Source: Stenotrophobium rhamnosiphilum (GTDB lineage: Bacteria; Pseudomonadota; Gammaproteobacteria; Nevskiales; Nevskiaceae). From it: DNA of 64,000 bases. Each line of letters begins with the position of its first letter. The stretch's first letter is position 1. Where the stretch lies: assembly GCF_003052265.1 (NCBI RefSeq), contig NZ_QANS01000004.1:310414-374413 (forward strand), read 5' to 3'. Shown here one piece after another: positions 1 to 64,000 of this stretch. Made by a program: the position numbers and the translations under genes. Below the pieces are notes generated by a model. The model made no database searches, had not been told where the DNA came from, and was given only the letters and a program-made list of their open reading frames with translations.

Positions 1-184
1 ATTTATGGTCGTCTCTTAGCGTCAAATGTGTAGGTAAATTCTCTGTAAAGCGACGGTATATTTTTAATTTAATAGTTTTATTTATATTATTAATCAAAAT
101 ATAACTTATAATTTATTATGAAAAGCGAGAGCGGAAGCCAAAAAACGGCATAATCCGCAAAAGCCTTAAGGAACCGCGAGACGG
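1..184 (+). promoter_or_regulatory. AT-rich upstream region of lptF with a consensus -10 box
   Basis: No gene is visible here. Roughly positions 58-120 are almost pure A/T, in contrast to the GC-richer genes around. A perfect TATAAT lies at 107-112; the hexamer 17 nt upstream is a poor -35, so the A/T tract may act as an UP-like element (inference). A possible ribosome binding sequence AAGGAA sits at about 167-172 before the lptF ATG at 185. In related genomes pepA lies divergently on the other side, but that gene is outside the window. Confidence 0.4.
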
Positions 185-1264
185 ATGAAGTTCGGAATTC
201 TTGATCGATATTTGCTGCGTGAAGCCGGTGGCGCTTGGCTGGCCGTAACGCTGGTTTTGATGTCGATCATGCTGGCCACGCGTTTTGCACGCTTTCTGGG
301 CGAAGCGGCAACCGGCATCCTGCCGCGAGAACTGCTGTTTAAAGTGGTCGCGCTGTCGAGCCTGCAGTATCTGGTGATCCTGATTCCGGTTTCCTTGTTG
401 CTGGCGATCATGCTGGCGATGGGCCGCCTTTATAAAGATAGCGAGATCGCAGCCATGAGCGGCTGCGGCGTCAGCATGAAGCAGTTGTACCGTCCCTTTA
501 TGGTGCTCGGTGTTGTGCTGACTTTATTGGCTTTGGTGCTATCGCTTTATATCGGTCCTTGGGCAGGCCGCACGGCCGAATATATTTCCAAGGACGCTGC
601 TCGATTCATTCAATACAACCCTTTTGAGGCAGGTCGCTTCAAAGAAGTGGGCGGTGGACGTGCCGTGGTGTACACCGGCGAAATGGATGCAAAAGGTGGC
701 CAGCTCACCACAGTATTTGCCCGTGTTCACGAAAAGGACGGCGATACGCTGGTGATTGCCAAGCATGGTCGTCAGCAAGCAAATCCGCTGACCGGCGAAC
801 GCGAAGTGACCCTGAGTGAAGGCTATCGTTATCGCGGTGAAGCTGGGCAGGCGCAATTTGATGTCATGCGCTTTGGCGAATTTACGACCTTTATTCAGCC
901 GCCCGATTTTGTATTCGTCAGCAACAAGCGCCGCCTGTATCAAACGAGTCATTTGTGGAATTCCAAAGACCCTAAAGATATGGCCGAGCTGCAATGGCGA
1001 TATGCGGCGCCACTGTCTGTATTGATTCTTGCATTGTTGGCTGTGCCGCTTTCGCACACCGCGCCACGCCAGGGACGCTATGGAAAATTGATTCTCGGCA
1101 TCCTCGTATATCTGGTCTACACGCAGCTCATTGCAGTGGGGCAAGCCTGGATTGCGAAAGAACAAGTTCCTGCTGGAATTGGCTTGTGGTGGACGCATGC
1201 GCTGATGTTGGCATTGGCGCTGTGGCTGGTCGCTAAACGCTCAGGCAAATTCAAACGCACATGA
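185..1264 (+). CDS. lptF: LPS export ABC transporter permease LptF
   Basis: 359 aa. LptF is one of the two inner-membrane permease subunits of the LptB2FG complex, which extracts lipopolysaccharide from the inner membrane and feeds it to the periplasmic Lpt bridge. The sequence shows the YjgP/YjgQ family layout: an N-terminal amphipathic start (MKFGILDRYLLRE), three membrane segments within about the first 125 residues, a periplasmic beta-jellyroll-like region at about 130-265, then three more membrane segments to the end. The motif with MGRLYKDSEIAAMSGCG around residue 80-100 matches the cytoplasmic coupling region that contacts LptB. The stop overlaps the lptG start (ATGA), so the two are translationally coupled. 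Length is normal for the family. Confidence 0.95.
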   Translation: MKFGILDRYLLREAGGAWLAVTLVLMSIMLATRFARFLGEAATGILPRELLFKVVALSSLQYLVILIPVSLLLAIMLAMGRLYKDSEIAAMSGCGVSMKQLYRPFMVLGVVLTLLALVLSLYIGPWAGRTAEYISKDAARFIQYNPFEAGRFKEVGGGRAVVYTGEMDAKGGQLTTVFARVHEKDGDTLVIAKHGRQQANPLTGEREVTLSEGYRYRGEAGQAQFDVMRFGEFTTFIQPPDFVFVSNKRRLYQTSHLWNSKDPKDMAELQWRYAAPLSVLILALLAVPLSHTAPRQGRYGKLILGILVYLVYTQLIAVGQAWIAKEQVPAGIGLWWTHALMLALALWLVAKRSGKFKRT

Positions 1265-2325
1265 ACAAGATCGACCGCTACATCATCGCTCACATCTTTG
1301 GCTTCACCGCGATCGTCGGGCTGGCCTTGCTAGCGATTTACACCTTCATCGGTTTTGTTTCCAACATCGACAGCACCGGGCAGGGTAGCTTCGGCGTTTT
1401 GCAGTTGCTGATTTACACCGTGCTGCAAATGCCTAGCGGTCTGTACACGCTGCTGCCGATCATCGCCATGCTCGGTACCTTGATGGGGCTGGGTGCTTTG
1501 GCAGGTCAGAGTGAATTGACTGCGATGCGCGCTGCCGGTGTTTCGCTAATACGCATTGGTCGCGCGACGATGATGGCGGGTGTCGTGCTCGGTTTGTTGG
1601 GCTTATTTTTGGGTGATTGGGTGGCGCCAGCCGGTATTCGCGCTGCCGAAGCTTATAAAGCACGTGAACGTTCAGGAACGCAGCCGGGCTTGCATGGTCA
1701 ATCGGTGTGGCTGCGTGATGGCGATAATATTTTTCACATTAAGCGTTTGATTGCTGAAAACCACATTGCAGACGTCGAGATTTTTCGCCTGACACCTGAT
1801 CTGCGTTTAAGCGCGAGCATGCACGTCGAAGATGGTGTTTATCAGGATGGCGGTTGGCGTCTCACGGGTGTTCGTCAAACTGAACTCACGGCGGAGTCGA
1901 CAACAACCTCAACCATTCCTTCGATGGATTGGAGCGGCACGCTTTCGCCTGAAGTGCTGCGTTTGTTTGTGCTTGAAGCGCAGAGCTTGACCATGCCGGG
2001 CTTGGTTCGCTTGATCGATTATCTCGAAGTGAATCGTCTTGATTCCGCCGAATATCGAATGGAACTTTGGCGCAAGCTGATGGCGCCCATCACTGTGATG
2101 GCGATGATGCTGTTCGCGATCCCATTTGTGCTCGGCTCGCTACGCAGCAGCGGTGCAGGGCAGCGCTTGCTGATCGGCATCTTGGTCGGCGTTGGTTTCT
2201 ACGTGATCAACGAAGTCTCGGCCAACCTTGGACAGATTTATCACTGGCCTCCGTTCTTGGCGGCTGCAGTGCCGAGCATCGTGCTGTCGCTGAGTGGCGC
2301 TTACCGTTTAGCTAAAGCGCGTTAG
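1261..2325 (+). CDS. lptG: LPS export ABC transporter permease LptG
   Basis: 354 aa. Second permease subunit of LptB2FG, partner of the upstream LptF. It begins MNKIDRYIIAHIFGF, typical of LptG, with a paired N-terminal transmembrane region, the MGLGALAGQSELTAMRAAG cytoplasmic coupling segment near residues 75-95, a periplasmic jellyroll of about 130 residues and three C-terminal membrane segments (for example around MAPITVMAMMLFAIPFVLG). It overlaps lptF by 4 nt and ends 26 nt before a small secreted-protein gene. The lptF-lptG-RDD order is common in gammaproteobacteria; here an extra small gene is inserted before RDD, which lies on the other strand. Confidence 0.95.
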   Translation: MNKIDRYIIAHIFGFTAIVGLALLAIYTFIGFVSNIDSTGQGSFGVLQLLIYTVLQMPSGLYTLLPIIAMLGTLMGLGALAGQSELTAMRAAGVSLIRIGRATMMAGVVLGLLGLFLGDWVAPAGIRAAEAYKARERSGTQPGLHGQSVWLRDGDNIFHIKRLIAENHIADVEIFRLTPDLRLSASMHVEDGVYQDGGWRLTGVRQTELTAESTTTSTIPSMDWSGTLSPEVLRLFVLEAQSLTMPGLVRLIDYLEVNRLDSAEYRMELWRKLMAPITVMAMMLFAIPFVLGSLRSSGAGQRLLIGILVGVGFYVINEVSANLGQIYHWPPFLAAAVPSIVLSLSGAYRLAKAR

Positions 2326-2351
2326 CTGTCGTAGCAATAGGAATCTCGCTT

Positions 2352-2729
2352 ATGCGCGCAATCATCGTCGTTGCATTATTTGCAGTGAGCACTACATGTG
2401 CAGCACAAGGTCCAGACATTCTTGCGATATACGATCAGTTCGTGACTTCGCGCGCTGCTACGGCCAAATGTGTATCTCCCCCGCCGGAATCTCTCGGTCG
2501 ATTTCTTACGAACTTTAAGATGGTCTCGGGATACGCGGCGCAGGAAGTGAAGAATCGCCGGCCCAAGATGACGGTGAAGCAAGTCCAAGCGCTTATGAAA
2601 GGTCGGACGGCTGCTATCACATCAAGTGTTAATTCTTTGGTCGCAGAAAAAGGTTGTAGTAATCCTGACATTCAACAGCTGGTGCGTCGCTTTGAGGTTC
2701 AGGCCCAACCGATACCCGGAAAGCGATAG
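2352..2729 (+). CDS. small secreted protein of unknown function
   Basis: 125 aa, family not recognised. The first 18-19 residues form a Sec-type signal peptide (MRAIIVVALFAVSTTCAAQ) with a likely AxA cleavage before Q19; the Cys in it is not in a lipobox context. The mature part is predicted helical, basic and hydrophilic, and carries just two cysteines, C40 and C102, which could form one disulfide in the periplasm. A good AGGAA ribosome binding site lies 8 nt before the ATG, and the gene follows lptG on the same strand with a 26-nt gap, so it may be co-transcribed. No catalytic motif is visible. No function can be assigned. Confidence 0.7.
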   Translation: MRAIIVVALFAVSTTCAAQGPDILAIYDQFVTSRAATAKCVSPPPESLGRFLTNFKMVSGYAAQEVKNRRPKMTVKQVQALMKGRTAAITSSVNSLVAEKGCSNPDIQQLVRRFEVQAQPIPGKR

Positions 2730-2789
2730 CTAATCACTGGTTCCAGTCGACATATTCGCTTTGTCGAGAATCCAGACTTGAATTAGCTG

Positions 2790-3227
2790 CTAGCTCGCCT
2801 TTGGAACAAAAACGACTTCGGTATCTGCAGCAATGTCATGCCAGCTGCGCTTGCGGCGATCGATTAAGCACCAGAGCATTCCCAGACCCAGCACGCTCAA
2901 AGAAAAAATGGAGATGGCGAAACGCAACATTGCGTTCGCCCAATTGACGCTGCGGCCATCTGAGCGTTGTACTTGAATGCGCCAGGCACGCATGCCCAAT
3001 GTTTGTCCGCCGTGTGTCCAAAACCAGCCGTAGAACCCAAACGTGATCGCGAACATGTAGGCGCGCATGAACGTTGGCGGTAGCGCGCCTTGTGCGCCGA
3101 GCAAATGTGAAACGGCCCAGGCAGTAAACGTGGCTGAAAGCCACAGGCCGAGCAGTAGAAGAATGTCGTAAGCGGAAGCGGCCAGACGGCGCCAGAGTGG
3201 GGCCGGGGTCAGCAGTATCTCGGACAT
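2790..3227 (-). CDS. RDD family inner-membrane protein
   Basis: 145 aa from the ATG at 3227 (MSEILLTPAPLWRRLAASAYD). The reading frame stays open upstream to 3425, but that extension runs through tRNA-like repeats and has no RDD homology, so 3227 is preferred. RDD domain features: the R-R-x-x-A-x-x-Y-D start of the first helix, a first membrane segment around DILLLLGLWLSATFTAWAV, a second around MFAITFGFYGWFWTHGGQTLGMRAWRIQV with the typical G-Q-T-x-G-M motif, and a third around FAISIFSLSVLGLGMLWCL, ending RKRSWHDIAADTEVV. RDD proteins are small membrane proteins, some implicated in cation transport; the role here is unknown. It lies downstream of tRNA-Glu and its repeats on the same strand and might be read from the tRNA promoter. 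Confidence 0.85.
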   Translation of the reverse strand: MSEILLTPAPLWRRLAASAYDILLLLGLWLSATFTAWAVSHLLGAQGALPPTFMRAYMFAITFGFYGWFWTHGGQTLGMRAWRIQVQRSDGRSVNWANAMLRFAISIFSLSVLGLGMLWCLIDRRKRSWHDIAADTEVVFVPKAS

Positions 3228-3252
3228 GGGCTCACAGAGGTTGATGAGCGCA

Positions 3253-3268
3253 CCTGCCAGTCGGCAGG
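3253..3268 (-). other. short perfect hairpin after the tRNA-like repeats
   Basis: CCTGCC (3253-3258) and GGCAGG (3263-3268) form a 6-bp perfect stem with a 4-nt loop, between the last tRNA-like repeat and the RDD gene on the minus strand. There is no U-run after it, so it is not a standard terminator; it could be a processing or 3'-end stability structure for the tRNA transcript. Confidence 0.35.
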
Positions 3269-3278
3269 GCAAATTTAA

Positions 3279-3433
3279 TGGCGCTCGTGCCGGGATTCGA
3301 AACCGCCGGAATAAGTGCCAAGCCTTGAGAGGGCCCCGCCTTTTCGCATGAAACTTTGTGGCGCTCCTACCGGGATTTGAACCCGGCGGAATAAGTGCAG
3401 GCCTTGAGAGGGCCCGTCTTTCCACAAACTTTG
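3279..3433 (-). repeat. two tandem degenerate copies of the tRNA-Glu 3' part
   Basis: Immediately downstream of tRNA-Glu (minus strand) are two further copies of its anticodon arm, T arm, 3' acceptor strand and CCA. The CCA complements lie at 3434-3436 (true tRNA), 3359-3361 and 3279-3281, spaced 75 and 80 bp. Both copies keep the CTCTCAA anticodon loop in a pairable stem, but lack the 5' acceptor strand and the D arm, and carry an inserted ACTTATTCCG-type segment where the variable region should be. The first copy keeps a perfect T arm (CCGGG/CCCGG); the second is more decayed. Because both 5' parts are missing they cannot fold as tRNAs. They resemble the rtT repeats behind E. coli tyrT, or residual att duplications from integrative elements; no integrase is present here. 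Confidence 0.85.
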
Positions 3434-3509
3434 TGGCGCTCCTACCGGGATTCGAACCCGGGTTTAGGCCTTGAGAGGGCCCCGTCCTAGGCCTCTAGAC
3501 GATAGGAGC
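3434..3509 (-). tRNA. tRNA-Glu (anticodon CTC)
   Basis: 76 nt including an encoded CCA (complement TGG at 3434-3436). On the minus strand the 5' acceptor strand GCTCCTA pairs with TAGGAGC; the D-arm region has the TCGTCTAGAGGCCTAGGAC pattern typical of bacterial tRNA-Glu; the anticodon stem GGGCC/GGCCT closes the loop CTCTCAA, giving anticodon CTC (reads GAG); the T arm is CCGGG-TTCGAAT-CCCGG. E. coli has only the TTC isoacceptor, so a second tRNA-Glu must be expected elsewhere in this genome to read GAA. Confidence 0.95.
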
Positions 3510-3533
3510 GTGCGAGAGGGCAAAGCGGCGGGT

Positions 3534-3562
3534 ATCATACGCAGCAGCAGTGCCAGTCACAA
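3534..3562 (-). promoter_or_regulatory. tRNA-Glu promoter
   Basis: On the minus strand TTGTGA (complement of 3557-3562) and TATGAT (complement of 3534-3539) are separated by 17 nt, and are followed by a GC-rich discriminator (ACCCGCCGC) as is typical of stable-RNA promoters under stringent control. Predicted start is about 15-20 nt before the tRNA 5' end. Confidence 0.65.
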
Positions 3563-3585
3563 GGCGAGCACAACGAAAAAGTATC

Positions 3586-3601
3586 AGGAATTTAAGTCAT
3601 T
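3586..3601 (+). promoter_or_regulatory. Shine-Dalgarno and AUU start codon of pcnB
   Basis: AGGAA at 3586-3590, eight nucleotides, then ATT at 3599-3601. The stop codon TAA at 3593-3595 is in frame directly upstream, so no earlier start can produce the conserved N-terminal segment. AUU initiation is discriminated against by IF3 and keeps PcnB levels low in E. coli; the same limit probably applies here (inference). Confidence 0.7.
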
Positions 3602-4906
3602 ACCGAACCAACACGCATTCCGCGCGCGGAGCATTCAATCTCCCGTTCGCAGATCTCACAGGGCACGCTCAAGGTGCTCTATACCCTTAAGGATGCCGGT
3701 TACGAGGCCTATATGGTCGGCGGCGGCGTGCGCGATCTGTTGGCGGGTCTGGAGCCTAAAGACTTTGATATCGCGACCAACGCCCATCCGGATCAGGTCA
3801 AGGCGATCTTCCGTTCTTGCCGTTTAGTCGGACGTCGTTTTGTGATCTGCCATGTACGTCATGGCAACGAAATTTCTGAAGTCACCACGTTCCGCGGTCC
3901 GATCACGGACGAGCATGAGCGTGACGACACCGGCCGCATTCTCAATGACAACGAATACGGCACGCTTGAGGAAGATGCGTTCCGTCGCGACTTCACGATC
4001 AATGCGCTGTACTACGACATCCGTGATTTTTCGATTATTGATTTCGCTGATGGCTTGACGGATATGAAGCGTGGCGTGATTCGTCTGATCGGCGATCCCG
4101 AACTGCGCTATCGCGAAGATGCGGTGCGCATGCTGCGTGCGGTGCGTATTGCCAACAAAATGAACTTCAAGCTGGATGGTCCAACGGCCAAGCCGATTCC
4201 GAAACTGGCGCCACTGCTTGCGGAAATTCCGGCAGCACGTTTGTTTGATGAAGTGCTGAAGGTGATGCTGAATAAGCAGGCTGTGAATAACTTCCTGCAA
4301 CTGCGTGAGCTGGGTCTGTTTGCTCAGCTGTTTCCGCAGACTGAAAAAGCGATTGAAGATGCGCGCAGTTACAACTTTGTTGTTGGCGCGTTGCTGAATA
4401 CTGCTGATCGAATGAAGAACGATGCCTCAGTGAGCCCAGCGTTTTTCTACGCTGCGTTGCTGTGGCCGCCAGTGGTTGCGCGTATGCGTGATTTGATTGT
4501 GCGCCAGAACGTGCATCCGAATGTGGCGAGCGTTCAGGCCTGCGAAGAAGTGCTTGCAATGGCTGTGCAACGTATCGCGATTCCTAAGCGTTTCTCTTTG
4601 CCGATGCGCGAAATCTGGCAGATGCAGCCGCGCTTTGAAATGCGTAAAGGTGGTCGTGCAAAACGTCTGCTGACGCATCCGCGTTTCCGCGCTGCTTATG
4701 ATTTTCTGTTGCTGCGCGCGCAAGCGGGCGAAGCGCCGAAAGAACTTGCAGACTGGTGGACGCAGGCGCAAGTCGGTACGCAGTTGCCGCCGGTTCGTGA
4801 AGAGGCTGTTGATAGTGCAGACGGTCCTGTCAGCACGGAAGGTGCCGCGCCTGTGCGCAAGCGCCGTCGTCGTGGCGGTCGTCGCAACAAGAAACCAACG
4901 CCTTAA
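3599..4906 (+). CDS. pcnB: poly(A) polymerase I, apparent AUU start
   Basis: Adds 3' poly(A) tails to RNAs, marking them for decay. Motifs: GGGVRDLL and KDFDIATNA (nucleotidyltransferase DxD), CRLVGRRFVICHV, RRDFTINALYYD, the R-Y-R-E-D-A-V-R-M-L-R-A-V-R RNA-binding motif, and a basic tail (KRRRRGGRRNKK). The first conventional start is the GTG at 3674, but family-conserved sequence continues upstream in frame (IPRAEHSISRSQISQGTLK, compare IPREQHAISRKDISENALK in E. coli). An in-frame TAA at 3593-3595 limits this extension. The only plausible initiator between them is ATT at 3599, with AGGAA at 3586-3590 correctly spaced. E. coli pcnB is also known to start at AUU. From 3599 the product is 435 aa. 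Confidence 0.93.
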   Translation: MTEPTRIPRAEHSISRSQISQGTLKVLYTLKDAGYEAYMVGGGVRDLLAGLEPKDFDIATNAHPDQVKAIFRSCRLVGRRFVICHVRHGNEISEVTTFRGPITDEHERDDTGRILNDNEYGTLEEDAFRRDFTINALYYDIRDFSIIDFADGLTDMKRGVIRLIGDPELRYREDAVRMLRAVRIANKMNFKLDGPTAKPIPKLAPLLAEIPAARLFDEVLKVMLNKQAVNNFLQLRELGLFAQLFPQTEKAIEDARSYNFVVGALLNTADRMKNDASVSPAFFYAALLWPPVVARMRDLIVRQNVHPNVASVQACEEVLAMAVQRIAIPKRFSLPMREIWQMQPRFEMRKGGRAKRLLTHPRFRAAYDFLLLRAQAGEAPKELADWWTQAQVGTQLPPVREEAVDSADGPVSTEGAAPVRKRRRRGGRRNKKPTP

Positions 4907-4947
4907 GCCTGACGCGTTTTCGCGTTTGAGCATTTGCGGTCTCGTCT

Positions 4948-5433
4948 ATGTCTATCGCCTACATTGCACTCGGTGCCAACCTTGGCCAGCCTGCGCAGCA
5001 GTTGCGTGCGGCACTGCTTGCCTTGGCGCGAGTGCCAGAGCTTGAGCTGTTGGCGCAATCGCCGTTGTATCGCACGGCTCCGTTGGGGCCTGCGGATCAA
5101 CCGCATTACTGCAATGCGGTTTGCAAAGTAAAAACCAATCTCACGCCAGAAGCTTTGTTGGAACAGCTTTTAGCACTGGAGCGTGCGGCTGGTCGTTTGC
5201 GCAGCGAAGATCGTTGGGGGGCGCGTTTGTTGGACCTCGATCTATTGCATGTTGAAGGTGAGCAGCGTGATACGCCGCAACTGCAACTGCCGCATCCTGG
5301 GATTGCGCAAAGAAATTTCGTGCTTACTCCTTTAGCTGATGTTGCGCCAATGCTACTTATTCCAAATGTTGGACGCGTCGATGAATTGGCTCAGAAGCTG
5401 GGGCGCTCTGGCTTAGAGCCTTGGTCTGAATGA
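4948..5433 (+). CDS. folK: HPPK, 6-hydroxymethyl-dihydropterin pyrophosphokinase
   Basis: 161 aa. Transfers pyrophosphate from ATP to 6-hydroxymethyl-7,8-dihydropterin in folate synthesis. Family hallmarks: start with YIALGANLGQPAQQL, the SPLYRTAPLGPADQPHYCNAV segment, and the catalytic signature R-S-E-D-R-W-G-A-R-L-L-D-L-D-L-L around residue 85-100 containing the metal-binding Asp pair, followed by LPHPGIAQRNFVLTPLADVAP. Full length for the family. It sits 41 nt after pcnB, the usual arrangement, and its stop overlaps the start of the next gene (ATGA). Confidence 0.95.
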   Translation: MSIAYIALGANLGQPAQQLRAALLALARVPELELLAQSPLYRTAPLGPADQPHYCNAVCKVKTNLTPEALLEQLLALERAAGRLRSEDRWGARLLDLDLLHVEGEQRDTPQLQLPHPGIAQRNFVLTPLADVAPMLLIPNVGRVDELAQKLGRSGLEPWSE

Positions 5434-6059
5434 GTTACATCGCGATCGAAGGACCGATCGGCGTAGGTAAAACTACGTTGGCGCGCCAGCTTGCGAATGA
5501 TCTAGGTGCCAGCCTGTTGCTGGAGCGGCCCGAGGACAATCCATTCCTGCCGCGTTTTTATCGCGAGCCAGCCAGCGGTGCATTGCCAGCGCAACTCACG
5601 TTTTTATTGCAACGCGCCGGTCAGGCGGAGCAACTGCAACAGCACGATCTTTTTGCCAGTGATTGCGTGGCTGATTTCCTGTTTGAAAAAGATCGCCTCT
5701 TTGCGCAACTCACGCTGGGCCATGTGGACTACGCCTTGTACATGCAGGTGTTCGAGCGTCTCGCGTGGGATGTGCCGCCGCCAGATTGCGTGATCTATCT
5801 GACTGCGCCAGTCCAAATCCTTCACGAGCGCATTGCGATTCGTGGTCGCGACTACGAATCCACGATCAGCGGCTCGTATTTGGCTGATCTGAGTGCGCTT
5901 TATGGTCAATATTTCCGCAATTACGCGGTGGCGCCAGTGATTGAGATCGATACATCTCGCTTCGATTTCGTGAATGAACCCAGTCATTACGCGGAGTTGC
6001 GTGCGGCACTGGATAAGCGTGCCCCGTATACCCAACTGCCCGCCGGGCTTTTGTTATAG
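5430..6059 (+). CDS. deoxynucleoside kinase family protein
   Basis: 209 aa. Contains a P-loop at the extreme N terminus (IEGPIGVGKTT, residues 6-16), the ERPEDNPFL segment with the substrate-base-contacting Glu, a DRLFAQL-like motif and an ERIAIRGRDYE lid with arginines typical of the dNK/TK2 family (dGK/dCK-like). Such enzymes phosphorylate deoxynucleosides for salvage. A dNK-like gene between folK and panB is a recurrent arrangement in gammaproteobacteria, but why it sits in a folate/pantothenate operon and which nucleoside it prefers cannot be told from sequence. It overlaps folK by 4 nt and is followed by panB after 23 nt. Confidence 0.88.
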   Translation: MSYIAIEGPIGVGKTTLARQLANDLGASLLLERPEDNPFLPRFYREPASGALPAQLTFLLQRAGQAEQLQQHDLFASDCVADFLFEKDRLFAQLTLGHVDYALYMQVFERLAWDVPPPDCVIYLTAPVQILHERIAIRGRDYESTISGSYLADLSALYGQYFRNYAVAPVIEIDTSRFDFVNEPSHYAELRAALDKRAPYTQLPAGLLL

Positions 6060-6082
6060 TCGCGCCGCATTTCAACGAGCCC

Positions 6083-6904
6083 ATGCGCATGGAACCCATA
6101 AAGCCCGTCAACGTTGCCGAATTGCGCCGCATGCGCGAAGCCGGCGAAAAGATCACTGCACTGACCTGCTACGACGCCAGCTTTGCTTTGCTGGAAGATC
6201 GCGCGGGCGTGGATGTCATTCTGGTGGGCGACTCGCTCGGCATGGTGATTCAAGGTGGAAACACCACGACGCCAGTGACGGTTAACGACATCGTTTACCA
6301 CTCACGCTGTGTTGCACCTCACCTCAAGCGCGCATTTCTCGTTGCCGACTTGCCGTTTCTTTCTTACGCCACGCTGGAGCGCGCACTCGACGCTTCGCAG
6401 CGCATGATGCAAGAAGGCGGCGCGAAGATGGTGAAGCTGGAAGGCGGACGTGAGCAAGCCAATATCGTTGAGTACCTCGCGATTCGCGGCGTTCCGGTTT
6501 GTGCGCATTTGGGTTTGCAGCCGCAGTTCATTCACAAAGTTGGCGCATTCAAAGTACAGGGGCGTGAAGAGGCTGCTGCCGAAATCATGCTTCAGGACGC
6601 GAAGGTGCTGACCGAAGCGGGGGCTGATTTGCTGGTGCTGGAATGCGTGCCTTCGTCTCTGGGCAAGCGCATCGCCGAAGCATCCAAGGTGCCGGTCATT
6701 GGCATCGGTGCCGGCCCAGATACGCACGGACAAATTTTGGTGCTGCACGACATCCTGAACATCTCACCGATGGTCACGATTGGTCGCAAGCCGCGTTTCG
6801 TGCAGAACTTTATGGAAGGTGCGCCGGATATTGAATCCGCAGTGCGTGCCTACGTACAAGCTGTTAAAACCAGCAAATACCCCGCACCTGAGCACTGCTT
6901 CTAA
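6083..6904 (+). CDS. panB: 3-methyl-2-oxobutanoate hydroxymethyltransferase
   Basis: 273 aa. Transfers a hydroxymethyl group from 5,10-methylene-tetrahydrofolate to alpha-ketoisovalerate, giving ketopantoate, the first step of pantothenate synthesis. Motifs: ITALTCYDASFA, VDVILVGDSLGMVIQG (metal-binding DS), YHSRCV, the VKLEGG substrate motif, GHLGLQPQ-like CAHLGLQPQ, LLVLECVPSSLG with the catalytic Glu, and IGIGAGPDTHGQILV. An ATG two codons in (6089) is an alternative start. The folK-dNK-panB-panC order couples a folate-dependent enzyme with folate synthesis. Confidence 0.96.
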   Translation: MRMEPIKPVNVAELRRMREAGEKITALTCYDASFALLEDRAGVDVILVGDSLGMVIQGGNTTTPVTVNDIVYHSRCVAPHLKRAFLVADLPFLSYATLERALDASQRMMQEGGAKMVKLEGGREQANIVEYLAIRGVPVCAHLGLQPQFIHKVGAFKVQGREEAAAEIMLQDAKVLTEAGADLLVLECVPSSLGKRIAEASKVPVIGIGAGPDTHGQILVLHDILNISPMVTIGRKPRFVQNFMEGAPDIESAVRAYVQAVKTSKYPAPEHCF

Positions 6905-6921
6905 GCGCTGCGTTTGATCTC

Positions 6922-7767
6922 ATGCTGACTATCCATACCATTCCCGAACTGCGGGCACAGCTGGCTGAATGGCGTCGCGCCGGACAGCGCATTGCGTTTG
7001 TGCCGACGATGGGCAATCTGCATCGCGGGCATCTGGAATTAGCGCGTCGCGGACGTCAGATGGCGGATCGCGTGGTGTCGAGTGTTTTCGTGAACCCGCT
7101 GCAGTTTGGTCCCAACGAAGATTTCGGTCGCTATCCGCGTACGCTGGAACAGGACAAGGCCGCGCTCGCTGAAGTTGGCGCAGATTTGTTGTTTGCCCCA
7201 ACGGCGCAGGAAGTTTATCCGCGTGGCATGGAAGGCTTGGCGAAAGTCAGCGTTTCCAGCGCCTCGAATATTCTTTGTGGCCATTTCCGTCCCGGACACT
7301 TTGATGGTGTTGCCACAGTCGTCAGCATTCTGTTCAATCTGGTTCAGCCAGATGCTGCGCTGTTTGGCGAAAAAGATTACCAGCAGCTTTTCATCATCCG
7401 CCGCATGGTCGCCGATCTGCATATGCCGATCGACATCATCGGTATTGCGACGGAACGCGAGCCGGATGGTTTGGCCCTGTCGTCACGCAATCAATATCTG
7501 ACTGAAGAGCAACGCCAGTTGGCGCCTGAGATGTATGCGACTTTGCGCGAAGTGGCTGACAAGCTTAGGGCAGGGCGTCGTGACTTCCCAGCGCTTTGCT
7601 ATACCGGTGTTAAGCGCTTGGAAGCTAGCCACTTCAGACCTCAGTATCTTGAGGTTCGCGCGCCTGATTTGAGCGAGCCAAAACGTGACAGCAAGGAGTT
7701 TGTAATCCTTGCAGCGGCCTATCTGGGCAAGACCCGCCTGATCGATAACGTCAGTTTGTCTATTTAA
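6922..7767 (+). CDS. panC: pantothenate synthetase
   Basis: 281 aa. Joins pantoate and beta-alanine using ATP. Motifs: FVPTMGNLHRGHLELARRG (the HIGH-like H-R-G-H ATP site), SVFVNPLQFGPNEDFGRYPR, CGHFRPGHFDGVATVVSIL, LFGEKDYQQ and the KMSKS-like LSSRNQYL. The second HIGH residue pattern and EKDYQQ are diagnostic. It follows panB after 17 nt and uses the same transcript in all likelihood. The usual length is about 280 aa. Confidence 0.96.
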   Translation: MLTIHTIPELRAQLAEWRRAGQRIAFVPTMGNLHRGHLELARRGRQMADRVVSSVFVNPLQFGPNEDFGRYPRTLEQDKAALAEVGADLLFAPTAQEVYPRGMEGLAKVSVSSASNILCGHFRPGHFDGVATVVSILFNLVQPDAALFGEKDYQQLFIIRRMVADLHMPIDIIGIATEREPDGLALSSRNQYLTEEQRQLAPEMYATLREVADKLRAGRRDFPALCYTGVKRLEASHFRPQYLEVRAPDLSEPKRDSKEFVILAAAYLGKTRLIDNVSLSI

Positions 7768-7934
7768 CAGTTTAATGACGGCCCAAAATCGACTAAACTT
7801 ATAACCCTTCGATCCGTGACCTTGTTCACAGACGACGGGTGTATGTCTTATTGGGCCACCCGCTTTTCTAAAGTATTGAATGTAGGGCGTATGTCTTATT
7901 GGGCAGCCCGCCGTTCCCCTAATCGGAAAAAGCC
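7768..7934 (+). ncRNA. panD leader with tandem hairpins (pan-motif-like)
   Basis: Between panC and panD a 16-nt sequence GTATGTCTTATTGGGC occurs twice (7841-7856 and 7889-7904), each time inside an inverted repeat. Hairpin 1 pairs CGGGTG (7836-7841) with CACCCG (7857-7862). Hairpin 2 pairs GGGC (7885-7888) with GCCC (7906-7909). Aligning the copies, the pair T7840-A7858 is replaced by C7888-G7906, a compensatory change that supports an RNA stem. Each hairpin could add an inner GUC/GGC helix, leaving a UAU bulge on the 5' side. The published 'pan' RNA motif is described as tandem hairpins with bulged adenosines in 5' UTRs of pantothenate genes; this is a likely member, though the consensus match was not computed. 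Confidence 0.55.
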
Positions 7935-8315
7935 ATGCAGCTCAATATGCTGAAGTGCAAACTTCATCAAGCTCGCGTTACTCACGCAGAGCTCGACTAT
8001 GACGGTTCCTGCGCCATCGATTCACGCCTGCTGGACCTGGCTGGGATCGTGGAATTCGAACAGATCCAGATCTACAACATCACCAATGGCGAGCGTTTTA
8101 CGACTTACGCCATTCTGGCCGAGCCGGGTTCCGGCATTATTTCGGTCAACGGTGCTGCTGCTCACAAGGCTCGCGTAGGCGACCGAGTGATCATTTGCGC
8201 TTACGCCAATTTTGAAGCGGCCGAAGCCAAGATTCACAAGCCTAAGTTGGTGTACTGCGATGCGCAAAACCGCGTCGTGCGCTCGACCAATACCATCGCG
8301 ATGCAAGCTGCCTAA
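7935..8315 (+). CDS. panD: aspartate 1-decarboxylase proenzyme
   Basis: 126 aa. Makes beta-alanine from aspartate for pantothenate. The protein self-cleaves at Gly24-Ser25 to create a pyruvoyl group; here the sequence [22 protein letters not shown] around residues 19-40 carries the required G-S pair. Other family residues: [10 protein letters not shown] and [26 protein letters not shown]. Normal length. It is separated from panC by a 167-nt structured leader, which suggests that it can be regulated separately from panBC. Confidence 0.97.
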
Positions 8316-8327
8316 TAAGCGTTGCGC

Positions 8328-8948
8328 GTGAAAAAGCTTCAAGCGTGGTTTCCCACGCTGATCTACGCAGAACGCCTGCTCGCCAAAGGTGGGCAGGCGT
8401 TCAATGCTGAACTCCTCCGAGAGTGCTACCAGATCCGGGATTACGATCAACCCGGCGTGAACTGGTCAGTCAAAAACTATCCGGGCGGCTATACCAGTTA
8501 TGGCTCGATGGATCAGTTACACCGCTTCTCCTCAACCTTCGACCAACTCCGCAAAGAAATTGACCGCCATGTGCGCGTTTATTCGCGTGCGCAAGACTGG
8601 GATTTGCGTGGCGGCAAGCTGCAGATGACCGATTGCTGGGTCAATGTCATGCCGCGCGGTTGTGCGCACAGTTTTCATGTGCACCCACAAGCCATCGTTA
8701 GTGGGACCTACTACGTCAGAACGCCACGTGGATCTTCCGGGCTGAAGTTTGAAGACCCGCGCCTCACGCACATGATGGCGGCTCCAGCACGCAAGACAGC
8801 TAAGAAGCCAGAACAGCAGGCGCACATCGTTTATCCGGCCAAGGCTGGGCAAGTGATCATGTTCGAAAGCTGGCTGCGCCACGAAGTGCCCGCAAGCTTG
8901 ATTGATGAAGAACGCGTCAGTATCAGCTTCAACTATCACTGGCTGTAA
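8328..8948 (+). CDS. putative 2OG-Fe(II) oxygenase (TIGR02466-like)
   Basis: 206 aa from the GTG at 8328 (MKKLQAWFPTLIYAERLL); a TTG two codons upstream at 8322 is an alternative. The protein resembles the TIGR02466 group of putative 2-oxoglutarate/Fe(II) dioxygenases: an N-terminal W-F-P-T-L-I-Y start, LQMTDCWVNVMPRGCAHSFHVHPQA with the first metal-ligand histidines, SGTYYVRTPRGSSGLKFEDPR, and GQVIMFESWLRHEVPAS with the distal His and R-x-S-I-S-F-N at the end, which fits a double-stranded beta-helix. Substrate unknown. It lies between panD and pgi on the same strand, 12 nt after the panD stop. Biochemical role is inference only. Confidence 0.75.
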   Translation: MKKLQAWFPTLIYAERLLAKGGQAFNAELLRECYQIRDYDQPGVNWSVKNYPGGYTSYGSMDQLHRFSSTFDQLRKEIDRHVRVYSRAQDWDLRGGKLQMTDCWVNVMPRGCAHSFHVHPQAIVSGTYYVRTPRGSSGLKFEDPRLTHMMAAPARKTAKKPEQQAHIVYPAKAGQVIMFESWLRHEVPASLIDEERVSISFNYHWL

Positions 8949-8964
8949 TCGTTGTCTGATTTAC

Positions 8965-9001
8965 GCTTAAAACTATGCCTGTGGCAGGCGAACGTTTAAG
9001 C
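8965..9001. other. nested inverted repeat upstream of pgi
   Basis: GCTTAAA (8965-8971) and TTTAAGC (8995-9001) flank a second inverted repeat, GCCTG (8977-8981) / CAGGC (8985-8989). Together they make a 37-nt hairpin ending 28 nt before the pgi start. No U-run follows, so terminator function is doubtful; an operator or mRNA leader structure is possible. Confidence 0.4.
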
Positions 9002-9029
9002 TTTACAGATACTTATTCAAAACTCTTAA

Positions 9030-10649
9030 ATGTCCAAGCTGACCCAGAGCCCAGCATGGCTTGCTCTGCAAGCAAAAGCTGAAGAACTCCGACCGCAACG
9101 CGTTGTGGAGTTGTTCGCGCGTGATGAAGATCGGCCGGCAAGATTTTCACGCGATGCCGTGGGTCTTCATCTGGATTTCTCAAAGCAAAAAATAGATGCC
9201 GAGACGGTTGAGCTGCTGCTGCGTTTGGTTGATCAACAACATCTGGTTGAATGGCGTCACAAATTATTTTCTGGCGAGATTGTTAATACGACAGAAGGCC
9301 GCGCTGCTGGTCATATGGCCCTGCGTGCGCCAGAAACTGCAGTGATGCCGATCAATGGCGTCAACGTTGTGCCGGTTGTTCACGCAGAGCTAGATCGCCT
9401 CAATGCATTTGCAGCGCGCGTGCGCAGTGGCCAGTGGAGTGGACACAGCGGCAAGAAAATTACCGACGTGGTGAACATTGGCATCGGCGGTTCTGATCTT
9501 GGGCCACATATGGCCTGCGTTGCCTTGGATTCATTCGCTGATGGCCCGCACGCACATTTTGTTTCGAACGTTGATGCCGCTCAGTTAACCGCGCTACTGG
9601 AAAAGTTAGATCCAGATACGACGCTGTTCATCGTTACTTCTAAAACGTTTACGACGCAGGAGACGATGGCCAATGCGCATGCCGCACGGCGTTGGTTTTT
9701 GCGGAGTGCCCCGGAGTCAGCGGTTCCTAAGCATTTTGTCGCCGTCTCGACCTCGCGTGCAGAAGTCGCGAAGTTCGGAATCCATGCCGAGAATACCTTT
9801 GGTTTCTGGGAATGGGTTGGTGGACGTTATTCGCTTTGGTCGGCGGTTGGCCTGCCGATTTTGATTGCGATTGGTCCTGAGCGTTTTCGCCAATTTCTGA
9901 ATGGCGCACGCGCCATGGATGAACATTTTAGAACCGCGCCGTGGATATCAAATATGCCGGTGCTGATGGCGATGCTCGGCGTCTGGAACAATAACTTTCT
10001 GGGCTGTACCACGCAGTGCATCGCACCGTATTCACAACGATTGGTTCACATCACGGCTTGGCTACAGCAGCTTGAGATGGAATCCAATGGCAAGGGCGTT
10101 GATCGCGAAGGTCACAAGGTTGATTACGCCACCACGCCTGCGCTTTGGGGTGATGTGGGCACCAACGGCCAGCACGCATTTTTCCAGATGCTGCATCAGG
10201 GTCCAGCGATTCACGCCGTCGATTTTATTTTGCCCATTCAGGCAGAGCACGATCTGGCGGATCAGCATCAGATGCTCATCGCCAATTGCTTTGCGCAGAG
10301 CGCCGCAATGATGCGTGGCAAAACAGCGGATGAAGTTCGCGAAGAATTAATCGGCAGGGGTTTAAAGGGCGATGCACTTGAGGCGGCTATTCCGCATCGT
10401 GTTTTCACCGGTGATCGCCCCAGCAATACGTTGTTGCTCTCAACGGTTGATCCCTATCACTTAGGAGCGCTGTTGGCGCTCTACGAACATCGTACGTTTG
10501 TGCAAAGCGTAGTCTGGAACATCAATCCGTTTGATCAATGGGGCGTCGAACTAGGCAAGCAGTTGGCGCAGCACGTGCTGATGGCAATGTCTGGCAAAGA
10601 CACACCTTTGGATGGCTCAACACGCAGCTTGCTCAAGCGTATTTCTTAA
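9030..10649 (+). CDS. pgi: glucose-6-phosphate isomerase
   Basis: 539 aa. Interconverts glucose 6-phosphate and fructose 6-phosphate. Diagnostic segments: VVNIGIGGSDLGPHM, FIVTSKTFTTQETM, the FGFWEWVGGRYSLWSAVGLP signature, LQQLEMESNGKGV with the catalytic Glu, GDVGTNGQHAFFQMLHQG with the catalytic His, and the C-terminal NPFDQWGVELGKQLA with the catalytic Lys region. Near E. coli length (549). Its stop codon overlaps the stop of the convergent queG gene by 4 nt, leaving no room for a terminator between them. Confidence 0.97.
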   Translation: MSKLTQSPAWLALQAKAEELRPQRVVELFARDEDRPARFSRDAVGLHLDFSKQKIDAETVELLLRLVDQQHLVEWRHKLFSGEIVNTTEGRAAGHMALRAPETAVMPINGVNVVPVVHAELDRLNAFAARVRSGQWSGHSGKKITDVVNIGIGGSDLGPHMACVALDSFADGPHAHFVSNVDAAQLTALLEKLDPDTTLFIVTSKTFTTQETMANAHAARRWFLRSAPESAVPKHFVAVSTSRAEVAKFGIHAENTFGFWEWVGGRYSLWSAVGLPILIAIGPERFRQFLNGARAMDEHFRTAPWISNMPVLMAMLGVWNNNFLGCTTQCIAPYSQRLVHITAWLQQLEMESNGKGVDREGHKVDYATTPALWGDVGTNGQHAFFQMLHQGPAIHAVDFILPIQAEHDLADQHQMLIANCFAQSAAMMRGKTADEVREELIGRGLKGDALEAAIPHRVFTGDRPSNTLLLSTVDPYHLGALLALYEHRTFVQSVVWNINPFDQWGVELGKQLAQHVLMAMSGKDTPLDGSTRSLLKRIS

Positions 10650-11716
10650 GCGGCTTGTGTCTGTTGTTGCAGAGCCCATTCAACATGTTCACGCACGATT
10701 TCGTCTGGAAACTCGGCACGCGTTTGTAGTGCTCTAACTACGTCGACATTTTTGGGCGCATTGCCCAAAGCGACTGCAATATTTCTTAGCCAACGGTTGT
10801 AGCCGGCGCGGCGCAATGCCATGCCTTCGGTGCGTGATAACCACTGCTCTTCACTCCAAGAAAAGAGCTCGGTGAGCTTGACACTATCAAGGCTATGTCT
10901 CGGCGCGAAATCGGGCTCGTTGGTGAGCTTGGCGTAACGATTCCACGGACAAACCAACTGGCAGTCATCGCAACCAAAAATGCGATTGCCCATCATGGGG
11001 CGCAGCTCTAGGGGAATCGCGCCGTGATGTTCAATCGTCAGGTAAGAGATACAGCGTCGCGCATCGAGTTTGTACGGGCCGATAAACGCCTGTGTCGGAC
11101 AGATTTTGATGCAGGCGCTGCACTTGCCGCAGCGATTCTCTACTTGCTCTGCAGTGCTCACTGGCAAAGCAAGGTCCGTATAAATTTCGCCTAAGAAAAA
11201 CCACGAGCCTGCATCTTTGTTGAGCAGCAGCGTGTTCTTTCCAATCCAACCCAAGCGTGCGTTTCGCGCTAGCGCTTTTTCCAAGGCTGGGGCGCTATCG
11301 GAGAAAACACGATAGCCGTGAGGGCCAATGGCTTCCTCGATCTTTTTGCCGAGCTTGAGCAGCCGTGCGCGCATCAAGCGGTGGTAGTCGCGGCCCAAGG
11401 CATAACGCGAGATGTATGCGCGCTCGCCATCCTTGAGTACGCGGTCAGCGGCCTCCGCATGGGGACGATAATCGAGGCGTGCGGAAATGACGCTGACGGT
11501 TCCGGGACGTAGCTGGGCAGGGTGCTCGCGCAGGTCCAAATTGCGCTGCATGAACTCCATCCCACCATGCATGCCCTGATCCAGCCAATGACGTAGATGA
11601 TCTAGGTCCTCTCCCAGTTGGAGCTCGGCGATCCCGGCATCCGCAAAGCCGAGTTCGCGCGCCCATCGCTGAATGCTGACAGGTAGATCATCAAAAATGG
11701 GGGTGGAACCGGTCAC
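10646..11716 (-). CDS. queG: epoxyqueuosine reductase
   Basis: 356 aa from the GTG at 11716; the frame is open to 11878 but the upstream part lacks homology and overlaps the divergent nnr gene. QueG reduces epoxyqueuosine to queuosine in tRNA, using cobalamin and two 4Fe-4S clusters. Seen: RWARELGFADAGIAEL at the start, YALGRDYHRLMRARL, FSDSAPALEKALARNARLGWIGKNTLLLN, then two ferredoxin-type Cys motifs, CGKCSACIKICPTQAF and CDDCQLVCPWN, and a C-terminal HEAT-like part (LRRAGYNRWLRNIAVALGN). Family order queG / nnr-tsaE is conserved in gammaproteobacteria. Confidence 0.95.
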   Translation of the reverse strand: MTGSTPIFDDLPVSIQRWARELGFADAGIAELQLGEDLDHLRHWLDQGMHGGMEFMQRNLDLREHPAQLRPGTVSVISARLDYRPHAEAADRVLKDGERAYISRYALGRDYHRLMRARLLKLGKKIEEAIGPHGYRVFSDSAPALEKALARNARLGWIGKNTLLLNKDAGSWFFLGEIYTDLALPVSTAEQVENRCGKCSACIKICPTQAFIGPYKLDARRCISYLTIEHHGAIPLELRPMMGNRIFGCDDCQLVCPWNRYAKLTNEPDFAPRHSLDSVKLTELFSWSEEQWLSRTEGMALRRAGYNRWLRNIAVALGNAPKNVDVVRALQTRAEFPDEIVREHVEWALQQQTQAA

Positions 11717-11746
11717 GGTATGAATTGCTGCTCTTATACTGTTGCT

Positions 11747-13222
11747 ATGAACACAAAATCCCGCAAATTGTATTCCGCCACGCAAATTCGTGAGTTGGAT
11801 AGTGCCGCCATGGAAGGCGGAATAGCTGGACATATTCTGATGCAGCGAGCCGGGCATGCGTCCTGGCTTACGCTGCAACGATTTCGCCCCAATGCCAAGC
11901 GAATCGATGTTCTCTGCGGCTCCGGCAATAACGGCGGCGATGGTTACGAAATTGCGCGCCTAGCCAATGCTGTCGGACGCAACGTTCGCGTGTGGCAAGT
12001 GGGCCCGGCGCCCACAACGGGTGATGCGCTGACGGCACGCGCGTCATGGTTGAAAGCTGGCGGCACGGTGCAGTCCTTGCAATCAGACAGTTTGCTTGGG
12101 GCCGAAGTGATCGTTGATGCCTTGCTGGGCATCGGCGTAAAGCGAGAATTAACCGGTGACGTGGCGACTGCGGTAACCACAATTAATCAGGCGCGCGAGC
12201 ATGGTGCTTGGGTGCTAGCCATTGATGTGCCGTCCGGATTGGATGCAGGCACTGGCCGTGTTTATGGCACCGCTGTACGCGCCAACATGACGATCACGTT
12301 TATCGGAAACAAGGTCGGGCTTTACACCGGTGCTGGCGTTGATTGCGCCGGCGAGATTGTGTTGGACACGCTAAATATTCCGCCGCAGACCTATGACGCA
12401 ACGGAGTCGTTGGCGACGCTGCAAGACGGCAGCGATCTTGTGACATGGCTGCCTAAACGTGCGCGTAATAGCCACAAGGGCACGCATGGCCATGTGCTGG
12501 TTATTGGTGGTGATAGCGGCATGTCAGGCGCGGCTTTATTGGCGGGTCAGGCCGCGTTGCGTTCTGGCGCGGGCCTAGTCAGCTTGGCAACGCGCGGCTC
12601 CCACGCTTTGGTGTTGACGCCCGCGCAGCCAGAATTGATGTGTCGCCGCGTTGAGAATGTTGATGAATTAACGCCGCTGATGAACCAAGCCAGCGTGATT
12701 GCGATTGGACCTGGTCTGGGTCAAGAAGCGTGGGGCCGCGCTTTATTTGCGCGTGCATTGCTTTCGCAGTTGCCATTAGTTGTTGATGCGGATGCGTTAA
12801 ACCTGCTGGCCAGCACATCGTTTAAGCGTGAGAACTGGGTGCTGACGCCGCACCCGGGTGAAGCTGCGCGAATGCTGGGCGTTACAACCGAAGAAATTCA
12901 GAATGACCGACCTGCCGCAGTAGAAGCATTGAAAGCGCGCTATGGCGGCACCGTTGTGTTAAAGGGCGCGGGAACCCTGATTCAGGGACACAGACTTTCC
13001 CTCTGTCCATACGGCAATCCCGGCATGGCCGTCGCAGGTATGGGAGATGTGCTGACCGGAATGATTGCCGCGTTTATTGCCCAAGGCCAAGCGCTGGGGC
13101 AGGCGGCGAATACGGGCGTTTTAGCACACGCCTTGGCCGGTGACCGTGCGGCGGTTCAAGGCATGCGCGGTCTTTTGCCGACTGATTTGCTCTCCGAGCT
13201 GCGCACGGTTGTGAATCCATGA
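11747..13222 (+). CDS. nnr: bifunctional NAD(P)HX epimerase / dehydratase
   Basis: 491 aa from ATG 11747 (MNTKSRKLYSATQIRELD); an in-frame ATG nine codons upstream (11720) is less likely. Repairs hydrated NADH/NADPH. N-terminal YjeF_N epimerase domain (about 10-215): LMQRAGHASW, VLCGSGNNGGDGYEIARLA, VIVDALLGIG, AIDVPSGLDAGTG. C-terminal ribokinase-like dehydratase domain (about 230-485): HKGTHGHVLVIGGDSGMSGAALLAGQAALRSGAG, GPGLG, LVVDADALNLLA, LTPHPGEAARMLG, VLKGAGTLI and the NPGMAVAGMGDVLTG motif. Its stop overlaps tsaE by 4 nt. A TATACT box at 11735-11740 would place transcription start almost on the ATG (possible leaderless mRNA, weak evidence). Confidence 0.95.
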   Translation: MNTKSRKLYSATQIRELDSAAMEGGIAGHILMQRAGHASWLTLQRFRPNAKRIDVLCGSGNNGGDGYEIARLANAVGRNVRVWQVGPAPTTGDALTARASWLKAGGTVQSLQSDSLLGAEVIVDALLGIGVKRELTGDVATAVTTINQAREHGAWVLAIDVPSGLDAGTGRVYGTAVRANMTITFIGNKVGLYTGAGVDCAGEIVLDTLNIPPQTYDATESLATLQDGSDLVTWLPKRARNSHKGTHGHVLVIGGDSGMSGAALLAGQAALRSGAGLVSLATRGSHALVLTPAQPELMCRRVENVDELTPLMNQASVIAIGPGLGQEAWGRALFARALLSQLPLVVDADALNLLASTSFKRENWVLTPHPGEAARMLGVTTEEIQNDRPAAVEALKARYGGTVVLKGAGTLIQGHRLSLCPYGNPGMAVAGMGDVLTGMIAAFIAQGQALGQAANTGVLAHALAGDRAAVQGMRGLLPTDLLSELRTVVNP

Positions 13223-13677
13223 CGTTGGATCTTCCCGATGCCTCAGCGACTGAGGCCTTAGGAGCAGCGATTGCTCGAGCCTTACAGAGCACAAGTACCG
13301 GATTGGTCATTTTTTTGTACGGCGACCTCGGGGCGGGCAAAACCACCCTTGCGCGGCAACTGCTCCGAGAGTTGGGCGTTACTGGCACAATACGCAGCCC
13401 TACGTACACGCTTATGGAGCTGTATAGCCCAGAGGGACGTGAGCTTTTGCATATGGATCTTTATCGGCTTCACGATCCAGCAGAACTTCATAACCTTGGA
13501 TTGACCGATTACCCGCCGTCGCAGACCTTGTGGCTGGTGGAGTGGCCGGAAAGGGGGGGTGATTTGCTACCTTCTGCGGATATTTCCATCACGCTGAGCG
13601 TGGCGGAACTGTCTCGCAAAGCTGATGTGTTGGGGCTTTCCGAGGCTGGTCGGCAGCTGGTTTCTAAGCTTAGTTAA
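13219..13677 (+). CDS. tsaE: tRNA t6A synthesis ATPase TsaE
   Basis: 152 aa. TsaE is the ATPase partner of TsaB/TsaD that makes the N6-threonylcarbamoyl-adenosine at position 37 of ANN-reading tRNAs. Seen: Walker A LYGDLGAGKTTLARQLLRELG (about 32-52), SPTYTLMELY, the LLHMDLYRLHDPAEL segment with Walker B-like acidic residues, and LWLVEWPERGG. Full length for the family. Overlaps nnr by 4 nt (ATGA). Confidence 0.95.
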   Translation: MTLDLPDASATEALGAAIARALQSTSTGLVIFLYGDLGAGKTTLARQLLRELGVTGTIRSPTYTLMELYSPEGRELLHMDLYRLHDPAELHNLGLTDYPPSQTLWLVEWPERGGDLLPSADISITLSVAELSRKADVLGLSEAGRQLVSKLS

Positions 13678-13743
13678 ACGCTATATCGAGTAAACGACTT
13701 TAAAGATATTCGCTATCTATCTTGTTTACATAGAAAAAAGTAC

Positions 13744-13772
13744 TTGCATTGCATAATTTGTCACGCTAATCT
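13744..13772 (+). promoter_or_regulatory. candidate promoter for amiC
   Basis: In the AT-rich 124-nt spacer between tsaE and the amidase gene, TTGCAT (13744-13749) and TAATCT (13767-13772) are separated by exactly 17 nt, about 30 nt before the ATG at 13802. Confidence 0.4.
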
Positions 13773-13801
13773 TCATTACACAACGCAAACGAAATGCGGC
13801 C

Positions 13802-15175
13802 ATGCGCAGATTTTTGATTCTGATCGCTTTGCTTAGCACCTCGCATCTAGCGAGTGCTGCGGAGTTGCGCGACCTGCGTTTATGGGACAGCCCTGAAAGC
13901 ACACGCCTGGTTTTTGATCTAAGCGACGAAGTGCAGCACAAGGTTTTCACGCTCAACAATCCTGATCGCGTTGTCATCGACATCACCAGCGTCGACAAGA
14001 AAAGCGCTACCGATTTCATCAATAAAGCTGCGCTGAAAGGCGTCGTCACTAAAATGCGTTACGGCGCAAGAGATGATGGTGCTACGCGCGTTGTGCTGGA
14101 AGTTTCCAAGCCTGTAAATCCCAAGAGTTTCAGCATTCAGCCGAATGGCGCTTATGGCCATCGACTCGTTGTCGACCTGATTGATGTTGTGCCTGCGACG
14201 AGTGCGGTTGTGCCGACTCCAGCGCCACAGCCGATTGCGCCAGCAGCTCCGGCCAAAATTATTCCTGCGCCACCGCCTCCAGTTGTTGTTGTGCCACAAG
14301 CTCAGGCTCAAGCGGCCGTGATGACCAAGCCCGGCATTCGTTTGACCGAAAAACCTATCGTCATTGCGGTTGATGCTGGCCACGGTGGTGAAGATCCGGG
14401 CGCTATTGGTCCGACAGGCGTGCAAGAAAAAGAAGTTTCATTGGCGATTGCGCGTCGCTTGGTTCGCTTGATCAATGAGCAGCCCGGCATGAAGGCCGTG
14501 ATGACGCGTGATGGCGACTATTACGTTGGTCTGCGTGAACGCGTACAGCGCGCACGCAAAGTGCAGGCAGATTTGTTTGTCTCTGTTCACTGCAATGCGC
14601 TGCATCGTCCAGACATGCATGGCACCGCGGTTTACGTGTTGTCACCACGCGGCGCGACGAGCGAGCATGCGCGTTGGTTGGCTAATCAAGAAAACTCTGC
14701 CGACCTTGTTGGTGGTATCGAAATTCAAGACAAGGATCACGATCTGGCGGCAGTGCTGATCGATCTGTCGCAGAGCGCGACGATGGAGGCCAGCTTTGAT
14801 TTGGGCAGCCGCATGCTCAGTTCTTTGGGCCAAATTAACAATCTGCAAAAAGACCAAGTTCAGCAGGCTGGATTTGCTGTGCTCAAGGCTCCAGATATTC
14901 CTTCGGTCTTGGTTGAAACTGCGTTCATCACCAACCCTGAAGAAGAAAGGCAGTTGGCCAGCCCTGACTATCAACAGCAGATGGCTGAGTCGATGCTTAG
15001 TGGCATCAAGGGTTACTTTCAAAGCTATCGTCCACAGCAACAAGTTGTAGTGAATGAGCCTTCAACGAAGTCGGAACCCACCGTGCGCAAAGCTAAGCCG
15101 CGCATCGTCGAAGTAAAACTGAAGCGTAAGACCAGCAAGAAATCATCTATTCGTTCTGGCTCGGCACGCTCGTAA
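13802..15175 (+). CDS. amiC: N-acetylmuramoyl-L-alanine amidase with AMIN domain
   Basis: 457 aa. Periplasmic zinc amidase that cuts the peptide side chain from MurNAc at the division septum. Layout: signal peptide (MRRFLILIALLSTSHLASAAE), AMIN domain at about 22-130 (LRLWDSPESTRLVFDLSDE, VVIDITSVDKK) that targets the septum, a Pro/Ala/Val-rich linker at about 135-180, and an Amidase_3 catalytic domain at about 188-425 (IAVDAGHGGEDPGAIG with zinc His and Glu; LFVSVHCNALH with zinc His; VLVETAFITNPEEERQL with catalytic Glu). A Lys/Arg-rich tail follows. The family contains both AmiB and AmiC; no LysM domain is seen at the C terminus. The tsaE-amidase-mutL order is typical. Confidence 0.92.
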   Translation: MRRFLILIALLSTSHLASAAELRDLRLWDSPESTRLVFDLSDEVQHKVFTLNNPDRVVIDITSVDKKSATDFINKAALKGVVTKMRYGARDDGATRVVLEVSKPVNPKSFSIQPNGAYGHRLVVDLIDVVPATSAVVPTPAPQPIAPAAPAKIIPAPPPPVVVVPQAQAQAAVMTKPGIRLTEKPIVIAVDAGHGGEDPGAIGPTGVQEKEVSLAIARRLVRLINEQPGMKAVMTRDGDYYVGLRERVQRARKVQADLFVSVHCNALHRPDMHGTAVYVLSPRGATSEHARWLANQENSADLVGGIEIQDKDHDLAAVLIDLSQSATMEASFDLGSRMLSSLGQINNLQKDQVQQAGFAVLKAPDIPSVLVETAFITNPEEERQLASPDYQQQMAESMLSGIKGYFQSYRPQQQVVVNEPSTKSEPTVRKAKPRIVEVKLKRKTSKKSSIRSGSARS

Positions 15176-15360
15176 TAAAACGCGGTTAAACCCTCTTTGA
15201 CTTCGCCATAGCTGGCGTTTTTATGGCAATGGATGGCCTGTACCCCACGGCGCAGGATGCGCAGGAATGGGGTTGCTGATGCTGCAACACAATCTGGAAA
15301 AGGCATGCGCCGTACGGGTGATCTCGTTTAAGCTTTGCGCCTTCAACGAGCTCGTCCCGC
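15176..15360 (+). other. amiC-mutL spacer
   Basis: 185 nt with no convincing gene, terminator or repeat. Short open frames here have no support from start context or recognisable content. Confidence 0.5.
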
Positions 15361-17175
15361 ATGGCCATCCGCATTCTTCCTGACCAACTCATCAACCAGA
15401 TCAAAGCTGGTGAGGTTGTTGAGCGCCCGTCTGCGGTGGTTAAAGAGCTCGTCGAAAACAGCCTGGACGCGGGTGCTACTCGCGTTGAGATTGAAGTGGA
15501 GCAGGGTGGCTTAAACCTGATCCGCATTCGAGATAACGGCTCAGGCATTCCGCGCGAAGAACTCCCCGTCGCCTTGCAGCGACACGCTACTAGCAAGATC
15601 CAGAATATGGATGATCTTGAGCGCGTGGGAAGCCTTGGGTTTCGCGGTGAAGCACTGCCCAGCATTCTCTCGGTATCACGGCTGACGCTCACTTCACGCG
15701 TCGCTGATGCCTCGCATGGTTGGCAGGTTTCAGGCGCGGGCGCGTATGAAAACGAAGAGCCCAAGCCTGCAGCGCATGCAGTTGGCACCACCGTTGAAGC
15801 CTGCGATTTGTTCTACAACACGCCAGCACGCCGCAAATTCATGAAGGCGGAGTCGACTGAATTCCGCCACATCAGCCAGTTCATCAACCGCATTGCGCTG
15901 TGTCGTTTCGATGCAGGATTTACGCTCAAGCATAACCAGCGTCGTACATTGGATTTGGCGCCAGCCGATTCTGAGCCAGAGCGCGAAGCGCGTGTAGCAC
16001 AAATCTGCGGTGATGATTTTGTGCGTAACGCCATTCGTATCGATGAGCAGCGCATGGGTTTATCGCTGCAAGGTTGGGTCGGATTGCCGAGCTTTGCGCG
16101 AACGCAGGCTGATCTTCAATACCTATACGTTAACGGTCGCGCAGTGCGCGACAAATTGCTAGGCCATGCACTGCGTCGAGCGTTTGCAGACGCGATGCAC
16201 TCCACGCATTACCCGGCGTTTGTGCTGTATCTGGAATTGGATCCAGTTGGTGTCGACGTCAACGTGCACCCGCAGAAAACTGAAGTGCGCTTTCGTGAAT
16301 CGGCGCGCGTGCATGATTTTCTTTTTGGTGCGGTTCATCAGCTGTTGCGTAGACAGCGCCCAGAGCCTGAGCAACATCATCACGCACACTTTGCAGAATC
16401 TGCGACGAACATGTCTGTGCAGCAGCCAATGCGTTACGCAACGCCCAGCTATTCGTCACCAAGCTATTCATCTTCGGGCTATTCATCACAAAACTTTTCG
16501 GCGCGTGAATCGGCGAGCTCTGTTGAAAGTTTGTGGGCTGCTTCGAATGCGACCACGCCTTCCTTGCAAGAGTCCGCAGCCGAATATCCGCTAGGCCATG
16601 CCTTGGCGCAGCTGCACGGCGTTTATATCCTCGCGCAAAACAACACCGGTTTGATTTTGGTGGACGCACACGCTGCACACGAACGCGTGCTGTATGAACA
16701 GTTCAAGCAGCAACTCACGCACGGCGGCATTCCATCGCAGGCCTTGCTGGTGCCTGAGCAAATCAGTCTTGATGAAGAAGCCGCTGATGCGCTCGAATCG
16801 CGTCACGAAGAATTGCGTCGTTACGGATTGGAACTAGATCGCGCGGGTCCGGCTTCAATCATTGTGCGTGCAGTGCCGCCGTTGCTGGCTGGCCAAGACA
16901 TCGCAACGTTGTTACGTGAACTGTCCTCTGACGAAGATCGCCGAACCAACACAACACATCTGGGCGAAGTCCTCGATGCACAGCACCGCATCATGGCGGA
17001 CATGGCTTGCAAGGCGGCGATCAAAGCCAATCGTCGTCTGACCTTGCCGGAAATGGATGGCCTTCTGCGCGATATGGAGCGCACGGAGTTGTCGGGTCAA
17101 TGCAATCACGGTCGCCCGACTTGGGTACAGGTTGATATGGCTGAGCTCGACAGACTTTTCCTTCGTGGCCGCTAA
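15361..17175 (+). CDS. mutL: DNA mismatch repair protein MutL
   Basis: 604 aa. Links MutS mismatch recognition to strand removal. N-terminal GHKL ATPase: [55 protein letters not shown] and [10 protein letters not shown]; then the transducer domain with [12 protein letters not shown]. After a Ser/Tyr-rich linker (about 355-415) comes the C-terminal dimerisation domain, which includes [17 protein letters not shown]. This resembles the DQHAxxExxxxE metal-binding motif of MutL endonucleases, so nicking activity is possible, unlike E. coli MutL. It ends with the conserved [10 protein letters not shown]. The miaA start lies inside the last codons. Confidence 0.96.
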
Positions 17176-18094
17176 AAGCGAAATCCCAGTCGTTTTCCTA
17201 ATGGGGCCGACGGCCTCAGGGAAAACAGGACTCTCATTAACGCTGGCCGAACATCTGCCAGTCGAAATCATCAGCGTCGACTCCGCGCAGGTCTATCGCG
17301 GCATGGATATCGGCTCGGCCAAACCCGATGCGGCGACATTGGCCCGAGTGCCGCATCATCTGATTGATCTGCTGGATCCATCCGAAGCCTATTCGGCCGC
17401 ACGATTCCGGGACGACGCTTTGCTGTTGATCGCAGCGATCCGTGAGCGAGGCAATATTCCGCTGCTCGTAGGCGGCACCATGCTCTATTACCGAGCCTTG
17501 CAGTACGGGCTGAGCGATCTGCCAGCGGCTGATCCGGCGCTGCGCACACGGATTGAGGCGAGGGCGTCCGCAGACGGTTGGCCGGCTTTGCATGCTGAAT
17601 TAACCGTAAAAGATCCCGTGACTGCAGCCCGCCTGCACCCGAATGACCAGCAACGCATCCAGCGCGCGCTGGAGATTATTGAGCTGAGCGGCCGTTCACC
17701 GACAGAATTTTATGCACAGGCCAAAACCGAGGGCCTTGCTGGAAAACTGATCAAAATTGGCCTCAATCCGGCATCGCGTGAGGAATTGCACGAGCGAATT
17801 GCGCTGCGCTTCCACCAAATGATGCGCGAAGGTTTCCTTGAAGAAGTGGCCCGACTGAAGGCTCGCGGAGACCTGAATGTTGAACTTCCTTCAATTAGAG
17901 CAGTCGGTTACCGGCAGCTTTGGGAACATTTAGAGGGGCGGGATAGCCTTGAAAATGCGACCGAGCGAGGCATCGCAGCCACCCGTCAGTTCGCTAAAAG
18001 ACAAATAACCTGGCTGCGCTCAGAAACGGCGGTGCAGTGGCTGGATCCTGCATCGGATAATTTATTAAACGATGCCTTGCAATTGCTGAAATGA
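17165..18094 (+). CDS. miaA: tRNA dimethylallyltransferase
   Basis: 309 aa from the GTG at 17165; a longer open frame to 17057 lies inside mutL and lacks homology. MiaA adds dimethylallyl to A37 of tRNAs reading U-starting codons. Seen: [19 protein letters not shown] (P-loop), [77 protein letters not shown] and the C-terminal [12 protein letters not shown] ... [14 protein letters not shown]. The gene overlaps mutL by 11 nt and precedes hfq, as in most gammaproteobacteria. Confidence 0.96.
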
Positions 18095-18106
18095 CAGCCA
18101 TATAAA
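18077..18106 (+). promoter_or_regulatory. candidate hfq promoter
   Basis: TTGCAA (18077-18082) and TATAAA (18101-18106) with an 18-nt spacer at the end of miaA. Just downstream GGCTGA/TCAGCC (18109-18127) can form a small hairpin in the leader. hfq is known in E. coli to have its own promoters within miaA, which supports the placement. Confidence 0.35.
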
Positions 18107-18180
18107 ACGGCTGATACACTTTCAGCCTCGGGGATCACCGCGGCGACATGCCCGCGATACGTAAAATAAGGATTACAACA

Positions 18181-18459
18181 ATGTCCAAAGGTCACACATT
18201 ACAAGAACCGTTCCTCAATGCCCTTCGTAAGGAGCGCATTCCTGTATCCATTTACTTGGTCAACGGCATCAAGCTGCAGGGACAAATTGAATCTTTCGAC
18301 TCATTTGTGGTTCTGCTGAAAAATAGCGTCAGCCAGATGGTCTACAAGCACGCCATTTCAACGGTTGTGCCTGCACGTGCTGTGCGCGTGTATGACGCCG
18401 AAGGCGCTGAGCTGGGCGCTGAAGACGCCCACGCCGAAACACCTCCTGCAGGCAATTAA
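18181..18459 (+). CDS. hfq: RNA chaperone Hfq
   Basis: 92 aa from ATG 18181, with AAGGA correctly spaced upstream; the open frame to 18148 is non-homologous. Hfq hexamers bind small RNAs and mRNAs. The Sm fold is clear: [39 protein letters not shown] with distal- and proximal-face residues, then [15 protein letters not shown], the Sm2 motif with Y-K-H. The C-terminal tail is short and acidic (about 20 residues). Confidence 0.98.
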
Positions 18460-18518
18460 TCTGGCCCGGTACCGCAAACTGAAGGTTTTCCTGAAGGCAG
18501 CGGTGAACCGTACCCACG

Positions 18519-19832
18519 ATGTTTGAGCGGCCGAAGTCTGGCCAGAAGGCCGTTCTTGTTCATCTGGAATTCCCGTCGACCGATTTCGATAGTGATCGGC
18601 GGGAGTTCGAAGAACTCGCCCGTTCCGCGGGCGTAGAAATCCTGAGTGTCATTGGCGGTTCACGCCAAACCCCTGATCCCGGCTTGTTTATTGGCAGCGG
18701 CAAGGCTGAAGAAGTCGCTGCGGCTGTAGCCGAGCATCGCGCTGAACTTGTGATTTTCAATCACGACTTATCCTCCAGCCAAGAACGTAACGTCGAAAAA
18801 CTGGTGAAATGCCGCGTGCAGGGTCGCGTTGGCCTGATCCTGAATATTTTCGCTCAGCGTGCGCGCTCGCATGAAGGCAAGTTGCAGGTTGAGCTGGCAC
18901 TGCTGCAGCACAACGCAAGTCGTCTTGTGCGCGGTTGGACGCACTTGGACCGTCAGCGTGGCGGTGGTACTGGTCTGCGTGGCGCGGGTGAAGCGCAGCT
19001 GGAAATGGACCGTCGACTTTCTAAAGAACGCATTGCCACACTCAAGCGCCATCTGGAAATCGTGCGCTCACGCCGCAATCAAAATCGCTTGGCCCGCGTT
19101 AAATCCAATATTCCTACGGTTTCGATTGTCGGCTATACCAACGCAGGCAAATCGACGCTGTTCAATACCCTGACTGGCGATTCGATTTTTGCCTCAAACA
19201 AATTGTTCGCCACGCTAGATACAACAGTGCGCAAACTTGTATTGGACGGCGGAGAGCCGGCGTTGCTCGCCGATACCGTTGGATTTATCCGAGATTTGCC
19301 GCACGACCTCGTCGCCGCTTTTCGCGCCACGCTGGAAGAAGCCCGCGAAGCAGAACTGCTGCTGCACGTTATCGATAGCGCTGATCCTGAGCGCATGACC
19401 CGCATTCAGCAGGTCAACGAGGTCTTGCTAGAGATTGAGGCAGAGCGGGTGCCGCAGTTAGAGGTTTTCAACAAGATTGATCTGCGTGAAGACGAGCAGC
19501 CGCGGATCGAGCGGGATGAACAGGGTCGCCCAGTGCGGGTGTTCGTCTCGGCCAAGGACAACCTGGGCATGGATCTGCTGCGTTTAGCGGTCGCGGAACT
19601 TCTTCGACATGATCTTGCCGAATACGAACTCGTTTTGCCGCCTTCTGCAGCAAAACTTCGTGCGCAGTTGTTTGAACATCACGCGGTTAAGTCAGAAACT
19701 TTGGATGAAGAGGGTAATTTTCATCTCAAGGTTTCTATGCCGGGGGAGCGCCTGCGCGGTTTATGTGTCGCGTCCGGGGTAAAACCGCCTGAAACCTTGA
19801 ATATCATTGAGGAATGGGCGTTATCCCCTTAA
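18519..19832 (+). CDS. hflX: ribosome-associated GTPase HflX
   Basis: 437 aa. HflX splits ribosomes, notably in heat stress. Seen: N-terminal HflX domain (PGLFIGSGKAEEV, LVIFNHDLSSSQERNVEK, LILNIFAQRARSHEGKLQVELALLQH), the glycine-rich RQRGGGTGLRGAGEAQLEMDRR linker, then the G domain: SIVGYTNAGKSTLFNTLT (G1), LFATLDTT (G2), LADTVGFIRDLP (G3), EVFNKID (G4) and FVSAKDNLG (G5). Standard position between hfq and hflK. Confidence 0.96.
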   Translation: MFERPKSGQKAVLVHLEFPSTDFDSDRREFEELARSAGVEILSVIGGSRQTPDPGLFIGSGKAEEVAAAVAEHRAELVIFNHDLSSSQERNVEKLVKCRVQGRVGLILNIFAQRARSHEGKLQVELALLQHNASRLVRGWTHLDRQRGGGTGLRGAGEAQLEMDRRLSKERIATLKRHLEIVRSRRNQNRLARVKSNIPTVSIVGYTNAGKSTLFNTLTGDSIFASNKLFATLDTTVRKLVLDGGEPALLADTVGFIRDLPHDLVAAFRATLEEAREAELLLHVIDSADPERMTRIQQVNEVLLEIEAERVPQLEVFNKIDLREDEQPRIERDEQGRPVRVFVSAKDNLGMDLLRLAVAELLRHDLAEYELVLPPSAAKLRAQLFEHHAVKSETLDEEGNFHLKVSMPGERLRGLCVASGVKPPETLNIIEEWALSP

Positions 19833-19955
19833 AATTAACAATTCGATTGGTTAGCCCCCTGTATAGTCGCGCCTACGCCGTAAATCAGTACGCTTTTTCG
19901 CATTCTGGCGACCCAACACAACCCTTAGAAGGTTTTATGAAATTCGGAGTAAGCA

Positions 19956-21116
19956 ATGGCTTGGAATGAGCCTGGCCCCGGCCGTGACCCGTGGAATCAG
20001 GGACCCAAAGACAACAAGGGCCCACCAGATCTGGAAGAAATGCTGAAGCGTTTGAAACAGCGTTTTACCGGCAACAAAACACCCGGCGGATCAGGTAAAG
20101 GTGGTCTTCCATTGCCGTCCGGCTTGGTCGGCTTGTTATTTGTTGCCCTTGGGTTGATTTGGATTGCGTCTGGCATCTATGTGGTCGATGAGCAAGAGCG
20201 CGCTGTAGAGCTGCGCTTTGGTAGCAAAGTCGGCACTACTGGCCCAGGCATGCACATGCATCTGCCATGGCCGATTGAAAGAGAAGAAATCGTCAACGTT
20301 ACTGGCGTGCGCTCGGTTACCGATCGCGCTGTGATGCTGACCAAGGACGAGAACATCGTCGACGTGGAACTCTCCGTTCAGTACACGGTTTCTTCGGCTG
20401 AAGATTATTTGTTCAACGTTGATGATCCCGACATGACGCTGCGCCAAGCCACCAAGGCTGCGGTGCGCGAAGTGGTGGGGCAGAGTGCAATGGACTTCAT
20501 CCTGACCGACGGTCGCGACGAAGTGGCATCACGCACCAAGCAACTGCTCCAGCAACGTCTCAGCGAATACAAAACCGGCCTCAGCGTTACCGAAGTCAAC
20601 TTGCAGCAAGCTCAGCCACCTGAACTCGTGCAGGCTGCTTTTGCTGACGCAATCAAAGCGCGTGAAGATCAGCAGCGTTTGAAGAACGAAGCTGAAGCTT
20701 ATGCCAACGATCGTCTGCCACGTGCACGTGGTGCTGCTGCTCGTCAGATGGCAGAAGCCACTGCTTATCGCGATCAAGTAATCGCTAAAGCGCAGGGTGA
20801 TGCTTCACGTTTTAGTCAGTTGGTTGCTGAATATCGCAAGGCACCTAAAGTGACTCGCGAGCGTTTGTATCTCGACAGCATGAATAGCGTGTTGACCAAC
20901 AGCAGCAAGGTATTGATCGACGTCAGCAAGTCTGGCTCGATGATCTATCTGCCTTTGGATCAGATCATGAAGAACCAGCCTTCGATGCCGGATGCGCAGA
21001 ACAACAGCGTGCCGAACACAGCAAGCGTGATGCCATCGGCACAACCCGATAGCGGCGCCTCACCGATGCTGCCTAATAACGACGCTCCGCGTGCGCGCGA
21101 CAGGGGCCGCGAATGA
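19956..21116 (+). CDS. hflK: FtsH modulator HflK
   Basis: 386 aa. SPFH/prohibitin protein that, with HflC, forms a cage around the FtsH protease. Layout: Gly/Pro-rich N terminus (MAWNEPGPGRDPWNQG...), one membrane helix at about 55-75 (GLVGLLFVALGLIWIASGIYVV), SPFH domain with DEQERAVELRFG and LPWPIE, then a long charged coiled coil and a low-complexity tail with N, Q and P. GGAG lies 7 nt before the ATG. A 10-codon open frame with its own Shine-Dalgarno (19937-19969) overlaps the start in another frame. Stop overlaps hflC by 4 nt. Confidence 0.95.
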   Translation: MAWNEPGPGRDPWNQGPKDNKGPPDLEEMLKRLKQRFTGNKTPGGSGKGGLPLPSGLVGLLFVALGLIWIASGIYVVDEQERAVELRFGSKVGTTGPGMHMHLPWPIEREEIVNVTGVRSVTDRAVMLTKDENIVDVELSVQYTVSSAEDYLFNVDDPDMTLRQATKAAVREVVGQSAMDFILTDGRDEVASRTKQLLQQRLSEYKTGLSVTEVNLQQAQPPELVQAAFADAIKAREDQQRLKNEAEAYANDRLPRARGAAARQMAEATAYRDQVIAKAQGDASRFSQLVAEYRKAPKVTRERLYLDSMNSVLTNSSKVLIDVSKSGSMIYLPLDQIMKNQPSMPDAQNNSVPNTASVMPSAQPDSGASPMLPNNDAPRARDRGRE

Positions 21117-21979
21117 AAAACTCACCACTATTTTGGTTTGCCATTGTCTTCGGCGTTTTCCTGACGGTTAACAGCACCTTCTTTGTCGTCGATCAGCGCG
21201 AACGCGCGATCGTGAAACAGATGGGTGAGTTGTTGCCTGTCGAATACTTTCCTGGCCTGCACGCAAAGATTCCGTTTTTCCAAGACGTAGAAAAGTTTGA
21301 TGGCCGCATCCTGACAATGGATAACCAGGTCGAAAACTTTTTGACGGTTGAGAAGAAGAACGTTGAAGTCGACTTCTTTGTGAAGTGGCGCATCGCCAAT
21401 CTCACGACTTACTACCAAGCAACTGGTGGTTCGAGCGCGTCGGCAATGGATCGTTTGGCAGGCATTGTGAATACCAGCCTGCGTGGCGAATTCGGTTCGC
21501 GCACGATTCAGCAAGCGATCTCTGGTGAGCGTGATGCAATCATGCGCACCTTGAGCAAATCGATTTCCAGCAAGGTTAAAAATCTTGGCATTGAAGTAGT
21601 TGATGTGCGCGTTAAGAGCATCAACCTGCCTAAGGAAGTGAGCGGCTCGGTTTACGAGCGTATGCGTGCAGAACGTACGCGTGTTGCTTCAGACCTGCGC
21701 GCACGTGGTGCGGAAGAAGCTGAAAAGATTCGTGCAGAAGCGGATCGCTCAGCTCAAACCACCATCGCCGATTCTTATCGTGATGCTGAAAAGATTCGCG
21801 GTCTGGGCGATGCCAAGGCTTCCGAAACCTACGCCAAGGCTTATGGCCAAGACGCGGAGTTCTACAGCTTCTATCGCAGCCTCAATATTTATCGCGATGC
21901 ATTCAGCAGCAAGAAAGATGTTCTGGTGCTGGAGCCTAAGGGTCAATTTTTCCGCCACTTCAATGGCACAGGAAAATAG
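21113..21979 (+). CDS. hflC: FtsH modulator HflC
   Basis: 288 aa. Partner of HflK in the membrane complex regulating FtsH. One N-terminal membrane anchor (PLFWFAIVFGVFLTVNSTFFVV), the SPFH signature VDQRERAIVKQMGE, LHAKIPFFQDVEKFDGRIL, and the conserved GIEVVDVRVKSINLPKEVSGSVYERMRAER segment, then EEAEKIRAEADR coiled coil and the AYGQDAEFYSFYRSLNIYRDAF end motif. Length is slightly below E. coli HflC (334). Confidence 0.96.
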   Translation: MKNSPLFWFAIVFGVFLTVNSTFFVVDQRERAIVKQMGELLPVEYFPGLHAKIPFFQDVEKFDGRILTMDNQVENFLTVEKKNVEVDFFVKWRIANLTTYYQATGGSSASAMDRLAGIVNTSLRGEFGSRTIQQAISGERDAIMRTLSKSISSKVKNLGIEVVDVRVKSINLPKEVSGSVYERMRAERTRVASDLRARGAEEAEKIRAEADRSAQTTIADSYRDAEKIRGLGDAKASETYAKAYGQDAEFYSFYRSLNIYRDAFSSKKDVLVLEPKGQFFRHFNGTGK

Positions 21980-22016
21980 GCTCGAATGAATTCGCTTTCC
22001 AACTGATCGTCTGAAT

Positions 22017-23072
22017 ATGTCGACCAAACGCTGGATGCTGCCTGACGGCATGGAAGAATCTCTGCCGCCATTTTCGTGGCAGCTCGAAGATCTGCGCCGC
22101 AAGCTGCTCGATCATTATCGTGCTGCTGGTTACGAGCTAATTCTGCCGCCGTTGCTTGAACATCTGGATACGTTGCTGACGGGTGCTGCGCAGGATTTGG
22201 AGCGTCAGACTTTCAAGCTGACGGATCCAGCGAGCGGTCGCTTGCTGGGTATTCGTGCAGACATCACGCCGCAAGCTGCGCGTATCGCAGCGCGTCGCTA
22301 TGCCGATGTGCCTTTGGTTCGCCTCTGCTACCTCGGCACGGTGTTGCGTACACAGCCAGATAGCCTTGGTGGCACGCGTTCGCCGCGCCAAGTTGGTTGT
22401 GAAATCTTTGGCGAAGAGAATCTCAGCGCAGATCTCGAAATCCTCAGCATGATGCTGAAGACGCTAGAGCTTGCTGGCGTTGCTGATGTGCATCTGGATC
22501 TAGGTCATGTCGGCGTCTATCGCGCGATTGCTGCGCGCTTGAAGCTGGATGAAGAAGAAGAGTCTGCGCTGTTCGATATTTTGCAGCGCAAGTCGCTGCC
22601 AGACTTCGCCGAATTCGCTAAAGCACGTCGCATGCAGCCGCGCGTTGCCAAATTGCTCAGCGAGCTGATTCAGCTCAACGGCGACATCAGCGTGATTGCG
22701 CGTGCACGTGAAGTGCTGGCATCTGCTGGCGATGAAGTGATGCAGGCTTTGGATGTGCTGGAGCAATCCGCCACCGAATTGCAACGTAAATTCAAGAAAC
22801 TGCCAATTCATATCGATTTGGCAGAACTGCGTGGTTACCGCTATCAAACCGGCATGGTCTATGCCGCATTTGTACCGGGCCATGGTCGTGAACTTGCACG
22901 TGGTGGACGCTATGACGGCGTCGGCCATGAGTTTGGCGTGGCGCGTCCTGCCACGGGATTTTCTGCAGACATTAACGAGTTGCTGCGCCTTGGCGCTGCA
23001 ACGAACGCTGCTCCTGCTAAGAAGGCTGTCGCTAAGAAAGCCAAGAAAGTTGTCAGCAAGAAAAAGCGTTAA
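22017..23072 (+). CDS. hisZ: ATP phosphoribosyltransferase regulatory subunit HisZ
   Basis: 351 aa. HisZ is a histidyl-tRNA-synthetase-like protein that activates the short-form HisG at the first step of histidine synthesis. Seen: WMLPDGMEESLPPFSWQLEDLRRKLLDHYRAAGYELILPPLLE, FKLTDPASGRLLGIRADITPQAARIAA (class II motif 2-like), the DLGHVGVYR segment, and YAAFVPGHGRELARGGRYDGVG. Unusual: the last about 23 residues are Lys/Ala-rich (AKKAVAKKAKKVVSKKKR), a histone-H1-like tail not expected in HisZ. hflC-hisZ-purA is the usual gammaproteobacterial order. No hisG is nearby. Confidence 0.94.
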   Translation: MSTKRWMLPDGMEESLPPFSWQLEDLRRKLLDHYRAAGYELILPPLLEHLDTLLTGAAQDLERQTFKLTDPASGRLLGIRADITPQAARIAARRYADVPLVRLCYLGTVLRTQPDSLGGTRSPRQVGCEIFGEENLSADLEILSMMLKTLELAGVADVHLDLGHVGVYRAIAARLKLDEEEESALFDILQRKSLPDFAEFAKARRMQPRVAKLLSELIQLNGDISVIARAREVLASAGDEVMQALDVLEQSATELQRKFKKLPIHIDLAELRGYRYQTGMVYAAFVPGHGRELARGGRYDGVGHEFGVARPATGFSADINELLRLGAATNAAPAKKAVAKKAKKVVSKKKR

Positions 23073-23096
23073 ACCATTTCGCTGTATTTGTTTTGA

Positions 23097-24404
<1,308 letters not shown>

Positions 24405-24435
24405 GAACAGGTTGATTCAAAGCTTCATATTGGAT

Positions 24436-24550
24436 TGTCACCCCCGCGTCCCACGCGGGGTATCTCTCCCCCTAACGATAGTCCCCTTGTTTCAAGGGGG
24501 CGATGACCTCGTGCAAGCGAAGTCATGGGGGTTGTGGGAAACTATCTGTG
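24436..24550. repeat. structured spacer, possible REP/MITE-like element
   Basis: Between purA and tRNA-Leu there is no gene but several inverted repeats: CCCCGCGT (24442-24449) / ACGCGGGG (24453-24460); GATAGT (24477-24482) / ACTATC (24541-24546), enclosing CCCCTTG (24483-24489) / CAAGGGG (24493-24499) and ATGAC (24503-24507) / GTCAT (24522-24526). This three-hairpin layout looks like a dispersed intergenic element; copy number cannot be known from one window. Confidence 0.4.
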
Positions 24551-24555
24551 CCATC

Positions 24556-24600
24556 GGCACCAAACAAAAAAAGCCCAGCGTGGGCTGGGCTTTATTTGTT

Positions 24601-24607
<7 letters not shown>
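24556..24607 (-). terminator. tRNA-Leu terminator in an extended inverted repeat
   Basis: On the minus strand AGCCCAGC-loop-GCTGGGCT followed by seven T's is a classic intrinsic terminator for tRNA-Leu. The palindrome extends outward through 13-nt perfect arms (24556-24568 and 24595-24607) that include the last bases of the tRNA with CCA, so a transcript could fold the tRNA 3' end into the terminator stem. Confidence 0.75.
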
Positions 24608-24685
<78 letters not shown>

Positions 24686-24696
24686 AATGGGCGCGC

Positions 24697-24725
24697 ATTC
24701 TGTCCACTGCTCATATCTTTGTCAA
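24697..24725 (-). promoter_or_regulatory. tRNA-Leu promoter overlapping the rnr start
   Basis: On the minus strand a perfect TTGACA (complement of 24720-24725) is followed after 17 nt by CAGAAT (complement of 24697-24702) and a GC-rich discriminator GCGCGCCC, as in stable-RNA promoters. The -35 box shares its last base with the rnr ATG at 24725. Confidence 0.7.
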
Positions 24726-27127
24726 TGAAAAACTCCAAAACAAACAATAAAAATTCCAAACATTCTTCGGCTGACTGGCGTCAGCAGGATTCCGAGTTCC
24801 AGAACGAAAAAGGCCGCTATGAGGACCCGATCCCAAGCCGCGTACTGATTCTGGAAACACTCAACGAAAAGGGCAGTCCACAAACATTGGACGACCTTAT
24901 CGGTCACTTCAAACTAGGCAAGCTGACCCAGCAAGAAGCGTTGTCACGTCGTCTCGTTGCCATGCAGCGCGAAGGCCAAGCCATGCAGAACCGCAAGGGT
25001 GCATGGGGCGCGGTCACGCGTATGAATCTGGTTGCCGGCGTGGTGCAAGCGCATCGCGATGGTTTCGGATTCTTGATTCCTGATGAAGGCGGGCAAGACG
25101 TGTTTCTGCCACCACGTCAGATGCGTTCGCTGATGAACGGCGACCGTGTGTTGGTGCGAATTTCTGGCACCGATTTCAAAGGTCGTCCTGAAGGCTCTGT
25201 TGCAGAAGTTCTTGAGCGCGGCACACGCACCGTCGTCGGTCGTCTGCACTTAGATCAAGGCATCAGCTATGTGATTCCGGATAACCCACGCGTGCAGCAA
25301 GACGTGTTGATTCCACCTGACCAACGCATGGATGCCAAGAAGGGTCAGATGGTGGTTGCTGAAATCACTGCGCCGCCCGGCACACGTACCTTGCCAGTCG
25401 GCAAGATCATCGAAATTCTCGGCGAACACATGGCGCCGGGCATGGAAATTGAGGCTGCGATTCGTGCCCACAATCTGCCATTCGAATGGCCGCATGCTGT
25501 TGAAGCAGAAGCCGAAGCAATTCCAAGCACCGTACAGCCTGAGCAGATCAAAGATCGCGAAGATATTCGCAAGTTGCCGCTGGTCACGATTGACGGCGCT
25601 GATGCACGCGACTTCGATGACGCGGTGTATTGCCGCCCAGAGAAAAAAGGCTGGACGCTGTGGGTTGCAATCGCAGACGTTTCTGCTTACGTGACACCCG
25701 GCGCGCCATTGGATGTGGAAGGCGCCAAGCGTGGTAACTCGGTGTATTTCCCGCAGCGCGTGATTCCGATGCTGCCGGAAAAACTCTCCAACGGTCTGTG
25801 CTCGCTCAATCCCGATGTGGATCGCTTGTGCATGGTCTGCGAGATGCGCGTGTTGCCGAATGGCGAGATCGACAAAGCTAAATTCTACGAAGGCGTGATG
25901 CGTTCACAAGCGCGTCTGATTTACGAAGACGTCGCTAATATTCTGGACAATCCTCAAGGTGAATTGGCGCAGAAGCGCGCCAACTTGGTGCCGCATTTGC
26001 AGGCCTTGAGCAATGTGTTCGATGCATTGTTCGCTGCACGCGAAAAGCGCGGCGCGATTGATTTTGAAAGCACCGAAACTCGCATCATCTTTGGTAGCGA
26101 GCGCAAGATCGACAAGATCATTCCGGTTAAACGTAACCGCGCGCATCGCCTGATTGAAGAATGCATGATCGCGGCCAATGTTGAGTCGGCCAAGTTTGTC
26201 GAGAAGGCCAAGCTGCCGGTGCTGTATCGCATTCACGACAATCCAGATCCGACCAAGGTTCTGGCACTGCGTGAATTCCTCGCGACACGTGGTCTCAAAC
26301 TAACCGGTGGCGAAAAGCCACAGGCAATGGATTACGCGAAGGTGTTGGTGCAGGCTCGTAAACGCGAAGACGCTGCTCTGATTCAAACGGTGTTGCTGCG
26401 CTCACTGATGCAGGCCCAGTACAAGCCTGAGAACAGTGGCCACTTTGGTTTGGCGCTGACGCATTACTCGCACTTCACATCGCCAATTCGTCGTTATCCT
26501 GATTTGCTGTTGCACCGTGCGATTAAACACGCGCTGCGTATCAGCAAGAGCGGCGGTTTGTTTAAGCGAAAATCAAAAGAAGCCTTCACGTACACCGCAG
26601 AACAGATGGGCCAGATGGGCGCACATTGCTCAATGACTGAGCGCCGTGCTGATGATGCAACGCGTGACGTTTCGACTTGGCTCAAGTGCGAGTTCATGCG
26701 TGATCGCGTTGGCGAAGAATTTGGTGGTCTGATTACTTCGGTCGCTAACTTCGGTTTGTTCGTTGAACTCGAAGGCTTGTACGTTGATGGCTTGGTTCAT
26801 GTGTCTTCGCTCAAATCCGATTACTACCAGCACGATGCCAAGCAGCATCGCTTGGTGGGCGGCAAGGGCGGGCAGGTCTATGCACTCGGTGGCCGTGTAC
26901 GCGTGAAGGTTGTCCGTGTGAATCTGGACGAACGCAAGATTGATCTGGAACTGGTTGATGGTGGTGCGGCTGGCAAGCCAGCGAATTCAACCAAGCCCGC
27001 TGCTCCGGCGAAATCAGGTAGGCGTGGTGGCGGTAAGTCAGAGAAATCTGGCAAGCAATCACCGCCTCCTGCACCCGCTGAAGGCGATGCGGCTCCGACC
27101 AAGAAAAAGAGGCGCCGTCGTCGGTGA
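24725..27127 (+). CDS. rnr: ribonuclease R
   Basis: 800 aa from ATG 24725 (a TTG at 24719 is the alternative). 3'-5' exoribonuclease able to digest structured RNA. Layout: N-terminal helix-turn-helix-like domain (PSRVLILETLNEKGSPQTLDDLIGHF), two cold-shock domains (about 100-235; AHRDGFGFLIPDEGGQDVFLPP), the RNB catalytic domain (about 270-600; LVTIDGADARDFDDAVYC with the active-site aspartates, LSNGLCSLNPDVDRLCMVCEM, HYSHFTSPIRRYPDLLLHR), an S1 domain (about 660-740) and a basic tail rich in Lys, Gly and Arg ending KKKRRRRR. No clear Shine-Dalgarno; rnr promoter elements must lie within or beyond the tRNA-Leu gene. GTGA overlap with the next gene. Confidence 0.96.
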   Translation: MKNSKTNNKNSKHSSADWRQQDSEFQNEKGRYEDPIPSRVLILETLNEKGSPQTLDDLIGHFKLGKLTQQEALSRRLVAMQREGQAMQNRKGAWGAVTRMNLVAGVVQAHRDGFGFLIPDEGGQDVFLPPRQMRSLMNGDRVLVRISGTDFKGRPEGSVAEVLERGTRTVVGRLHLDQGISYVIPDNPRVQQDVLIPPDQRMDAKKGQMVVAEITAPPGTRTLPVGKIIEILGEHMAPGMEIEAAIRAHNLPFEWPHAVEAEAEAIPSTVQPEQIKDREDIRKLPLVTIDGADARDFDDAVYCRPEKKGWTLWVAIADVSAYVTPGAPLDVEGAKRGNSVYFPQRVIPMLPEKLSNGLCSLNPDVDRLCMVCEMRVLPNGEIDKAKFYEGVMRSQARLIYEDVANILDNPQGELAQKRANLVPHLQALSNVFDALFAAREKRGAIDFESTETRIIFGSERKIDKIIPVKRNRAHRLIEECMIAANVESAKFVEKAKLPVLYRIHDNPDPTKVLALREFLATRGLKLTGGEKPQAMDYAKVLVQARKREDAALIQTVLLRSLMQAQYKPENSGHFGLALTHYSHFTSPIRRYPDLLLHRAIKHALRISKSGGLFKRKSKEAFTYTAEQMGQMGAHCSMTERRADDATRDVSTWLKCEFMRDRVGEEFGGLITSVANFGLFVELEGLYVDGLVHVSSLKSDYYQHDAKQHRLVGGKGGQVYALGGRVRVKVVRVNLDERKIDLELVDGGAAGKPANSTKPAAPAKSGRRGGGKSEKSGKQSPPPAPAEGDAAPTKKKRRRRR

Positions 27128-27726
27128 GTAAGAAGCTTGCCTATCTGGTACCTGCGCTATTGGCGCTGAGCGCCTGTGCGCATCAAGGCGCTGTGGCGCC
27201 CGTTGTGCCGCAAGCTCAGCCAGAAGCGCACGCGATTCCGAATTACGTCGGCGCTAAAGTTGAGTCGCTGTCGGCGGCCTCAACCGCCGAATATATGTCG
27301 CGTGAATTTAAGGCGTTGACGAAAGCGCTGGCTGAACACACTGCCACGGATTGGCAGTCGACTCAGCTCAGCGATGGTTCAATTCGTCTGCAAATTCCAA
27401 GCAAGTTTGCGTTCGACACCAACAGTGCCGAGTTGCGTCCGGTGGCTTTGGATGTATGCGCCAAGCTTGCGCGTATTGCGCAGGAGTACAACAAAACGGT
27501 GCTTCATATTGTGGTCAGTGGCCGCGATGCGAAGCCCATTGAGTTCAGCCAAAGCTTGTCTGATCGCCGCGCCGCTGCACTCGCTGCGTATATGAGCGAG
27601 CAGGGGTTGGATGAAACCCGTTTGCGCGATGAAGGCGCGACATCAGACAAAAACGGCGCTTTGATCTTTTTGATTAAGCCCGTTGTTGCTGGTGCCGAGC
27701 CACAGGCTTGGGCATCACCGTCTTAA
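27124..27726 (+). CDS. OmpA-family lipoprotein
   Basis: 200 aa, GTG start overlapping the rnr stop. The signal ends in lipobox LSAC (Cys18), so the protein should be a lipoprotein. After a linker comes an OmpA_C-like peptidoglycan-binding domain at about residues 85-190: IPSKFAFDTNSAELRPVALDVCAKLARIAQEY, then SQSLSDRRAAALAAYMSEQGLDETRLRDEGAT. The usual NxRxRR-like region is altered (SQSLSDRRA), as in divergent members. Possible role: tethering the outer membrane to peptidoglycan. Exact orthologue not recognised. Confidence 0.8.
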   Translation: MSKKLAYLVPALLALSACAHQGAVAPVVPQAQPEAHAIPNYVGAKVESLSAASTAEYMSREFKALTKALAEHTATDWQSTQLSDGSIRLQIPSKFAFDTNSAELRPVALDVCAKLARIAQEYNKTVLHIVVSGRDAKPIEFSQSLSDRRAAALAAYMSEQGLDETRLRDEGATSDKNGALIFLIKPVVAGAEPQAWASPS

Positions 27727-27816
27727 CGCGCTGACCGATAAGATTTAAGCTATGCACTATGGCTGCAGTTTTCTGCAGCCATTTTTCTTCTGTGATTGAG
27801 TAAAGGCGAGCGAATA

Positions 27817-28563
27817 GTGGCGAATTACACGGTGATTGGCGGGTTTCATGCGGTGCTGGCAGCGCTGGAAGATGGCGAGGACAAGCCGTTTGAAATTTGG
27901 CTGTCCGACACGCGTCAGGACGAGCGCGCCCGTAAAGTAACGGCGCTGGCCAAGCAGCTAGAGGTTCCGGTTTATACCCGCGGTCGTTCAGATCTCGATC
28001 TGCGTGCGCCTGAATTGCGCCATCAAGGCGTGTTGGCGATGCTGCCTGAGCGCAAGTTTCAAGGCGAAGATGCTTTGGAAGTGCCAGCCACACCCGAGCG
28101 CATGCTTTTGGTTCTTGATGGCGTGCAAGACCCGCACAACCTCGGCGCCTGCCTCCGTACGGCTGAAGCCGCCGGCGTCGATGCCGTGATCATTCCGCGT
28201 GACCGTTCGGCCACGTTGACTGCCGTGACCCGCAAATCCGCCGCCGGCTCCGCCGAGCGCGTGCCGGTGATCGCCGTGACCAACCTTGCGCGTACGCTCG
28301 AGCGCCTCAAAGAACTGGGCTACTGGCTCACCGGTTTGGCCGGCGAAAGTACGGAAAGCATCTACGACGTCGATTTCACCGGCCCTGTGGTTCTGGTGAT
28401 GGGTGCAGAGGGCGAGGGCATGCGCCGCCTGACCAAGGAAGCCTGTGACCGTTTGGTCCGAATTCCGATGCAGGGCAAGGCCGAAAGCCTCAATGTTTCA
28501 GTCGCCTCAGCGGTTTGCCTTTACGAGGCCGTGCGCCAGCGCAGCCATAAACGCAAAAAATAG
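27817..28563 (+). CDS. rlmB: 23S rRNA (Gm2251) methyltransferase
   Basis: 248 aa from GTG 27817 (MANYTVIGGFHAVLAALE); the frame is open from a TTG at 27796. SpoU-type 2'-O-methyltransferase acting on 23S rRNA G2251. N-terminal SpoU_sub_bind part (about 1-80: FHAVLAAL ... RQDERARKVTALAKQLEVPVYTRGRSDLDLR) and C-terminal knotted domain: LLVLDGVQDPHNLGACLRTAEAAGVDAVIIPRDRSA (motif 1), VLVMGAEGEGMRRLT (motif 2) and VRIPMQGKAESLNVSVASAVCLYE (motif 3). Standard position after rnr. Confidence 0.95.
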   Translation: MANYTVIGGFHAVLAALEDGEDKPFEIWLSDTRQDERARKVTALAKQLEVPVYTRGRSDLDLRAPELRHQGVLAMLPERKFQGEDALEVPATPERMLLVLDGVQDPHNLGACLRTAEAAGVDAVIIPRDRSATLTAVTRKSAAGSAERVPVIAVTNLARTLERLKELGYWLTGLAGESTESIYDVDFTGPVVLVMGAEGEGMRRLTKEACDRLVRIPMQGKAESLNVSVASAVCLYEAVRQRSHKRKK

Positions 28564-28618
28564 GCCTAAAACAGCTTTTTACGTTGCAACAATCGGCTGA
28601 TTCCATTACTATTCGCGC

Positions 28619-28647
28619 CCCTTTATGCGTCGCATAGAGGGTTTTTA
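28619..28647 (+). terminator. intrinsic terminator after rlmB
   Basis: CCCTTTATGC / GCATAGAGGG stem followed by TTTTTATT. It separates the rnr-rlmB unit from the rpsF-rpsR-rplI ribosomal protein operon. Confidence 0.6.
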
Positions 28648-28654
28648 TTACTTG

Positions 28655-28700
28655 CTCCACCTTTAAGGGGAGCTGTGCCGCAAGGCATATCCACAAGGAA
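28655..28700 (+). ncRNA. rpsF leader, candidate S6:S18-responsive structure
   Basis: Immediately before rpsF, CTCC-A-CC with GGGGAG forms a helix with one bulged A (28655-28672), followed by TGCC-GCAA-GGCA (28676-28687), a GNRA-capped hairpin including CCG. S6:S18 complexes of diverse bacteria are known to bind an rpsF leader RNA containing a CCG element that mimics 16S rRNA. The position and content here fit that autoregulatory leader, but the exact consensus was not checked. Confidence 0.45.
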
Positions 28701-28705
28701 ATTGC

Positions 28706-29125
28706 ATGAGACATTATGAAATTGTCGTCATGGTGCATCCGGACCAGAGTGAACAGGTCCCTGCCATGCTCGAACGCTACAAAGCCATGATCGAAGGAGA
28801 CGGTGGCAAAATCCATCGTCTTGAAGATTGGGGCCGTCGTCAGCTCGCTTACCCTATCGCCAAGGCTCACAAGGCTCACTACGTTCTGTTGAACGTTGAG
28901 TGCTCGGACAAGGCGCTGGCTGAAATGGAAAACGCTTTCCGTTTCAACGACGCTGTTATCCGCAAGCTGATTGTGCGCAAAGACGACGCCGTCGCCGTGC
29001 AGTCACCGCTGTTCAAGAATCCGGAAGACGAAAAGCCTAAGGGCGAATACCGTGCGCGTGGCGATGCCCCCGCTTCCGATGAATCCGACGAGCCAGAATT
29101 GGCCGCCGACGAAGCAGGAGTCTAA
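28706..29125 (+). CDS. rpsF: 30S ribosomal protein S6
   Basis: 139 aa. Ribosomal platform protein that binds as a pair with S18. Core domain [66 protein letters not shown], then [19 protein letters not shown]. The C-terminal about 35 residues are acidic and low-complexity ([15 protein letters not shown]), like the glutamylated tail of E. coli S6. AAGGAA upstream of the ATG. Confidence 0.98.
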
Positions 29126-29130
29126 GACCC

Positions 29131-29358
29131 ATGGCCGCTTATTTCCGTCGCAAGAAAACTTGCAAGTTCAGCAGCGAACACGCAGCTGAAATCGACTACA
29201 AAGACCTCGCTACTCTCAAGCAGTACATCGTTGAGAACGGCAAGATCGTGCCTAGCCGCATCACCGGCACCAAGTCGCGCTACCAGCGTCAGCTGGCTGT
29301 TGCGATCAAGCGCGCGCGTTTCCTCGCGCTGCTGCCGTACACCGATAAGCACGAGTAA
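29131..29358 (+). CDS. rpsR: 30S ribosomal protein S18
   Basis: 75 aa. Small basic ribosomal protein, partner of S6. Family sequence clear: [68 protein letters not shown]. Directly follows rpsF with a 5-nt gap. priB, found between these genes in enterics, is absent. Confidence 0.98.
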
Positions 29359-29369
29359 GGAGAGACAAT

Positions 29370-29822
29370 ATGAACGTTATCCTGCTCGAAAGAGTTAAGA
29401 AGCTTGGCGATCTGGGCGACACCGTTAAGGTTAAGCCTGGCTACGGCCGTAACTACCTGCTCCCGCAGGGCAAAGCATTGCCAGCAACCGAAGCAAACCG
29501 TCAGGTTTTCGAAGCTCGCAAAGCTGATCTGATCAAGAAGGCTGGCGATAGCCTCAACGCTGCTAAGGCACGCGCTGAGAAGATCGGTGGCAAGAAGGTT
29601 GTGATCAAGGCTCGCTCGGCTGAAGAAGGCAAGCTCTACGGTTCCGTAGGTCCTGCTGACATCGTTCGCGCTGCTGCTGCTCAGGGCATCGAGATCGAGA
29701 AGAGCGAAATCGACCTGATTTCTGGCGCTATCCGCCAGACCGGCAGCTACGACATTGCTGTGCGTCTGCACACCGAAGTCGAAACCTCGCTGACCATCGT
29801 GGTTGAGGACGAGAAAGCCTAA
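29370..29822 (+). CDS. rplI: 50S ribosomal protein L9
   Basis: 150 aa. Elongated protein at the base of the L1 stalk. N-terminal domain MNVILLERVKKLGDLGDTVKVKPGYGRNYLLPQGKALPAT, long connecting helix, C-terminal domain KLYGSVGPADIVRAAAAQGIEIEKSEI. Preceded by AGGAGA. A strong terminator follows. Confidence 0.98.
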   Translation: MNVILLERVKKLGDLGDTVKVKPGYGRNYLLPQGKALPATEANRQVFEARKADLIKKAGDSLNAAKARAEKIGGKKVVIKARSAEEGKLYGSVGPADIVRAAAAQGIEIEKSEIDLISGAIRQTGSYDIAVRLHTEVETSLTIVVEDEKA

Positions 29823-29848
29823 ATTCTGGCTTGCTCTGAGTTACACTC

Positions 29849-29885
29849 AACGGCCCGCACTTTGCAGTGTGGGCCGTTTTATTTT
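29849..29885 (+). terminator. intrinsic terminator after rplI
   Basis: AACGGCCCGCAC (29849-29860) pairs with GTGTGGGCCGTT (29867-29878, one G-U), followed by TTATTTT. Confidence 0.9.
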
Positions 29886-29909
29886 GAAGCGTAAAAATAC
29901 GGGAATCCT

Positions 29910-31265
29910 GTGAGCCCATCGCCCAAACTACCGCCGCATTCAATCGAAGCCGAACAGTCTGTACTCGGCGGTTTGATGCTGGATAACCGGACTTGGAACG
30001 ACCTTGCGGATCGCATCAACGAAGAAGATTTTTATCGCGCCGATCACCAGCTGATCTTCCGCGCGATCGCCGAACTCTGCGGCACAAACAAACCTTGCGA
30101 CTTCATCACGCTCTGCGAGCACTTGCGCCATCAAGGCAAGCTTGAAGATGCGGGCGGTGTGCCGTATCTCGGCACGCTCGCCAACGACACGCCTAGCGCC
30201 GCCAACGTTATGGCTTACGCAGAAATCGTGCGTGAGCGTTCGGTGCTGCGCACGCTGATTGCAGCGGGCGGCGATATCGCTGAATTGGGTTTCCGCCCAG
30301 ATGGTCGCGGTCATTCAGAACTGATCGACGTCGCAGAACAAAAAGTATTTGCCATCCGCAACAAGTCTGCGCATGCCTCAGGCGGTTACGAAATGATGCC
30401 GCGCTTGATGGATATGGTGGAAGAACGCATTGAAAGAATGCGCACCAATCCGGGCTCACTCGCCGGTTTGCCAACCGGCTTTGATGATCTCGACAGACTC
30501 ACCACCGGCTTTCATGCAGGCGATCTAGTGATCATCGCAGGACGTCCGTCGATGGGTAAAACCAGCTTCGCGATGAACATTGCAGAGCACGTTGCGCTGA
30601 TTGAGAAAAAAGGCGTGGCTGTGTTCAGTATGGAAATGCCCGCCGACCAGCTGGCACTGCGTGTGCTGTCATCGTTTGCGCGCATCGATATGGGCAAGCT
30701 GCGTAGCGGCGAACTCGAAGATCGCGACTGGGATCGCCTGACATCAGAAGGTGGGCGAGTGCGCGAAGCACCGCTCTATATCGATGCTACCGGCGCACTG
30801 TCACCGCTAGAACTTCGTGCACGCGCGCGACGCATGAAACAGCGTCATGACATTCAACTCATCATTGTGGATTACATTCAGTTGATGCAGGTGCCAGGCA
30901 CCAAAGAAAACCGTACCAACGAAATTTCAGAAATTTCTCGTGGCCTGAAAGCGCTGGCCAAAGAACTGGAGATTCCAGTCATCGCACTGTCGCAGTTGAA
31001 TCGCGGCGTAGAACAGCGCGACAACAAACGTCCACGTATGTCGGACTTGCGTGAATCCGGCGGTATTGAGCAGGACGCCGACATCGTCGCCTTGCTTTAT
31101 CGCGACGAGGTTTACAACAAAGAATCGCCTGAAAAAGGCACGGCAGAAATCATCATCGTCAAACAGCGTAACGGACCGTTGGATACCGTGAAGGCGGCGT
31201 TCCTCGGCAAGTTCACGCGCTTTGAAAATCTGGCCAAAGGCTACGGCGACTACAGCGGCTCATGA
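29910..31265 (+). CDS. dnaB: replicative DNA helicase DnaB
   Basis: 451 aa, GTG start. Hexameric replication-fork helicase. N-terminal domain (PPHSIEAEQSVLGGLMLDNRTWND, FYRADHQLIFRAI) and RecA-like C-terminal domain: GLPTGFDDLDRLTTGFHAGDLVIIAGRPSMGKTSFAMNIAEH (Walker A near residue 210), FSMEMPADQLALRVLSS, IIVDYIQLMQ (Walker B), SQLNRGVEQRDNKRPRMSDLRESGGIEQDADIVALLYRDE. No intein. ATGA overlap with alr. Confidence 0.97.
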   Translation: MSPSPKLPPHSIEAEQSVLGGLMLDNRTWNDLADRINEEDFYRADHQLIFRAIAELCGTNKPCDFITLCEHLRHQGKLEDAGGVPYLGTLANDTPSAANVMAYAEIVRERSVLRTLIAAGGDIAELGFRPDGRGHSELIDVAEQKVFAIRNKSAHASGGYEMMPRLMDMVEERIERMRTNPGSLAGLPTGFDDLDRLTTGFHAGDLVIIAGRPSMGKTSFAMNIAEHVALIEKKGVAVFSMEMPADQLALRVLSSFARIDMGKLRSGELEDRDWDRLTSEGGRVREAPLYIDATGALSPLELRARARRMKQRHDIQLIIVDYIQLMQVPGTKENRTNEISEISRGLKALAKELEIPVIALSQLNRGVEQRDNKRPRMSDLRESGGIEQDADIVALLYRDEVYNKESPEKGTAEIIIVKQRNGPLDTVKAAFLGKFTRFENLAKGYGDYSGS

Positions 31266-32347
31266 TTCCAAGAGTCATTGCTACGATTGATCTCGCGGCG
31301 ATTCAGCACAACCTCGCACAGGTTCGTCGCTACGCACCGCAGTCGCGCGTTATGGCGGCGATTAAGGCACAAGCCTACGGGCATGGTGCAGTGCCGGTTG
31401 CGCGCGCGCTGGAAAGCACAGGCGTTGATGCGTTTGCTGTCGCGTGTCTGGAAGAAGCAATTCAATTACGCCAGGCACACATCAAGACTCCCATTGTCTT
31501 GCTCGAAGGTATTCTCTCCGCTGAAGAAGCTGTGCTCGCTGCGGATGAGCAATTCCAGATTGCTGTGCATGACCATTGGCAGCTAAGCCTGCTGGAAGCG
31601 CTGCCCGAAAGTGCTGAAGTTTCGATTTGGTTCAAGCTCGATAGCGGCATGCATCGCTTGGGCTTTCCGCTAAACGAGACTGCGAGTCTTGTTGAAATTC
31701 TTAAGCGTCGTCCACGCTGGCGCTTCATGGGTTGGATGACGCATCTGGCTTGCGCGGATGAGTTGAACAATCCGGCCACGCAGCAGCAGATCGAAAAATT
31801 TAATGCCGCACTAAAAGGTTTGCCAGGAGCGCGTTCAATCGCCAACTCTGCAGGCATCTTGGCGTGGCCCGAAACGCACGGCGATTGGGTCCGTCCGGGC
31901 CTGATGATTTATGGCGCTTCACCTTTGCCAGATCGCAGCGCAGCTGATCTTGGACTCAGAGCGGCGATGACGCTGGAGAGTCGCCTGATTGCGATTCGTG
32001 AATACGATGCGGGCGAGGGTATCGGTTACGGACAAACCTATCGCTGCCCCGAGCGCATGTCGATTGGTGTGGTTGCAGTTGGTTATGCCGACGGCGTGCC
32101 AAGAATCCTGCCGAATGGCACGCCGGTTCTCGTTAATGACACGCTAGTTCCGATGGCAGGACGCGTCTCGATGGATATGATCACCATCGATCTGCGCACA
32201 GTGCCCAATGCCAAGATTGGCGACACCGTGCGTTTATGGGGCGAGGGATTGCCTGCTGAAGTGATCGCGGCCCATGCGGGTACTTTGGCTTATGAACTGT
32301 TTTGTGGACTGACACAGCGTGTGCAGTTTGTTTACAAGCATTTCTGA
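31262..32347 (+). CDS. alr: alanine racemase
   Basis: 361 aa. PLP enzyme supplying D-alanine for peptidoglycan. The PLP lysine lies in MAAIKAQAYGHGAVPVARAL (the usual K-A-N-A-Y-G-H-G reads K-A-Q-A-Y-G-H-G here). Other hallmarks: WFKLDSGMHRLGF, the AGILAWPETHGDWVRPGLMIYG segment, EGIGYGQTYRCPE with the catalytic Tyr, and VPMAGRVSMDMITIDL. dnaB-alr order is typical. Followed by a shared terminator with the convergent FHA gene. Confidence 0.96.
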   Translation: MIPRVIATIDLAAIQHNLAQVRRYAPQSRVMAAIKAQAYGHGAVPVARALESTGVDAFAVACLEEAIQLRQAHIKTPIVLLEGILSAEEAVLAADEQFQIAVHDHWQLSLLEALPESAEVSIWFKLDSGMHRLGFPLNETASLVEILKRRPRWRFMGWMTHLACADELNNPATQQQIEKFNAALKGLPGARSIANSAGILAWPETHGDWVRPGLMIYGASPLPDRSAADLGLRAAMTLESRLIAIREYDAGEGIGYGQTYRCPERMSIGVVAVGYADGVPRILPNGTPVLVNDTLVPMAGRVSMDMITIDLRTVPNAKIGDTVRLWGEGLPAEVIAAHAGTLAYELFCGLTQRVQFVYKHF

Positions 32348-32410
32348 AACTTCCGAACATGTCGCTCCTGCGCATCCTGCGCCCGCGACATACCGTCCAT
32401 CCATGGACAT

Positions 32411-32439
32411 AAAAAAAGGCCCTCGAAGGGCCTTTTTTA
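32411..32439. terminator. bidirectional terminator between alr and the FHA gene
   Basis: AAAAAAAGGCCCT-CGA-AGGGCCTTTTTTAT: a 6-bp GC-rich stem with A-run on one side and T-run on the other, serving both convergent genes. Confidence 0.9.
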
Positions 32440-32454
32440 TTCGCTCATTAAAGC

Positions 32455-33102
32455 TTAAGCCAAGATGAAATTCATCTGAGTGCCAGCCAGTTCAATCATG
32501 TCTTGGTGATTTAGCTTGAACGCTTGGCTATCAATTTCTTTGCCATTAACCAGCGGGCGTTTGGTTTGAGCGCCGCCGACGTGGACGATGTAGTAACCGT
32601 CTGCACGGCGAGTAATTGCAGCGACTTGAACACCCGGACGGCCGACGGTCGTGAGCGCTTTGGTCAATTCCAATTCTTTGCCAGCATTCGCGCCGTTGGC
32701 GACCTTGAGTTTGCCAATCAGTGGCTTTGTTGCATCGATCTTCTGAGAGTCGAAAGCTGAGGAGAATTGGCCGGGCTTCAGAACCATGGTCCTTTGGAAG
32801 TCCTCTTCAGCCACCTTCGTGCCTTCATACTTCATCGTGTTGCGGCCGATGGAAATGACGTCGCCATCCATCAGCGGATGCTTGGCAATTTGCTTGGTAT
32901 TAACTTGCGTGCCGTTGGTGCTGTCCAGATCTTCCAAGAAAGAATCTTGCAGGATGGTAATGATCACAGCGTGATGACCAGAGACGGCTTTGTCATTCAA
33001 GCTAATGTCATTGTCGGGATGACGGCCAATGCTGACGCGCTCCTTGTCGAGCAGGATTTCCTGCGTGCTGCCATTGCCGTCCGTGACGATCAACTTGCCC
33101 AT
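32455..33102 (-). CDS. dual FHA-domain protein
   Basis: 215 aa from ATG 33102 (MGKLIVTDGNGSTQEILLD), preceded by AGAGGA; the open frame to 33120 is not needed. FHA domains bind phosphothreonine. Domain 1 (about 18-90) is canonical: VSIGRHPDNDISLNDKAVSGHHAVI ... DLDSTNGTQVN ... GDVISIGRNTMKY. Domain 2 (about 135-212) keeps the GRPG start but has no S-x-x-H and only LVNGKEID in place of the S-T-N-G-T motif, so phosphopeptide binding is doubtful. Downstream of the PP2C phosphatase and Ser/Thr kinase genes; probable adaptor or substrate of that kinase (inference). Confidence 0.9.
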   Translation of the reverse strand: MGKLIVTDGNGSTQEILLDKERVSIGRHPDNDISLNDKAVSGHHAVIITILQDSFLEDLDSTNGTQVNTKQIAKHPLMDGDVISIGRNTMKYEGTKVAEEDFQRTMVLKPGQFSSAFDSQKIDATKPLIGKLKVANGANAGKELELTKALTTVGRPGVQVAAITRRADGYYIVHVGGAQTKRPLVNGKEIDSQAFKLNHQDMIELAGTQMNFILA

Positions 33103-33110
33103 ATATCCTC

Positions 33111-33932
33111 TTAGAACCATTCCATGAGTCGTTCGTACCAGCGTCTGCTACGCATCAGCGAGGCATCTACGCGGGCCAAAGCAACCGTTACATTGTCCTT
33201 TCCACCATTTTCCAAGGCTAATCGAACGAGCTCTTTGGCGGCTCGCTCAACATTAGCAGCATACTTGTTTAGTGTTAAGGCGATAACTTCGTCACTGATC
33301 ATATCGTTCAGGCCATCAGAGCAAAGGAGCAAGATGTCTCCCACCTCCAATGTGTCTTCGATCAGATCAACGGTGACCACATCTTCTACGCCCAGCGCGC
33401 GCGTCACAATATTTTTGCGAACCAGGTTCATTGCCTCATCGCGCGTGTAGTGCCCACGCGCGATCAATTCTTCAAGCAAGGAATGGTCGCGTGTGACTTG
33501 CTCTAGGCGACCATCGCGGAAACGGTATAGCCGTGAATCGCCAACATAGGCGATCGACAGAATGTCTTGATGCAAGATGCAGGCAACAACGGTGGTGCCC
33601 ATGCCAGCGCACTGCGGCTGGCTCTGCGAGACCTGAAAGATCGTCGAGTGTGCGGCTTCAACAGCACGCTTGAGCATCAGCGCTTCAACGCTGTACCCAG
33701 TCTCATGATCAATCACGCCATGTTTGAGATCTTTCCACTCTTTGCGTGCGGTCTCCAGCACGGTGTTGGTTGCAATGCCGCTCGCGATTTCGCCGGCGTT
33801 GTAACCACCCATGCCGTCGGCAAGCACCAGCAAACCCAACTCCACGGATTCAGCAACCGCGTCTTCGTTGTTGTTACGTACACGACCTGTATCAGTCAGC
33901 AGCGCAGTCGATATTTTATTTTTAAGCGCCAT
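33111..33932 (-). CDS. PP2C-family Ser/Thr protein phosphatase
   Basis: 273 aa. Metal-dependent phosphatase, PP2C type, expected to reverse the action of the upstream kinase. Metal-binding motifs all present: TDTGRVRNNNEDAV, LGLLVLADGMGGYNAGEIASGIA (D-G-M-G-G), GMGTTVVACI, IAYVGDSRLYRFRDG with VTRDHS, DILLLCSDGLNDMISD (S-D-G-L) and GGKDNVTVALARV. No membrane segment, so soluble. Sits between the kinase (7-nt gap) and FHA genes on the same strand. Similar to Stp1/PppA phosphatases. Confidence 0.93.
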   Translation of the reverse strand: MALKNKISTALLTDTGRVRNNNEDAVAESVELGLLVLADGMGGYNAGEIASGIATNTVLETARKEWKDLKHGVIDHETGYSVEALMLKRAVEAAHSTIFQVSQSQPQCAGMGTTVVACILHQDILSIAYVGDSRLYRFRDGRLEQVTRDHSLLEELIARGHYTRDEAMNLVRKNIVTRALGVEDVVTVDLIEDTLEVGDILLLCSDGLNDMISDEVIALTLNKYAANVERAAKELVRLALENGGKDNVTVALARVDASLMRSRRWYERLMEWF

Positions 33933-33939
33933 ACAAAAC

Positions 33940-35355
33940 TCAGGAAAGAGTGCTCAAAACCGCACGCAGATCGCGCGCCATTTCGTTGCCATTGCTGTAA
34001 CGCGCTTCTGCAGTTTTCTGCAATGCACGATTAATCACTGCATCTATTTGCGGTGGCAAATCCGAGCGAACAGTGCACACATTGGTGTGCTGCTCGTTGG
34101 CGATCTTGAACATCAACGTTGCCATTGAATCTGCCTTGAAAGGCAGCGAGCCTGTCAGCAACTGAAACAGCGTAACGCCGAGAGAAAACAAGTCAGAACG
34201 GCCATCGACTTTTTTGCCTGACAACTGCTCAGGCGACATGTAAGACGGCGTGCCTAGCACCATGCCAGTTTTGGTTTTGCTGGAATCCGCTAGGCGCGCA
34301 ATGCCAAAGTCCATCAGCTTGATCACTTTGGTTTCTGCGAGCAGCATCATGTTTGCAGGTTTAACGTCGCGATGTACAACGCCATTTTTGTGTGCGTAAT
34401 CGAGCGCATCTGCTGCGTCTGCAACGTATCGCAGAACTTCGCTAGGGCTCAGCAAATCACTGGGCTTGATGTGCTTGGTGAGATCAGAGCCTCTGACGAA
34501 TTCCATGGCGATATAAGCCAAGTCATGCTCTTCACCAGCATCAAAAATTTGAACGATATTTGGGTGGGATAAACGGCCAGCTGTTTCTGCCTCGCGGAAA
34601 AAGCGCTGCTTAACTTCAAGCAATTCGCCAGCTTCAAATTCCTGCGCGAGTGCCATCGTTTTAATAGCGACGGTGCGGCCGATCTTGGGATCACGTCCCA
34701 AGTAGACGACGCCCATTGCGCCTTTGCCCAATTCTTTTTCGACTTGGTAGCGGCCGAGCATGGGCTTTTCTGTGCCTATGGCTGTTTTCGCGGCGACAGG
34801 ACTGGCTGTCGCACTCATGGAACCAACGCCAAGAATTTCGGTTTCTGCGAGTCGTTTTGCGCGACTCAGTTTCTGTTGTACGTCGCGGTACTCTTTATTG
34901 GTTTGCGTAATGTGCAAGTAAACCGATTCTGCTTTTTTGAATTCGCGCTTACGCTCAAATTCCAAAGCGAGGTTGTAGAGCAAATCCAACAAGCGACTAT
35001 CGACCGGCTGTATGCGGCGGAATTTTTCAAAAGCCTGATCCAACTGGCCTTGGCCTTGCAGCGCGAGTGCCTGCATCTTGTTGGAATCAGGACCCTCAGG
35101 CGCGGTGCTCGCCGCTGGCGAACTCCGCACGGTTGGAATTAGCTTCTCGATGCCGTCAATCCCGCCGAACTGCTTCTTGAAAGCGTAGACAGCCGCGGCC
35201 CCCAGCGCTAACGCCGGAAGAAATAACCTCAGCCAGATGGAATGTCCTGAAAGAAGTATGAATTGTGCGATCAATAGATCAGCGACAACGATCGCCACTG
35301 CTCCGGCGATAAACCCCTCGAACCACTCCTTGGTCCATTTTTTTTCTTTTACCAC
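33940..35355 (-). CDS. membrane Ser/Thr protein kinase with TPR-like region
   Basis: 471 aa, GTG start. Hanks-type kinase with an unusual order. Residues about 14-59 hold two membrane helices (FIAGAVAIVVADLLIAQFIL; WLRLFLPALALGAAAVYAF). Residues about 92-165 form a TPR-like helical region (QGQLDQAFEKFRRI; LYNLALEFERKREFKKAESVYLHI). The kinase domain fills about 203-470: GKGAMGVVYLG (210-220), catalytic K232 in VAIK, E in FFREAETAGRLSHPNI, HRDVKPANM (328-336), DFG (349-351), GTPSYMSPEQ activation segment. All catalytic residues are intact. Most bacterial Hanks kinases have the kinase N-terminal and a sensor outside; here the kinase is C-terminal and both ends are cytoplasmic. Confidence 0.93.
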   Translation of the reverse strand: MVKEKKWTKEWFEGFIAGAVAIVVADLLIAQFILLSGHSIWLRLFLPALALGAAAVYAFKKQFGGIDGIEKLIPTVRSSPAASTAPEGPDSNKMQALALQGQGQLDQAFEKFRRIQPVDSRLLDLLYNLALEFERKREFKKAESVYLHITQTNKEYRDVQQKLSRAKRLAETEILGVGSMSATASPVAAKTAIGTEKPMLGRYQVEKELGKGAMGVVYLGRDPKIGRTVAIKTMALAQEFEAGELLEVKQRFFREAETAGRLSHPNIVQIFDAGEEHDLAYIAMEFVRGSDLTKHIKPSDLLSPSEVLRYVADAADALDYAHKNGVVHRDVKPANMMLLAETKVIKLMDFGIARLADSSKTKTGMVLGTPSYMSPEQLSGKKVDGRSDLFSLGVTLFQLLTGSLPFKADSMATLMFKIANEQHTNVCTVRSDLPPQIDAVINRALQKTAEARYSNGNEMARDLRAVLSTLS

Positions 35356-35432
35356 TGAAGCGCCTCAAGCATTTTGTGCTGCTAAGCTGATACTAACTTT
35401 TTTACGCTCACTAAAAAACGCACCCGCACCCG

Positions 35433-36779
35433 ATGGCTAAAATTAAAACTCAATATGTCTGCCAAAGCTGCGGTTCCGCGAGTAGCAAATGGGCCGGACA
35501 GTGTAGCGATTGTGGGGCCTGGAACACTCTAGTCGAGACGGCCGCCATCTCAACCAAGCACCGTCCGTCCAGCGCAGCCGCTGGTCAGGTGCAGCGCCTC
35601 GATCAAATCAGTATCGCAGATGAACCGCGTACCGCCTCTGGACTATCCGAAATGGACCGCGTGCTAGGCGGCGGTATTGTCCCTGGTGCAGTAATCCTTA
35701 TTGGCGGCGATCCCGGTATAGGAAAATCCACATTGTTGCTGCAGGTGCTTGCCGCAGTGGAGGGCAAGCTCAAGACGCTCTACATCACGGGTGAAGAGTC
35801 GCTGCAACAGGTTCATATGCGCGCCAAGCGCTTGGATCTGCCGCGGATGGACCTGCCCGTGGTCACGGAAACCAGCGTGGAGCAGATTATTGCGCTGATG
35901 GCCGCAGAGAAACCCGGCTTTGTCGTGGTCGACTCCATCCAAACGCTGAACACTGACACGCTGGATTCTGCCCCCGGATCTGTCTCACAGCTGCGTGAAT
36001 GCGCGGCGCAGCTTGTTCGTTACGCCAAAAGCAGCCAGACCGCGATTGTGCTGGTCGGCCATGTGACCAAAGAAGGCGCCATTGCCGGGCCACGCGTGCT
36101 TGAGCACATGGTCGATACGGTTCTGTATTTCGAGCACGACGCAGGCAGCCGTTATCGCATTGTGCGTGCCGTTAAAAACCGCTTTGGCGCGGTCAACGAG
36201 CTGGGCGTGTTTGCGATGACGGATGGCGGCCTAAAGGAAGTCAGCAATCCTTCTGCGCTGTTTCTGTCGCGACATGAGCAACCGGTGCCGGGCAGTGTGA
36301 TCACGGTGACGCGTCAGGGCAGTCGACCACTATTGGTTGAAGTGCAGGCGCTCGTTGATCAGTCTCAACTTGGCAATCCACGTCGCGTGACGCTGGGGTT
36401 GGAAGGCAATCGCATGAACATGCTGTTGGCAGTGCTGCATCGCCACGGCGGCATTACCTTTGGAGATCAGGACGTTTTTGCCAACGTGGTCGGCGGCATG
36501 CGCATTCAAGAAACCGCTGCGGATCTGCCGCTATTGATGGCAGCGCTGTCCAGCTTGCGTGGACGACCGGTGCCGAACGACATGGTGGTCTTCGGTGAAG
36601 TTGGCTTGGCTGGAGAAATCAGGCCGGTGCAGGGCGGGGAAGAGCGCTTAATCGAAGCGGCAAAACACGGCTTTAAGCGCGCCATCATCCCTGAAGGCAA
36701 TCGCCTACGGAAAAACGTGAAACTAGATATTGAAGTGACGCCAGTCGCGCGTCTGGAACAGGCGCTGCAATTCGTTTAG
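35433..36779 (+). CDS. radA: DNA repair protein RadA
   Basis: 448 aa. RecA-like branch-migration helicase. N-terminal zinc finger CQSCGSASSKWAGQCSDCGAW (about 9-29), Walker A LIGGDPGIGKSTLLLQ, the RadA-specific KNRFGAVNELGVF motif, and a Lon-protease-like C-terminal domain (GGMRIQETAADLPLLMAALSS ... FGEVGLAGEIRPVQGGEERL). Divergent from the kinase gene and convergent with corB. Note that alr and radA are separated here by the inserted kinase module. Confidence 0.97.
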   Translation: MAKIKTQYVCQSCGSASSKWAGQCSDCGAWNTLVETAAISTKHRPSSAAAGQVQRLDQISIADEPRTASGLSEMDRVLGGGIVPGAVILIGGDPGIGKSTLLLQVLAAVEGKLKTLYITGEESLQQVHMRAKRLDLPRMDLPVVTETSVEQIIALMAAEKPGFVVVDSIQTLNTDTLDSAPGSVSQLRECAAQLVRYAKSSQTAIVLVGHVTKEGAIAGPRVLEHMVDTVLYFEHDAGSRYRIVRAVKNRFGAVNELGVFAMTDGGLKEVSNPSALFLSRHEQPVPGSVITVTRQGSRPLLVEVQALVDQSQLGNPRRVTLGLEGNRMNMLLAVLHRHGGITFGDQDVFANVVGGMRIQETAADLPLLMAALSSLRGRPVPNDMVVFGEVGLAGEIRPVQGGEERLIEAAKHGFKRAIIPEGNRLRKNVKLDIEVTPVARLEQALQFV

Positions 36780-36787
36780 TACGCTGC

Positions 36788-38107
36788 TTAGTGAATCGCT
36801 CGAACCTTTTTGGCTTTGGGCGCAGAAGCTATTAAGGTCGGCGGACGAATGCGTGCTGACTTCACCGCGTTGGCGCGAGTTTCCGTGATCTCAATGTCAT
36901 AGCCAGCGATATCCAAGCGTCGTCCCGGCTGCGGGATGTTCTCAAGCTTTTCGAGCACCAATCCATTGAGCGTTTTCGGGCCGTCGACAGGCAGCTTCCA
37001 ACCCAGCCTGCGATTGAGACTGCGAATGGTGGCAAAGCCAGTGACGCGGAAGCTGCCGTCGGGATCCGCGTAGACATTCTTCATGCTCGTTGCGGGATCA
37101 GACGTGAACTCGCCAACCACTTCTTCAAGAATGTCCTCAAGCGTGACCAAGCCCTGGATGTCGCCGTATTCGTCGACGACAAAGCCAATGCGGCGCTTCT
37201 GGTTTTGGAAATTCAGCAGCTGTTGATTCAGTGGCGTGCCTTCTGGAATGAAGTAAGGCTCGCGAACCAGCGTCAGTAGTGATTCGGTATCCAGCTTATC
37301 TTCAGCAGCGAGGCGAACCACGCGACGCAGATGAACGACGCCTTTAAGGTCGTCAATCGATCCATCAAACACCGGCAAACGCGTGTGCTGGCTGCTGATG
37401 ATCTCTTCGCGGACAACGTCCCAAGGCTCTGAAATGTCGATGCCAATGATTTCATTGCGCGGCACCATGATGTCTTCGACGGTGGCTTTTTCGAGATCCA
37501 GAATCGAAAGCAACATGCGTTGGTGGCGCTGCGGGATCAAGGCGCCAGCTTCGGCAACGACCGAGCGCAACTCCTCTACGCTAAGACTGTGTTCGGCCGC
37601 ATCTTCTGGCGACACGCCCAGTAGGCGCAGTACGCCATTGCTCATGAGGTTAGTCATCCATACCAGCGGGAACAGAATCCACTGCAGGACGATATAAATG
37701 TAAGACGAGGGGATGGCTACGCGCTCAGGATAAAGAGCGCTAAGCGTTTTTGGCGCGATTTCACCGAAGATAAGGATAAATAGCGTCAGAACACCAGTTG
37801 TTGCCGCAATCCAGCTCTCGCCCCAAAGGCGCAGAGTGATAAAGGTAGTGATCGCGGAAGACGCTGAGTGAACTGCGATATTGCCCAGCAGGATCATGCC
37901 GATCAGGCGATCCGGGCGCTTGAGCAGCTTTTCAGCAAATTGCGCGCCGCGGTGACCATGCTTGGCCAGATGGCGCAAACGGTAGCGGTTGATCGACATC
38001 AACGCTGTCTCTGACCCAGCGAAAAACGCCGAGAGCAGAATCAGGACAACCAGTAGGGCTATGAAAAAATTTAGAGGTATTTCGTTCAAGAGAGCGCGGT
38101 CTCGCAA
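36788..38107 (-). CDS. corB: CorB/YfjD-type CNNM transporter with CBS domains
   Basis: 439 aa; TTG at 38107 is listed, a TTG six codons later (38089) is an alternative. Domains: DUF21/CNNM membrane domain (about 10-185; LVVLILLSAFFAGSETALMSINRYRLRHLAKHGHRGA), a CBS pair (about 205-335; DIMVPRNEIIGIDI, LPVFDGSIDDLKGVVHLR, EYGDIQGLVTLEDILEEVVGEF) and a CorC_HlyC domain (about 350-425). CNNM proteins take part in Mg2+ homeostasis, probably as exporters. The sequence closely follows E. coli YfjD by eye. It pairs with ypjD upstream. Confidence 0.92.
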   Translation of the reverse strand: MRDRALLNEIPLNFFIALLVVLILLSAFFAGSETALMSINRYRLRHLAKHGHRGAQFAEKLLKRPDRLIGMILLGNIAVHSASSAITTFITLRLWGESWIAATTGVLTLFILIFGEIAPKTLSALYPERVAIPSSYIYIVLQWILFPLVWMTNLMSNGVLRLLGVSPEDAAEHSLSVEELRSVVAEAGALIPQRHQRMLLSILDLEKATVEDIMVPRNEIIGIDISEPWDVVREEIISSQHTRLPVFDGSIDDLKGVVHLRRVVRLAAEDKLDTESLLTLVREPYFIPEGTPLNQQLLNFQNQKRRIGFVVDEYGDIQGLVTLEDILEEVVGEFTSDPATSMKNVYADPDGSFRVTGFATIRSLNRRLGWKLPVDGPKTLNGLVLEKLENIPQPGRRLDIAGYDIEITETRANAVKSARIRPPTLIASAPKAKKVRAIH

Positions 38108-38176
38108 GGCCGTGTCGACACATAACTACGGAAAGCAAAGCGGCTCTGTCAAGCCGTCCTACTTTAAGAATGTTTC

Positions 38177-38965
38177 CTAAGTCCAGTGTTTTCCTAAGAA
38201 TTCTTCAAGAATTATCTTGGATCCGAAGTAGGCCAAGATCAGCACACCATAACCCGATAGCGCCCAGCGGATTGCTGTGCGGCCGCGCCAGCCATAGCGC
38301 CAGCGACCCCAAAGCAGGGTGCCAAAAATCATCCAGGCGGTTAGCGACAGAATCGTTTTGTGTGCGAGATGCTGAGCGAGCCAGTCGCGAATAAACGAAA
38401 GTCCGGAGAGCAGCGTAAGGCTCAGCAGGAAGAAGCCCACGCCAATCAGCTGGAACAGTAAGCGTTCCATGGTCTGCAGCGGCGGCAACCCCAGCATGAT
38501 GCGACCGCGTTTGGGGTCATGTAGCAGTTGATCCTGCAAGGCCAGCGCACCGGCCTGAACTGCTGCCAACGTTAATACGCCAGCACTGAACAAAGACAAC
38601 ACAATATGAGTGCGGATCGTCCAGTCGCTAATCACGACGCCAGTGACATCGGTGGGCCATATCGCAGCCCAAACGGCCCAGAAGCCAGCGAACGGATAAA
38701 TCACCAAGCCGAGACCACGTAGGGGTTCTTTCCAGCAGAAGGCCCACAGCAAAATGGCGGACTGCCAGGTAAACAGCGAGACCGCCTCGTTGATGCCGAT
38801 CGTGATCGACCCACCGTGGAAGATCTGATGGGCCAAGGCTGCTGCATGCAGAGTGATGGCGCCGGCGGCAAGCCAGCGGTCTGCACGTGAGTTATCGCTA
38901 CGCCAGATAACGGCGGCGGCCAAAACGGCCAGAATCGCGGCTAGAACAGCAAGTATTAAGGGCAT
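38177..38965 (-). CDS. ypjD: YpjD-type inner-membrane protein, CcsA/HemX-like
   Basis: 262 aa. Eight predicted membrane helices; belongs to the cytochrome c assembly (CcmC/CcsA/HemX) superfamily. Seen: LHAAALAHQIFHGGSITIGINEAVSLFTWQSAILLW with the family's conserved N-E-A-x-S, TIRTHIVLSLFSAGVLTLAAVQAGALALQ, MERLLFQLIGVGFFLLSLTLLSG and HKTILSLTAWMIFGTLLWGRWRYGWRGRTAIRWALSGYGVLILAYFGSK. The His residues in the second and later helices resemble heme-ligand positions of CcsA, but YpjD function is unproven. ypjD-corB adjacency (usually with ffh) is conserved in gammaproteobacteria; ffh is not here. Confidence 0.9.
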   Translation of the reverse strand: MPLILAVLAAILAVLAAAVIWRSDNSRADRWLAAGAITLHAAALAHQIFHGGSITIGINEAVSLFTWQSAILLWAFCWKEPLRGLGLVIYPFAGFWAVWAAIWPTDVTGVVISDWTIRTHIVLSLFSAGVLTLAAVQAGALALQDQLLHDPKRGRIMLGLPPLQTMERLLFQLIGVGFFLLSLTLLSGLSFIRDWLAQHLAHKTILSLTAWMIFGTLLWGRWRYGWRGRTAIRWALSGYGVLILAYFGSKIILEEFLGKHWT

Positions 38966-39055
38966 ACGGAATTATGTTGGTTAGCCCCCCGAGCATAGCG
39001 TGAAAATAGTTCGGAGAGGGCCTTTGCCGCAGGTTCTCACGGCTATAATGCTTCA

Positions 39056-39733
39056 ATGACTCCTGATCTTGTCTCGCTAGTCCAGAAAATTGCCATCTGG
39101 GCTATACCGGTATTGTTCGCCATTACTCTGCACGAAGTCGCTCACGGCTGGGCCGCGCGCGCCTTGGGCGATCGCACGGCAGAAATGCTGGGACGTATGA
39201 GCCTCAATCCGATCAAGCATATTGATCCGATGGGCACGCTGCTTGTTCCCGCAATTATGTTGATGCTGGGTGGATTTCTATTTGGATGGGCAAAGCCTGT
39301 GCCGATTGGCATTCGCAATCTGCGTAATCCACGCCGAGATTTTGCGCTGGTGGCGCTTGCTGGGCCGATGTCGAATTTGGTCATGGCAATTGGCTGGGGA
39401 ATACTCGCAAAGATTGCGATCAGCATGAATCCGCAAGAAGGTGTGTGGCTGGGCGTGCTGCTGATGGCCCGCGCAGGCATCATCATTAATCTGGTGTTGA
39501 TGGTTCTGAACCTGCTGCCTTTCCCGCCGTTGGACGGCGGGCGCGTTCTTGCAGGTTTGCTGCCGGAGCCGCAGGCGCGTGTATTGGATCGCATCGAGCC
39601 TTACGGTCTTGTCATTCTGATCGTGCTGATGGTGACCGGAATACTGAGCAAAATCATGATCTGGCCGCTGATGTTGAGCGGCGATGCGCTGTCGACCGTT
39701 TTGGGTCTGCAGGGATTACCTCTTTTTAATTAA
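39056..39733 (+). CDS. site-2 protease family membrane protein (M50)
   Basis: 225 aa. Zinc intramembrane metalloprotease fold: HEVAH (HExxH, residues 26-30) in the first helix region ITLHEVAHGWAARALGD and the third ligand in LLPFPPLDGGRVL (N/F-P-P-L-D-G-G). RMSLNPIKHIDPMGTLLVPA and GWAKPVPI are the usual connecting segments. Small stand-alone member without PDZ or CBS domains; substrate unknown. Ends 3 nt before trpS, a frequent neighbour. Confidence 0.92.
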   Translation: MTPDLVSLVQKIAIWAIPVLFAITLHEVAHGWAARALGDRTAEMLGRMSLNPIKHIDPMGTLLVPAIMLMLGGFLFGWAKPVPIGIRNLRNPRRDFALVALAGPMSNLVMAIGWGILAKIAISMNPQEGVWLGVLLMARAGIIINLVLMVLNLLPFPPLDGGRVLAGLLPEPQARVLDRIEPYGLVILIVLMVTGILSKIMIWPLMLSGDALSTVLGLQGLPLFN

Positions 39734-39736
39734 CGA

Positions 39737-40744
39737 ATGACTCTCTCCAATAACAAACCCGTTGTGCTCTCAGGCATTCAGCCGTCTGGTCGTCTTACGA
39801 TCGGCAACTATCTGGGTGCGCTGAAGAACTGGGTCACGCTCAACGAGCAGTTCGACTGCTACTACATGCTGGTTGATTTGCACGCGATCACTGTGCGTCA
39901 AGATCCTGCGGTGTTGCGCGAGCGTTGCTACGAATTTTTGTCGCTCTACATTGCTTGCGGACTTGATCCGCGCAAGAACGTTCTCTTCGTGCAATCACAT
40001 GTGCCAGCGCACGCGCGTCTGTCGTGGATCCTCAACTGCTACACGCAGATGGGCGAGCTCAATCGCATGACACAGTTCAAGGACAAGAGCGCCAAGCACG
40101 TCGATAACATCAACGCAGGCTTGTACGGATACCCCGTGTTGATGGCTGCAGATATCCTGCTTTATCAGGCCAAGAAAGTGCCGGTGGGCGACGACCAGAA
40201 ACAACATCTGGAACTGACGCGCGATGTCGCGCAGCGCTTCAACAATGTCTACGGCCCAATCTTCACCGTGCCTGAGCCGATGATTCCGCCCGTTGGCGCG
40301 CGCATCATGGGTTTGCAGACACCGGAATCGAAGATGAGCAAGTCTGACGATGCCGAAACCAATGCCATCTATCTGCTCGATGATCCTGATGTCATCACGC
40401 GCAAAGTTAAACGAGCCGTAACCGACCTCGGCAATGAAGTACGTTTTGATATTGCCGAAAAACCTGGCGTGTCCAACTTGATGTCGATTCTGTCCGCCAC
40501 TACTGGCGATAGCTTTGACAAGATTGTTGAGCAATACAACGGTCAGGGTTACGGCAAGTTCAAAGGCGCTGTTGCTGAGGCCGTGGTTGAATGTCTCAAG
40601 CCTGTACAAGCCAAGTACCGCGATGTGCGTGATGATCGCTCAGGTCTTCAAAGCATTCTTCGCGAAGGTGCACGTAAAGCCGCAGCGCGCGCAGATGCCA
40701 CGCTGGCGCGCGTGCATGAAGCATTAGGCTTCATCCCCGAGTAA
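39737..40744 (+). CDS. trpS: tryptophanyl-tRNA synthetase
   Basis: 335 aa. Class I aminoacyl-tRNA synthetase. Signature TIGN ([20 protein letters not shown] equivalent), [58 protein letters not shown], and KMSKSDD. Normal length. Followed by scpA after 3 nt, so trpS-scpA-scpB-rluB form one operon. Confidence 0.97.
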
Positions 40745-40747
40745 GCC

Positions 40748-41605
40748 ATGACTGAAATCGTCGAAGCAACCGAAAGCAGTGCCGAAGTTGTAGATGCATC
40801 GCGTCTGCCGAAAGTGCACGGGCAAACGCTCGATAAAATGCCGGAAGATCTCTATATCCCACCCGATGCCTTGGAAGTTTTCCTCGATGCATTTGAAGGG
40901 CCGTTGGATCTTTTGTTGTATTTAATCCGTCGCCAGAATCTCAACATTCTCGACATCCCAGTACTCAAAATTACGCAACAGTACATTCAGTACATTGGCC
41001 TGATGCATGAACTGCGTTTGGAGCTGGCCGCTGAATATTTAGTGATGGCTGCGCTGCTAGCAGAAATCAAATCGCGCATGTTGTTGCCGCGTCCGCCGCC
41101 AGATGAAGAAGATCAAGGCGATCCGCGCATGGAACTGGTGCGTCGTCTGCAGGAATACGAGCGCTTCAAGACTGCATCAGAATCGATCGAAGTGATGCCA
41201 CGCGTTGGCCGCGATTTGTTTATTGCGCAAGCGCGACCAGAAGTCATTCCCGTTTCTGCGCAGCTGCCACAGCCTTCGTTGCGCGAACTGGTGATGGCCT
41301 TCCGCGATGTGATGCAACGCGCGGAATTGTTTACTCGACACCAAGTGAGTCGCGAGCCCTTGTCGGTGCGCGAACGTATGTCGCACATTCTTTCGAAGCT
41401 GAATGGCGGCGCAAAGCAGTTCATGGATCTGATCGATCCTGAAGAAGGCAAGGCAGGCGTGGTGGTTTGCTTGCTCGCAATCTTGGAACTGGCGCGCTCA
41501 GCTTTGATTCATATCAAACCGCAAGAAAACGCCTTTGAGCCGCTGTTCATCGAAGTCGGCAAGGCTAAGGCAGAAGAAGTGGAGAACAGCAGTGACTGGG
41601 ACTGA
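40748..41605 (+). CDS. scpA: segregation and condensation protein A
   Basis: 285 aa. Kleisin subunit of the SMC-ScpAB condensin. Seen: FLDAFEGPLDLLLYLIRRQNLNILDIPVLKITQQYI (N-terminal helical domain), LELAAEYLVMAALLAEIKSRMLLPRP, and the C-terminal winged helix KAGVVVCLLAILELARSALIHIKPQENAFEPLFI. ScpAB usually works with Smc, which is not in the window. Overlaps scpB by 14 nt. Confidence 0.96.
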   Translation: MTEIVEATESSAEVVDASRLPKVHGQTLDKMPEDLYIPPDALEVFLDAFEGPLDLLLYLIRRQNLNILDIPVLKITQQYIQYIGLMHELRLELAAEYLVMAALLAEIKSRMLLPRPPPDEEDQGDPRMELVRRLQEYERFKTASESIEVMPRVGRDLFIAQARPEVIPVSAQLPQPSLRELVMAFRDVMQRAELFTRHQVSREPLSVRERMSHILSKLNGGAKQFMDLIDPEEGKAGVVVCLLAILELARSALIHIKPQENAFEPLFIEVGKAKAEEVENSSDWD

Positions 41606-42425
41606 AATAGAAATGATGGAAGCCGTTGCTGAGTCAGCGCCGGACGAAAGCCGTTACGACAAGCTGATTAAAATCTTGGAAGCACTGCTGCTCGCTTCAG
41701 AACAGCCACTGTCGATTGAACAGCTGCATCGCTTGCTGGCCGCTGATCTTGGCGTCGGCAAAAAAGATATCCGTGAAGCGCTCGATAAATTGGGCACATC
41801 ACTTGAGTCGCGCGCTGCAGAACTGCAGGAAGTTGCCAGCGGTTTCCGCATTCAAGTTCGCCGCGAATACGCCGAGTGGGTCAGCCGTCTGTGGCAGGAA
41901 AAACCACCGAAGCTTTCACGCGCATTACTCGAAACGCTGGCGCTGGTTTGCTATCGCCAGCCGATTACGCGTGGCGAGATTGAAGAAGTGCGTGGCGTTG
42001 CCATGTCGCCGAACATTATCCGTACATTGTTGGAGCGTGGCTGGATTCGCGAAGTCGGTCAGAAAGAAGTACCGGGGCGTCCGTCGCTCTTTGGCACCAC
42101 CTCGCAGTTTCTGGATGATTTCAATCTGACAACTTTGGACGACATGCCGTCCTTGCCAGAGATTAAAGACGTTGCTGCTCTGGACGCTGCACTCGTGAAG
42201 CTTGGCGAAATTCCAGCGCCCACCGAAGTCGCTGAAGGTTCTGAGTCTGAGCTTGAATCTGAACTGGTCGTCGAAGCCGAAGCAACAGAAGCAGAAGCTG
42301 TCACTGAATCAGAAGTTGAAGCAGACGAAGTTGCATCAGAAGTAGAACCTGAAGCCGCCGTTGAAACAGAAGCAACCGAGCCAGCAGCGCCTGCTGATGA
42401 ATCCAACGAAGTGAAAGTAAATTGA
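41592..42425 (+). CDS. scpB: segregation and condensation protein B
   Basis: 277 aa from GTG 41592, which has GGAGAA 5 nt upstream; ATG 41613 is the alternative. Tandem winged-helix protein that binds the ScpA kleisin. Core: KLIKILEALLLASEQPLSIEQLHRLLA, SRALLETLALVCYRQPITRGEIEEVRGV, IRTLLERGWIREVGQKEVPGRPSLFGTT. The last about 70 residues are a low-complexity acidic tail of Glu, Ala, Ser, Val and Thr with no homology. GC-independent codon use in the tail is repetitive (GAA/GCA). Confidence 0.94.
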   Translation: MTGTEIEMMEAVAESAPDESRYDKLIKILEALLLASEQPLSIEQLHRLLAADLGVGKKDIREALDKLGTSLESRAAELQEVASGFRIQVRREYAEWVSRLWQEKPPKLSRALLETLALVCYRQPITRGEIEEVRGVAMSPNIIRTLLERGWIREVGQKEVPGRPSLFGTTSQFLDDFNLTTLDDMPSLPEIKDVAALDAALVKLGEIPAPTEVAEGSESELESELVVEAEATEAEAVTESEVEADEVASEVEPEAAVETEATEPAAPADESNEVKVN

Positions 42426-43219
42426 GCGAGCGTATACAAAAAGTATTGGCTACTGCAGGTGTCGCGTCGCGACGCCATATTGAGCAGTGGATTCAGGAAG
42501 GCCGCATTACGGTGAATGGCCAGCCTGCAACGGTGGGTCAAAAGATTGACCACACTGATCGCGTTAAAGTCGATGGCAAGCCCGTTCGTCTGGCGAAAAA
42601 AGAAGAATCCGTTCGTGTGCTGCTGTATCGCAAGCGAGTGGGCGAGTTGGTTACGCGTGATGATCCAGATGGTCGTCGCACGGTGTTTCGCAAATTGCCA
42701 GAACTCGAAAGCGGTCGTTGGATTGCCGTGGGTCGTCTCGATATCAATACCTCTGGCTTGTTGCTGCTCACCAATCATGGTGAGTTGGCGCGTCGCCTGA
42801 CGCATCCCAGCTTCGAAATCACTCGCGAATATGCGGTGCGCGTTCTGGGCGAAATGAACGAAGAAATTGCTGAACGTCTCGTCAACGGCGTTGAGCTGGA
42901 AGATGGCCCTGCGCATTTCGATTCACTCGAAGCGGGCGCTAACGAAGACGGCGAGGGTGCCAATCAGTGGTACCGCGTCGTTCTGCGCGAAGGTCGTAAT
43001 CGCGAAGTTCGTCGCTTGTTTGAATCGCAAGGTTTGCAAGTGAGCCGTCTGATTCGCGTGAGCTACGGCCCGATTGAATTGGGTCGCGGCATCAAGACTG
43101 GTGGCTGTCGCGAAGCTGAGCCGCTTGAGCTCAAAGCATTGCTGGCTGCCGTGGGATTGGAAGAACTATTGCCGAAAAAACCTCAGCGCCGCAGAGAACG
43201 CGACGACGACGATTATTAG
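42422..43219 (+). CDS. rluB: 23S rRNA pseudouridine(2605) synthase
   Basis: 265 aa, TTG start overlapping the scpB stop. Makes pseudouridine 2605 in 23S rRNA. S4 domain at the N terminus (IQKVLATAGVASRRHIEQWIQEGRITVNGQ), then RsuA-family catalytic core with GRLDINTSGLLLLTN (catalytic Asp), THPSFEITREYAVRVLG and EGRNREVRRLFESQGLQVSRLIRVSYGPI. Charged C-terminal tail (QRRRERDDDD). Confidence 0.95.
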   Translation: MSERIQKVLATAGVASRRHIEQWIQEGRITVNGQPATVGQKIDHTDRVKVDGKPVRLAKKEESVRVLLYRKRVGELVTRDDPDGRRTVFRKLPELESGRWIAVGRLDINTSGLLLLTNHGELARRLTHPSFEITREYAVRVLGEMNEEIAERLVNGVELEDGPAHFDSLEAGANEDGEGANQWYRVVLREGRNREVRRLFESQGLQVSRLIRVSYGPIELGRGIKTGGCREAEPLELKALLAAVGLEELLPKKPQRRRERDDDDY

Positions 43220-43226
43220 TCGAAGA

Positions 43227-43261
43227 TAAAAAAGAGCCCGCAAAATGCGGGCTCTTTTTTT
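43227..43261. terminator. bidirectional terminator between rluB and yciK-like SDR
   Basis: AAAAAAGAGCCCGC-AAAAT-GCGGGCTCTTTTTTT: 8-bp GC-rich stem with A- and T-runs either side, shared by two convergent genes. Confidence 0.92.
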
Positions 43262-44006
43262 AGAACGCGTGGCCTGATTTACCGCGACTATCTGGCCCAA
43301 GTAGCCAAAGCAGCGCTGGCACGGCAGTTTCCGGCGCAGGAATTTTATCCATCAGTTCGCCGGGATAACCCTTAACGCGAATCTGCGTGCGGAGTGCGCC
43401 AGGATCATAGGTGTTGATACGCAGGCCTGGTTCCAACTCGGTTTCTTGCGCCCACGTTTTCGCCATGGCTTCGACTGCTGTCTTGGCGATGCCATAAATG
43501 CCGTGGAAAGCCTTGGCGTTGCGGCCAGAAGAATCTGAAACAAAAACCACCGATGCATCGCTGCTCTTACGCATCAGCGGCAAGCACAAGCGTGTCAGCG
43601 TATACGCGGCGGTGAGATTGACCTGCAAGCCTTCAACCCACTCGCGCGGATCCATATCTTCCAGCGCGGCAAATGCTTTGAAGTGAGCAGCGCTATGAAC
43701 GATGCCATCGAGCTTGCCGAATTCACGCTCAAGCGTCTCAGCCAATTCTTCGTAGTTGGCCCAAGTGGCGCCGACAAGATTCATCGGATAAATGGCTGGT
43801 GTCGCGCCACCACCTTTCAAAATCTCGTCATAAACTTTTTCAAGCTTAGGAACCGTGCGGCCTAGCAAAATGACGGTTGCACCCAAGCCAGCGCAAGCCA
43901 ATGCAGTAGCGCGGCCGAGACCGTCGCCAGCGCCTGTAACGAGGATGATGCGATCTTTCAGCAGGCCAAATTTTGGGGTGTAATCGTGGGGCAGGGCAGC
44001 AGACAT
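43260..44006 (-). CDS. yciK: YciK-type short-chain dehydrogenase
   Basis: 248 aa from ATG 44006 (MSAALPHDYTPKFGLLKDRIILVTGAG); the frame is open to 44054. NAD(P)-dependent oxidoreductase: nucleotide motif TGAGDGLGRATALACAGLGA, HSAAHF for the N-A-A-G motif, and catalytic Ser plus Y-x-x-x-K in FVSDSSGRNAKAFHGIYGIAKTAVEAMAKTW. C-terminal TAVPALLWLLGPDSRGKSGHAF matches the YciK group. Substrate unknown. In Pseudomonas the orthologue lies next to mupP-ubiG; here one extra gene is between them. Confidence 0.9.
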   Translation of the reverse strand: MSAALPHDYTPKFGLLKDRIILVTGAGDGLGRATALACAGLGATVILLGRTVPKLEKVYDEILKGGGATPAIYPMNLVGATWANYEELAETLEREFGKLDGIVHSAAHFKAFAALEDMDPREWVEGLQVNLTAAYTLTRLCLPLMRKSSDASVVFVSDSSGRNAKAFHGIYGIAKTAVEAMAKTWAQETELEPGLRINTYDPGALRTQIRVKGYPGELMDKIPAPETAVPALLWLLGPDSRGKSGHAF

Positions 44007-44101
44007 TTTTAAATAGTTCGTGACAGGTAATTGAGCGCCAGCATGACTGCTCACGTTCGTGTTTAGAGAAAGATGGCGATCAGTATGCCGCGTTGCAGCT
44101 G

Positions 44102-45742
44102 CTATGCCAACGCAGGATGCAACTCATAGACATTGCTTACGGACTCGATTTCATTGCCGCGTGTTGCCAGACCTTCCGCATAGTCCGCGCCAGCGCTGCG
44201 GGCCAAATTCAGTAAATCAGGACTATCTACGCCGCAGGCGGTGACTTTGATATTAAGTCCTTCAAACATTTTGACTGTGGAAATCAGAACATGGTGTGCG
44301 GTGTCTTGATTGCTCGCTAGCTTGAGTAGAGCGGGGACTAACTGCACTTCATTGACTGGGAAATAAAGCACGCAAGCAGGTGAAGCGCCCGGCCCACCAA
44401 TGCCGACCAAACAAATTCGTACGCCGTTATTACGCAAAATCTGTAATTGCTCGATGGCAGCAGCATCGGTTTGCAAAGCAGATTCCCGCAGTTCCAACGT
44501 CAGCGCTCCGTCGGGAAGGTCGTGCGCGCGCAGGAGTCCGGTGACCGTCTTGGCCAGCGGAAAATCTTTATAAGCCGCATCACCCAAGCGCAGGCTCATC
44601 ATCATTGATGGACTCACGCTTTGTCGCTCTGCTGCTAGGCGTTCGAAAGCTTCTCGTAATTGCCAGAGCGTCAACGAATGAATCAGGCTCGGGCGACCCG
44701 GTAAATTTAAAAATTCATCTTGCTCAATCGAACCACGTCGAGGATGTGTCCAGCGGCAAATCATGCGGAGTCGCGGTGACTCGCCATCACGCAGTGATTT
44801 CTGCAAAACATAATCTGCAGATAAGCCATCGCAATCCAAGGCCGCATGTAGTTCAGCAATGAGTCGCGGTATTTCGCTGCGCGCGTTTTCCAGCTCTGGT
44901 CTGTAAGCGAGACACTCCAAGCCAGCGGCGCTCGCTGCGTACTTGGCAGTTTCAGCATGACGGATCAGGCTTGCGGAATCGCTGCCATGCTCAGGATAAA
45001 CGGCGATGCCAATGCTGCTGCGCAGACTCATCGGCTGGCGTCGAATCTGTAAGGGCATATCCAGCGATGATTGGACCCGCGCTGCAATCGCCAAAGCTTC
45101 TGCCTCGCTCTCAACGCTACGAATCAATAGCGCAAAATCGTCATAACCGAAATGACCAATTACGCTGCCTTCCGCCAATGTTGTGCTCAAGCGTTGCGCG
45201 ACTTGATCAATAAACTCGCGTGCTGCGTCGTCACCATGTGCAAGCGCTACTTCGTGATATTGCTGTGTATCAATAACGAGTACTGCGCAACGACCTTGAT
45301 GTGCGGCGCGTCGTGAAATCACGCGTGACAGCTTTGCGGCAAAGCTCCACTGGTTGGGTAGATCGGTCAGCTGCTTGTGATGACCTTTACGTTCCAGTTC
45401 GTATTCGAGTTTGGTGTTCTGTTCGCGCAGCTCGCGAGTTTCATCAGCGAGCATCGCGCCGGCTTGGTAGGACATCACCGTACCGATGTATTGCCCCCAA
45501 GCTAAGAATAGAAAAGGCATCACATCCAACAACCAGATTGCAGGGTTGTTTAATTGGATCGCCTGCAAAGTTTCGAGACTGAGCGTCCCGAACTGCATAT
45601 AGCTGCTGAACACCATGGCAAGACATAAGGCGGCAAGTGCAATGCTCAATCCAGTCCAGGCATGACGATTGGCACGTGCGCGCAAAAATATCGCCGTCTT
45701 ATTGAGCTGGTTAAAGCTGGTGAATTGCGCTGCCTGATCCAT
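44102..45742 (-). CDS. degenerate GGDEF/EAL-domain membrane protein
   Basis: 546 aa. Two N-terminal membrane helices (about 28-48 and 68-92), a charged coiled-coil linker (about 97-120), a GGDEF-like domain (about 120-285) and an EAL-like domain (about 290-540). GGDEF is degraded: the signature reads G-Y-D-D-F (199-203), although D-L-P-N and S-I-G-I-A are kept. In EAL the motif itself is replaced by LRMICRW (about 325-331), and the D-D-F-G-T-G metal loop reads VGIGGPG, lacking the aspartates. Neither diguanylate cyclase nor phosphodiesterase activity is expected. It may be a c-di-GMP-independent or CsrD-like regulator (inference). Located downstream of mupP on the same strand. Confidence 0.88.
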   Translation of the reverse strand: MDQAAQFTSFNQLNKTAIFLRARANRHAWTGLSIALAALCLAMVFSSYMQFGTLSLETLQAIQLNNPAIWLLDVMPFLFLAWGQYIGTVMSYQAGAMLADETRELREQNTKLEYELERKGHHKQLTDLPNQWSFAAKLSRVISRRAAHQGRCAVLVIDTQQYHEVALAHGDDAAREFIDQVAQRLSTTLAEGSVIGHFGYDDFALLIRSVESEAEALAIAARVQSSLDMPLQIRRQPMSLRSSIGIAVYPEHGSDSASLIRHAETAKYAASAAGLECLAYRPELENARSEIPRLIAELHAALDCDGLSADYVLQKSLRDGESPRLRMICRWTHPRRGSIEQDEFLNLPGRPSLIHSLTLWQLREAFERLAAERQSVSPSMMMSLRLGDAAYKDFPLAKTVTGLLRAHDLPDGALTLELRESALQTDAAAIEQLQILRNNGVRICLVGIGGPGASPACVLYFPVNEVQLVPALLKLASNQDTAHHVLISTVKMFEGLNIKVTACGVDSPDLLNLARSAGADYAEGLATRGNEIESVSNVYELHPALA

Positions 45743-45771
45743 GGCGGAATGACTCGGAAATCGTAGGGCGA

Positions 45772-46440
45772 CTATAGCGCCATGCCGAGTAAGTGAGCGA
45801 GTTCAGCCGGCTTACGGGCAATCGCGTCGGCCTGCCAGCCTTCAATGGGGCCGTTCTCGCCCAGATAGCCCCAGTCCGCCGCCACGCTGCGCATGCCTGC
45901 CGCTTTGGCCGCATCGATATCGCGCTTATCGTCGCCCACATAAATGCAATCTGAAACGCTCAAGCCCACTTGCGCGCAGGCCAGCAGAATGGAATCCGGT
46001 GCTGGCTTGGCCTTAGGTACATCGTCACCGCTGACGGCGCAGGCGGCGCGCGCAGCAAGATTCATTTCAACCATCAAAGGCTGGGTGAGCCAAGCTGGCT
46101 TGTTCGTGACCACGCCCCAACGAATGCCATTGCGTTCAAATCCTGCGAGCAGTTCTGCCATGCCATCAAACAGCACAGATAATTTGCTCAGGTTTGCGCG
46201 GTAGTACTCGAGAAAATAATCGCGACGAGCAGGAAAGTCTGCATGATCAGGCGCAATGCCCAATGCAACCTTGAGCAAACCACGAGCGCCTGCAGATGCA
46301 ACGGGACGATAGATCAACAGAGGAAGCGGTTCGAGACCTTGCTGAATACGGACTGCATTGGCGGCGGCACCCAGATCAGGCGCGGTATCTACCAGCGTGC
46401 CGTCGAGATCGAACAGCACGCATTTAACTTTTAAGCTCAT
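45772..46440 (-). CDS. mupP: HAD phosphatase, MupP/Gph type
   Basis: 222 aa from ATG 46440, overlapping the ubiG stop (ATGA). HAD family: CVLFDLDGTLVDTAPDLGAAANAVR (motif I, nucleophile Asp), GVVTNKPAWLTQPLMVEM (motif II), KAKPAPDSILLACAQVGL (motif III Lys) and YVGDDKRDIDAAKAAGMRSVAADWGYL (motif IV). The cap domain and motifs fit phosphoglycolate phosphatase (Gph), but the gene order mtaD-ubiG-(this) is that of P. aeruginosa mupP, a MurNAc-6-phosphate phosphatase in peptidoglycan recycling. Context favours MupP; sequence alone cannot separate the two. Confidence 0.85.
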   Translation of the reverse strand: MSLKVKCVLFDLDGTLVDTAPDLGAAANAVRIQQGLEPLPLLIYRPVASAGARGLLKVALGIAPDHADFPARRDYFLEYYRANLSKLSVLFDGMAELLAGFERNGIRWGVVTNKPAWLTQPLMVEMNLAARAACAVSGDDVPKAKPAPDSILLACAQVGLSVSDCIYVGDDKRDIDAAKAAGMRSVAADWGYLGENGPIEGWQADAIARKPAELAHLLGMAL

Positions 46441-47147
46441 GCCGGCTTCCGGCAATGCATCAAGTAATTCACATCGACGTCGTCAGCGAGTGATGCAGTT
46501 TTTAGTAATGGGTTGTAGCGAATGCCTTTCATGGCGACGACTTCAAGGCCTGCTTCGCGAGCCCATTGCGCGAGCTCTGATGGACGAATGAATTTGGCGT
46601 AGTCATGCGTGCCGCGAGGAATTAGATTCATCACATATTCCGCGCCGAGAATTGTCAGTGCGTAGGCTTTCGGATTGCGATTGATCGTCGAGAACACCAC
46701 GGTGCCGCCGGGCACGGTGAGTTGTGCGCAGGCTTTGATGGTTTGCGCGGGAGCAGGGACGTGCTCGAGCATTTCGAGACAGCACACCAGATCAAAACTT
46801 TCAGGCTGCTGACGTGCGAGTTCTTCTGCGGGAATATTTTGGTAATTGGCTTTGATGCCAGATTCCAAGCCATGCAGCTTGGCCACTTCTAGCGACGCTT
46901 CAGCCAAGTCGATGCCCGTGGCATCAGCGCCTTTGGCAACGAGTGCTTCGGTGAGAATGCCGCCACCGCAGCCGACGTCCAAAGCCTTTTTGCCTTTGAG
47001 TCCACCAGCGCACTGTTCGATGTAGCGAACGCGAGGAGGGTTGATGCTATGCAGCGGGCCCATCTCGCCGCGCGGGTCCCACCAGGTCGCAGCCATTTTT
47101 TCGAAGCGAGAAATCTCTCCGGGGTCAACATTCACATTGCTGCTCAT
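46437..47147 (-). CDS. ubiG: ubiquinone biosynthesis O-methyltransferase
   Basis: 236 aa. SAM-dependent enzyme doing both O-methylations of ubiquinone synthesis. Seen: EISRFEKMAATWWDPRGEMGPLHSINPPRVRYIE (family N terminus), ALDVGCGGGILTEALVAKGADATGIDLAEASL (SAM motif I), FDLVCCLEMLEHVP, and PGGTVVFSTINRNPKAYALTILGAEYVMNLIPRGTHDYAKFI. Overlaps mtaD and mupP by 4 nt each. Confidence 0.96.
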   Translation of the reverse strand: MSSNVNVDPGEISRFEKMAATWWDPRGEMGPLHSINPPRVRYIEQCAGGLKGKKALDVGCGGGILTEALVAKGADATGIDLAEASLEVAKLHGLESGIKANYQNIPAEELARQQPESFDLVCCLEMLEHVPAPAQTIKACAQLTVPGGTVVFSTINRNPKAYALTILGAEYVMNLIPRGTHDYAKFIRPSELAQWAREAGLEVVAMKGIRYNPLLKTASLADDVDVNYLMHCRKPA

Positions 47148-48454
47148 TTCTTAATCCTTTGTTGCCACTCACGTGCTTTTTGCACAGCGGCTTTTTCATC
47201 AACAGTCAGCAAGAGGCCATCGCGCATCAGTGCTCGGCCTGCGACATAAACATCGGTGACTTGATCGCGATTCGCGGCGTAGACCAAATGCGACAACACG
47301 TTGTAAACCGGCTGTGTGCCAGCGCGATCCAGATTTACGGCGATGAAATCTGCCGACTTACCTTTTGCCAGTGAGCCGAATTCCTGTTCCCAGCCGAGCG
47401 CCTTGGCGCCTGCGAGCGTTGCCATGTGCAAAGCTTGTGGCGCGGACAAAGCCAGTGGATCGCCTGACACGCCTTTAGCTAGCAACGCGCCGGTACGTAA
47501 TTCGCCAAACAAATCGAGATCGTTATTGCTGGCCGCGCCGTCGGTGCCGATCGCAACGTTGACGCCAGCCTTCAACAATTTATCGACAGGGCAAAAGCCG
47601 CTGGCGAGTTTGAGATTGGATTCTGGGCAGTGTGCAATCGACACGCCGAACTGTGCGGCTTCAGCAATTTCTTCATCGTTCAGCTGCGTCATATGCACAG
47701 CGATAAAATCAGGGCCGAGCAGATCCAATTCTTTCAGTCGTTGCCATGGGCGTTTGCCGTTGGCTTCAACCGCGCTAGCAACTTCGAATGCAGTCTCGTG
47801 CACATGCATATGAATGCCGATGCCAAGCTCGTTCGCATATTTACGAACGGTGCGCAGCGGCGCATCCGATACGGTGTAAGGCGCGTGCGGTGCGAAGACT
47901 GCGCGTAGCAGCGGATTGCCCTTAAATGAATCGTGTACTTCCAGGCCTTTGTGAATGTACTCGTCTGAGTTCTGCGCCCAAGCGGAAGGAAAGTCCAACA
48001 CCACCATGCCGATGGCCGCGCGTAAGCCAACGCTGTCGGCTACCGCGGCGGAAGCATCGGGGAAGAAATACATATCGTTGACGCAGGTTGTGCCGCCGCG
48101 AATCATTTCCGCCGCAGCGAGACGCAGACCGTCTTCGCAAAACTGGCGGCTCATGTGCGCGCCTTCAGTAGGCCAGATGTGGTTCTGCAACCAATCCATC
48201 AGCGGCAGATCGTCGGCAATGCCGCGCATCAGCGTCATCGCGCTATGCGCATGCGCATTGACGAGGCCAGGCATCACGGCGTGATCCGCGAGCGTCAGCG
48301 TTTCGCGCGCTTCAAAGCTGCGGCGCGCTTCGTCGGCAGGCAGTACGGCAACAATGCGGCCAGCGTCGATCGCCAGCGCGTGCTCTTCGAGCACGACACC
48401 TGCGGGTTCAACCGGAACGAGCCAGCGCGGGAAGACAAGCAGATCAATCTGCAT
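47144..48454 (-). CDS. mtaD: 5'-methylthioadenosine deaminase (TRZ/ATZ family)
   Basis: 436 aa. Amidohydrolase: metal motif [55 protein letters not shown] and [15 protein letters not shown] are as in MTA/SAH deaminases. The orthologue in P. aeruginosa (same order mtnA / mtaD-ubiG-mupP) deaminates methylthioadenosine to methylthioinosine, which is phosphorolysed to methylthioribose 1-phosphate, the substrate of divergently encoded MtnA. The pair therefore suggests a methionine salvage route. First gene of a leftward operon. Confidence 0.9.
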
Positions 48455-48514
48455 AGATTCACAATCGGGAGGTTAGAATTAGCGGAACGATTTTACCTGA
48501 GCCTTGAGCCCGAC

Positions 48515-49516
48515 ATGAGCAACGCTGTTAATCCGATTATTTGGGATCGCAACCGTCTACGACTTCTAGACCAGCGCCTGCTGCCAGCAGAAGTGGTCTA
48601 TCTCGATTGCCTGACGGCTAAAGACGTTGCTGAAGCAATTCATGGCATGGCGGTGCGTGGCGCGCCGGCAATCGGCATTGCGGCGGCTTATGGCTTGGTG
48701 CTGTCCGTACAGAAAGAGCATGACTCTTTTGCCCGCGCCTCCGAAGTTCTGGCCGCCTCGCGTCCCACGGCCGTCAATCTGCGTTGGGCGCTGGAGCGCA
48801 TGCGCGGCATTTGGCTGCGTACGCCAACCGTTGAGGCTTTGGAAAAGGAAGCCATCGCCATTCACGACGAAGATCTCGCGCAGAATCTGAAGATGGGTGA
48901 ACTGGGCGCTGACCTGCTGCCATCGAACGCTTCTGTCATCACCCATTGCAACACTGGCGCGCTGGCTACAGGCGGCCACGGCACCGCGTTGGGCGTGATC
49001 CGCAGCGGCTATGCGCGCAATCGCATCACCCGCGTTTACAACACAGAAACCCGTCCCTGGCTGCAAGGGGCGCGTCTGACGGCTTGGGAACTACAGCAGG
49101 AGGGCATCCCTGCGCAACTGCTCGCCGACGGCGCTGCCGCGCATTTGATGAGCCGCGAGAAGATCGACTGGGTCATTGTCGGCGCCGACCGTATCGCCGC
49201 CAATGGCGACACCGCCAACAAGATCGGCACCTACATGCTGGCTGTAGCCGCCAAGCGTCACGGCGTGAAGTTCATGGTGGTGGCACCGAGTGGCACCTTC
49301 GATCTGCGTTGCCGCACGGGCGCTGAAATTCCTATCGAAGAGCGCACAGCCAAGGAGCTCACCGAGTTCCGTGGGCAGATGATTGCGCCTGTTGGCTACG
49401 ACGCTTTCAATCCGGTTTTTGACGTCACGCCCGCTGAGTTGATTGACGCCATCGTCTGCGAGCGTGGCGTCATCCTCAATCCGGATGCGGACAAGCTCAA
49501 CGCGCTGTTGGGTTAA
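48515..49516 (+). CDS. mtnA: methylthioribose-1-phosphate isomerase
   Basis: 333 aa from ATG 48515; the open frame to 48155 is antisense to mtaD and not coding. Converts methylthioribose 1-phosphate to methylthioribulose 1-phosphate. Seen: [63 protein letters not shown] with catalytic Cys, [42 protein letters not shown] with catalytic Asp, and [23 protein letters not shown]. Divergent from mtaD; the 60-nt spacer must hold both promoters. Confidence 0.96.
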
Positions 49517-49526
49517 GCGCCCAGAT

Positions 49527-49609
49527 TGTCATTCCGAACGCTGTGAGGAATCTTGCTGTTTTGCGCCAGTGCAATAGCAGCAAGATTCCTCGGTTCCCTC
49601 GGAATGACA
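49527..49609. repeat. MITE/REP-like long palindrome
   Basis: 83-bp element with outer arms TGTCATTCCGA (49527-49537) / TCGGAATGACA (49599-49609) and inner arms GAGGAATCTTGCTG (49545-49558) / CAGCAAGATTCCTC (49578-49591). Both pairs are perfect. Sequences beginning TGTCATTCCGA and containing GAGGAATCT are a familiar kind of dispersed intergenic repeat in proteobacterial genomes. No T-run follows. It may also end the mtnA transcript. Confidence 0.8.
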
Positions 49610-49832
49610 GGTTCTATTTTGGGGCATCAATTTCCCGCCCTTAAAAAACGGTCAAACGTCAAGCTTTTGGCCCTATAAATCGCCCTTGAATCAGGCCCTA
49701 TTTTTAGGGCTCGATATGTTACAATTTCGCTAATAAAAACAGCCCCATTTCAGACGATGTTCTGAGCTGCTTTTTTGATCGTTTTTCTAACTAGAAATTG
49801 GGCGCATAAAATAGGCGCCCTTGGCCGAGCAC
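49610..49832 (+). promoter_or_regulatory. gyrA leader and promoter region
   Basis: No gene. A TACAAT hexamer at 49720-49725 is a good -10; a matching -35 at 17 nt is not clear. Just upstream is a perfect palindrome GCCCTA-TTTT-TAGGGC (49695-49710). A second inverted pair, GGGCGC (49799-49804) / GCGCCC (49815-49820), lies in the leader just before the start. gyrA promoters are often supercoiling-sensitive; whether these palindromes take part is unknown. Confidence 0.4.
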
Positions 49833-52532
49833 ATGACCGAATTCGCTAAAGAAATTCTCTCCGTCAATCTCGAAGATGAGATGAAGCGTTCATACCTCGA
49901 TTACGCCATGAGCGTCATCGTCGGTCGTGCACTTCCAGACGCACGCGACGGCTTAAAGCCTGTTCATCGCCGCTCTTTGTTCGCGATGAAAGAGCAGAAC
50001 AACGATTACAACAAGCCTTACAAAAAATCAGCGCGTATCGTCGGTGACGTGATGGGTAAATACCATCCGCACGGTGACACCGCTATTTACGACACCATCG
50101 TTCGTATGGCGCAGCCGTTTTCGCTGCGTTATCTGTTGGTGGATGGTCAAGGTAACTTCGGTTCGGTGGACGGCGATAACCCAGCCGCCATGCGTTACAC
50201 CGAAATCCGCATGACTCGCATCGCGCATGAATTGATGGCCGATATCGACAAAGAAACCGTCGACTTCATTCCCAACTACGACGGCTCTGAACAAGAACCG
50301 TCAGTGCTGCCCACCAAAATTCCGAACCTGCTCGTCAATGGCAGTTCCGGTATCGCCGTCGGTATGGCCACCAACATTCCGCCGCACAATCTTTCTGAAG
50401 TGATTGATGGTTGCGTTGCGGTCATCGACAACCCAGAGATTGATCTGGCTGCGTTGATGAAACTGATTCCGGCACCAGATTTCCCAACCGCTGGCTTGAT
50501 TCTCGACGCGCACGGCATGGTGGATGCCTACGCTACGGGCCGTGGTCGTATCGTGCTGCGCGCACGCACGCACTTCGAAGATGTGGCTGGCTCGCAAGAC
50601 AAGCAGGCGATCATCGTTACCGAATTGCCTTACCAGGTGAACAAGGCACGCTTGCTTGAAAAGATCGCTGATCTGGTCAAGGAAAAACGCGTTGAAGGCA
50701 TCACCGAACTGCGCGATGAGTCCGACAAAGACGGCATGCGCATGGTCATCGAAACGCGCCGCGGCGAGAACGTCGATGTCGTGCTGAACAACCTGTTCCA
50801 GCAGACGCAGTTGCAGACCGTATTCAGTCTCAATATGGTCGCTATCGATAACGGCCAGCCACGCACCTTGGCGCTGAAAGAACTGCTCGAAATTTTTGTT
50901 CGTCACCGTCGCGAAGTCGTTACGCGTCGCACGCGTTACCTGCTGCGCAAAGCACGCGAGCGCGCGCACGTGTTGGAAGGCTTGTCGATTGCACTGGCCA
51001 ACATTGACGAAGTGATTGCACTGATCAAAGCCAGCCCGAACGCTGCCGAAGCCAAGAAAGGCTTGATGGCGCAGTTGTGGGTTGCTGGCCCGGTTGTCGC
51101 AATGCTGGAACGCACAGGCGCGGGTTCATCGCGCCCTGCGGATCTCGGCATTGAGTATGGACTGGTCGAAGGCGGCTACCGTCTCTCGGAAGCTCAAGCT
51201 CAAGCCATTCTCGAACTGCGTCTGCATCGCCTCACCGGCCTTGAGCAGGACAAGATTCACGAAGAGTTCAAGGAACTGCTCGAAGCGATTGCCGACTACC
51301 TCGACATTCTTGGTTCCGAAGCGCGTTTGCTCTCAGTCATTCGTGGCGAACTGCTCGAAATCAAAGAACAGTACGGCGATGCGCGCCGCACCGAAATCAC
51401 CGGCGCTGCACTGAACATCGCACGCGAAGATCTGATCCCACCGCAGGATATGGTGGTGACGCTCTCGCACGAAGGTTATGTAAAAGCCGTTGCACTCGAC
51501 GAATACCAGGCGCAGAAGCGCGGTGGCCGCGGCAAGCTCGCTGCTGCAACCAAGGAAGAAGATTTCGTCGATCGCCTGTGGGTCACGCACTCGCATGACA
51601 CGCTGCTGTGCTTCTCCAGCCAGGGCAAGGCTTACAAGCTGCGCGTGTTTGAACTGCCGTCCGGTTCACGCGGCTCGCGCGGTCGTCCCTTCGTTAACTT
51701 GCTGCCACTCGAAGCCAACGAAAAGATCAACGCGGTATTGCCGATCAAGGGCTTTGCAGAAGCCGACTTTGCTGGCCAGTTCATCTTCATGGCCACGCGC
51801 CGCGGTACGGTCAAGAAGACGCCGCTGGAAGCCTTCGCCAATATTCGCAGCAACGGTTTGATTGCGGTTGATCTGCGTATCGATGACGAACTCGTCGACG
51901 TCGCGCTGACCAATGGCAGCAACGACATCATCCTGCTCTCCGACGCAGGTCGCGCCATGCGCTTCCCTGAAACCGCCGTTCGCTCGATGGGTCGCGGCGC
52001 CACCGGTGTTCGCGGTATGCGTCTGATCAAAACCTTCGCCGCAAGCGAAGAAGAAGGTGCCGAAGAAGTCGTCGAAGTGGTGGACGATGCAGATGATGCA
52101 GTCGACACCGCAGGCGAGGGCGCTCGCGTCATCGCGCTGATCATCCCGAGCAAGGGCGATATCCTCACCGTCTCCGAATATGGCTTCGGCAAACGTACGC
52201 CAGTCGATCAGTTCCCACGCAAAGGCCGCGGTGGCCAGGGCGTGATTGGTCAGCAGCTCAACGACAAGACCGGCCGCTTGATTGGCGCGCTGGTGGTCGA
52301 CGACAGCCACGACATCATGCTGATCTCCGAATCCGGCAACCTGATCCGCACCCGTGCTTCAGAAGTCCGCGTTGCCGGCCGTAACACGCAGGGCGTTCGC
52401 ATCATGCGTCCGATTGATGGTGACCGTTTGGTTGGTCTGGACCGCATTGAGTCTGAAGATGACCCGGTTGTGGTTGGTGATGCTCCGGCGGTAGACGCTG
52501 CTGACGCTGGCTCAGAACCCACTGCAGAGTAA
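49833..52532 (+). CDS. gyrA: DNA gyrase subunit A
   Basis: 899 aa from ATG 49833 ([47 protein letters not shown]); TTG 49821 is an alternative. Catalytic subunit with the quinolone-region [20 protein letters not shown] (Ser83 position is a Thr, T-A-I-Y) and active-site Tyr in [12 protein letters not shown]-terminal beta-pinwheel with GyrA box Q-K-R-G-G-R-G. Unusual: a Glu/Asp-rich insertion of about 27 residues in a blade (52041-52121, [20 protein letters not shown]...) and an acidic, Ala-rich C-terminal tail. In the quinolone region the sequence H-P-H-G-D-T-A-I-Y has Thr where E. coli has Ser83 neighbouring residues; Thr is normal in many species. Confidence 0.97.
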
Positions 52533-52542
52533 GCTTTAAACC

Positions 52543-52578
52543 AAGGCGCAAGGGCTAAAACCTTGCGCCTTTTGTTTG
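52543..52578 (+). terminator. intrinsic terminator after gyrA
   Basis: AAGGCGCAAGG (52543-52553) and CCTTGCGCCTT (52561-52571) form an 11-bp perfect stem, followed by TTGTTT. Confidence 0.9.
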
Positions 52579-52591
52579 GATCATGCAAACT

Positions 52592-52609
52592 AACATAACC
52601 TGTTATGTT
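52592..52609. promoter_or_regulatory. operator-like palindrome of the vapBC pair
   Basis: AACATAAC (52592-52599), 2-nt spacer CT, GTTATGTT (52602-52609): a perfect 8+8 inverted repeat ending 12 nt before the antitoxin ATG. RHH antitoxins commonly bind such sites to repress their own operon; this is the expected operator. Confidence 0.6.
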
Positions 52610-52621
52610 GTGACTTAAGCC

Positions 52622-52873
52622 ATGAATTTCTCAGTGCATTTTGATGACGCAACGGTGGAGCGCCTGAACAAGGCAGTCGATCGCGTGGATCTGACGCGCA
52701 ACCGAATCATTGTTAAAGCTGTGCAGGAATGGCTGGAACGCAACGAAGAGAAGGATTGGCCGGAAGCGCTTAAAAACCATTTCCGCAATCCTGCGCCGGA
52801 TCAGTCGGCGAATGACTCGCTGGAAGCCAAAGCCTGGCGTTCCGAGTCGGCTACTGAAGGCGTTCGCTGGTGA
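52622..52873 (+). CDS. RHH-type antitoxin, VapB-like
   Basis: 83 aa. Ribbon-helix-helix DNA-binding N terminus: MNFSVHFDDATVERLNKAVDRVDLTRNRIIVKAVQEWLERNEEK, with the short beta strand and two helices typical of CopG/MetJ-like antitoxins. The C-terminal half is polar and probably wraps the toxin (SLEAKAWRSESATEGVRW). Overlaps the toxin gene by 4 nt, as usual for antitoxin-toxin pairs. A perfect operator palindrome lies just upstream. Expected role: neutralise the PIN toxin and repress the operon. Confidence 0.85.
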   Translation: MNFSVHFDDATVERLNKAVDRVDLTRNRIIVKAVQEWLERNEEKDWPEALKNHFRNPAPDQSANDSLEAKAWRSESATEGVRW

Positions 52874-53283
52874 AGTATTTGCTGGACAGCAATATCGTCG
52901 TCGCCGCTATTAAAGGACGGCTGCCGGTTGCGGTTCGTTTGTCATCCATGCGGCCGGGCGATATCGCAGTGCCGATCATCGCGAAGATGGAAGCCGAAAT
53001 GGCTTTGCGCGCTGACACGAGAGCGCAAAATCGTTACGGCAAGCTGTTGAGAGAATTTTTTGCCAATGTCCGAGTTCTGGACTTTGGTGCGGCAGAAGCG
53101 CAGCACGCCATCACGCTGGGCGGTTATCAGCGTCAGGGTGGCGGCGCGCCGATGGATAACTACAACCTGCTGGTAGCGGCTACGGCCTTGGCTCATCAAC
53201 TGGTTTTGGTCACCGACGACACCTTGGCGTTTGCCGATGTGCCGGGTTTGGATGTTGAGAATTGGCTGCGAGCAGCAGTCTGA
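52870..53283 (+). CDS. PIN-domain toxin, VapC-like, active site altered
   Basis: 137 aa, GTG start. PIN-domain ribonuclease fold: LLDSNIVVAAIKG (D6), IIAKMEAEMALRAD (acidic residues E41/E43), then GGAPMDNYNLLVAATALAHQLVLVTDD, and FADVPGLDVENW, which match VapC in length and order. The third catalytic Asp of VapC (in the Y-D-x-x-I-A context) is Asn99 here (Y-N-L-L-V-A); D96, three residues earlier, and D116/D117 are present. VapC toxins cleave initiator tRNA or rRNA; activity of this one is uncertain. Type II TA with the upstream RHH gene. Confidence 0.85.
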   Translation: MKYLLDSNIVVAAIKGRLPVAVRLSSMRPGDIAVPIIAKMEAEMALRADTRAQNRYGKLLREFFANVRVLDFGAAEAQHAITLGGYQRQGGGAPMDNYNLLVAATALAHQLVLVTDDTLAFADVPGLDVENWLRAAV

Positions 53284-53318
53284 TTATTTACTTTAAGTTA
53301 GTCATATAAGGAACTGAA

Positions 53319-54401
53319 ATGTCGAGACTATTCAACTTCAGCGCTGGCCCAGCTACTTTGCCAGAAGCCGTCCTCAAACAGGTTCAAGCCGAGATGCTGG
53401 ACTGGAACGGCACCGGCATGTCGGTGATGGAAATGTCGCATCGCGACAAGCCATTCATGTCGATTGCTCAGGCAGCTGAGAAGGATCTTCGCGAGCTGTT
53501 GAATATCCCAGCGAACTACAAAGTTCTGTTCCTGCAGGGCGGCGCTACCGCGCAGTTCACCTACATTCCGATGAACCTGCTCGGCAGCAAAACCGGCGCG
53601 GATTACATCGTGACTGGCGACTGGGGCAAGAAGGCTGCGAAAGAAGCGGCCAAGTACCTCAAGGTCAACATCGCTGCCACCAGCGAAGCAGACAAGTTCA
53701 CCAAGGTTCCTGATCGCGCGACCTGGAAGCTGGACCCTAACGCCGCTTACGTTCACTACACGCCGAACGAAACCATCCATGGCGTTGAGTTTGCTGACAT
53801 CCCAGAAACCAACGGCGTTCCGCTGGTTGCCGACTTCTCGTCGACGATCCTGTCGCGCCCAATCGACGTCAGCAAGTTCGGCCTGATTTACGCTGGCGCG
53901 CAGAAGAACATTGGTCCTTCGGGCCTCACCATCGTCATCGTTCGCGAAGACCTGATCGGCCACGCTCAGGCGCTGACGCCGGGCATCTTTGATTACAAGC
54001 AAATGGCTGAAAACGAGTCGATGCTCAACACGCCGCCATGCTTCGGCTGGTACGTGGCAGGCCTCGTGTTCAAGTATTTGCTCGCTCAGGGCGGCCTCAA
54101 GGCTGTTGCCGAGCGCAACGAGCGCAAAGCAAAAGCACTGTACGACTACATCGACAGCGAGCCGTTCTACAGCAACCCAGTCGCCAAGGCTGATCGTTCA
54201 TGGATGAACGTGCCGTTCGTGCTCAAGAACGCTGAGTTGGATGCTGACTTCCTCAAGGGCGCAGTTGCAGCCAAGCTCTCTGGCCTCAAAGGTCACCGCG
54301 CCGTCGGCGGCATGCGCGCCAGCATTTACAACGCGATGTCGGAAGAAGGCGTGCAGGCGCTGATCACCTACATGAAGGAATTCGCCAAAGCACACGGTTA
54401 A
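53319..54401 (+). CDS. serC: phosphoserine aminotransferase
   Basis: 360 aa. PLP enzyme of serine (and pyridoxine) synthesis. Seen: FNFSAGPATLPEAVLKQVQAEML, LLFLQGGATAQF-like FLQGGATAQFTYIPMNLL, VHYTPNETIHGVEF, and the PLP-lysine motif YAGAQKNIGPSGLTIVIV. AAGGAA upstream of the ATG. Followed by serA after a terminator-like hairpin; in many gammaproteobacteria serC is followed directly by pheA. Confidence 0.97.
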   Translation: MSRLFNFSAGPATLPEAVLKQVQAEMLDWNGTGMSVMEMSHRDKPFMSIAQAAEKDLRELLNIPANYKVLFLQGGATAQFTYIPMNLLGSKTGADYIVTGDWGKKAAKEAAKYLKVNIAATSEADKFTKVPDRATWKLDPNAAYVHYTPNETIHGVEFADIPETNGVPLVADFSSTILSRPIDVSKFGLIYAGAQKNIGPSGLTIVIVREDLIGHAQALTPGIFDYKQMAENESMLNTPPCFGWYVAGLVFKYLLAQGGLKAVAERNERKAKALYDYIDSEPFYSNPVAKADRSWMNVPFVLKNAELDADFLKGAVAAKLSGLKGHRAVGGMRASIYNAMSEEGVQALITYMKEFAKAHG

Positions 54402-54425
54402 TCCGCGGCTAAGCCCCATCAAAAA

Positions 54426-54454
54426 CGCCACTGCACATGCGGTGGCGGATTTTT
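54426..54454 (+). terminator. terminator or attenuator between serC and serA
   Basis: CGCCAC (54426-54431) / GTGGCG (54442-54447) stem followed by GATTTTT. It ends 22 nt before the serA ATG, so it may lower rather than end readthrough. Confidence 0.65.
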
Positions 54455-54475
54455 AAAAGTTCAGGAGTTTTAAGC

Positions 54476-55651
54476 ATGTTCAAGATTCAGACCCTCAACA
54501 ATATTTCAGTGTTCGGCCTCGAACGCCTGCCACGTGAGCGCTACGAAGTCGCTACCGAAATCCAGAATCCAGACGCCGTGCTGGTTCGTTCGGCTGACAT
54601 GCACAAGATCGAAATCAATCCTTCGATCAAGGCCATTGGCCGTGCAGGCGCAGGCACCAACAACATCCCGGTTGCCAAGATGTCGCAGCGCGGCGTGCCG
54701 GTTTTCAATGCTCCGGGCGCTAACGCTAACGCCGTGAAGGAACTGGTGCTGTCCGGCATGCTGCTGGCCGCACGTAACATTCCGCAGGCGCTGGATTTCG
54801 TGAAGAAGCTGGACGGCGACGACCATGCCATGCATAAGGCGGTTGAAGACGGCAAAAAGAAATTCGTTGGTTTTGAACTGCCACGCCGTTCGTTGGGCGT
54901 GATTGGTCTGGGCGCCATCGGCGTCAAGGTTGCCAACGCTGCGGTTGAACTCGGCATGGACGTCCACGGCTTTGATCCGGCGATGACCGTGAACAACGCT
55001 TGGCAGTTGGACTCACGCGTGAAGCAGGCGCTGTCGGTTGACGATCTCGTCTCCAAGTCGCAGTTCATCTCGGTTCACGTGCCTTTGCTCGATGCGACCC
55101 GCGGCCTTATCAATGCTGACCGCCTCAAGCTGATGAAGAAGCAGGGCGTGATCCTGAACTTTGCCCGCGCTGAAATCGTCGACGAAGCCGCTGTGGTTGA
55201 AGCGCTCAACGCTGGCACGCTGCACGCTTACGCCTGCGACTTCCCAAGCAACGCGCTCAAGGGCAACCCGCGCGTCATCGCCACGCCGCATCTCGGCGCG
55301 TCGACTGGCGAAGCTGAAGATAACTGCGCTGTGATGGTCGCTGACCAGATTCGTGACTTCCTTGAGGTTGGCAACGTCCGCAACTCGGTCAACTTCCCAG
55401 AAGCCGTTCTGGCACTCGCACCAGGCGCAACCCGTCTGTGTATCGTCAACGCCAACGTGCCAAACATGGTCGGTCAGATCACGACCGCTCTGGCCAAGAA
55501 CAACCTCAACATCTCCGACCTGCTCAACAAGTCACGTGGCGACATCGCTTACACCTTGGTGGACGTCGATGCCGCAATTCCAGAGTCTGTGGCTCAGGAA
55601 ATTGCTGCGATTCAGGGTGTGTTGGCGGTACGTGTGATCCCAGCCAAGTAA
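54476..55651 (+). CDS. serA: D-3-phosphoglycerate dehydrogenase
   Basis: 391 aa from ATG 54476, with CAGGAG 10 nt upstream; the frame is open from 54437. First step of serine synthesis. Seen: VLVRSADMHKIEINPSIKAIGRAGAGTNNIPV, Rossmann NAD motif LGVIGLGAIGVKVANAAVELGM, FISVHVPLLDATRGLINADRLKLMKKQGVILNFARAEIVDEAAV, and the catalytic His in VIATPHLGASTGEAEDN. C-terminal ACT domain (about 315-391; LCIVNANVPNMVGQITTALAKNNLNISDLLNKSRGDIAYTLVDVD) for serine feedback. Close partner of serC; together they form a serine block next to the aromatic operon. Confidence 0.96.
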   Translation: MFKIQTLNNISVFGLERLPRERYEVATEIQNPDAVLVRSADMHKIEINPSIKAIGRAGAGTNNIPVAKMSQRGVPVFNAPGANANAVKELVLSGMLLAARNIPQALDFVKKLDGDDHAMHKAVEDGKKKFVGFELPRRSLGVIGLGAIGVKVANAAVELGMDVHGFDPAMTVNNAWQLDSRVKQALSVDDLVSKSQFISVHVPLLDATRGLINADRLKLMKKQGVILNFARAEIVDEAAVVEALNAGTLHAYACDFPSNALKGNPRVIATPHLGASTGEAEDNCAVMVADQIRDFLEVGNVRNSVNFPEAVLALAPGATRLCIVNANVPNMVGQITTALAKNNLNISDLLNKSRGDIAYTLVDVDAAIPESVAQEIAAIQGVLAVRVIPAK

Positions 55652-55666
55652 GGCTTTAGACACAGA

Positions 55667-55708
55667 GGGGCAGGGAGTGCGTAAAATGCGCGCCCTTGCC
55701 CCTTTTTT
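55667..55708 (+). terminator. intrinsic terminator between serA and pheA
   Basis: GGGGCAGGG and CCCTTGCCCC arms (one bulge) with an inner GTGCG/TGCGC stem, then TTTTTT at 55703-55708. It ends 16 nt before the pheA ATG. No leader peptide rich in Phe is visible, so attenuation is not supported. Confidence 0.8.
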
Positions 55709-55723
55709 ATTGAATCGCCCGGC

Positions 55724-56815
55724 ATGACACCAAACGAACTTGCCAAAGCACGTGAGCAGATCGACGGACTGGATGAACAAATCCAGTCCCTGATCTCGCA
55801 GCGCGCGCGCGTCGCGCAGAATGTTGCGCACATCAAACAACGCATGGGCGATACAGGCGATCACTATCGTCCGTCCCGCGAAGTGGAAGTGCTGCGTCGC
55901 GCGATGGAGCGCAACAGCGGCCCGCTGACCGACGAATCGATTGCGCGCCTGATGCGCGAAATCATGTCGGCCTGCTTGTCGTTGGAATCGCCGCTGACGA
56001 TTTCTTATCTCGGCCCCGAAGGCACTTACACGCAAGCTGCTGTGCTCAAGCACTTTGGCGATTCCGTTAAAGCGCGCCCGACGGCAGCCATTGATGAAAT
56101 TTTCCGTGACGTTGAAAGCGGCGCGGCGGACTACGGCGTTGTGCCGGTCGAGAATTCGATTGGCGGCGTGGTCAGTCACACACTCGATGCGCTGGCTCAT
56201 ACCAAGCTGCGTATTTGCGGTGAAGTGACGCTGCCGATTCATCATCACTTGTTATCGAAAGATGCAGATCTTTCGAAGATCACCAAGGTTTATTCGCATG
56301 CGCAGTCATTCGCGCAGTGCCGCAAGTGGCTGGATGCACGTTTGCCAAAGGCTGATCGCGAAACCGTTGCGAGTAACGCGGCCGCCGCACAGCTCGCACA
56401 GGATCAAGGTGCAGGCGTTGCTGCAATTGCGAGTCTGCAAGCGGGTCAGTTGTATGAACTGAATATTCTCGCCAGTAACATCGAAGACGATCCAAGCAAC
56501 ACCACACGCTTCCTCGTGATTGGCAAACAGGATCCGACGCCCACGGGCGAAGACATTACTTCGATAGTGCTATCGGCACATCGCAACCAACCGGGTGCGC
56601 TGTTCAAACTGCTGCAACCGTTTGCCGATGCCAAGCTCGATCTGACGCGTATTGAATCGCGTCCGATGAAAGGCTCGCCGGTAAATGACTACTTCTTCTT
56701 CGTCGATTTTGTTGGACATACCAGCAACGAACTGGTGAAAAAAGCGCTCGATGACGTGCGCTCCAACGCGGCGTTTTTCAAAATTCTGGGTTCATACCCG
56801 CTGGCGGTAATGTAA
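55724..56815 (+). CDS. pheA: chorismate mutase / prephenate dehydratase
   Basis: 363 aa. Bifunctional P-protein of phenylalanine synthesis. Chorismate mutase domain (about 1-90; LAKAREQIDGLDEQIQSLISQRARVAQNVAHIKQ), prephenate dehydratase domain (about 95-270; ISYLGPEGTYTQAAVLKHFG, DYGVVPVENSIGGVV, HAQSFAQCRKWL, DDPSNTTRFLVIGKQ) and ACT domain (about 285-360) with the Phe-binding E-S-R-P motif. Stop and next start overlap (TAATG). Confidence 0.97.
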   Translation: MTPNELAKAREQIDGLDEQIQSLISQRARVAQNVAHIKQRMGDTGDHYRPSREVEVLRRAMERNSGPLTDESIARLMREIMSACLSLESPLTISYLGPEGTYTQAAVLKHFGDSVKARPTAAIDEIFRDVESGAADYGVVPVENSIGGVVSHTLDALAHTKLRICGEVTLPIHHHLLSKDADLSKITKVYSHAQSFAQCRKWLDARLPKADRETVASNAAAAQLAQDQGAGVAAIASLQAGQLYELNILASNIEDDPSNTTRFLVIGKQDPTPTGEDITSIVLSAHRNQPGALFKLLQPFADAKLDLTRIESRPMKGSPVNDYFFFVDFVGHTSNELVKKALDDVRSNAAFFKILGSYPLAVM

Positions 56816-57942
56816 TGACTCAAGCAATTCACAAGAAGGCGATTTCTGGCGTCCTCAGCCTCGAGGCCTATACGCCGGGCATGCCGATTGAAGAGCTGCA
56901 ACGCAAACTCGGCGTTGCGGAAGCAGTGAAACTTTCGTCCAACGAAAACCCGTTGGGCATGAGCCCGATTGCGCGTAAGGCTGTTGCTGACGCGATCATG
57001 GGCACTGATCTGGCGCGTTATCCGGATGGCAGCGGTTTTCGCCTGAAGAAAAAACTCGCTGAGATGCACAAGATCGCCGCCGATTGCATCACGCTGGGCA
57101 ACGGCTCCAACGACATCATTGAACTGCTCGGCCGCGTTTATCTTGGTCCGGGTCGCAAGGCGATGTTCTCGGCGCATGCGTTTGCGGTGTACTCAATCAT
57201 TGCGCAGTCACAAGACGCAGAAATGATTGTTGTGCCTGCACGTCCGATGACCGATGCGATGCCACTCGGTCACGATCTGAATGCGTTCGCTGCAAAGCTG
57301 GCGCCTGATGTCTCATTGATCTTCATCGCTAATCCGAACAACCCGACAGGCACTTGGCTGGAGCCAGGCGAGATCGAAGCGTTCCTGAACAAGGTTCCGG
57401 CTGATGTGATCGTTGCGCTTGATGAAGCGTATTACGAGTACATGGATCCGAAGCTGAGCGGTAACTCGCGCGCGCTGTTGGACAAGTTTCCGAATCTCGT
57501 TGTGTTCCGCACCTTCTCCAAGGCTTATGGCCTTGCGGGTCTGCGTGCGGGTTATGCGCTGTCCAGTCCAGAAATGGCGGACCTGCTGAATCGTGTGCGT
57601 CAGCCTTTCAACAACAACAGCCTTGCATTGCTTGCGGCTGAAGTTGCGATTGAAGATCAGGCGCACGTTGCAAAGTCGGTTGAACTGAACACGCGTGAAG
57701 TGGCACGCCTCAGCAAAGAACTGAAAGCGCTTGGTCTGACCGTGCTGCCAACACAAGCCAACTTCATTGCGATTGGTTTTGGCCGCGATGCCAAGCCTGT
57801 GCATCAGGGTTTGCTGGAGCGCGGCGTGATTGTTCGTCCAGTGGCTTCATACGAGATGCCAGAGTTTCTGCGCGTGAGCATTGGCACTGAGCGCGAAAAT
57901 GATCGCTTCCTCGACGCACTGAAAGACATCCTAAAAGCGTGA
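56815..57942 (+). CDS. hisC: histidinol-phosphate / aromatic aminotransferase
   Basis: 375 aa. PLP class II aminotransferase; the copy in this operon normally serves histidine and aromatic amino acid synthesis (HisC2). Seen: VKLSSNENPLGMSPIARKAV, ITLGNGSNDIIELLGRVY, IFIANPNNPTGTWLEP, IVALDEAYYEYMDP, and the PLP lysine in VVFRTFSKAYGLAGLRAGYAL. Overlaps tyrA by GTGA. HisZ at 22 kb is the only other histidine gene in the window. Confidence 0.95.
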   Translation: MTQAIHKKAISGVLSLEAYTPGMPIEELQRKLGVAEAVKLSSNENPLGMSPIARKAVADAIMGTDLARYPDGSGFRLKKKLAEMHKIAADCITLGNGSNDIIELLGRVYLGPGRKAMFSAHAFAVYSIIAQSQDAEMIVVPARPMTDAMPLGHDLNAFAAKLAPDVSLIFIANPNNPTGTWLEPGEIEAFLNKVPADVIVALDEAYYEYMDPKLSGNSRALLDKFPNLVVFRTFSKAYGLAGLRAGYALSSPEMADLLNRVRQPFNNNSLALLAAEVAIEDQAHVAKSVELNTREVARLSKELKALGLTVLPTQANFIAIGFGRDAKPVHQGLLERGVIVRPVASYEMPEFLRVSIGTERENDRFLDALKDILKA

Positions 57943-58808
57943 TTCAACAACTCGCCATCGTAGGTCTCGGTTTAATTGGCGGCTCGCTCGCTCGTTCACT
58001 GCGCGCGGCTGGTTTTGTTGGAAAGATCAGTGCTTATGATCCAGATCCTGTTCAAGGCGAGACCGCGCTTAAGTTAGGCGTGATTGACCGCGTTGCGACT
58101 TCTGCTGTCGATGCCGTGTCGAATGCTGACCTCGTTGTTTTGTCGGTGCCTGTATTGCATACCGAAGAAGCAATGCGCTCGCTGGTACCGGGTTTGAAGC
58201 CAGGCACGATTGTTACGGATGTCGGCAGCACCAAGCAGTCTGTATTGCGTGACGTCGCTAATGCTTGCGGGGGAGAAGTGCCTGCATGGTTTGTTGCAGG
58301 TCACCCAATTGCAGGCACCGAAAAAAGCGGTGTGGCGAATTCTCAGCCGGCATTGTTTAAAGGACATCGCGTCATTCTGACGCCGCACACCAAGCAAGAC
58401 CTTGCTGCCAAAGCGCAGGTTCTGGCGATGTGGGAAGCCTGTGGCGCGCGCGTTGTTGAGATGGAGCCTGCGCGTCACGACGCGATCTTCGCAGCGACTT
58501 CGCATCTGCCGCACCTCTTGGCATTCAGCTTTGTCGACATGCTGGATCGTCTCGACCACAAGCACGAAATTTTCCCGAACGCTGGCGGCGGCTTCCGTGA
58601 TTTCACGCGCATCGCTTCCAGCTCGCCACGCATGTGGCACGACATTATTAAAGCCAACAAGGAATGCGTCAGCGAATTGTTGGGCAAGCAAATTGAAGAT
58701 TTGCAGCAGCTACAGACTTTGATCGCGGCAGATCGCTGGGATGAAGTCAGCCACATTTTTGAACGTGCACGCGCAGCTCGCGAGCACTACCTGACGCAGA
58801 TTGAATGA
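57939..58808 (+). CDS. tyrA: prephenate dehydrogenase
   Basis: 289 aa, GTG start. NAD(P)-dependent conversion of prephenate to 4-hydroxyphenylpyruvate for tyrosine. Seen: Rossmann motif [73 protein letters not shown] with catalytic His, and [16 protein letters not shown]. No chorismate mutase or ACT domain. In Pseudomonas the orthologue is fused to AroA; here the two overlap by 4 nt only. Confidence 0.95.
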
Positions 58809-60121
58809 CAGAGTTTCTTGACCTTGCGCCAATTCGCGCAGCGCGCGGTGAAATGCGTCTGCCGGGTTCAAAGAGCGTATCAATTCGCGCACTCTTGTTG
58901 GCCGCGCTTTCTGACGGCGAAACACATCTAACCGGCCTGCTTGATTCCGACGACACGCGTGTAATGCGCGAAGCGCTCAAGGCTTGCGGCGTGTCGCTGG
59001 TTGATGAGGGTTCAAACAGTTGGCGAGTGCAGGGTGCGCTGCAGTTTCCGCGTACCGACGCCGAGATTTATGTCGGCAATTCCGGACTGTCCATTCGCAC
59101 ACTAGTCGCTGTGCTGGCGTTTATGAATGGTCGCTATCGTCTATCTGGCGTGCCGCGCATGCATGAGCGGCCGATTGGTGATCTGGTCGATGCACTACGT
59201 CCTCTCGGCGCGTCTATTTCTTATGAAGCGCACGAAGGTTTTCCACCGCTATTAGTTGAGCCTGCAAAGTCGCGCTCGCTGCAGCCGGTGCGTGTGCGCG
59301 GTGATGCTTCGAGTCAGTTTCTCACCGGCATCCTGCAGTCCGCGCCGCTGCTCGCACGCGAGCGCGAGTTGGTGATTGAGGTTGAAGGCGAGCTGATCTC
59401 CAAGCCTTATATCGAATTGAGTCTGACGCTGATGAAGCGCTTTGGCGTTGACGTTCAGCGCTCGACCACTGCAGCAGGTTCGCCGCGTTACACGATTGCT
59501 GCAGGTGCGCGTTATCGCGCGCCTGGCAGCTTTGCAGTCGAAGGTGATGCCTCGTCGGCTTCGTATTTCCTTGCGCTGGGCGCGCTAGCAGGCGGACCTA
59601 TTCGCGTGCATGGCATGGGTAGCAGCAGCCTTCAAGGTGACGTGCGCTTTGCAGAAGTGATGAGCGCAATGGGCGCAACCGTCACGCAGGGTGAGGATTG
59701 GACCGAAGTGCAGTCGTCGGGTTTGGCTGCAGGCTTCAAGCCAAAAGCTATTGACGCTGATTTCAATCACATCCCCGATGCAGCGATGACCATTGCAGTC
59801 GTCGCTCTGTTCGCTGATGGCCCCAGCGTGCTGCGCAATATCGGCAGCTGGCGCGTGAAAGAAACCGATCGCATCGCTGCGATGGCTGCAGAATTGACTA
59901 AGCTCGGCGCGACTGTCGAAGCGGGCGCAGATTTCCTGCGCATCGAGCCGCCAAAAGTATTGCGCTCAGCCGCCATCGATACCTATGACGATCACCGCAT
60001 GGCGATGAGCTTCTCTCTCGCCAGCTGCGGCAGCGTGCCGGTGCGGATTAACGATCCAGGCTGTGTCGCCAAGACTTTCCCTGACTATTTCACGCAGCTG
60101 GCTGCGCTGAGTTCAAATTGA
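58805..60121 (+). CDS. aroA: EPSP synthase
   Basis: 438 aa. Joins shikimate 3-phosphate and PEP in the shikimate pathway. Seen: [64 protein letters not shown] (usual N-A-G-T reads N-S-G-L here), [91 protein letters not shown] and [15 protein letters not shown]. The final A of the stop codon is the first base of the inverted-repeat element that follows. Confidence 0.96.
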
Positions 60122-60388
60122 GGGTGTGTTGGCGCTTATTTCACGTCAGCGCTGCCCCCTCAAAAATTGCCAGGCTAGGCGCGACGGAGGAAGTTTAGTG
60201 AGCCTAAATGACGGAGGAGCAACGACGCATGGCAATTTTTGAGGCGGCAGCCCGAAGGGGCGGGAGCCATTGGACGCATGGCGGCGTCATCGGTCGCTTA
60301 CATAGAGTCACTATGCAGCGCTCCCTCTTTCTTGCCCTGCACCCAATGGCTCTCCGCCGCTGGCGCGAAATAAGCGCCAACACACCCT
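60121..60388. repeat. nested inverted-repeat element between aroA and cmk
   Basis: 268-bp element with 22-bp perfect terminal inverted repeats (60121-60142, beginning AGGGTGTGTTGG, and 60367-60388, ending CCAACACACCCT). Inside is a second pair of 22-nt arms with one mismatch (60151-60172 and 60230-60251, with core TCAAAAATTGCCA and its complement). A third pair, GGAGCCATTGG (60263-60273) with CCAATGGCT (60343-60351), encloses a hairpin CATAG/CTATG (60301-60315). The loop of the second pair contains a direct repeat GACGGAGGA (60183-60191, 60209-60217) and TTTAG/CTAAA. No transposase or convincing ORF. It looks like a MITE or a branched structured RNA. Confidence 0.85.
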
Positions 60389-60404
60389 TACCCAAGGTGA
60401 TGAT

Positions 60405-61091
60405 GTGACTTCTCTGGCCCATGTCGTTGCCGTCGACGGCCCCAGCGGCGTTGGAAAAGGCATGGTCACGCGCGCGCTGACCGCGCGTTTGCCGGGCTGG
60501 CATTTGCTGGATAGCGGCGCGCTGTACCGTTTGCTGGCTTTGGCCGCTCACCAAACTGGGATTGAGTTGACCGATGCCAAAGCTTTGGCCGCATTAGCAC
60601 CTAATCTAGATATTAAGTTCTCAGAAACAGAAGAAAAACAGGAACTTATTATTCTCAATAATCAGGACGTCACCCGTTTGGTGCGCACTGAAACCACCGG
60701 CGGTATGGCTTCAAAAATCGCTTCAATTCCAGAGGTGAGGGTGGCTTTGCTGGAACGCCAGCACGCGTTTCGCCAAAACCCGGGATTGATTGCAGATGGC
60801 CGTGATATCGGTACCGTGATCTTTCCGGACGCCGTTTTAAAGATATTTCTCGACGCCAGCCCAGATGAGCGAGCACGGCGTCGTCTCAATCAGTTGAGGG
60901 AAGCAGGCATCAGTGCTACCCTAGACGACCTTCGTACTGAAATTTTTCAGCGCGATGAGAGGGATCGGAGTCGTGCTGTTGCGCCTCTGGTACCCGCAAG
61001 TGACGCTGTGACGATAGATACAACCTCAATGCCGCCGGCTGAAGTATTGGCCAAGGTAGATGAACTGTTGAAATCCCGCGGTTTGATCTGA
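60405..61091 (+). CDS. cmk: cytidylate kinase
   Basis: 228 aa, GTG start. Phosphorylates CMP/dCMP. Seen: VVAVDGPSGVGKGMVTRALTARLPGWHLLDSGALYRLLALAA (P-loop and substrate site), VTRLVRTETTGGMASKIASIPEVRVALLERQHAFRQNPGLIADGRDIGTVIFPDA, and the lid DASPDERARRRLNQLREAG. Separated from aroA by the inverted-repeat element, which ends 16 nt before the start and might affect expression. Confidence 0.96.
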   Translation: MTSLAHVVAVDGPSGVGKGMVTRALTARLPGWHLLDSGALYRLLALAAHQTGIELTDAKALAALAPNLDIKFSETEEKQELIILNNQDVTRLVRTETTGGMASKIASIPEVRVALLERQHAFRQNPGLIADGRDIGTVIFPDAVLKIFLDASPDERARRRLNQLREAGISATLDDLRTEIFQRDERDRSRAVAPLVPASDAVTIDTTSMPPAEVLAKVDELLKSRGLI

Positions 61092-61177
61092 AGGACTGAA
61101 AAGGATTTCGGTCTCTAATTTACTAAACAGGCCCGCCAAAAAGGATTAGGCGGATGTTCAACTTAACGAGTATCAAA

Positions 61178-62848
61178 ATGAGCGAGAGTTTTGCAGAACT
61201 ATTTGAGGCCAGCCTTAAAGGTGGTCAATCAATGCAGTCGGGCACCATCGTCAACGCGATCGTGCTGGCAGTTAACACCGACGTAGTCATCGTCGATGCT
61301 GGCCTGAAGTCAGAAGGCGTCATCGATATTAAAGAATTCATGGTTGACGGCGAACTGAAAATTGCCGTTGGCGACCAGGTTGAAGTGGCTCTCGAAACCG
61401 TTGAAGACGGCTTCGGCGAAACCAAATTCAGCAAGGAAAAAGCAGAGCGCATCAAAACTTGGGAACGTCTGGCCAAAGCCACCGAACTCAAAGAAACCGT
61501 CATCGGTATCATCACCGGCAAGGTCAAGGGCGGCTTCACCGTCGACATTGGCACCGTGCGTGCGTTCCTCCCCGGTTCGCTGGTCGATGTCCGTCCGGTT
61601 CGCGACACCTCATACCTCGAAGGCAAGCCTCTCGAGTTCAAGGTCATCAAGCTCGACAAGCTGCGTAACAACGTCGTTGTTTCGCGTCGCGAAGTGCTCG
61701 AAGCCGAATACAGCGCAGAGCGTGACAGCCTCCTCCAGAACCTGCAGGAAGGCGTTGTTCTCCGCGGCGTGGTCAAGAACCTCGTCGAATACGGCGCGTT
61801 CGTGGACCTCGGCGGTATCGACGGTCTCTTGCACATCACCGACATGACTTGGAAGCGCGTCAAGGATCCAGCAGAAGTCGTGCAGGTTGGCGCTGAAATC
61901 GAAGTTAAAGTTCTCAAGTACGACCGCGAACGCCGCCGCGTTTCGCTCGGCTTGAAGCAGCTCGGTGCCGATCCTTGGATGGACATCGAACGTCGTTACC
62001 CTGAGAAGACCCGCCTGTTCGGCAAGGTCACCAACATCACCGACTACGGCTCGTTTGTTGAAATCGAACCAGGCGTTGAAGGTCTGGTGCACGTTTCCGA
62101 AATGGATTGGACCAACAAGAACGTTAACCCGGCGAAGGTTGTTTCCGTCGGTGACGAAGTTGAAGTCATGATCCTCGACATCGACGGCGAACGCCGCCGT
62201 ATCTCGCTGGGCATGAAACAGTGCCGTCCTAATCCGTGGGAAGAGTTCGCTCAGAACCACCAGAAGGGCGACAAGGTTCACGGCGCCATCAAGTCGATCA
62301 CCGACTTCGGCATCTTCATCGGCCTGGACGGCGGTATCGACGGCCTCGTGCATTTGTCCGACCTCGACTGGAACGACGATGGCAGCAACGCCGTTCGCAA
62401 GTACCAGAAGGGCATGGAACTCGATGCAGTAGTTCTCGCTATCGACGGCGCACGCGAGCGCATTTCGCTCGGCGTGAAGCAGGTTCAGCAGGATCCGCTG
62501 TCGCAGTTCATCGCTGACAACACCAAGGGCAATATCGTTAAGGGCATCGTCAAGACGGTTGACGTCAAGGGCGCTCAGATCGACCTCGGTAACGGCGTTG
62601 AAGGCTACATCAAGGCTAACGACCTCTCACGCGATCGCGTGGAAGACGCTACCAAGGTGTTGAGCGTTGGCGGCGAGCTGGAAGCGCGCTTCATCGGCGT
62701 GGACCGCAAGAACCGCATCGTTACCCTCTCGGTACGTGAGAAGGAAATCCAGGAAGAGCAGGAAGTCGTCACGGAATACAGCAACCGTAACGCCTCAACC
62801 GGCAAGACCAGCTTGGGTGACATTCTCAAGGATCAGCTCGGAAACTAA
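61178..62848 (+). CDS. rpsA: 30S ribosomal protein S1
   Basis: 556 aa from ATG 61178 ([14 protein letters not shown]), the family start. An in-frame ATG at 61154 (adding MFNLTSIK) has the better Shine-Dalgarno (AAGGA about 8-11 nt upstream), so a longer form cannot be ruled out; rpsA start regions are known to work without a strong SD. Six S1 RNA-binding repeats are visible: for example [126 protein letters not shown] and the final [28 protein letters not shown]1 unfolds and docks mRNAs. Confidence 0.97.
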
Positions 62849-62887
62849 GTTTTCCGTCTATCCTCCTGCAAACATTGGGGAAATTAA

Positions 62888-62919
62888 GAAGGCCGCGCTT
62901 GCGCGGCCTTCTTTTTTTC
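62888..62919 (+). terminator. intrinsic terminator after rpsA
   Basis: GAAGGCCGCGC (62888-62898) / GCGCGGCCTTC (62901-62911) perfect stem followed by eight T's. Confidence 0.93.
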
Positions 62920-62973
62920 TCTATTGTCTACAGACACCAAGAAGAATGATTTTCCTAGCGTTTTGGAAACCAC

Positions 62974-63288
62974 ATGACCAAGTCCGAACTGATTGAACGC
63001 CTCGCCAGCAAACAAACCCATCTGATGCAGAAAGATGTCGAGCTCGCGGTAAAGCTCGTGCTGGATCAAATCAGCAACGCATTGGCACGCAAGGATCGCG
63101 TCGAAATTCGTGGCTTTGGCAGCTTTGCGCTGCATCACCGTCCGGCACGTGTTGGGCGCAATCCCAAGACCGGTGAACCGGTACATATTCCACCCAAGAG
63201 CGTGCCGCACTTTAAGCCTGGCAAAGAGATGCGTGAACGCGTCAATGCCAACGCTCAGGCCCGCGCTGCTGAAGGAAAGGTACTTTAA
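62974..63288 (+). CDS. ihfB: integration host factor subunit beta
   Basis: 104 aa. DNA-bending nucleoid protein, partner of IHF-alpha. [91 protein letters not shown] has the beta-arm signature G-R-N-P-K-T-G with the intercalating Pro. Usual place after rpsA. Confidence 0.97.
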
Positions 63289-63299
63289 CAAAGTAACCT

Positions 63300-63596
63300 A
63301 TGTATAAGACTTTATTGCTTATTGTTCTTGTTGTTGTGCTGTGTCTTGGCGCAACTGTGGGCTTTTTCAATGCCCAAACTGTCGAGTTTTATTATCTATT
63401 CGGCTCAGCGCATTTGCCGCTGATCGCACTCGTTATTTTTGTCTTTGGCTTTGCTGTCGTGATAACGCTAGCGCTGACCATGACACGCATTTTTGGACTC
63501 AAGCGTGAGATTCGTCGCCTACATCGCCAGCTGCGTGATTCGCAGACTGAGCTGAGAAACCTGCGCGATCTTCCACTCAATCAAGAGCAGAAGTGA
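63300..63596 (+). CDS. lapA: LapA-domain inner-membrane protein
   Basis: 98 aa. Partner of LapB in control of LPS synthesis through LpxC. Two membrane helices (TLLLIVLVVVLCLGATVGFFNAQ; PLIALVIFVFGFAVVITLALTM) separated by FYYLFGSAHL, then a cytoplasmic coiled-coil (LKREIRRLHRQLRDSQTELRNL). Follows ihfB after 11 nt and precedes lapB by 9 nt, as in E. coli. Confidence 0.93.
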   Translation: MYKTLLLIVLVVVLCLGATVGFFNAQTVEFYYLFGSAHLPLIALVIFVFGFAVVITLALTMTRIFGLKREIRRLHRQLRDSQTELRNLRDLPLNQEQK

Positions 63597-63605
63597 TCGC
63601 TATTT

Positions 63606-64000
63606 ATGGTTGATAGCCTGCTCGCATGGCTGTTACTCCCTTTGGGCGTTGTGCTGGGTTGGGCGCTGGCCAAGCGCATGCCGCAGCCAGAACAGCAGTC
63701 TCTGAGCACGGAACAACTGGGCGGTCTGCTTTCACATCTTGCTGGCGATGATCCTGATCAAGCAATTGCAGCGCTGACACAGGCTGTTGAGATTGATCAG
63801 TCGACCGCAGAACTCCATCTGACGCTAGGCAATCTGTTCCGCAAACGTGGCGAAATGGATCGCGCGATGCGCGTGCACGAAACGCTACTTGCGCGTCCGG
63901 CGCTGAATCCACAACTGCAAAACCAAGTGCGTTTTGAGTTGGCGCAGGATTATCTGAAAGCCGGATTGATGGATCGCGCTGAGCAGATGTTTCAAGATTT
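63606..64000 (+). CDS. lapB: LPS assembly protein LapB, partial (runs off the end)
   Basis: At least 131 residues, truncated by the window edge. ATG at 63606. N-terminal membrane anchor (SLLAWLLLPLGVVLGWALAKRM), then TPR repeats: LGGLLSHLAGDDPDQAIAALTQAVEIDQSTAELHLTLGNLFRKRGEMDRAMRVHETLLARPALN ... LAQDYLKAGLMDRAEQMF. LapB (YciM) recruits LpxC to FtsH for degradation; HflKC, which regulates FtsH, is encoded at 20-22 kb. The C-terminal rubredoxin-like zinc domain would lie beyond the window. Confidence 0.93.
   Translation, partial: MVDSLLAWLLLPLGVVLGWALAKRMPQPEQQSLSTEQLGGLLSHLAGDDPDQAIAALTQAVEIDQSTAELHLTLGNLFRKRGEMDRAMRVHETLLARPALNPQLQNQVRFELAQDYLKAGLMDRAEQMFQD

Follow-up and report, generated by a model that had tools for sequence, protein, structure and literature searches.

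A tRNA-Glu(CTC) gene followed by two partial tandem copies of its own 3′ part in Stenotrophobium rhamnosiphilum

In the analysed stretch of Stenotrophobium rhamnosiphilum DNA (64,000 nucleotides, the window), the tRNA-Glu(CTC) gene was found at 3434..3509 of the minus strand with its CCA encoded (ARAGORN; Rfam RF00005, 59.4 bits), followed by two degenerate tandem copies of its own 3′ two-thirds, as the first-pass annotation had described. The tRNA and the downstream DNA gave a local-alignment score of 63, which was reached by 0/200 dinucleotide-preserving shuffles. The two copies probably represent an rtT-like array that arose by tandem duplication between the tRNA and an RDD gene and was partly homogenised with the real gene, and the array is most likely the scar left by a duplication and not a functional RNA.

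The units were arranged head-to-tail on the 3′ side of the tRNA, copy 1 as a 75-bp unit (3359..3433, minus strand) and copy 2 as an 80-bp unit (3279..3358, minus strand), which agreed with the earlier placement of both on the transcript side of the gene. Copy 1 contained, in order, the 8-nt trailer CAAAGTTT, a short leader, the end of the D-stem, the anticodon arm, an insert, the T arm, the 3′ acceptor strand and CCA, and the same order was observed in copy 2. The D arm and the 5′ acceptor strand were absent from both units. The content first assigned to them was retained, with the corrections that about 3 nt of the D-stem 3′ strand were kept in each unit and that the T stem of copy 2 was broken, with 3/5 pairs, vs 5/5 in the intact T arm of copy 1. 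The anticodon stem contained 5/5 pairs in copy 1 and in copy 2 (G-U counted), bearing out the pairable CTC anticodon arm reported for each. The 11-nt insert CACTTATTCCG was located at the junction of the variable loop and the T stem in copy 1 (3387..3397, minus strand) and, identical at 11/11 positions, in copy 2 (3307..3317, minus strand), whereas the tRNA contained a short variable loop at this place without the insert.

The 28 nt from the T arm to CCA were identical to the tRNA at 27/28 positions in copy 1 and at 24/28 in copy 2, where the acceptor strand contained two changes, and copy 1 agreed with copy 2 at 23/28, i.e. copy 1 was closer to the tRNA. A 16-nt stretch of the anticodon arm was identical to the tRNA at 16/16 positions in copy 1 and 15/16 in copy 2. 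The trailer CAAAGTTT was present after the tRNA and after copy 1, and copy 2 was followed by TTAAATTT. The identities formed a mosaic, copy 1 being tRNA-like from the T arm to CCA and sharing the insert with copy 2 only. Because of the mosaic identities, the insert and the trailer, the units appear to have been duplicated and then partially homogenised with the real gene. A palindrome, CCACAAAGTTTGTGG (3422..3436, minus strand), included the CCA of the tRNA and had no T run behind it. A mis-assembly is an unlikely source of the array because it was located inside a 454-kb contig and the two copies differed from each other. ARAGORN and Rfam called the full gene alone and neither of the copies as a tRNA.

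On the minus strand, a promoter-like site was followed by tRNA-Glu(CTC), copy 1, copy 2 and the RDD-family gene. The promoter-like site upstream of the tRNA was a consensus match to the Sigma-70 type, TTGTGA-17-TATGAT (3534..3562, minus strand), and one such pattern was found in the region vs 0.3 expected in shuffles. No terminator-like site was found in the scan of 2700-3800, and so none between the tRNA and the RDD gene, and read-through from the tRNA toward the RDD gene is therefore plausible on the sequence. The RDD-family membrane protein gene (2790..3227, minus strand; Pfam PF06271) was located 3′ of the array on the same strand, its start being set at the ATG at 3227. Upstream of this start the reading frame continued without a stop codon through the two copies as far as a GTG at 3425 (window 2790-3425, minus strand, 211 aa). 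Gene callers may therefore place part of the RDD protein within the array; a position near 3227 seems the likelier start. The gene pcnB (poly(A) polymerase; 3674..4906, plus strand; Pfam) was divergent from the tRNA, and its true start may lie upstream of 3674. A PcnB match was found in the same flank at 39/50 tRNA-Glu(CTC) loci, within stretches of limited length.

We infer a route of duplication from the array as observed, with its two units in order, the insert common to both and the mosaic of identities, and from the recurrence of own-3′-end copies at other tRNAs of the genome and the family. The segment from the D-stem end to CCA together with the first 8 trailer bases of tRNA-Glu(CTC) would have been duplicated head-to-tail on the 3′ side, the first unit would have gained the insert at the junction of the variable loop and the T stem, and the insert-bearing unit would have been duplicated once more, followed by the partial homogenisation of copy 1 with the real tRNA and the partial decay of copy 2. 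Slippage or unequal recombination, together with local gene conversion, would have produced these changes. The array would lie within a read-through transcript running from the tRNA promoter toward the RDD gene, would be trimmed off in the 3′ maturation of the tRNA and would be close to neutral for the cell. The full match between the two inserts and the anticodon arms that can still pair may point to constraint, or may only reflect that the second duplication was recent.

Copies of the own 3′ end were also found downstream of other tRNA genes. In four genomes of the family, 12/180 tRNA genes contained such a copy at a score of at least 30, with 4/43 in the own genome (G000), 2/42 in its genus-mate G001, 1/39 in G014 and 5/56 in G027, on a null that was slightly inflated since neighbours in tRNA clusters share downstream DNA. 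The query was the last 30 nt of each tRNA, and the scan was later rerun with the whole tRNA; 43/44 Rfam tRNA matches of G000 and 39/41 of G014 entered it, two of G014 being left out at contig ends. Rows scoring 25-26 were left out (Val-CAC of G014, Ser-GGA and Ser-TGA of G027), and the Ser-GGA of G027 contained an RtT match below the cut-off (41.5 bits). The copy ended at the last base of CCA in 10/12 cases and one base short of it in 2/12. Unit lengths, taken to the end of the copy, were 75 bp for the own Glu and 81 bp for the Glu of G014, the other ten cases being 112-195 bp and mostly hairpin-rich. The spacers were mostly rich in predicted hairpins, and several contained an inverted copy of the arm of their own tRNA.

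The four genes of the own genome with a downstream self-copy were Glu(CTC), Asn, Arg(ACG) and Pro(GGG). Behind the tRNA-Asn (L152, G000:C19:316900-317500) lay two units in tandem, each about 170 bp long; the first closed with an exact 3′-end copy of 22 nt, and the second had decayed. Behind the tRNA-Arg(ACG) (L160, G000:C15:711900-712610) lay a multi-hairpin unit that closed with an exact 3′-end copy of 22 nt, and a terminator-like hairpin was found, as read by eye, to be duplicated along with the 3′ end. The 3′-end copy of tRNA-Pro(GGG) was located at +117 in G000 and G001 (L163, L191), and this unit is therefore common to the two genomes that represent the genus. Downstream of tRNA-Lys(CTT) (L146, G000:C17:207000-207700), 26 nt matched the 5′ part of that tRNA in inverted orientation. 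In G027, the tRNA-Leu(TAA) (L265, G027:C1:2642040-2642690) was followed at +126 by a copy of positions 28-85, from the anticodon arm to CCA; the anticodon arm as a trait of the window copies only was rejected on this result of the whole-tRNA query. The motif GTTCGGC..GCCTCACCC occurred 19 times in 15/85 genomes; at 6 of these places (5 tRNA genes) it lay behind a tRNA whose 3′ end was copied at 21 or 22 of 22 nt, which was not so at the other 13.

The comparison covered 50 tRNA-Glu(CTC) loci, 48 of them within the family, counting the own locus, and 2 in other families of the order. A direct copy of the tRNA 3′ part within 400 nt (p <=0.01) was found at 8/50 loci, with about one match expected by chance from the 100 tests made on both strands. 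These were the own locus, those of G014, G076 and G018, and those of G008, G019, G027 and G032, the last four of one genus; L122, at p 0.02, and L134, at p 0.035 and with a match outside the 3′ end, were left out of the count. In G008, G019, G027, G032 and G018 the direct piece was 12-18 nt only, and a terminator-like hairpin was followed by a T-arm piece in inverted orientation (p 0.005 to 0.03). The loci L019, L021, L022, L023 and L026 contained a terminator-like hairpin and an inverted T-arm piece, with a short direct 3′-end piece about 150-210 nt downstream. Among the 50 loci, a comparable two-unit array was found in G014 only, which belongs to another genus, at the same place before an RDD gene, and its insert was of equal length and at the same alignment site as the insert of the window. 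On the two genomes and 8 insert bases that could be compared, the G014 array may be orthologous or parallel. The genus-mate G001 contained the tRNA-Glu(CTC) and the RDD neighbour without the array. The site, for which the first-pass annotation had also considered islands, is used for integration in G073 and G036. A repeated CTC anticodon-arm pattern was found in 1/85 genomes of the order, the own one. Eight contig loci of a wider database with a repeated CTC anticodon arm were rejected since none resembled the array by ARAGORN; a tRNA-Ser overlapped the match in 6/8, L077 contained a tRNA-Ser elsewhere on the record and L074 contained no tRNA.

The duplication reading is favoured by the repeated terminator-like hairpin at the own Arg(ACG), as tandem duplication predicts, and by the self-copies in the family (12/180), the copies at the eight Glu loci, the Leu(TAA) of G027, the array of G014 and the array-less G001. 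The shortness of the window units beside the other ten cases counts against it, as do the five of the eight Glu loci with a direct piece of 12-18 nt only. Because the window units are short and the others are longer and hairpin-rich, a shared origin with the other 3′-end copies would be an analogy of form.

The RtT model (RF00391) gave 53 matches in 21/85 genomes of the order at E <=0.01 and was above the cut-off in 11/85. Thirty of the 53 matches were fetched, and every one of the 21 genomes was represented among them; two of the 30 were second units of loci already counted, and three were without a tRNA called on that strand. A tRNA gene was present upstream on the same strand in 27/30, and a copy of the last 18 nt of the host tRNA (at least 15 matching) was present in 25/30. 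The hosts were Tyr, Gln(TTG), Arg(CCG), Arg(ACG), Ser(GGA) and Ser(CGA) (L290-L319). The stretches of L304, L309 and L310 contained RtT-model matches with no tRNA gene called. In a hand-chosen alignment of 13 RtT units (12 of the 30 and one from E. coli), 4/5 pairs of the stem that the inverted arm forms with the 3′ copy kept pairing through two-sided changes, with 1 to 3 of the 13 sequences broken or gapped at each, the structure being predicted from the same alignment that scored it. The inverted arm and the 3′ copy of the RtT matches in the order tended to fit the host tRNA.

In the window, no RtT match was found at the gathering score, nor in 3200-3560 or 3240-3433 up to E 10; the own genome contained none at E 0.01 (stricter filters), and its Asn, Arg(ACG) and Pro(GGG) units contained none up to E 1, which counts against a common family. 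No Rfam family was above its cut-off on the copies in a covariance-model scan of the kind proposed earlier, and copy 1 as a mascRNA-like RNA was rejected at 19 bits vs a cut-off of 42.5. No inverted copy of a tRNA arm was reported at the own Glu locus.

In E. coli K-12, three copies of the tRNA-Tyr end, each matching at 19/22 nt, were found downstream of tyrV, 178 bp apart. Like the rtT/RttR repeats of tyrT-tyrV, the closest of the known systems, the window units are head-to-tail tandem units on the transcript side, each closing with the 3′ end and CCA of the host tRNA, whereas the E. coli copies are separated by several hairpins and the window units (75-80 bp) are without a hairpin array, include the anticodon arm and fail the RtT model. 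The RtT-type units of the order are likewise closed by the host 3′-end copy in 25/30, but they contain a hairpin core and an inverted arm, and none was matched in the genome of the window. The Leu(TAA) copy of G027 includes the anticodon arm as in the window, but it is one 184-bp unit with a long leader. The window array is rtT as a kind of arrangement only and, by the tests made, is not RtT RNA, because it has no model match, no reported inverted arm and shorter units. The rtT parallel first drawn for the locus survives for the arrangement, relatives containing repeats at several tRNAs, and does not extend to membership of the RtT family. RtT at several tRNAs is not presented as new, since PMC4986893 connects RtT in E. 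coli with tRNA operons other than tyrT and reports members beside Asn- and Lys-tRNA genes in Actinobacillus, and PMC2965389 has rtT-like members among repeated attenuator elements.

The tRNA-Glu(CTC) is an integration site in two relatives. In G073 (L120), a 2946-nt stretch with a tyrosine integrase gene was bounded by tRNA-Glu(CTC) and an exact 27-nt repeat from the T arm to CCA, and in G036 an integrase gene was located directly behind the tRNA. With this use of the tRNA in the family, the units could be att-site scars of tRNA-targeted integrative elements that inserted and were later lost, with a displaced tRNA 3′ end remaining each time, an origin that is nevertheless unlikely. The att site of G073, the single one measured, involves the same tRNA and a direct repeat of its 3′ end, but the repeat is limited to 27 nt bounding the integrase stretch and contains no anticodon arm and no insert; a repeat of this type therefore does not simply explain the window units. 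The identity of the window copies with the tRNA end is interrupted by the insert and not continuous as in an att segment, the unit lengths are near-equal and the trailer is shared. The closest Phage_integrase match on the same contig was located about 111 kb off. Exact matches of the insert with its flank were confined, among the 85 genomes searched in the order, to the two window copies; with one mismatch allowed, 26 other places matched vs 39 with the reversed control. In viral contigs the sequence had 24 exact matches, none with tRNA T-loop or CTC-arm context. The att remnant suggested earlier is only partly supported, by the use of the site and not by the form of the units.

It is quite unlikely that the units are decayed tandem tRNA-Glu genes, whole extra genes that lost their 5′ halves. 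The anticodon arm kept in both copies would fit such genes, and part of the copy 2 leader was set by MAFFT, weakly, against the 5′ half of the tRNA. The 5′ loss, however, must have predated the second duplication or occurred twice alike, and the leader and acceptor strand contained at best 6/7 pairs in copy 1 and 5/7 in copy 2 over all offsets with G-U allowed. Across the 58 family genomes scanned, none had another full-length match listed near tRNA-Glu(CTC), and the second full-length matches were about 77-81% identical.

A working RNA, in the form of tRNA-Glu half-like fragments or a 3′-ETS sponge, is very doubtful because of the weak folds of the copies and the lost T stem of copy 2. A model for it is rtT RNA, reported in PMC4986893 to be freed from tRNA operon transcripts and to affect the stringent response, and it is consistent with the scan of 2700-3800, in which no terminator-like site was found. 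A 261-nt stretch, the tRNA included, folded better than shuffles (z -2.73), as did copy 1 with the trailer hairpin (z -2.35), but copy 1 without the trailer hairpin reached z -1.01 and copy 2 (z +0.79) folded no better than shuffles; the sub-cut-off Rfam scores of the copies and the array-less genus-mate also stand against it. The role of half-tRNA competitor or sRNA sponge that the first-pass annotation had offered is not supported, and the array itself is probably inert. Highly improbable is a class of small tRNA-adapted repeats located behind many different tRNA genes in the order, each element ending in the 3′ end of its host tRNA and pairing it with an inverted arm in the RtT type, of which the window array would be a minimal member without the hairpin core and with the anticodon arm kept, its Glu RNAs being freed in tRNA maturation and the arrays releasing isotype-specific 3′-end RNAs that tune the charged-tRNA response.

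The array led to a broader pattern, in which repeats of the own 3′ end occur in the family and the order behind tRNAs other than tRNA-Tyr as well, and the copy fits its host in 25/30 fetched RtT matches. An old question can thereby be tested by comparison, namely whether repeats of the rtT type pass from one tRNA gene to another or are built anew at each of them by local duplication.
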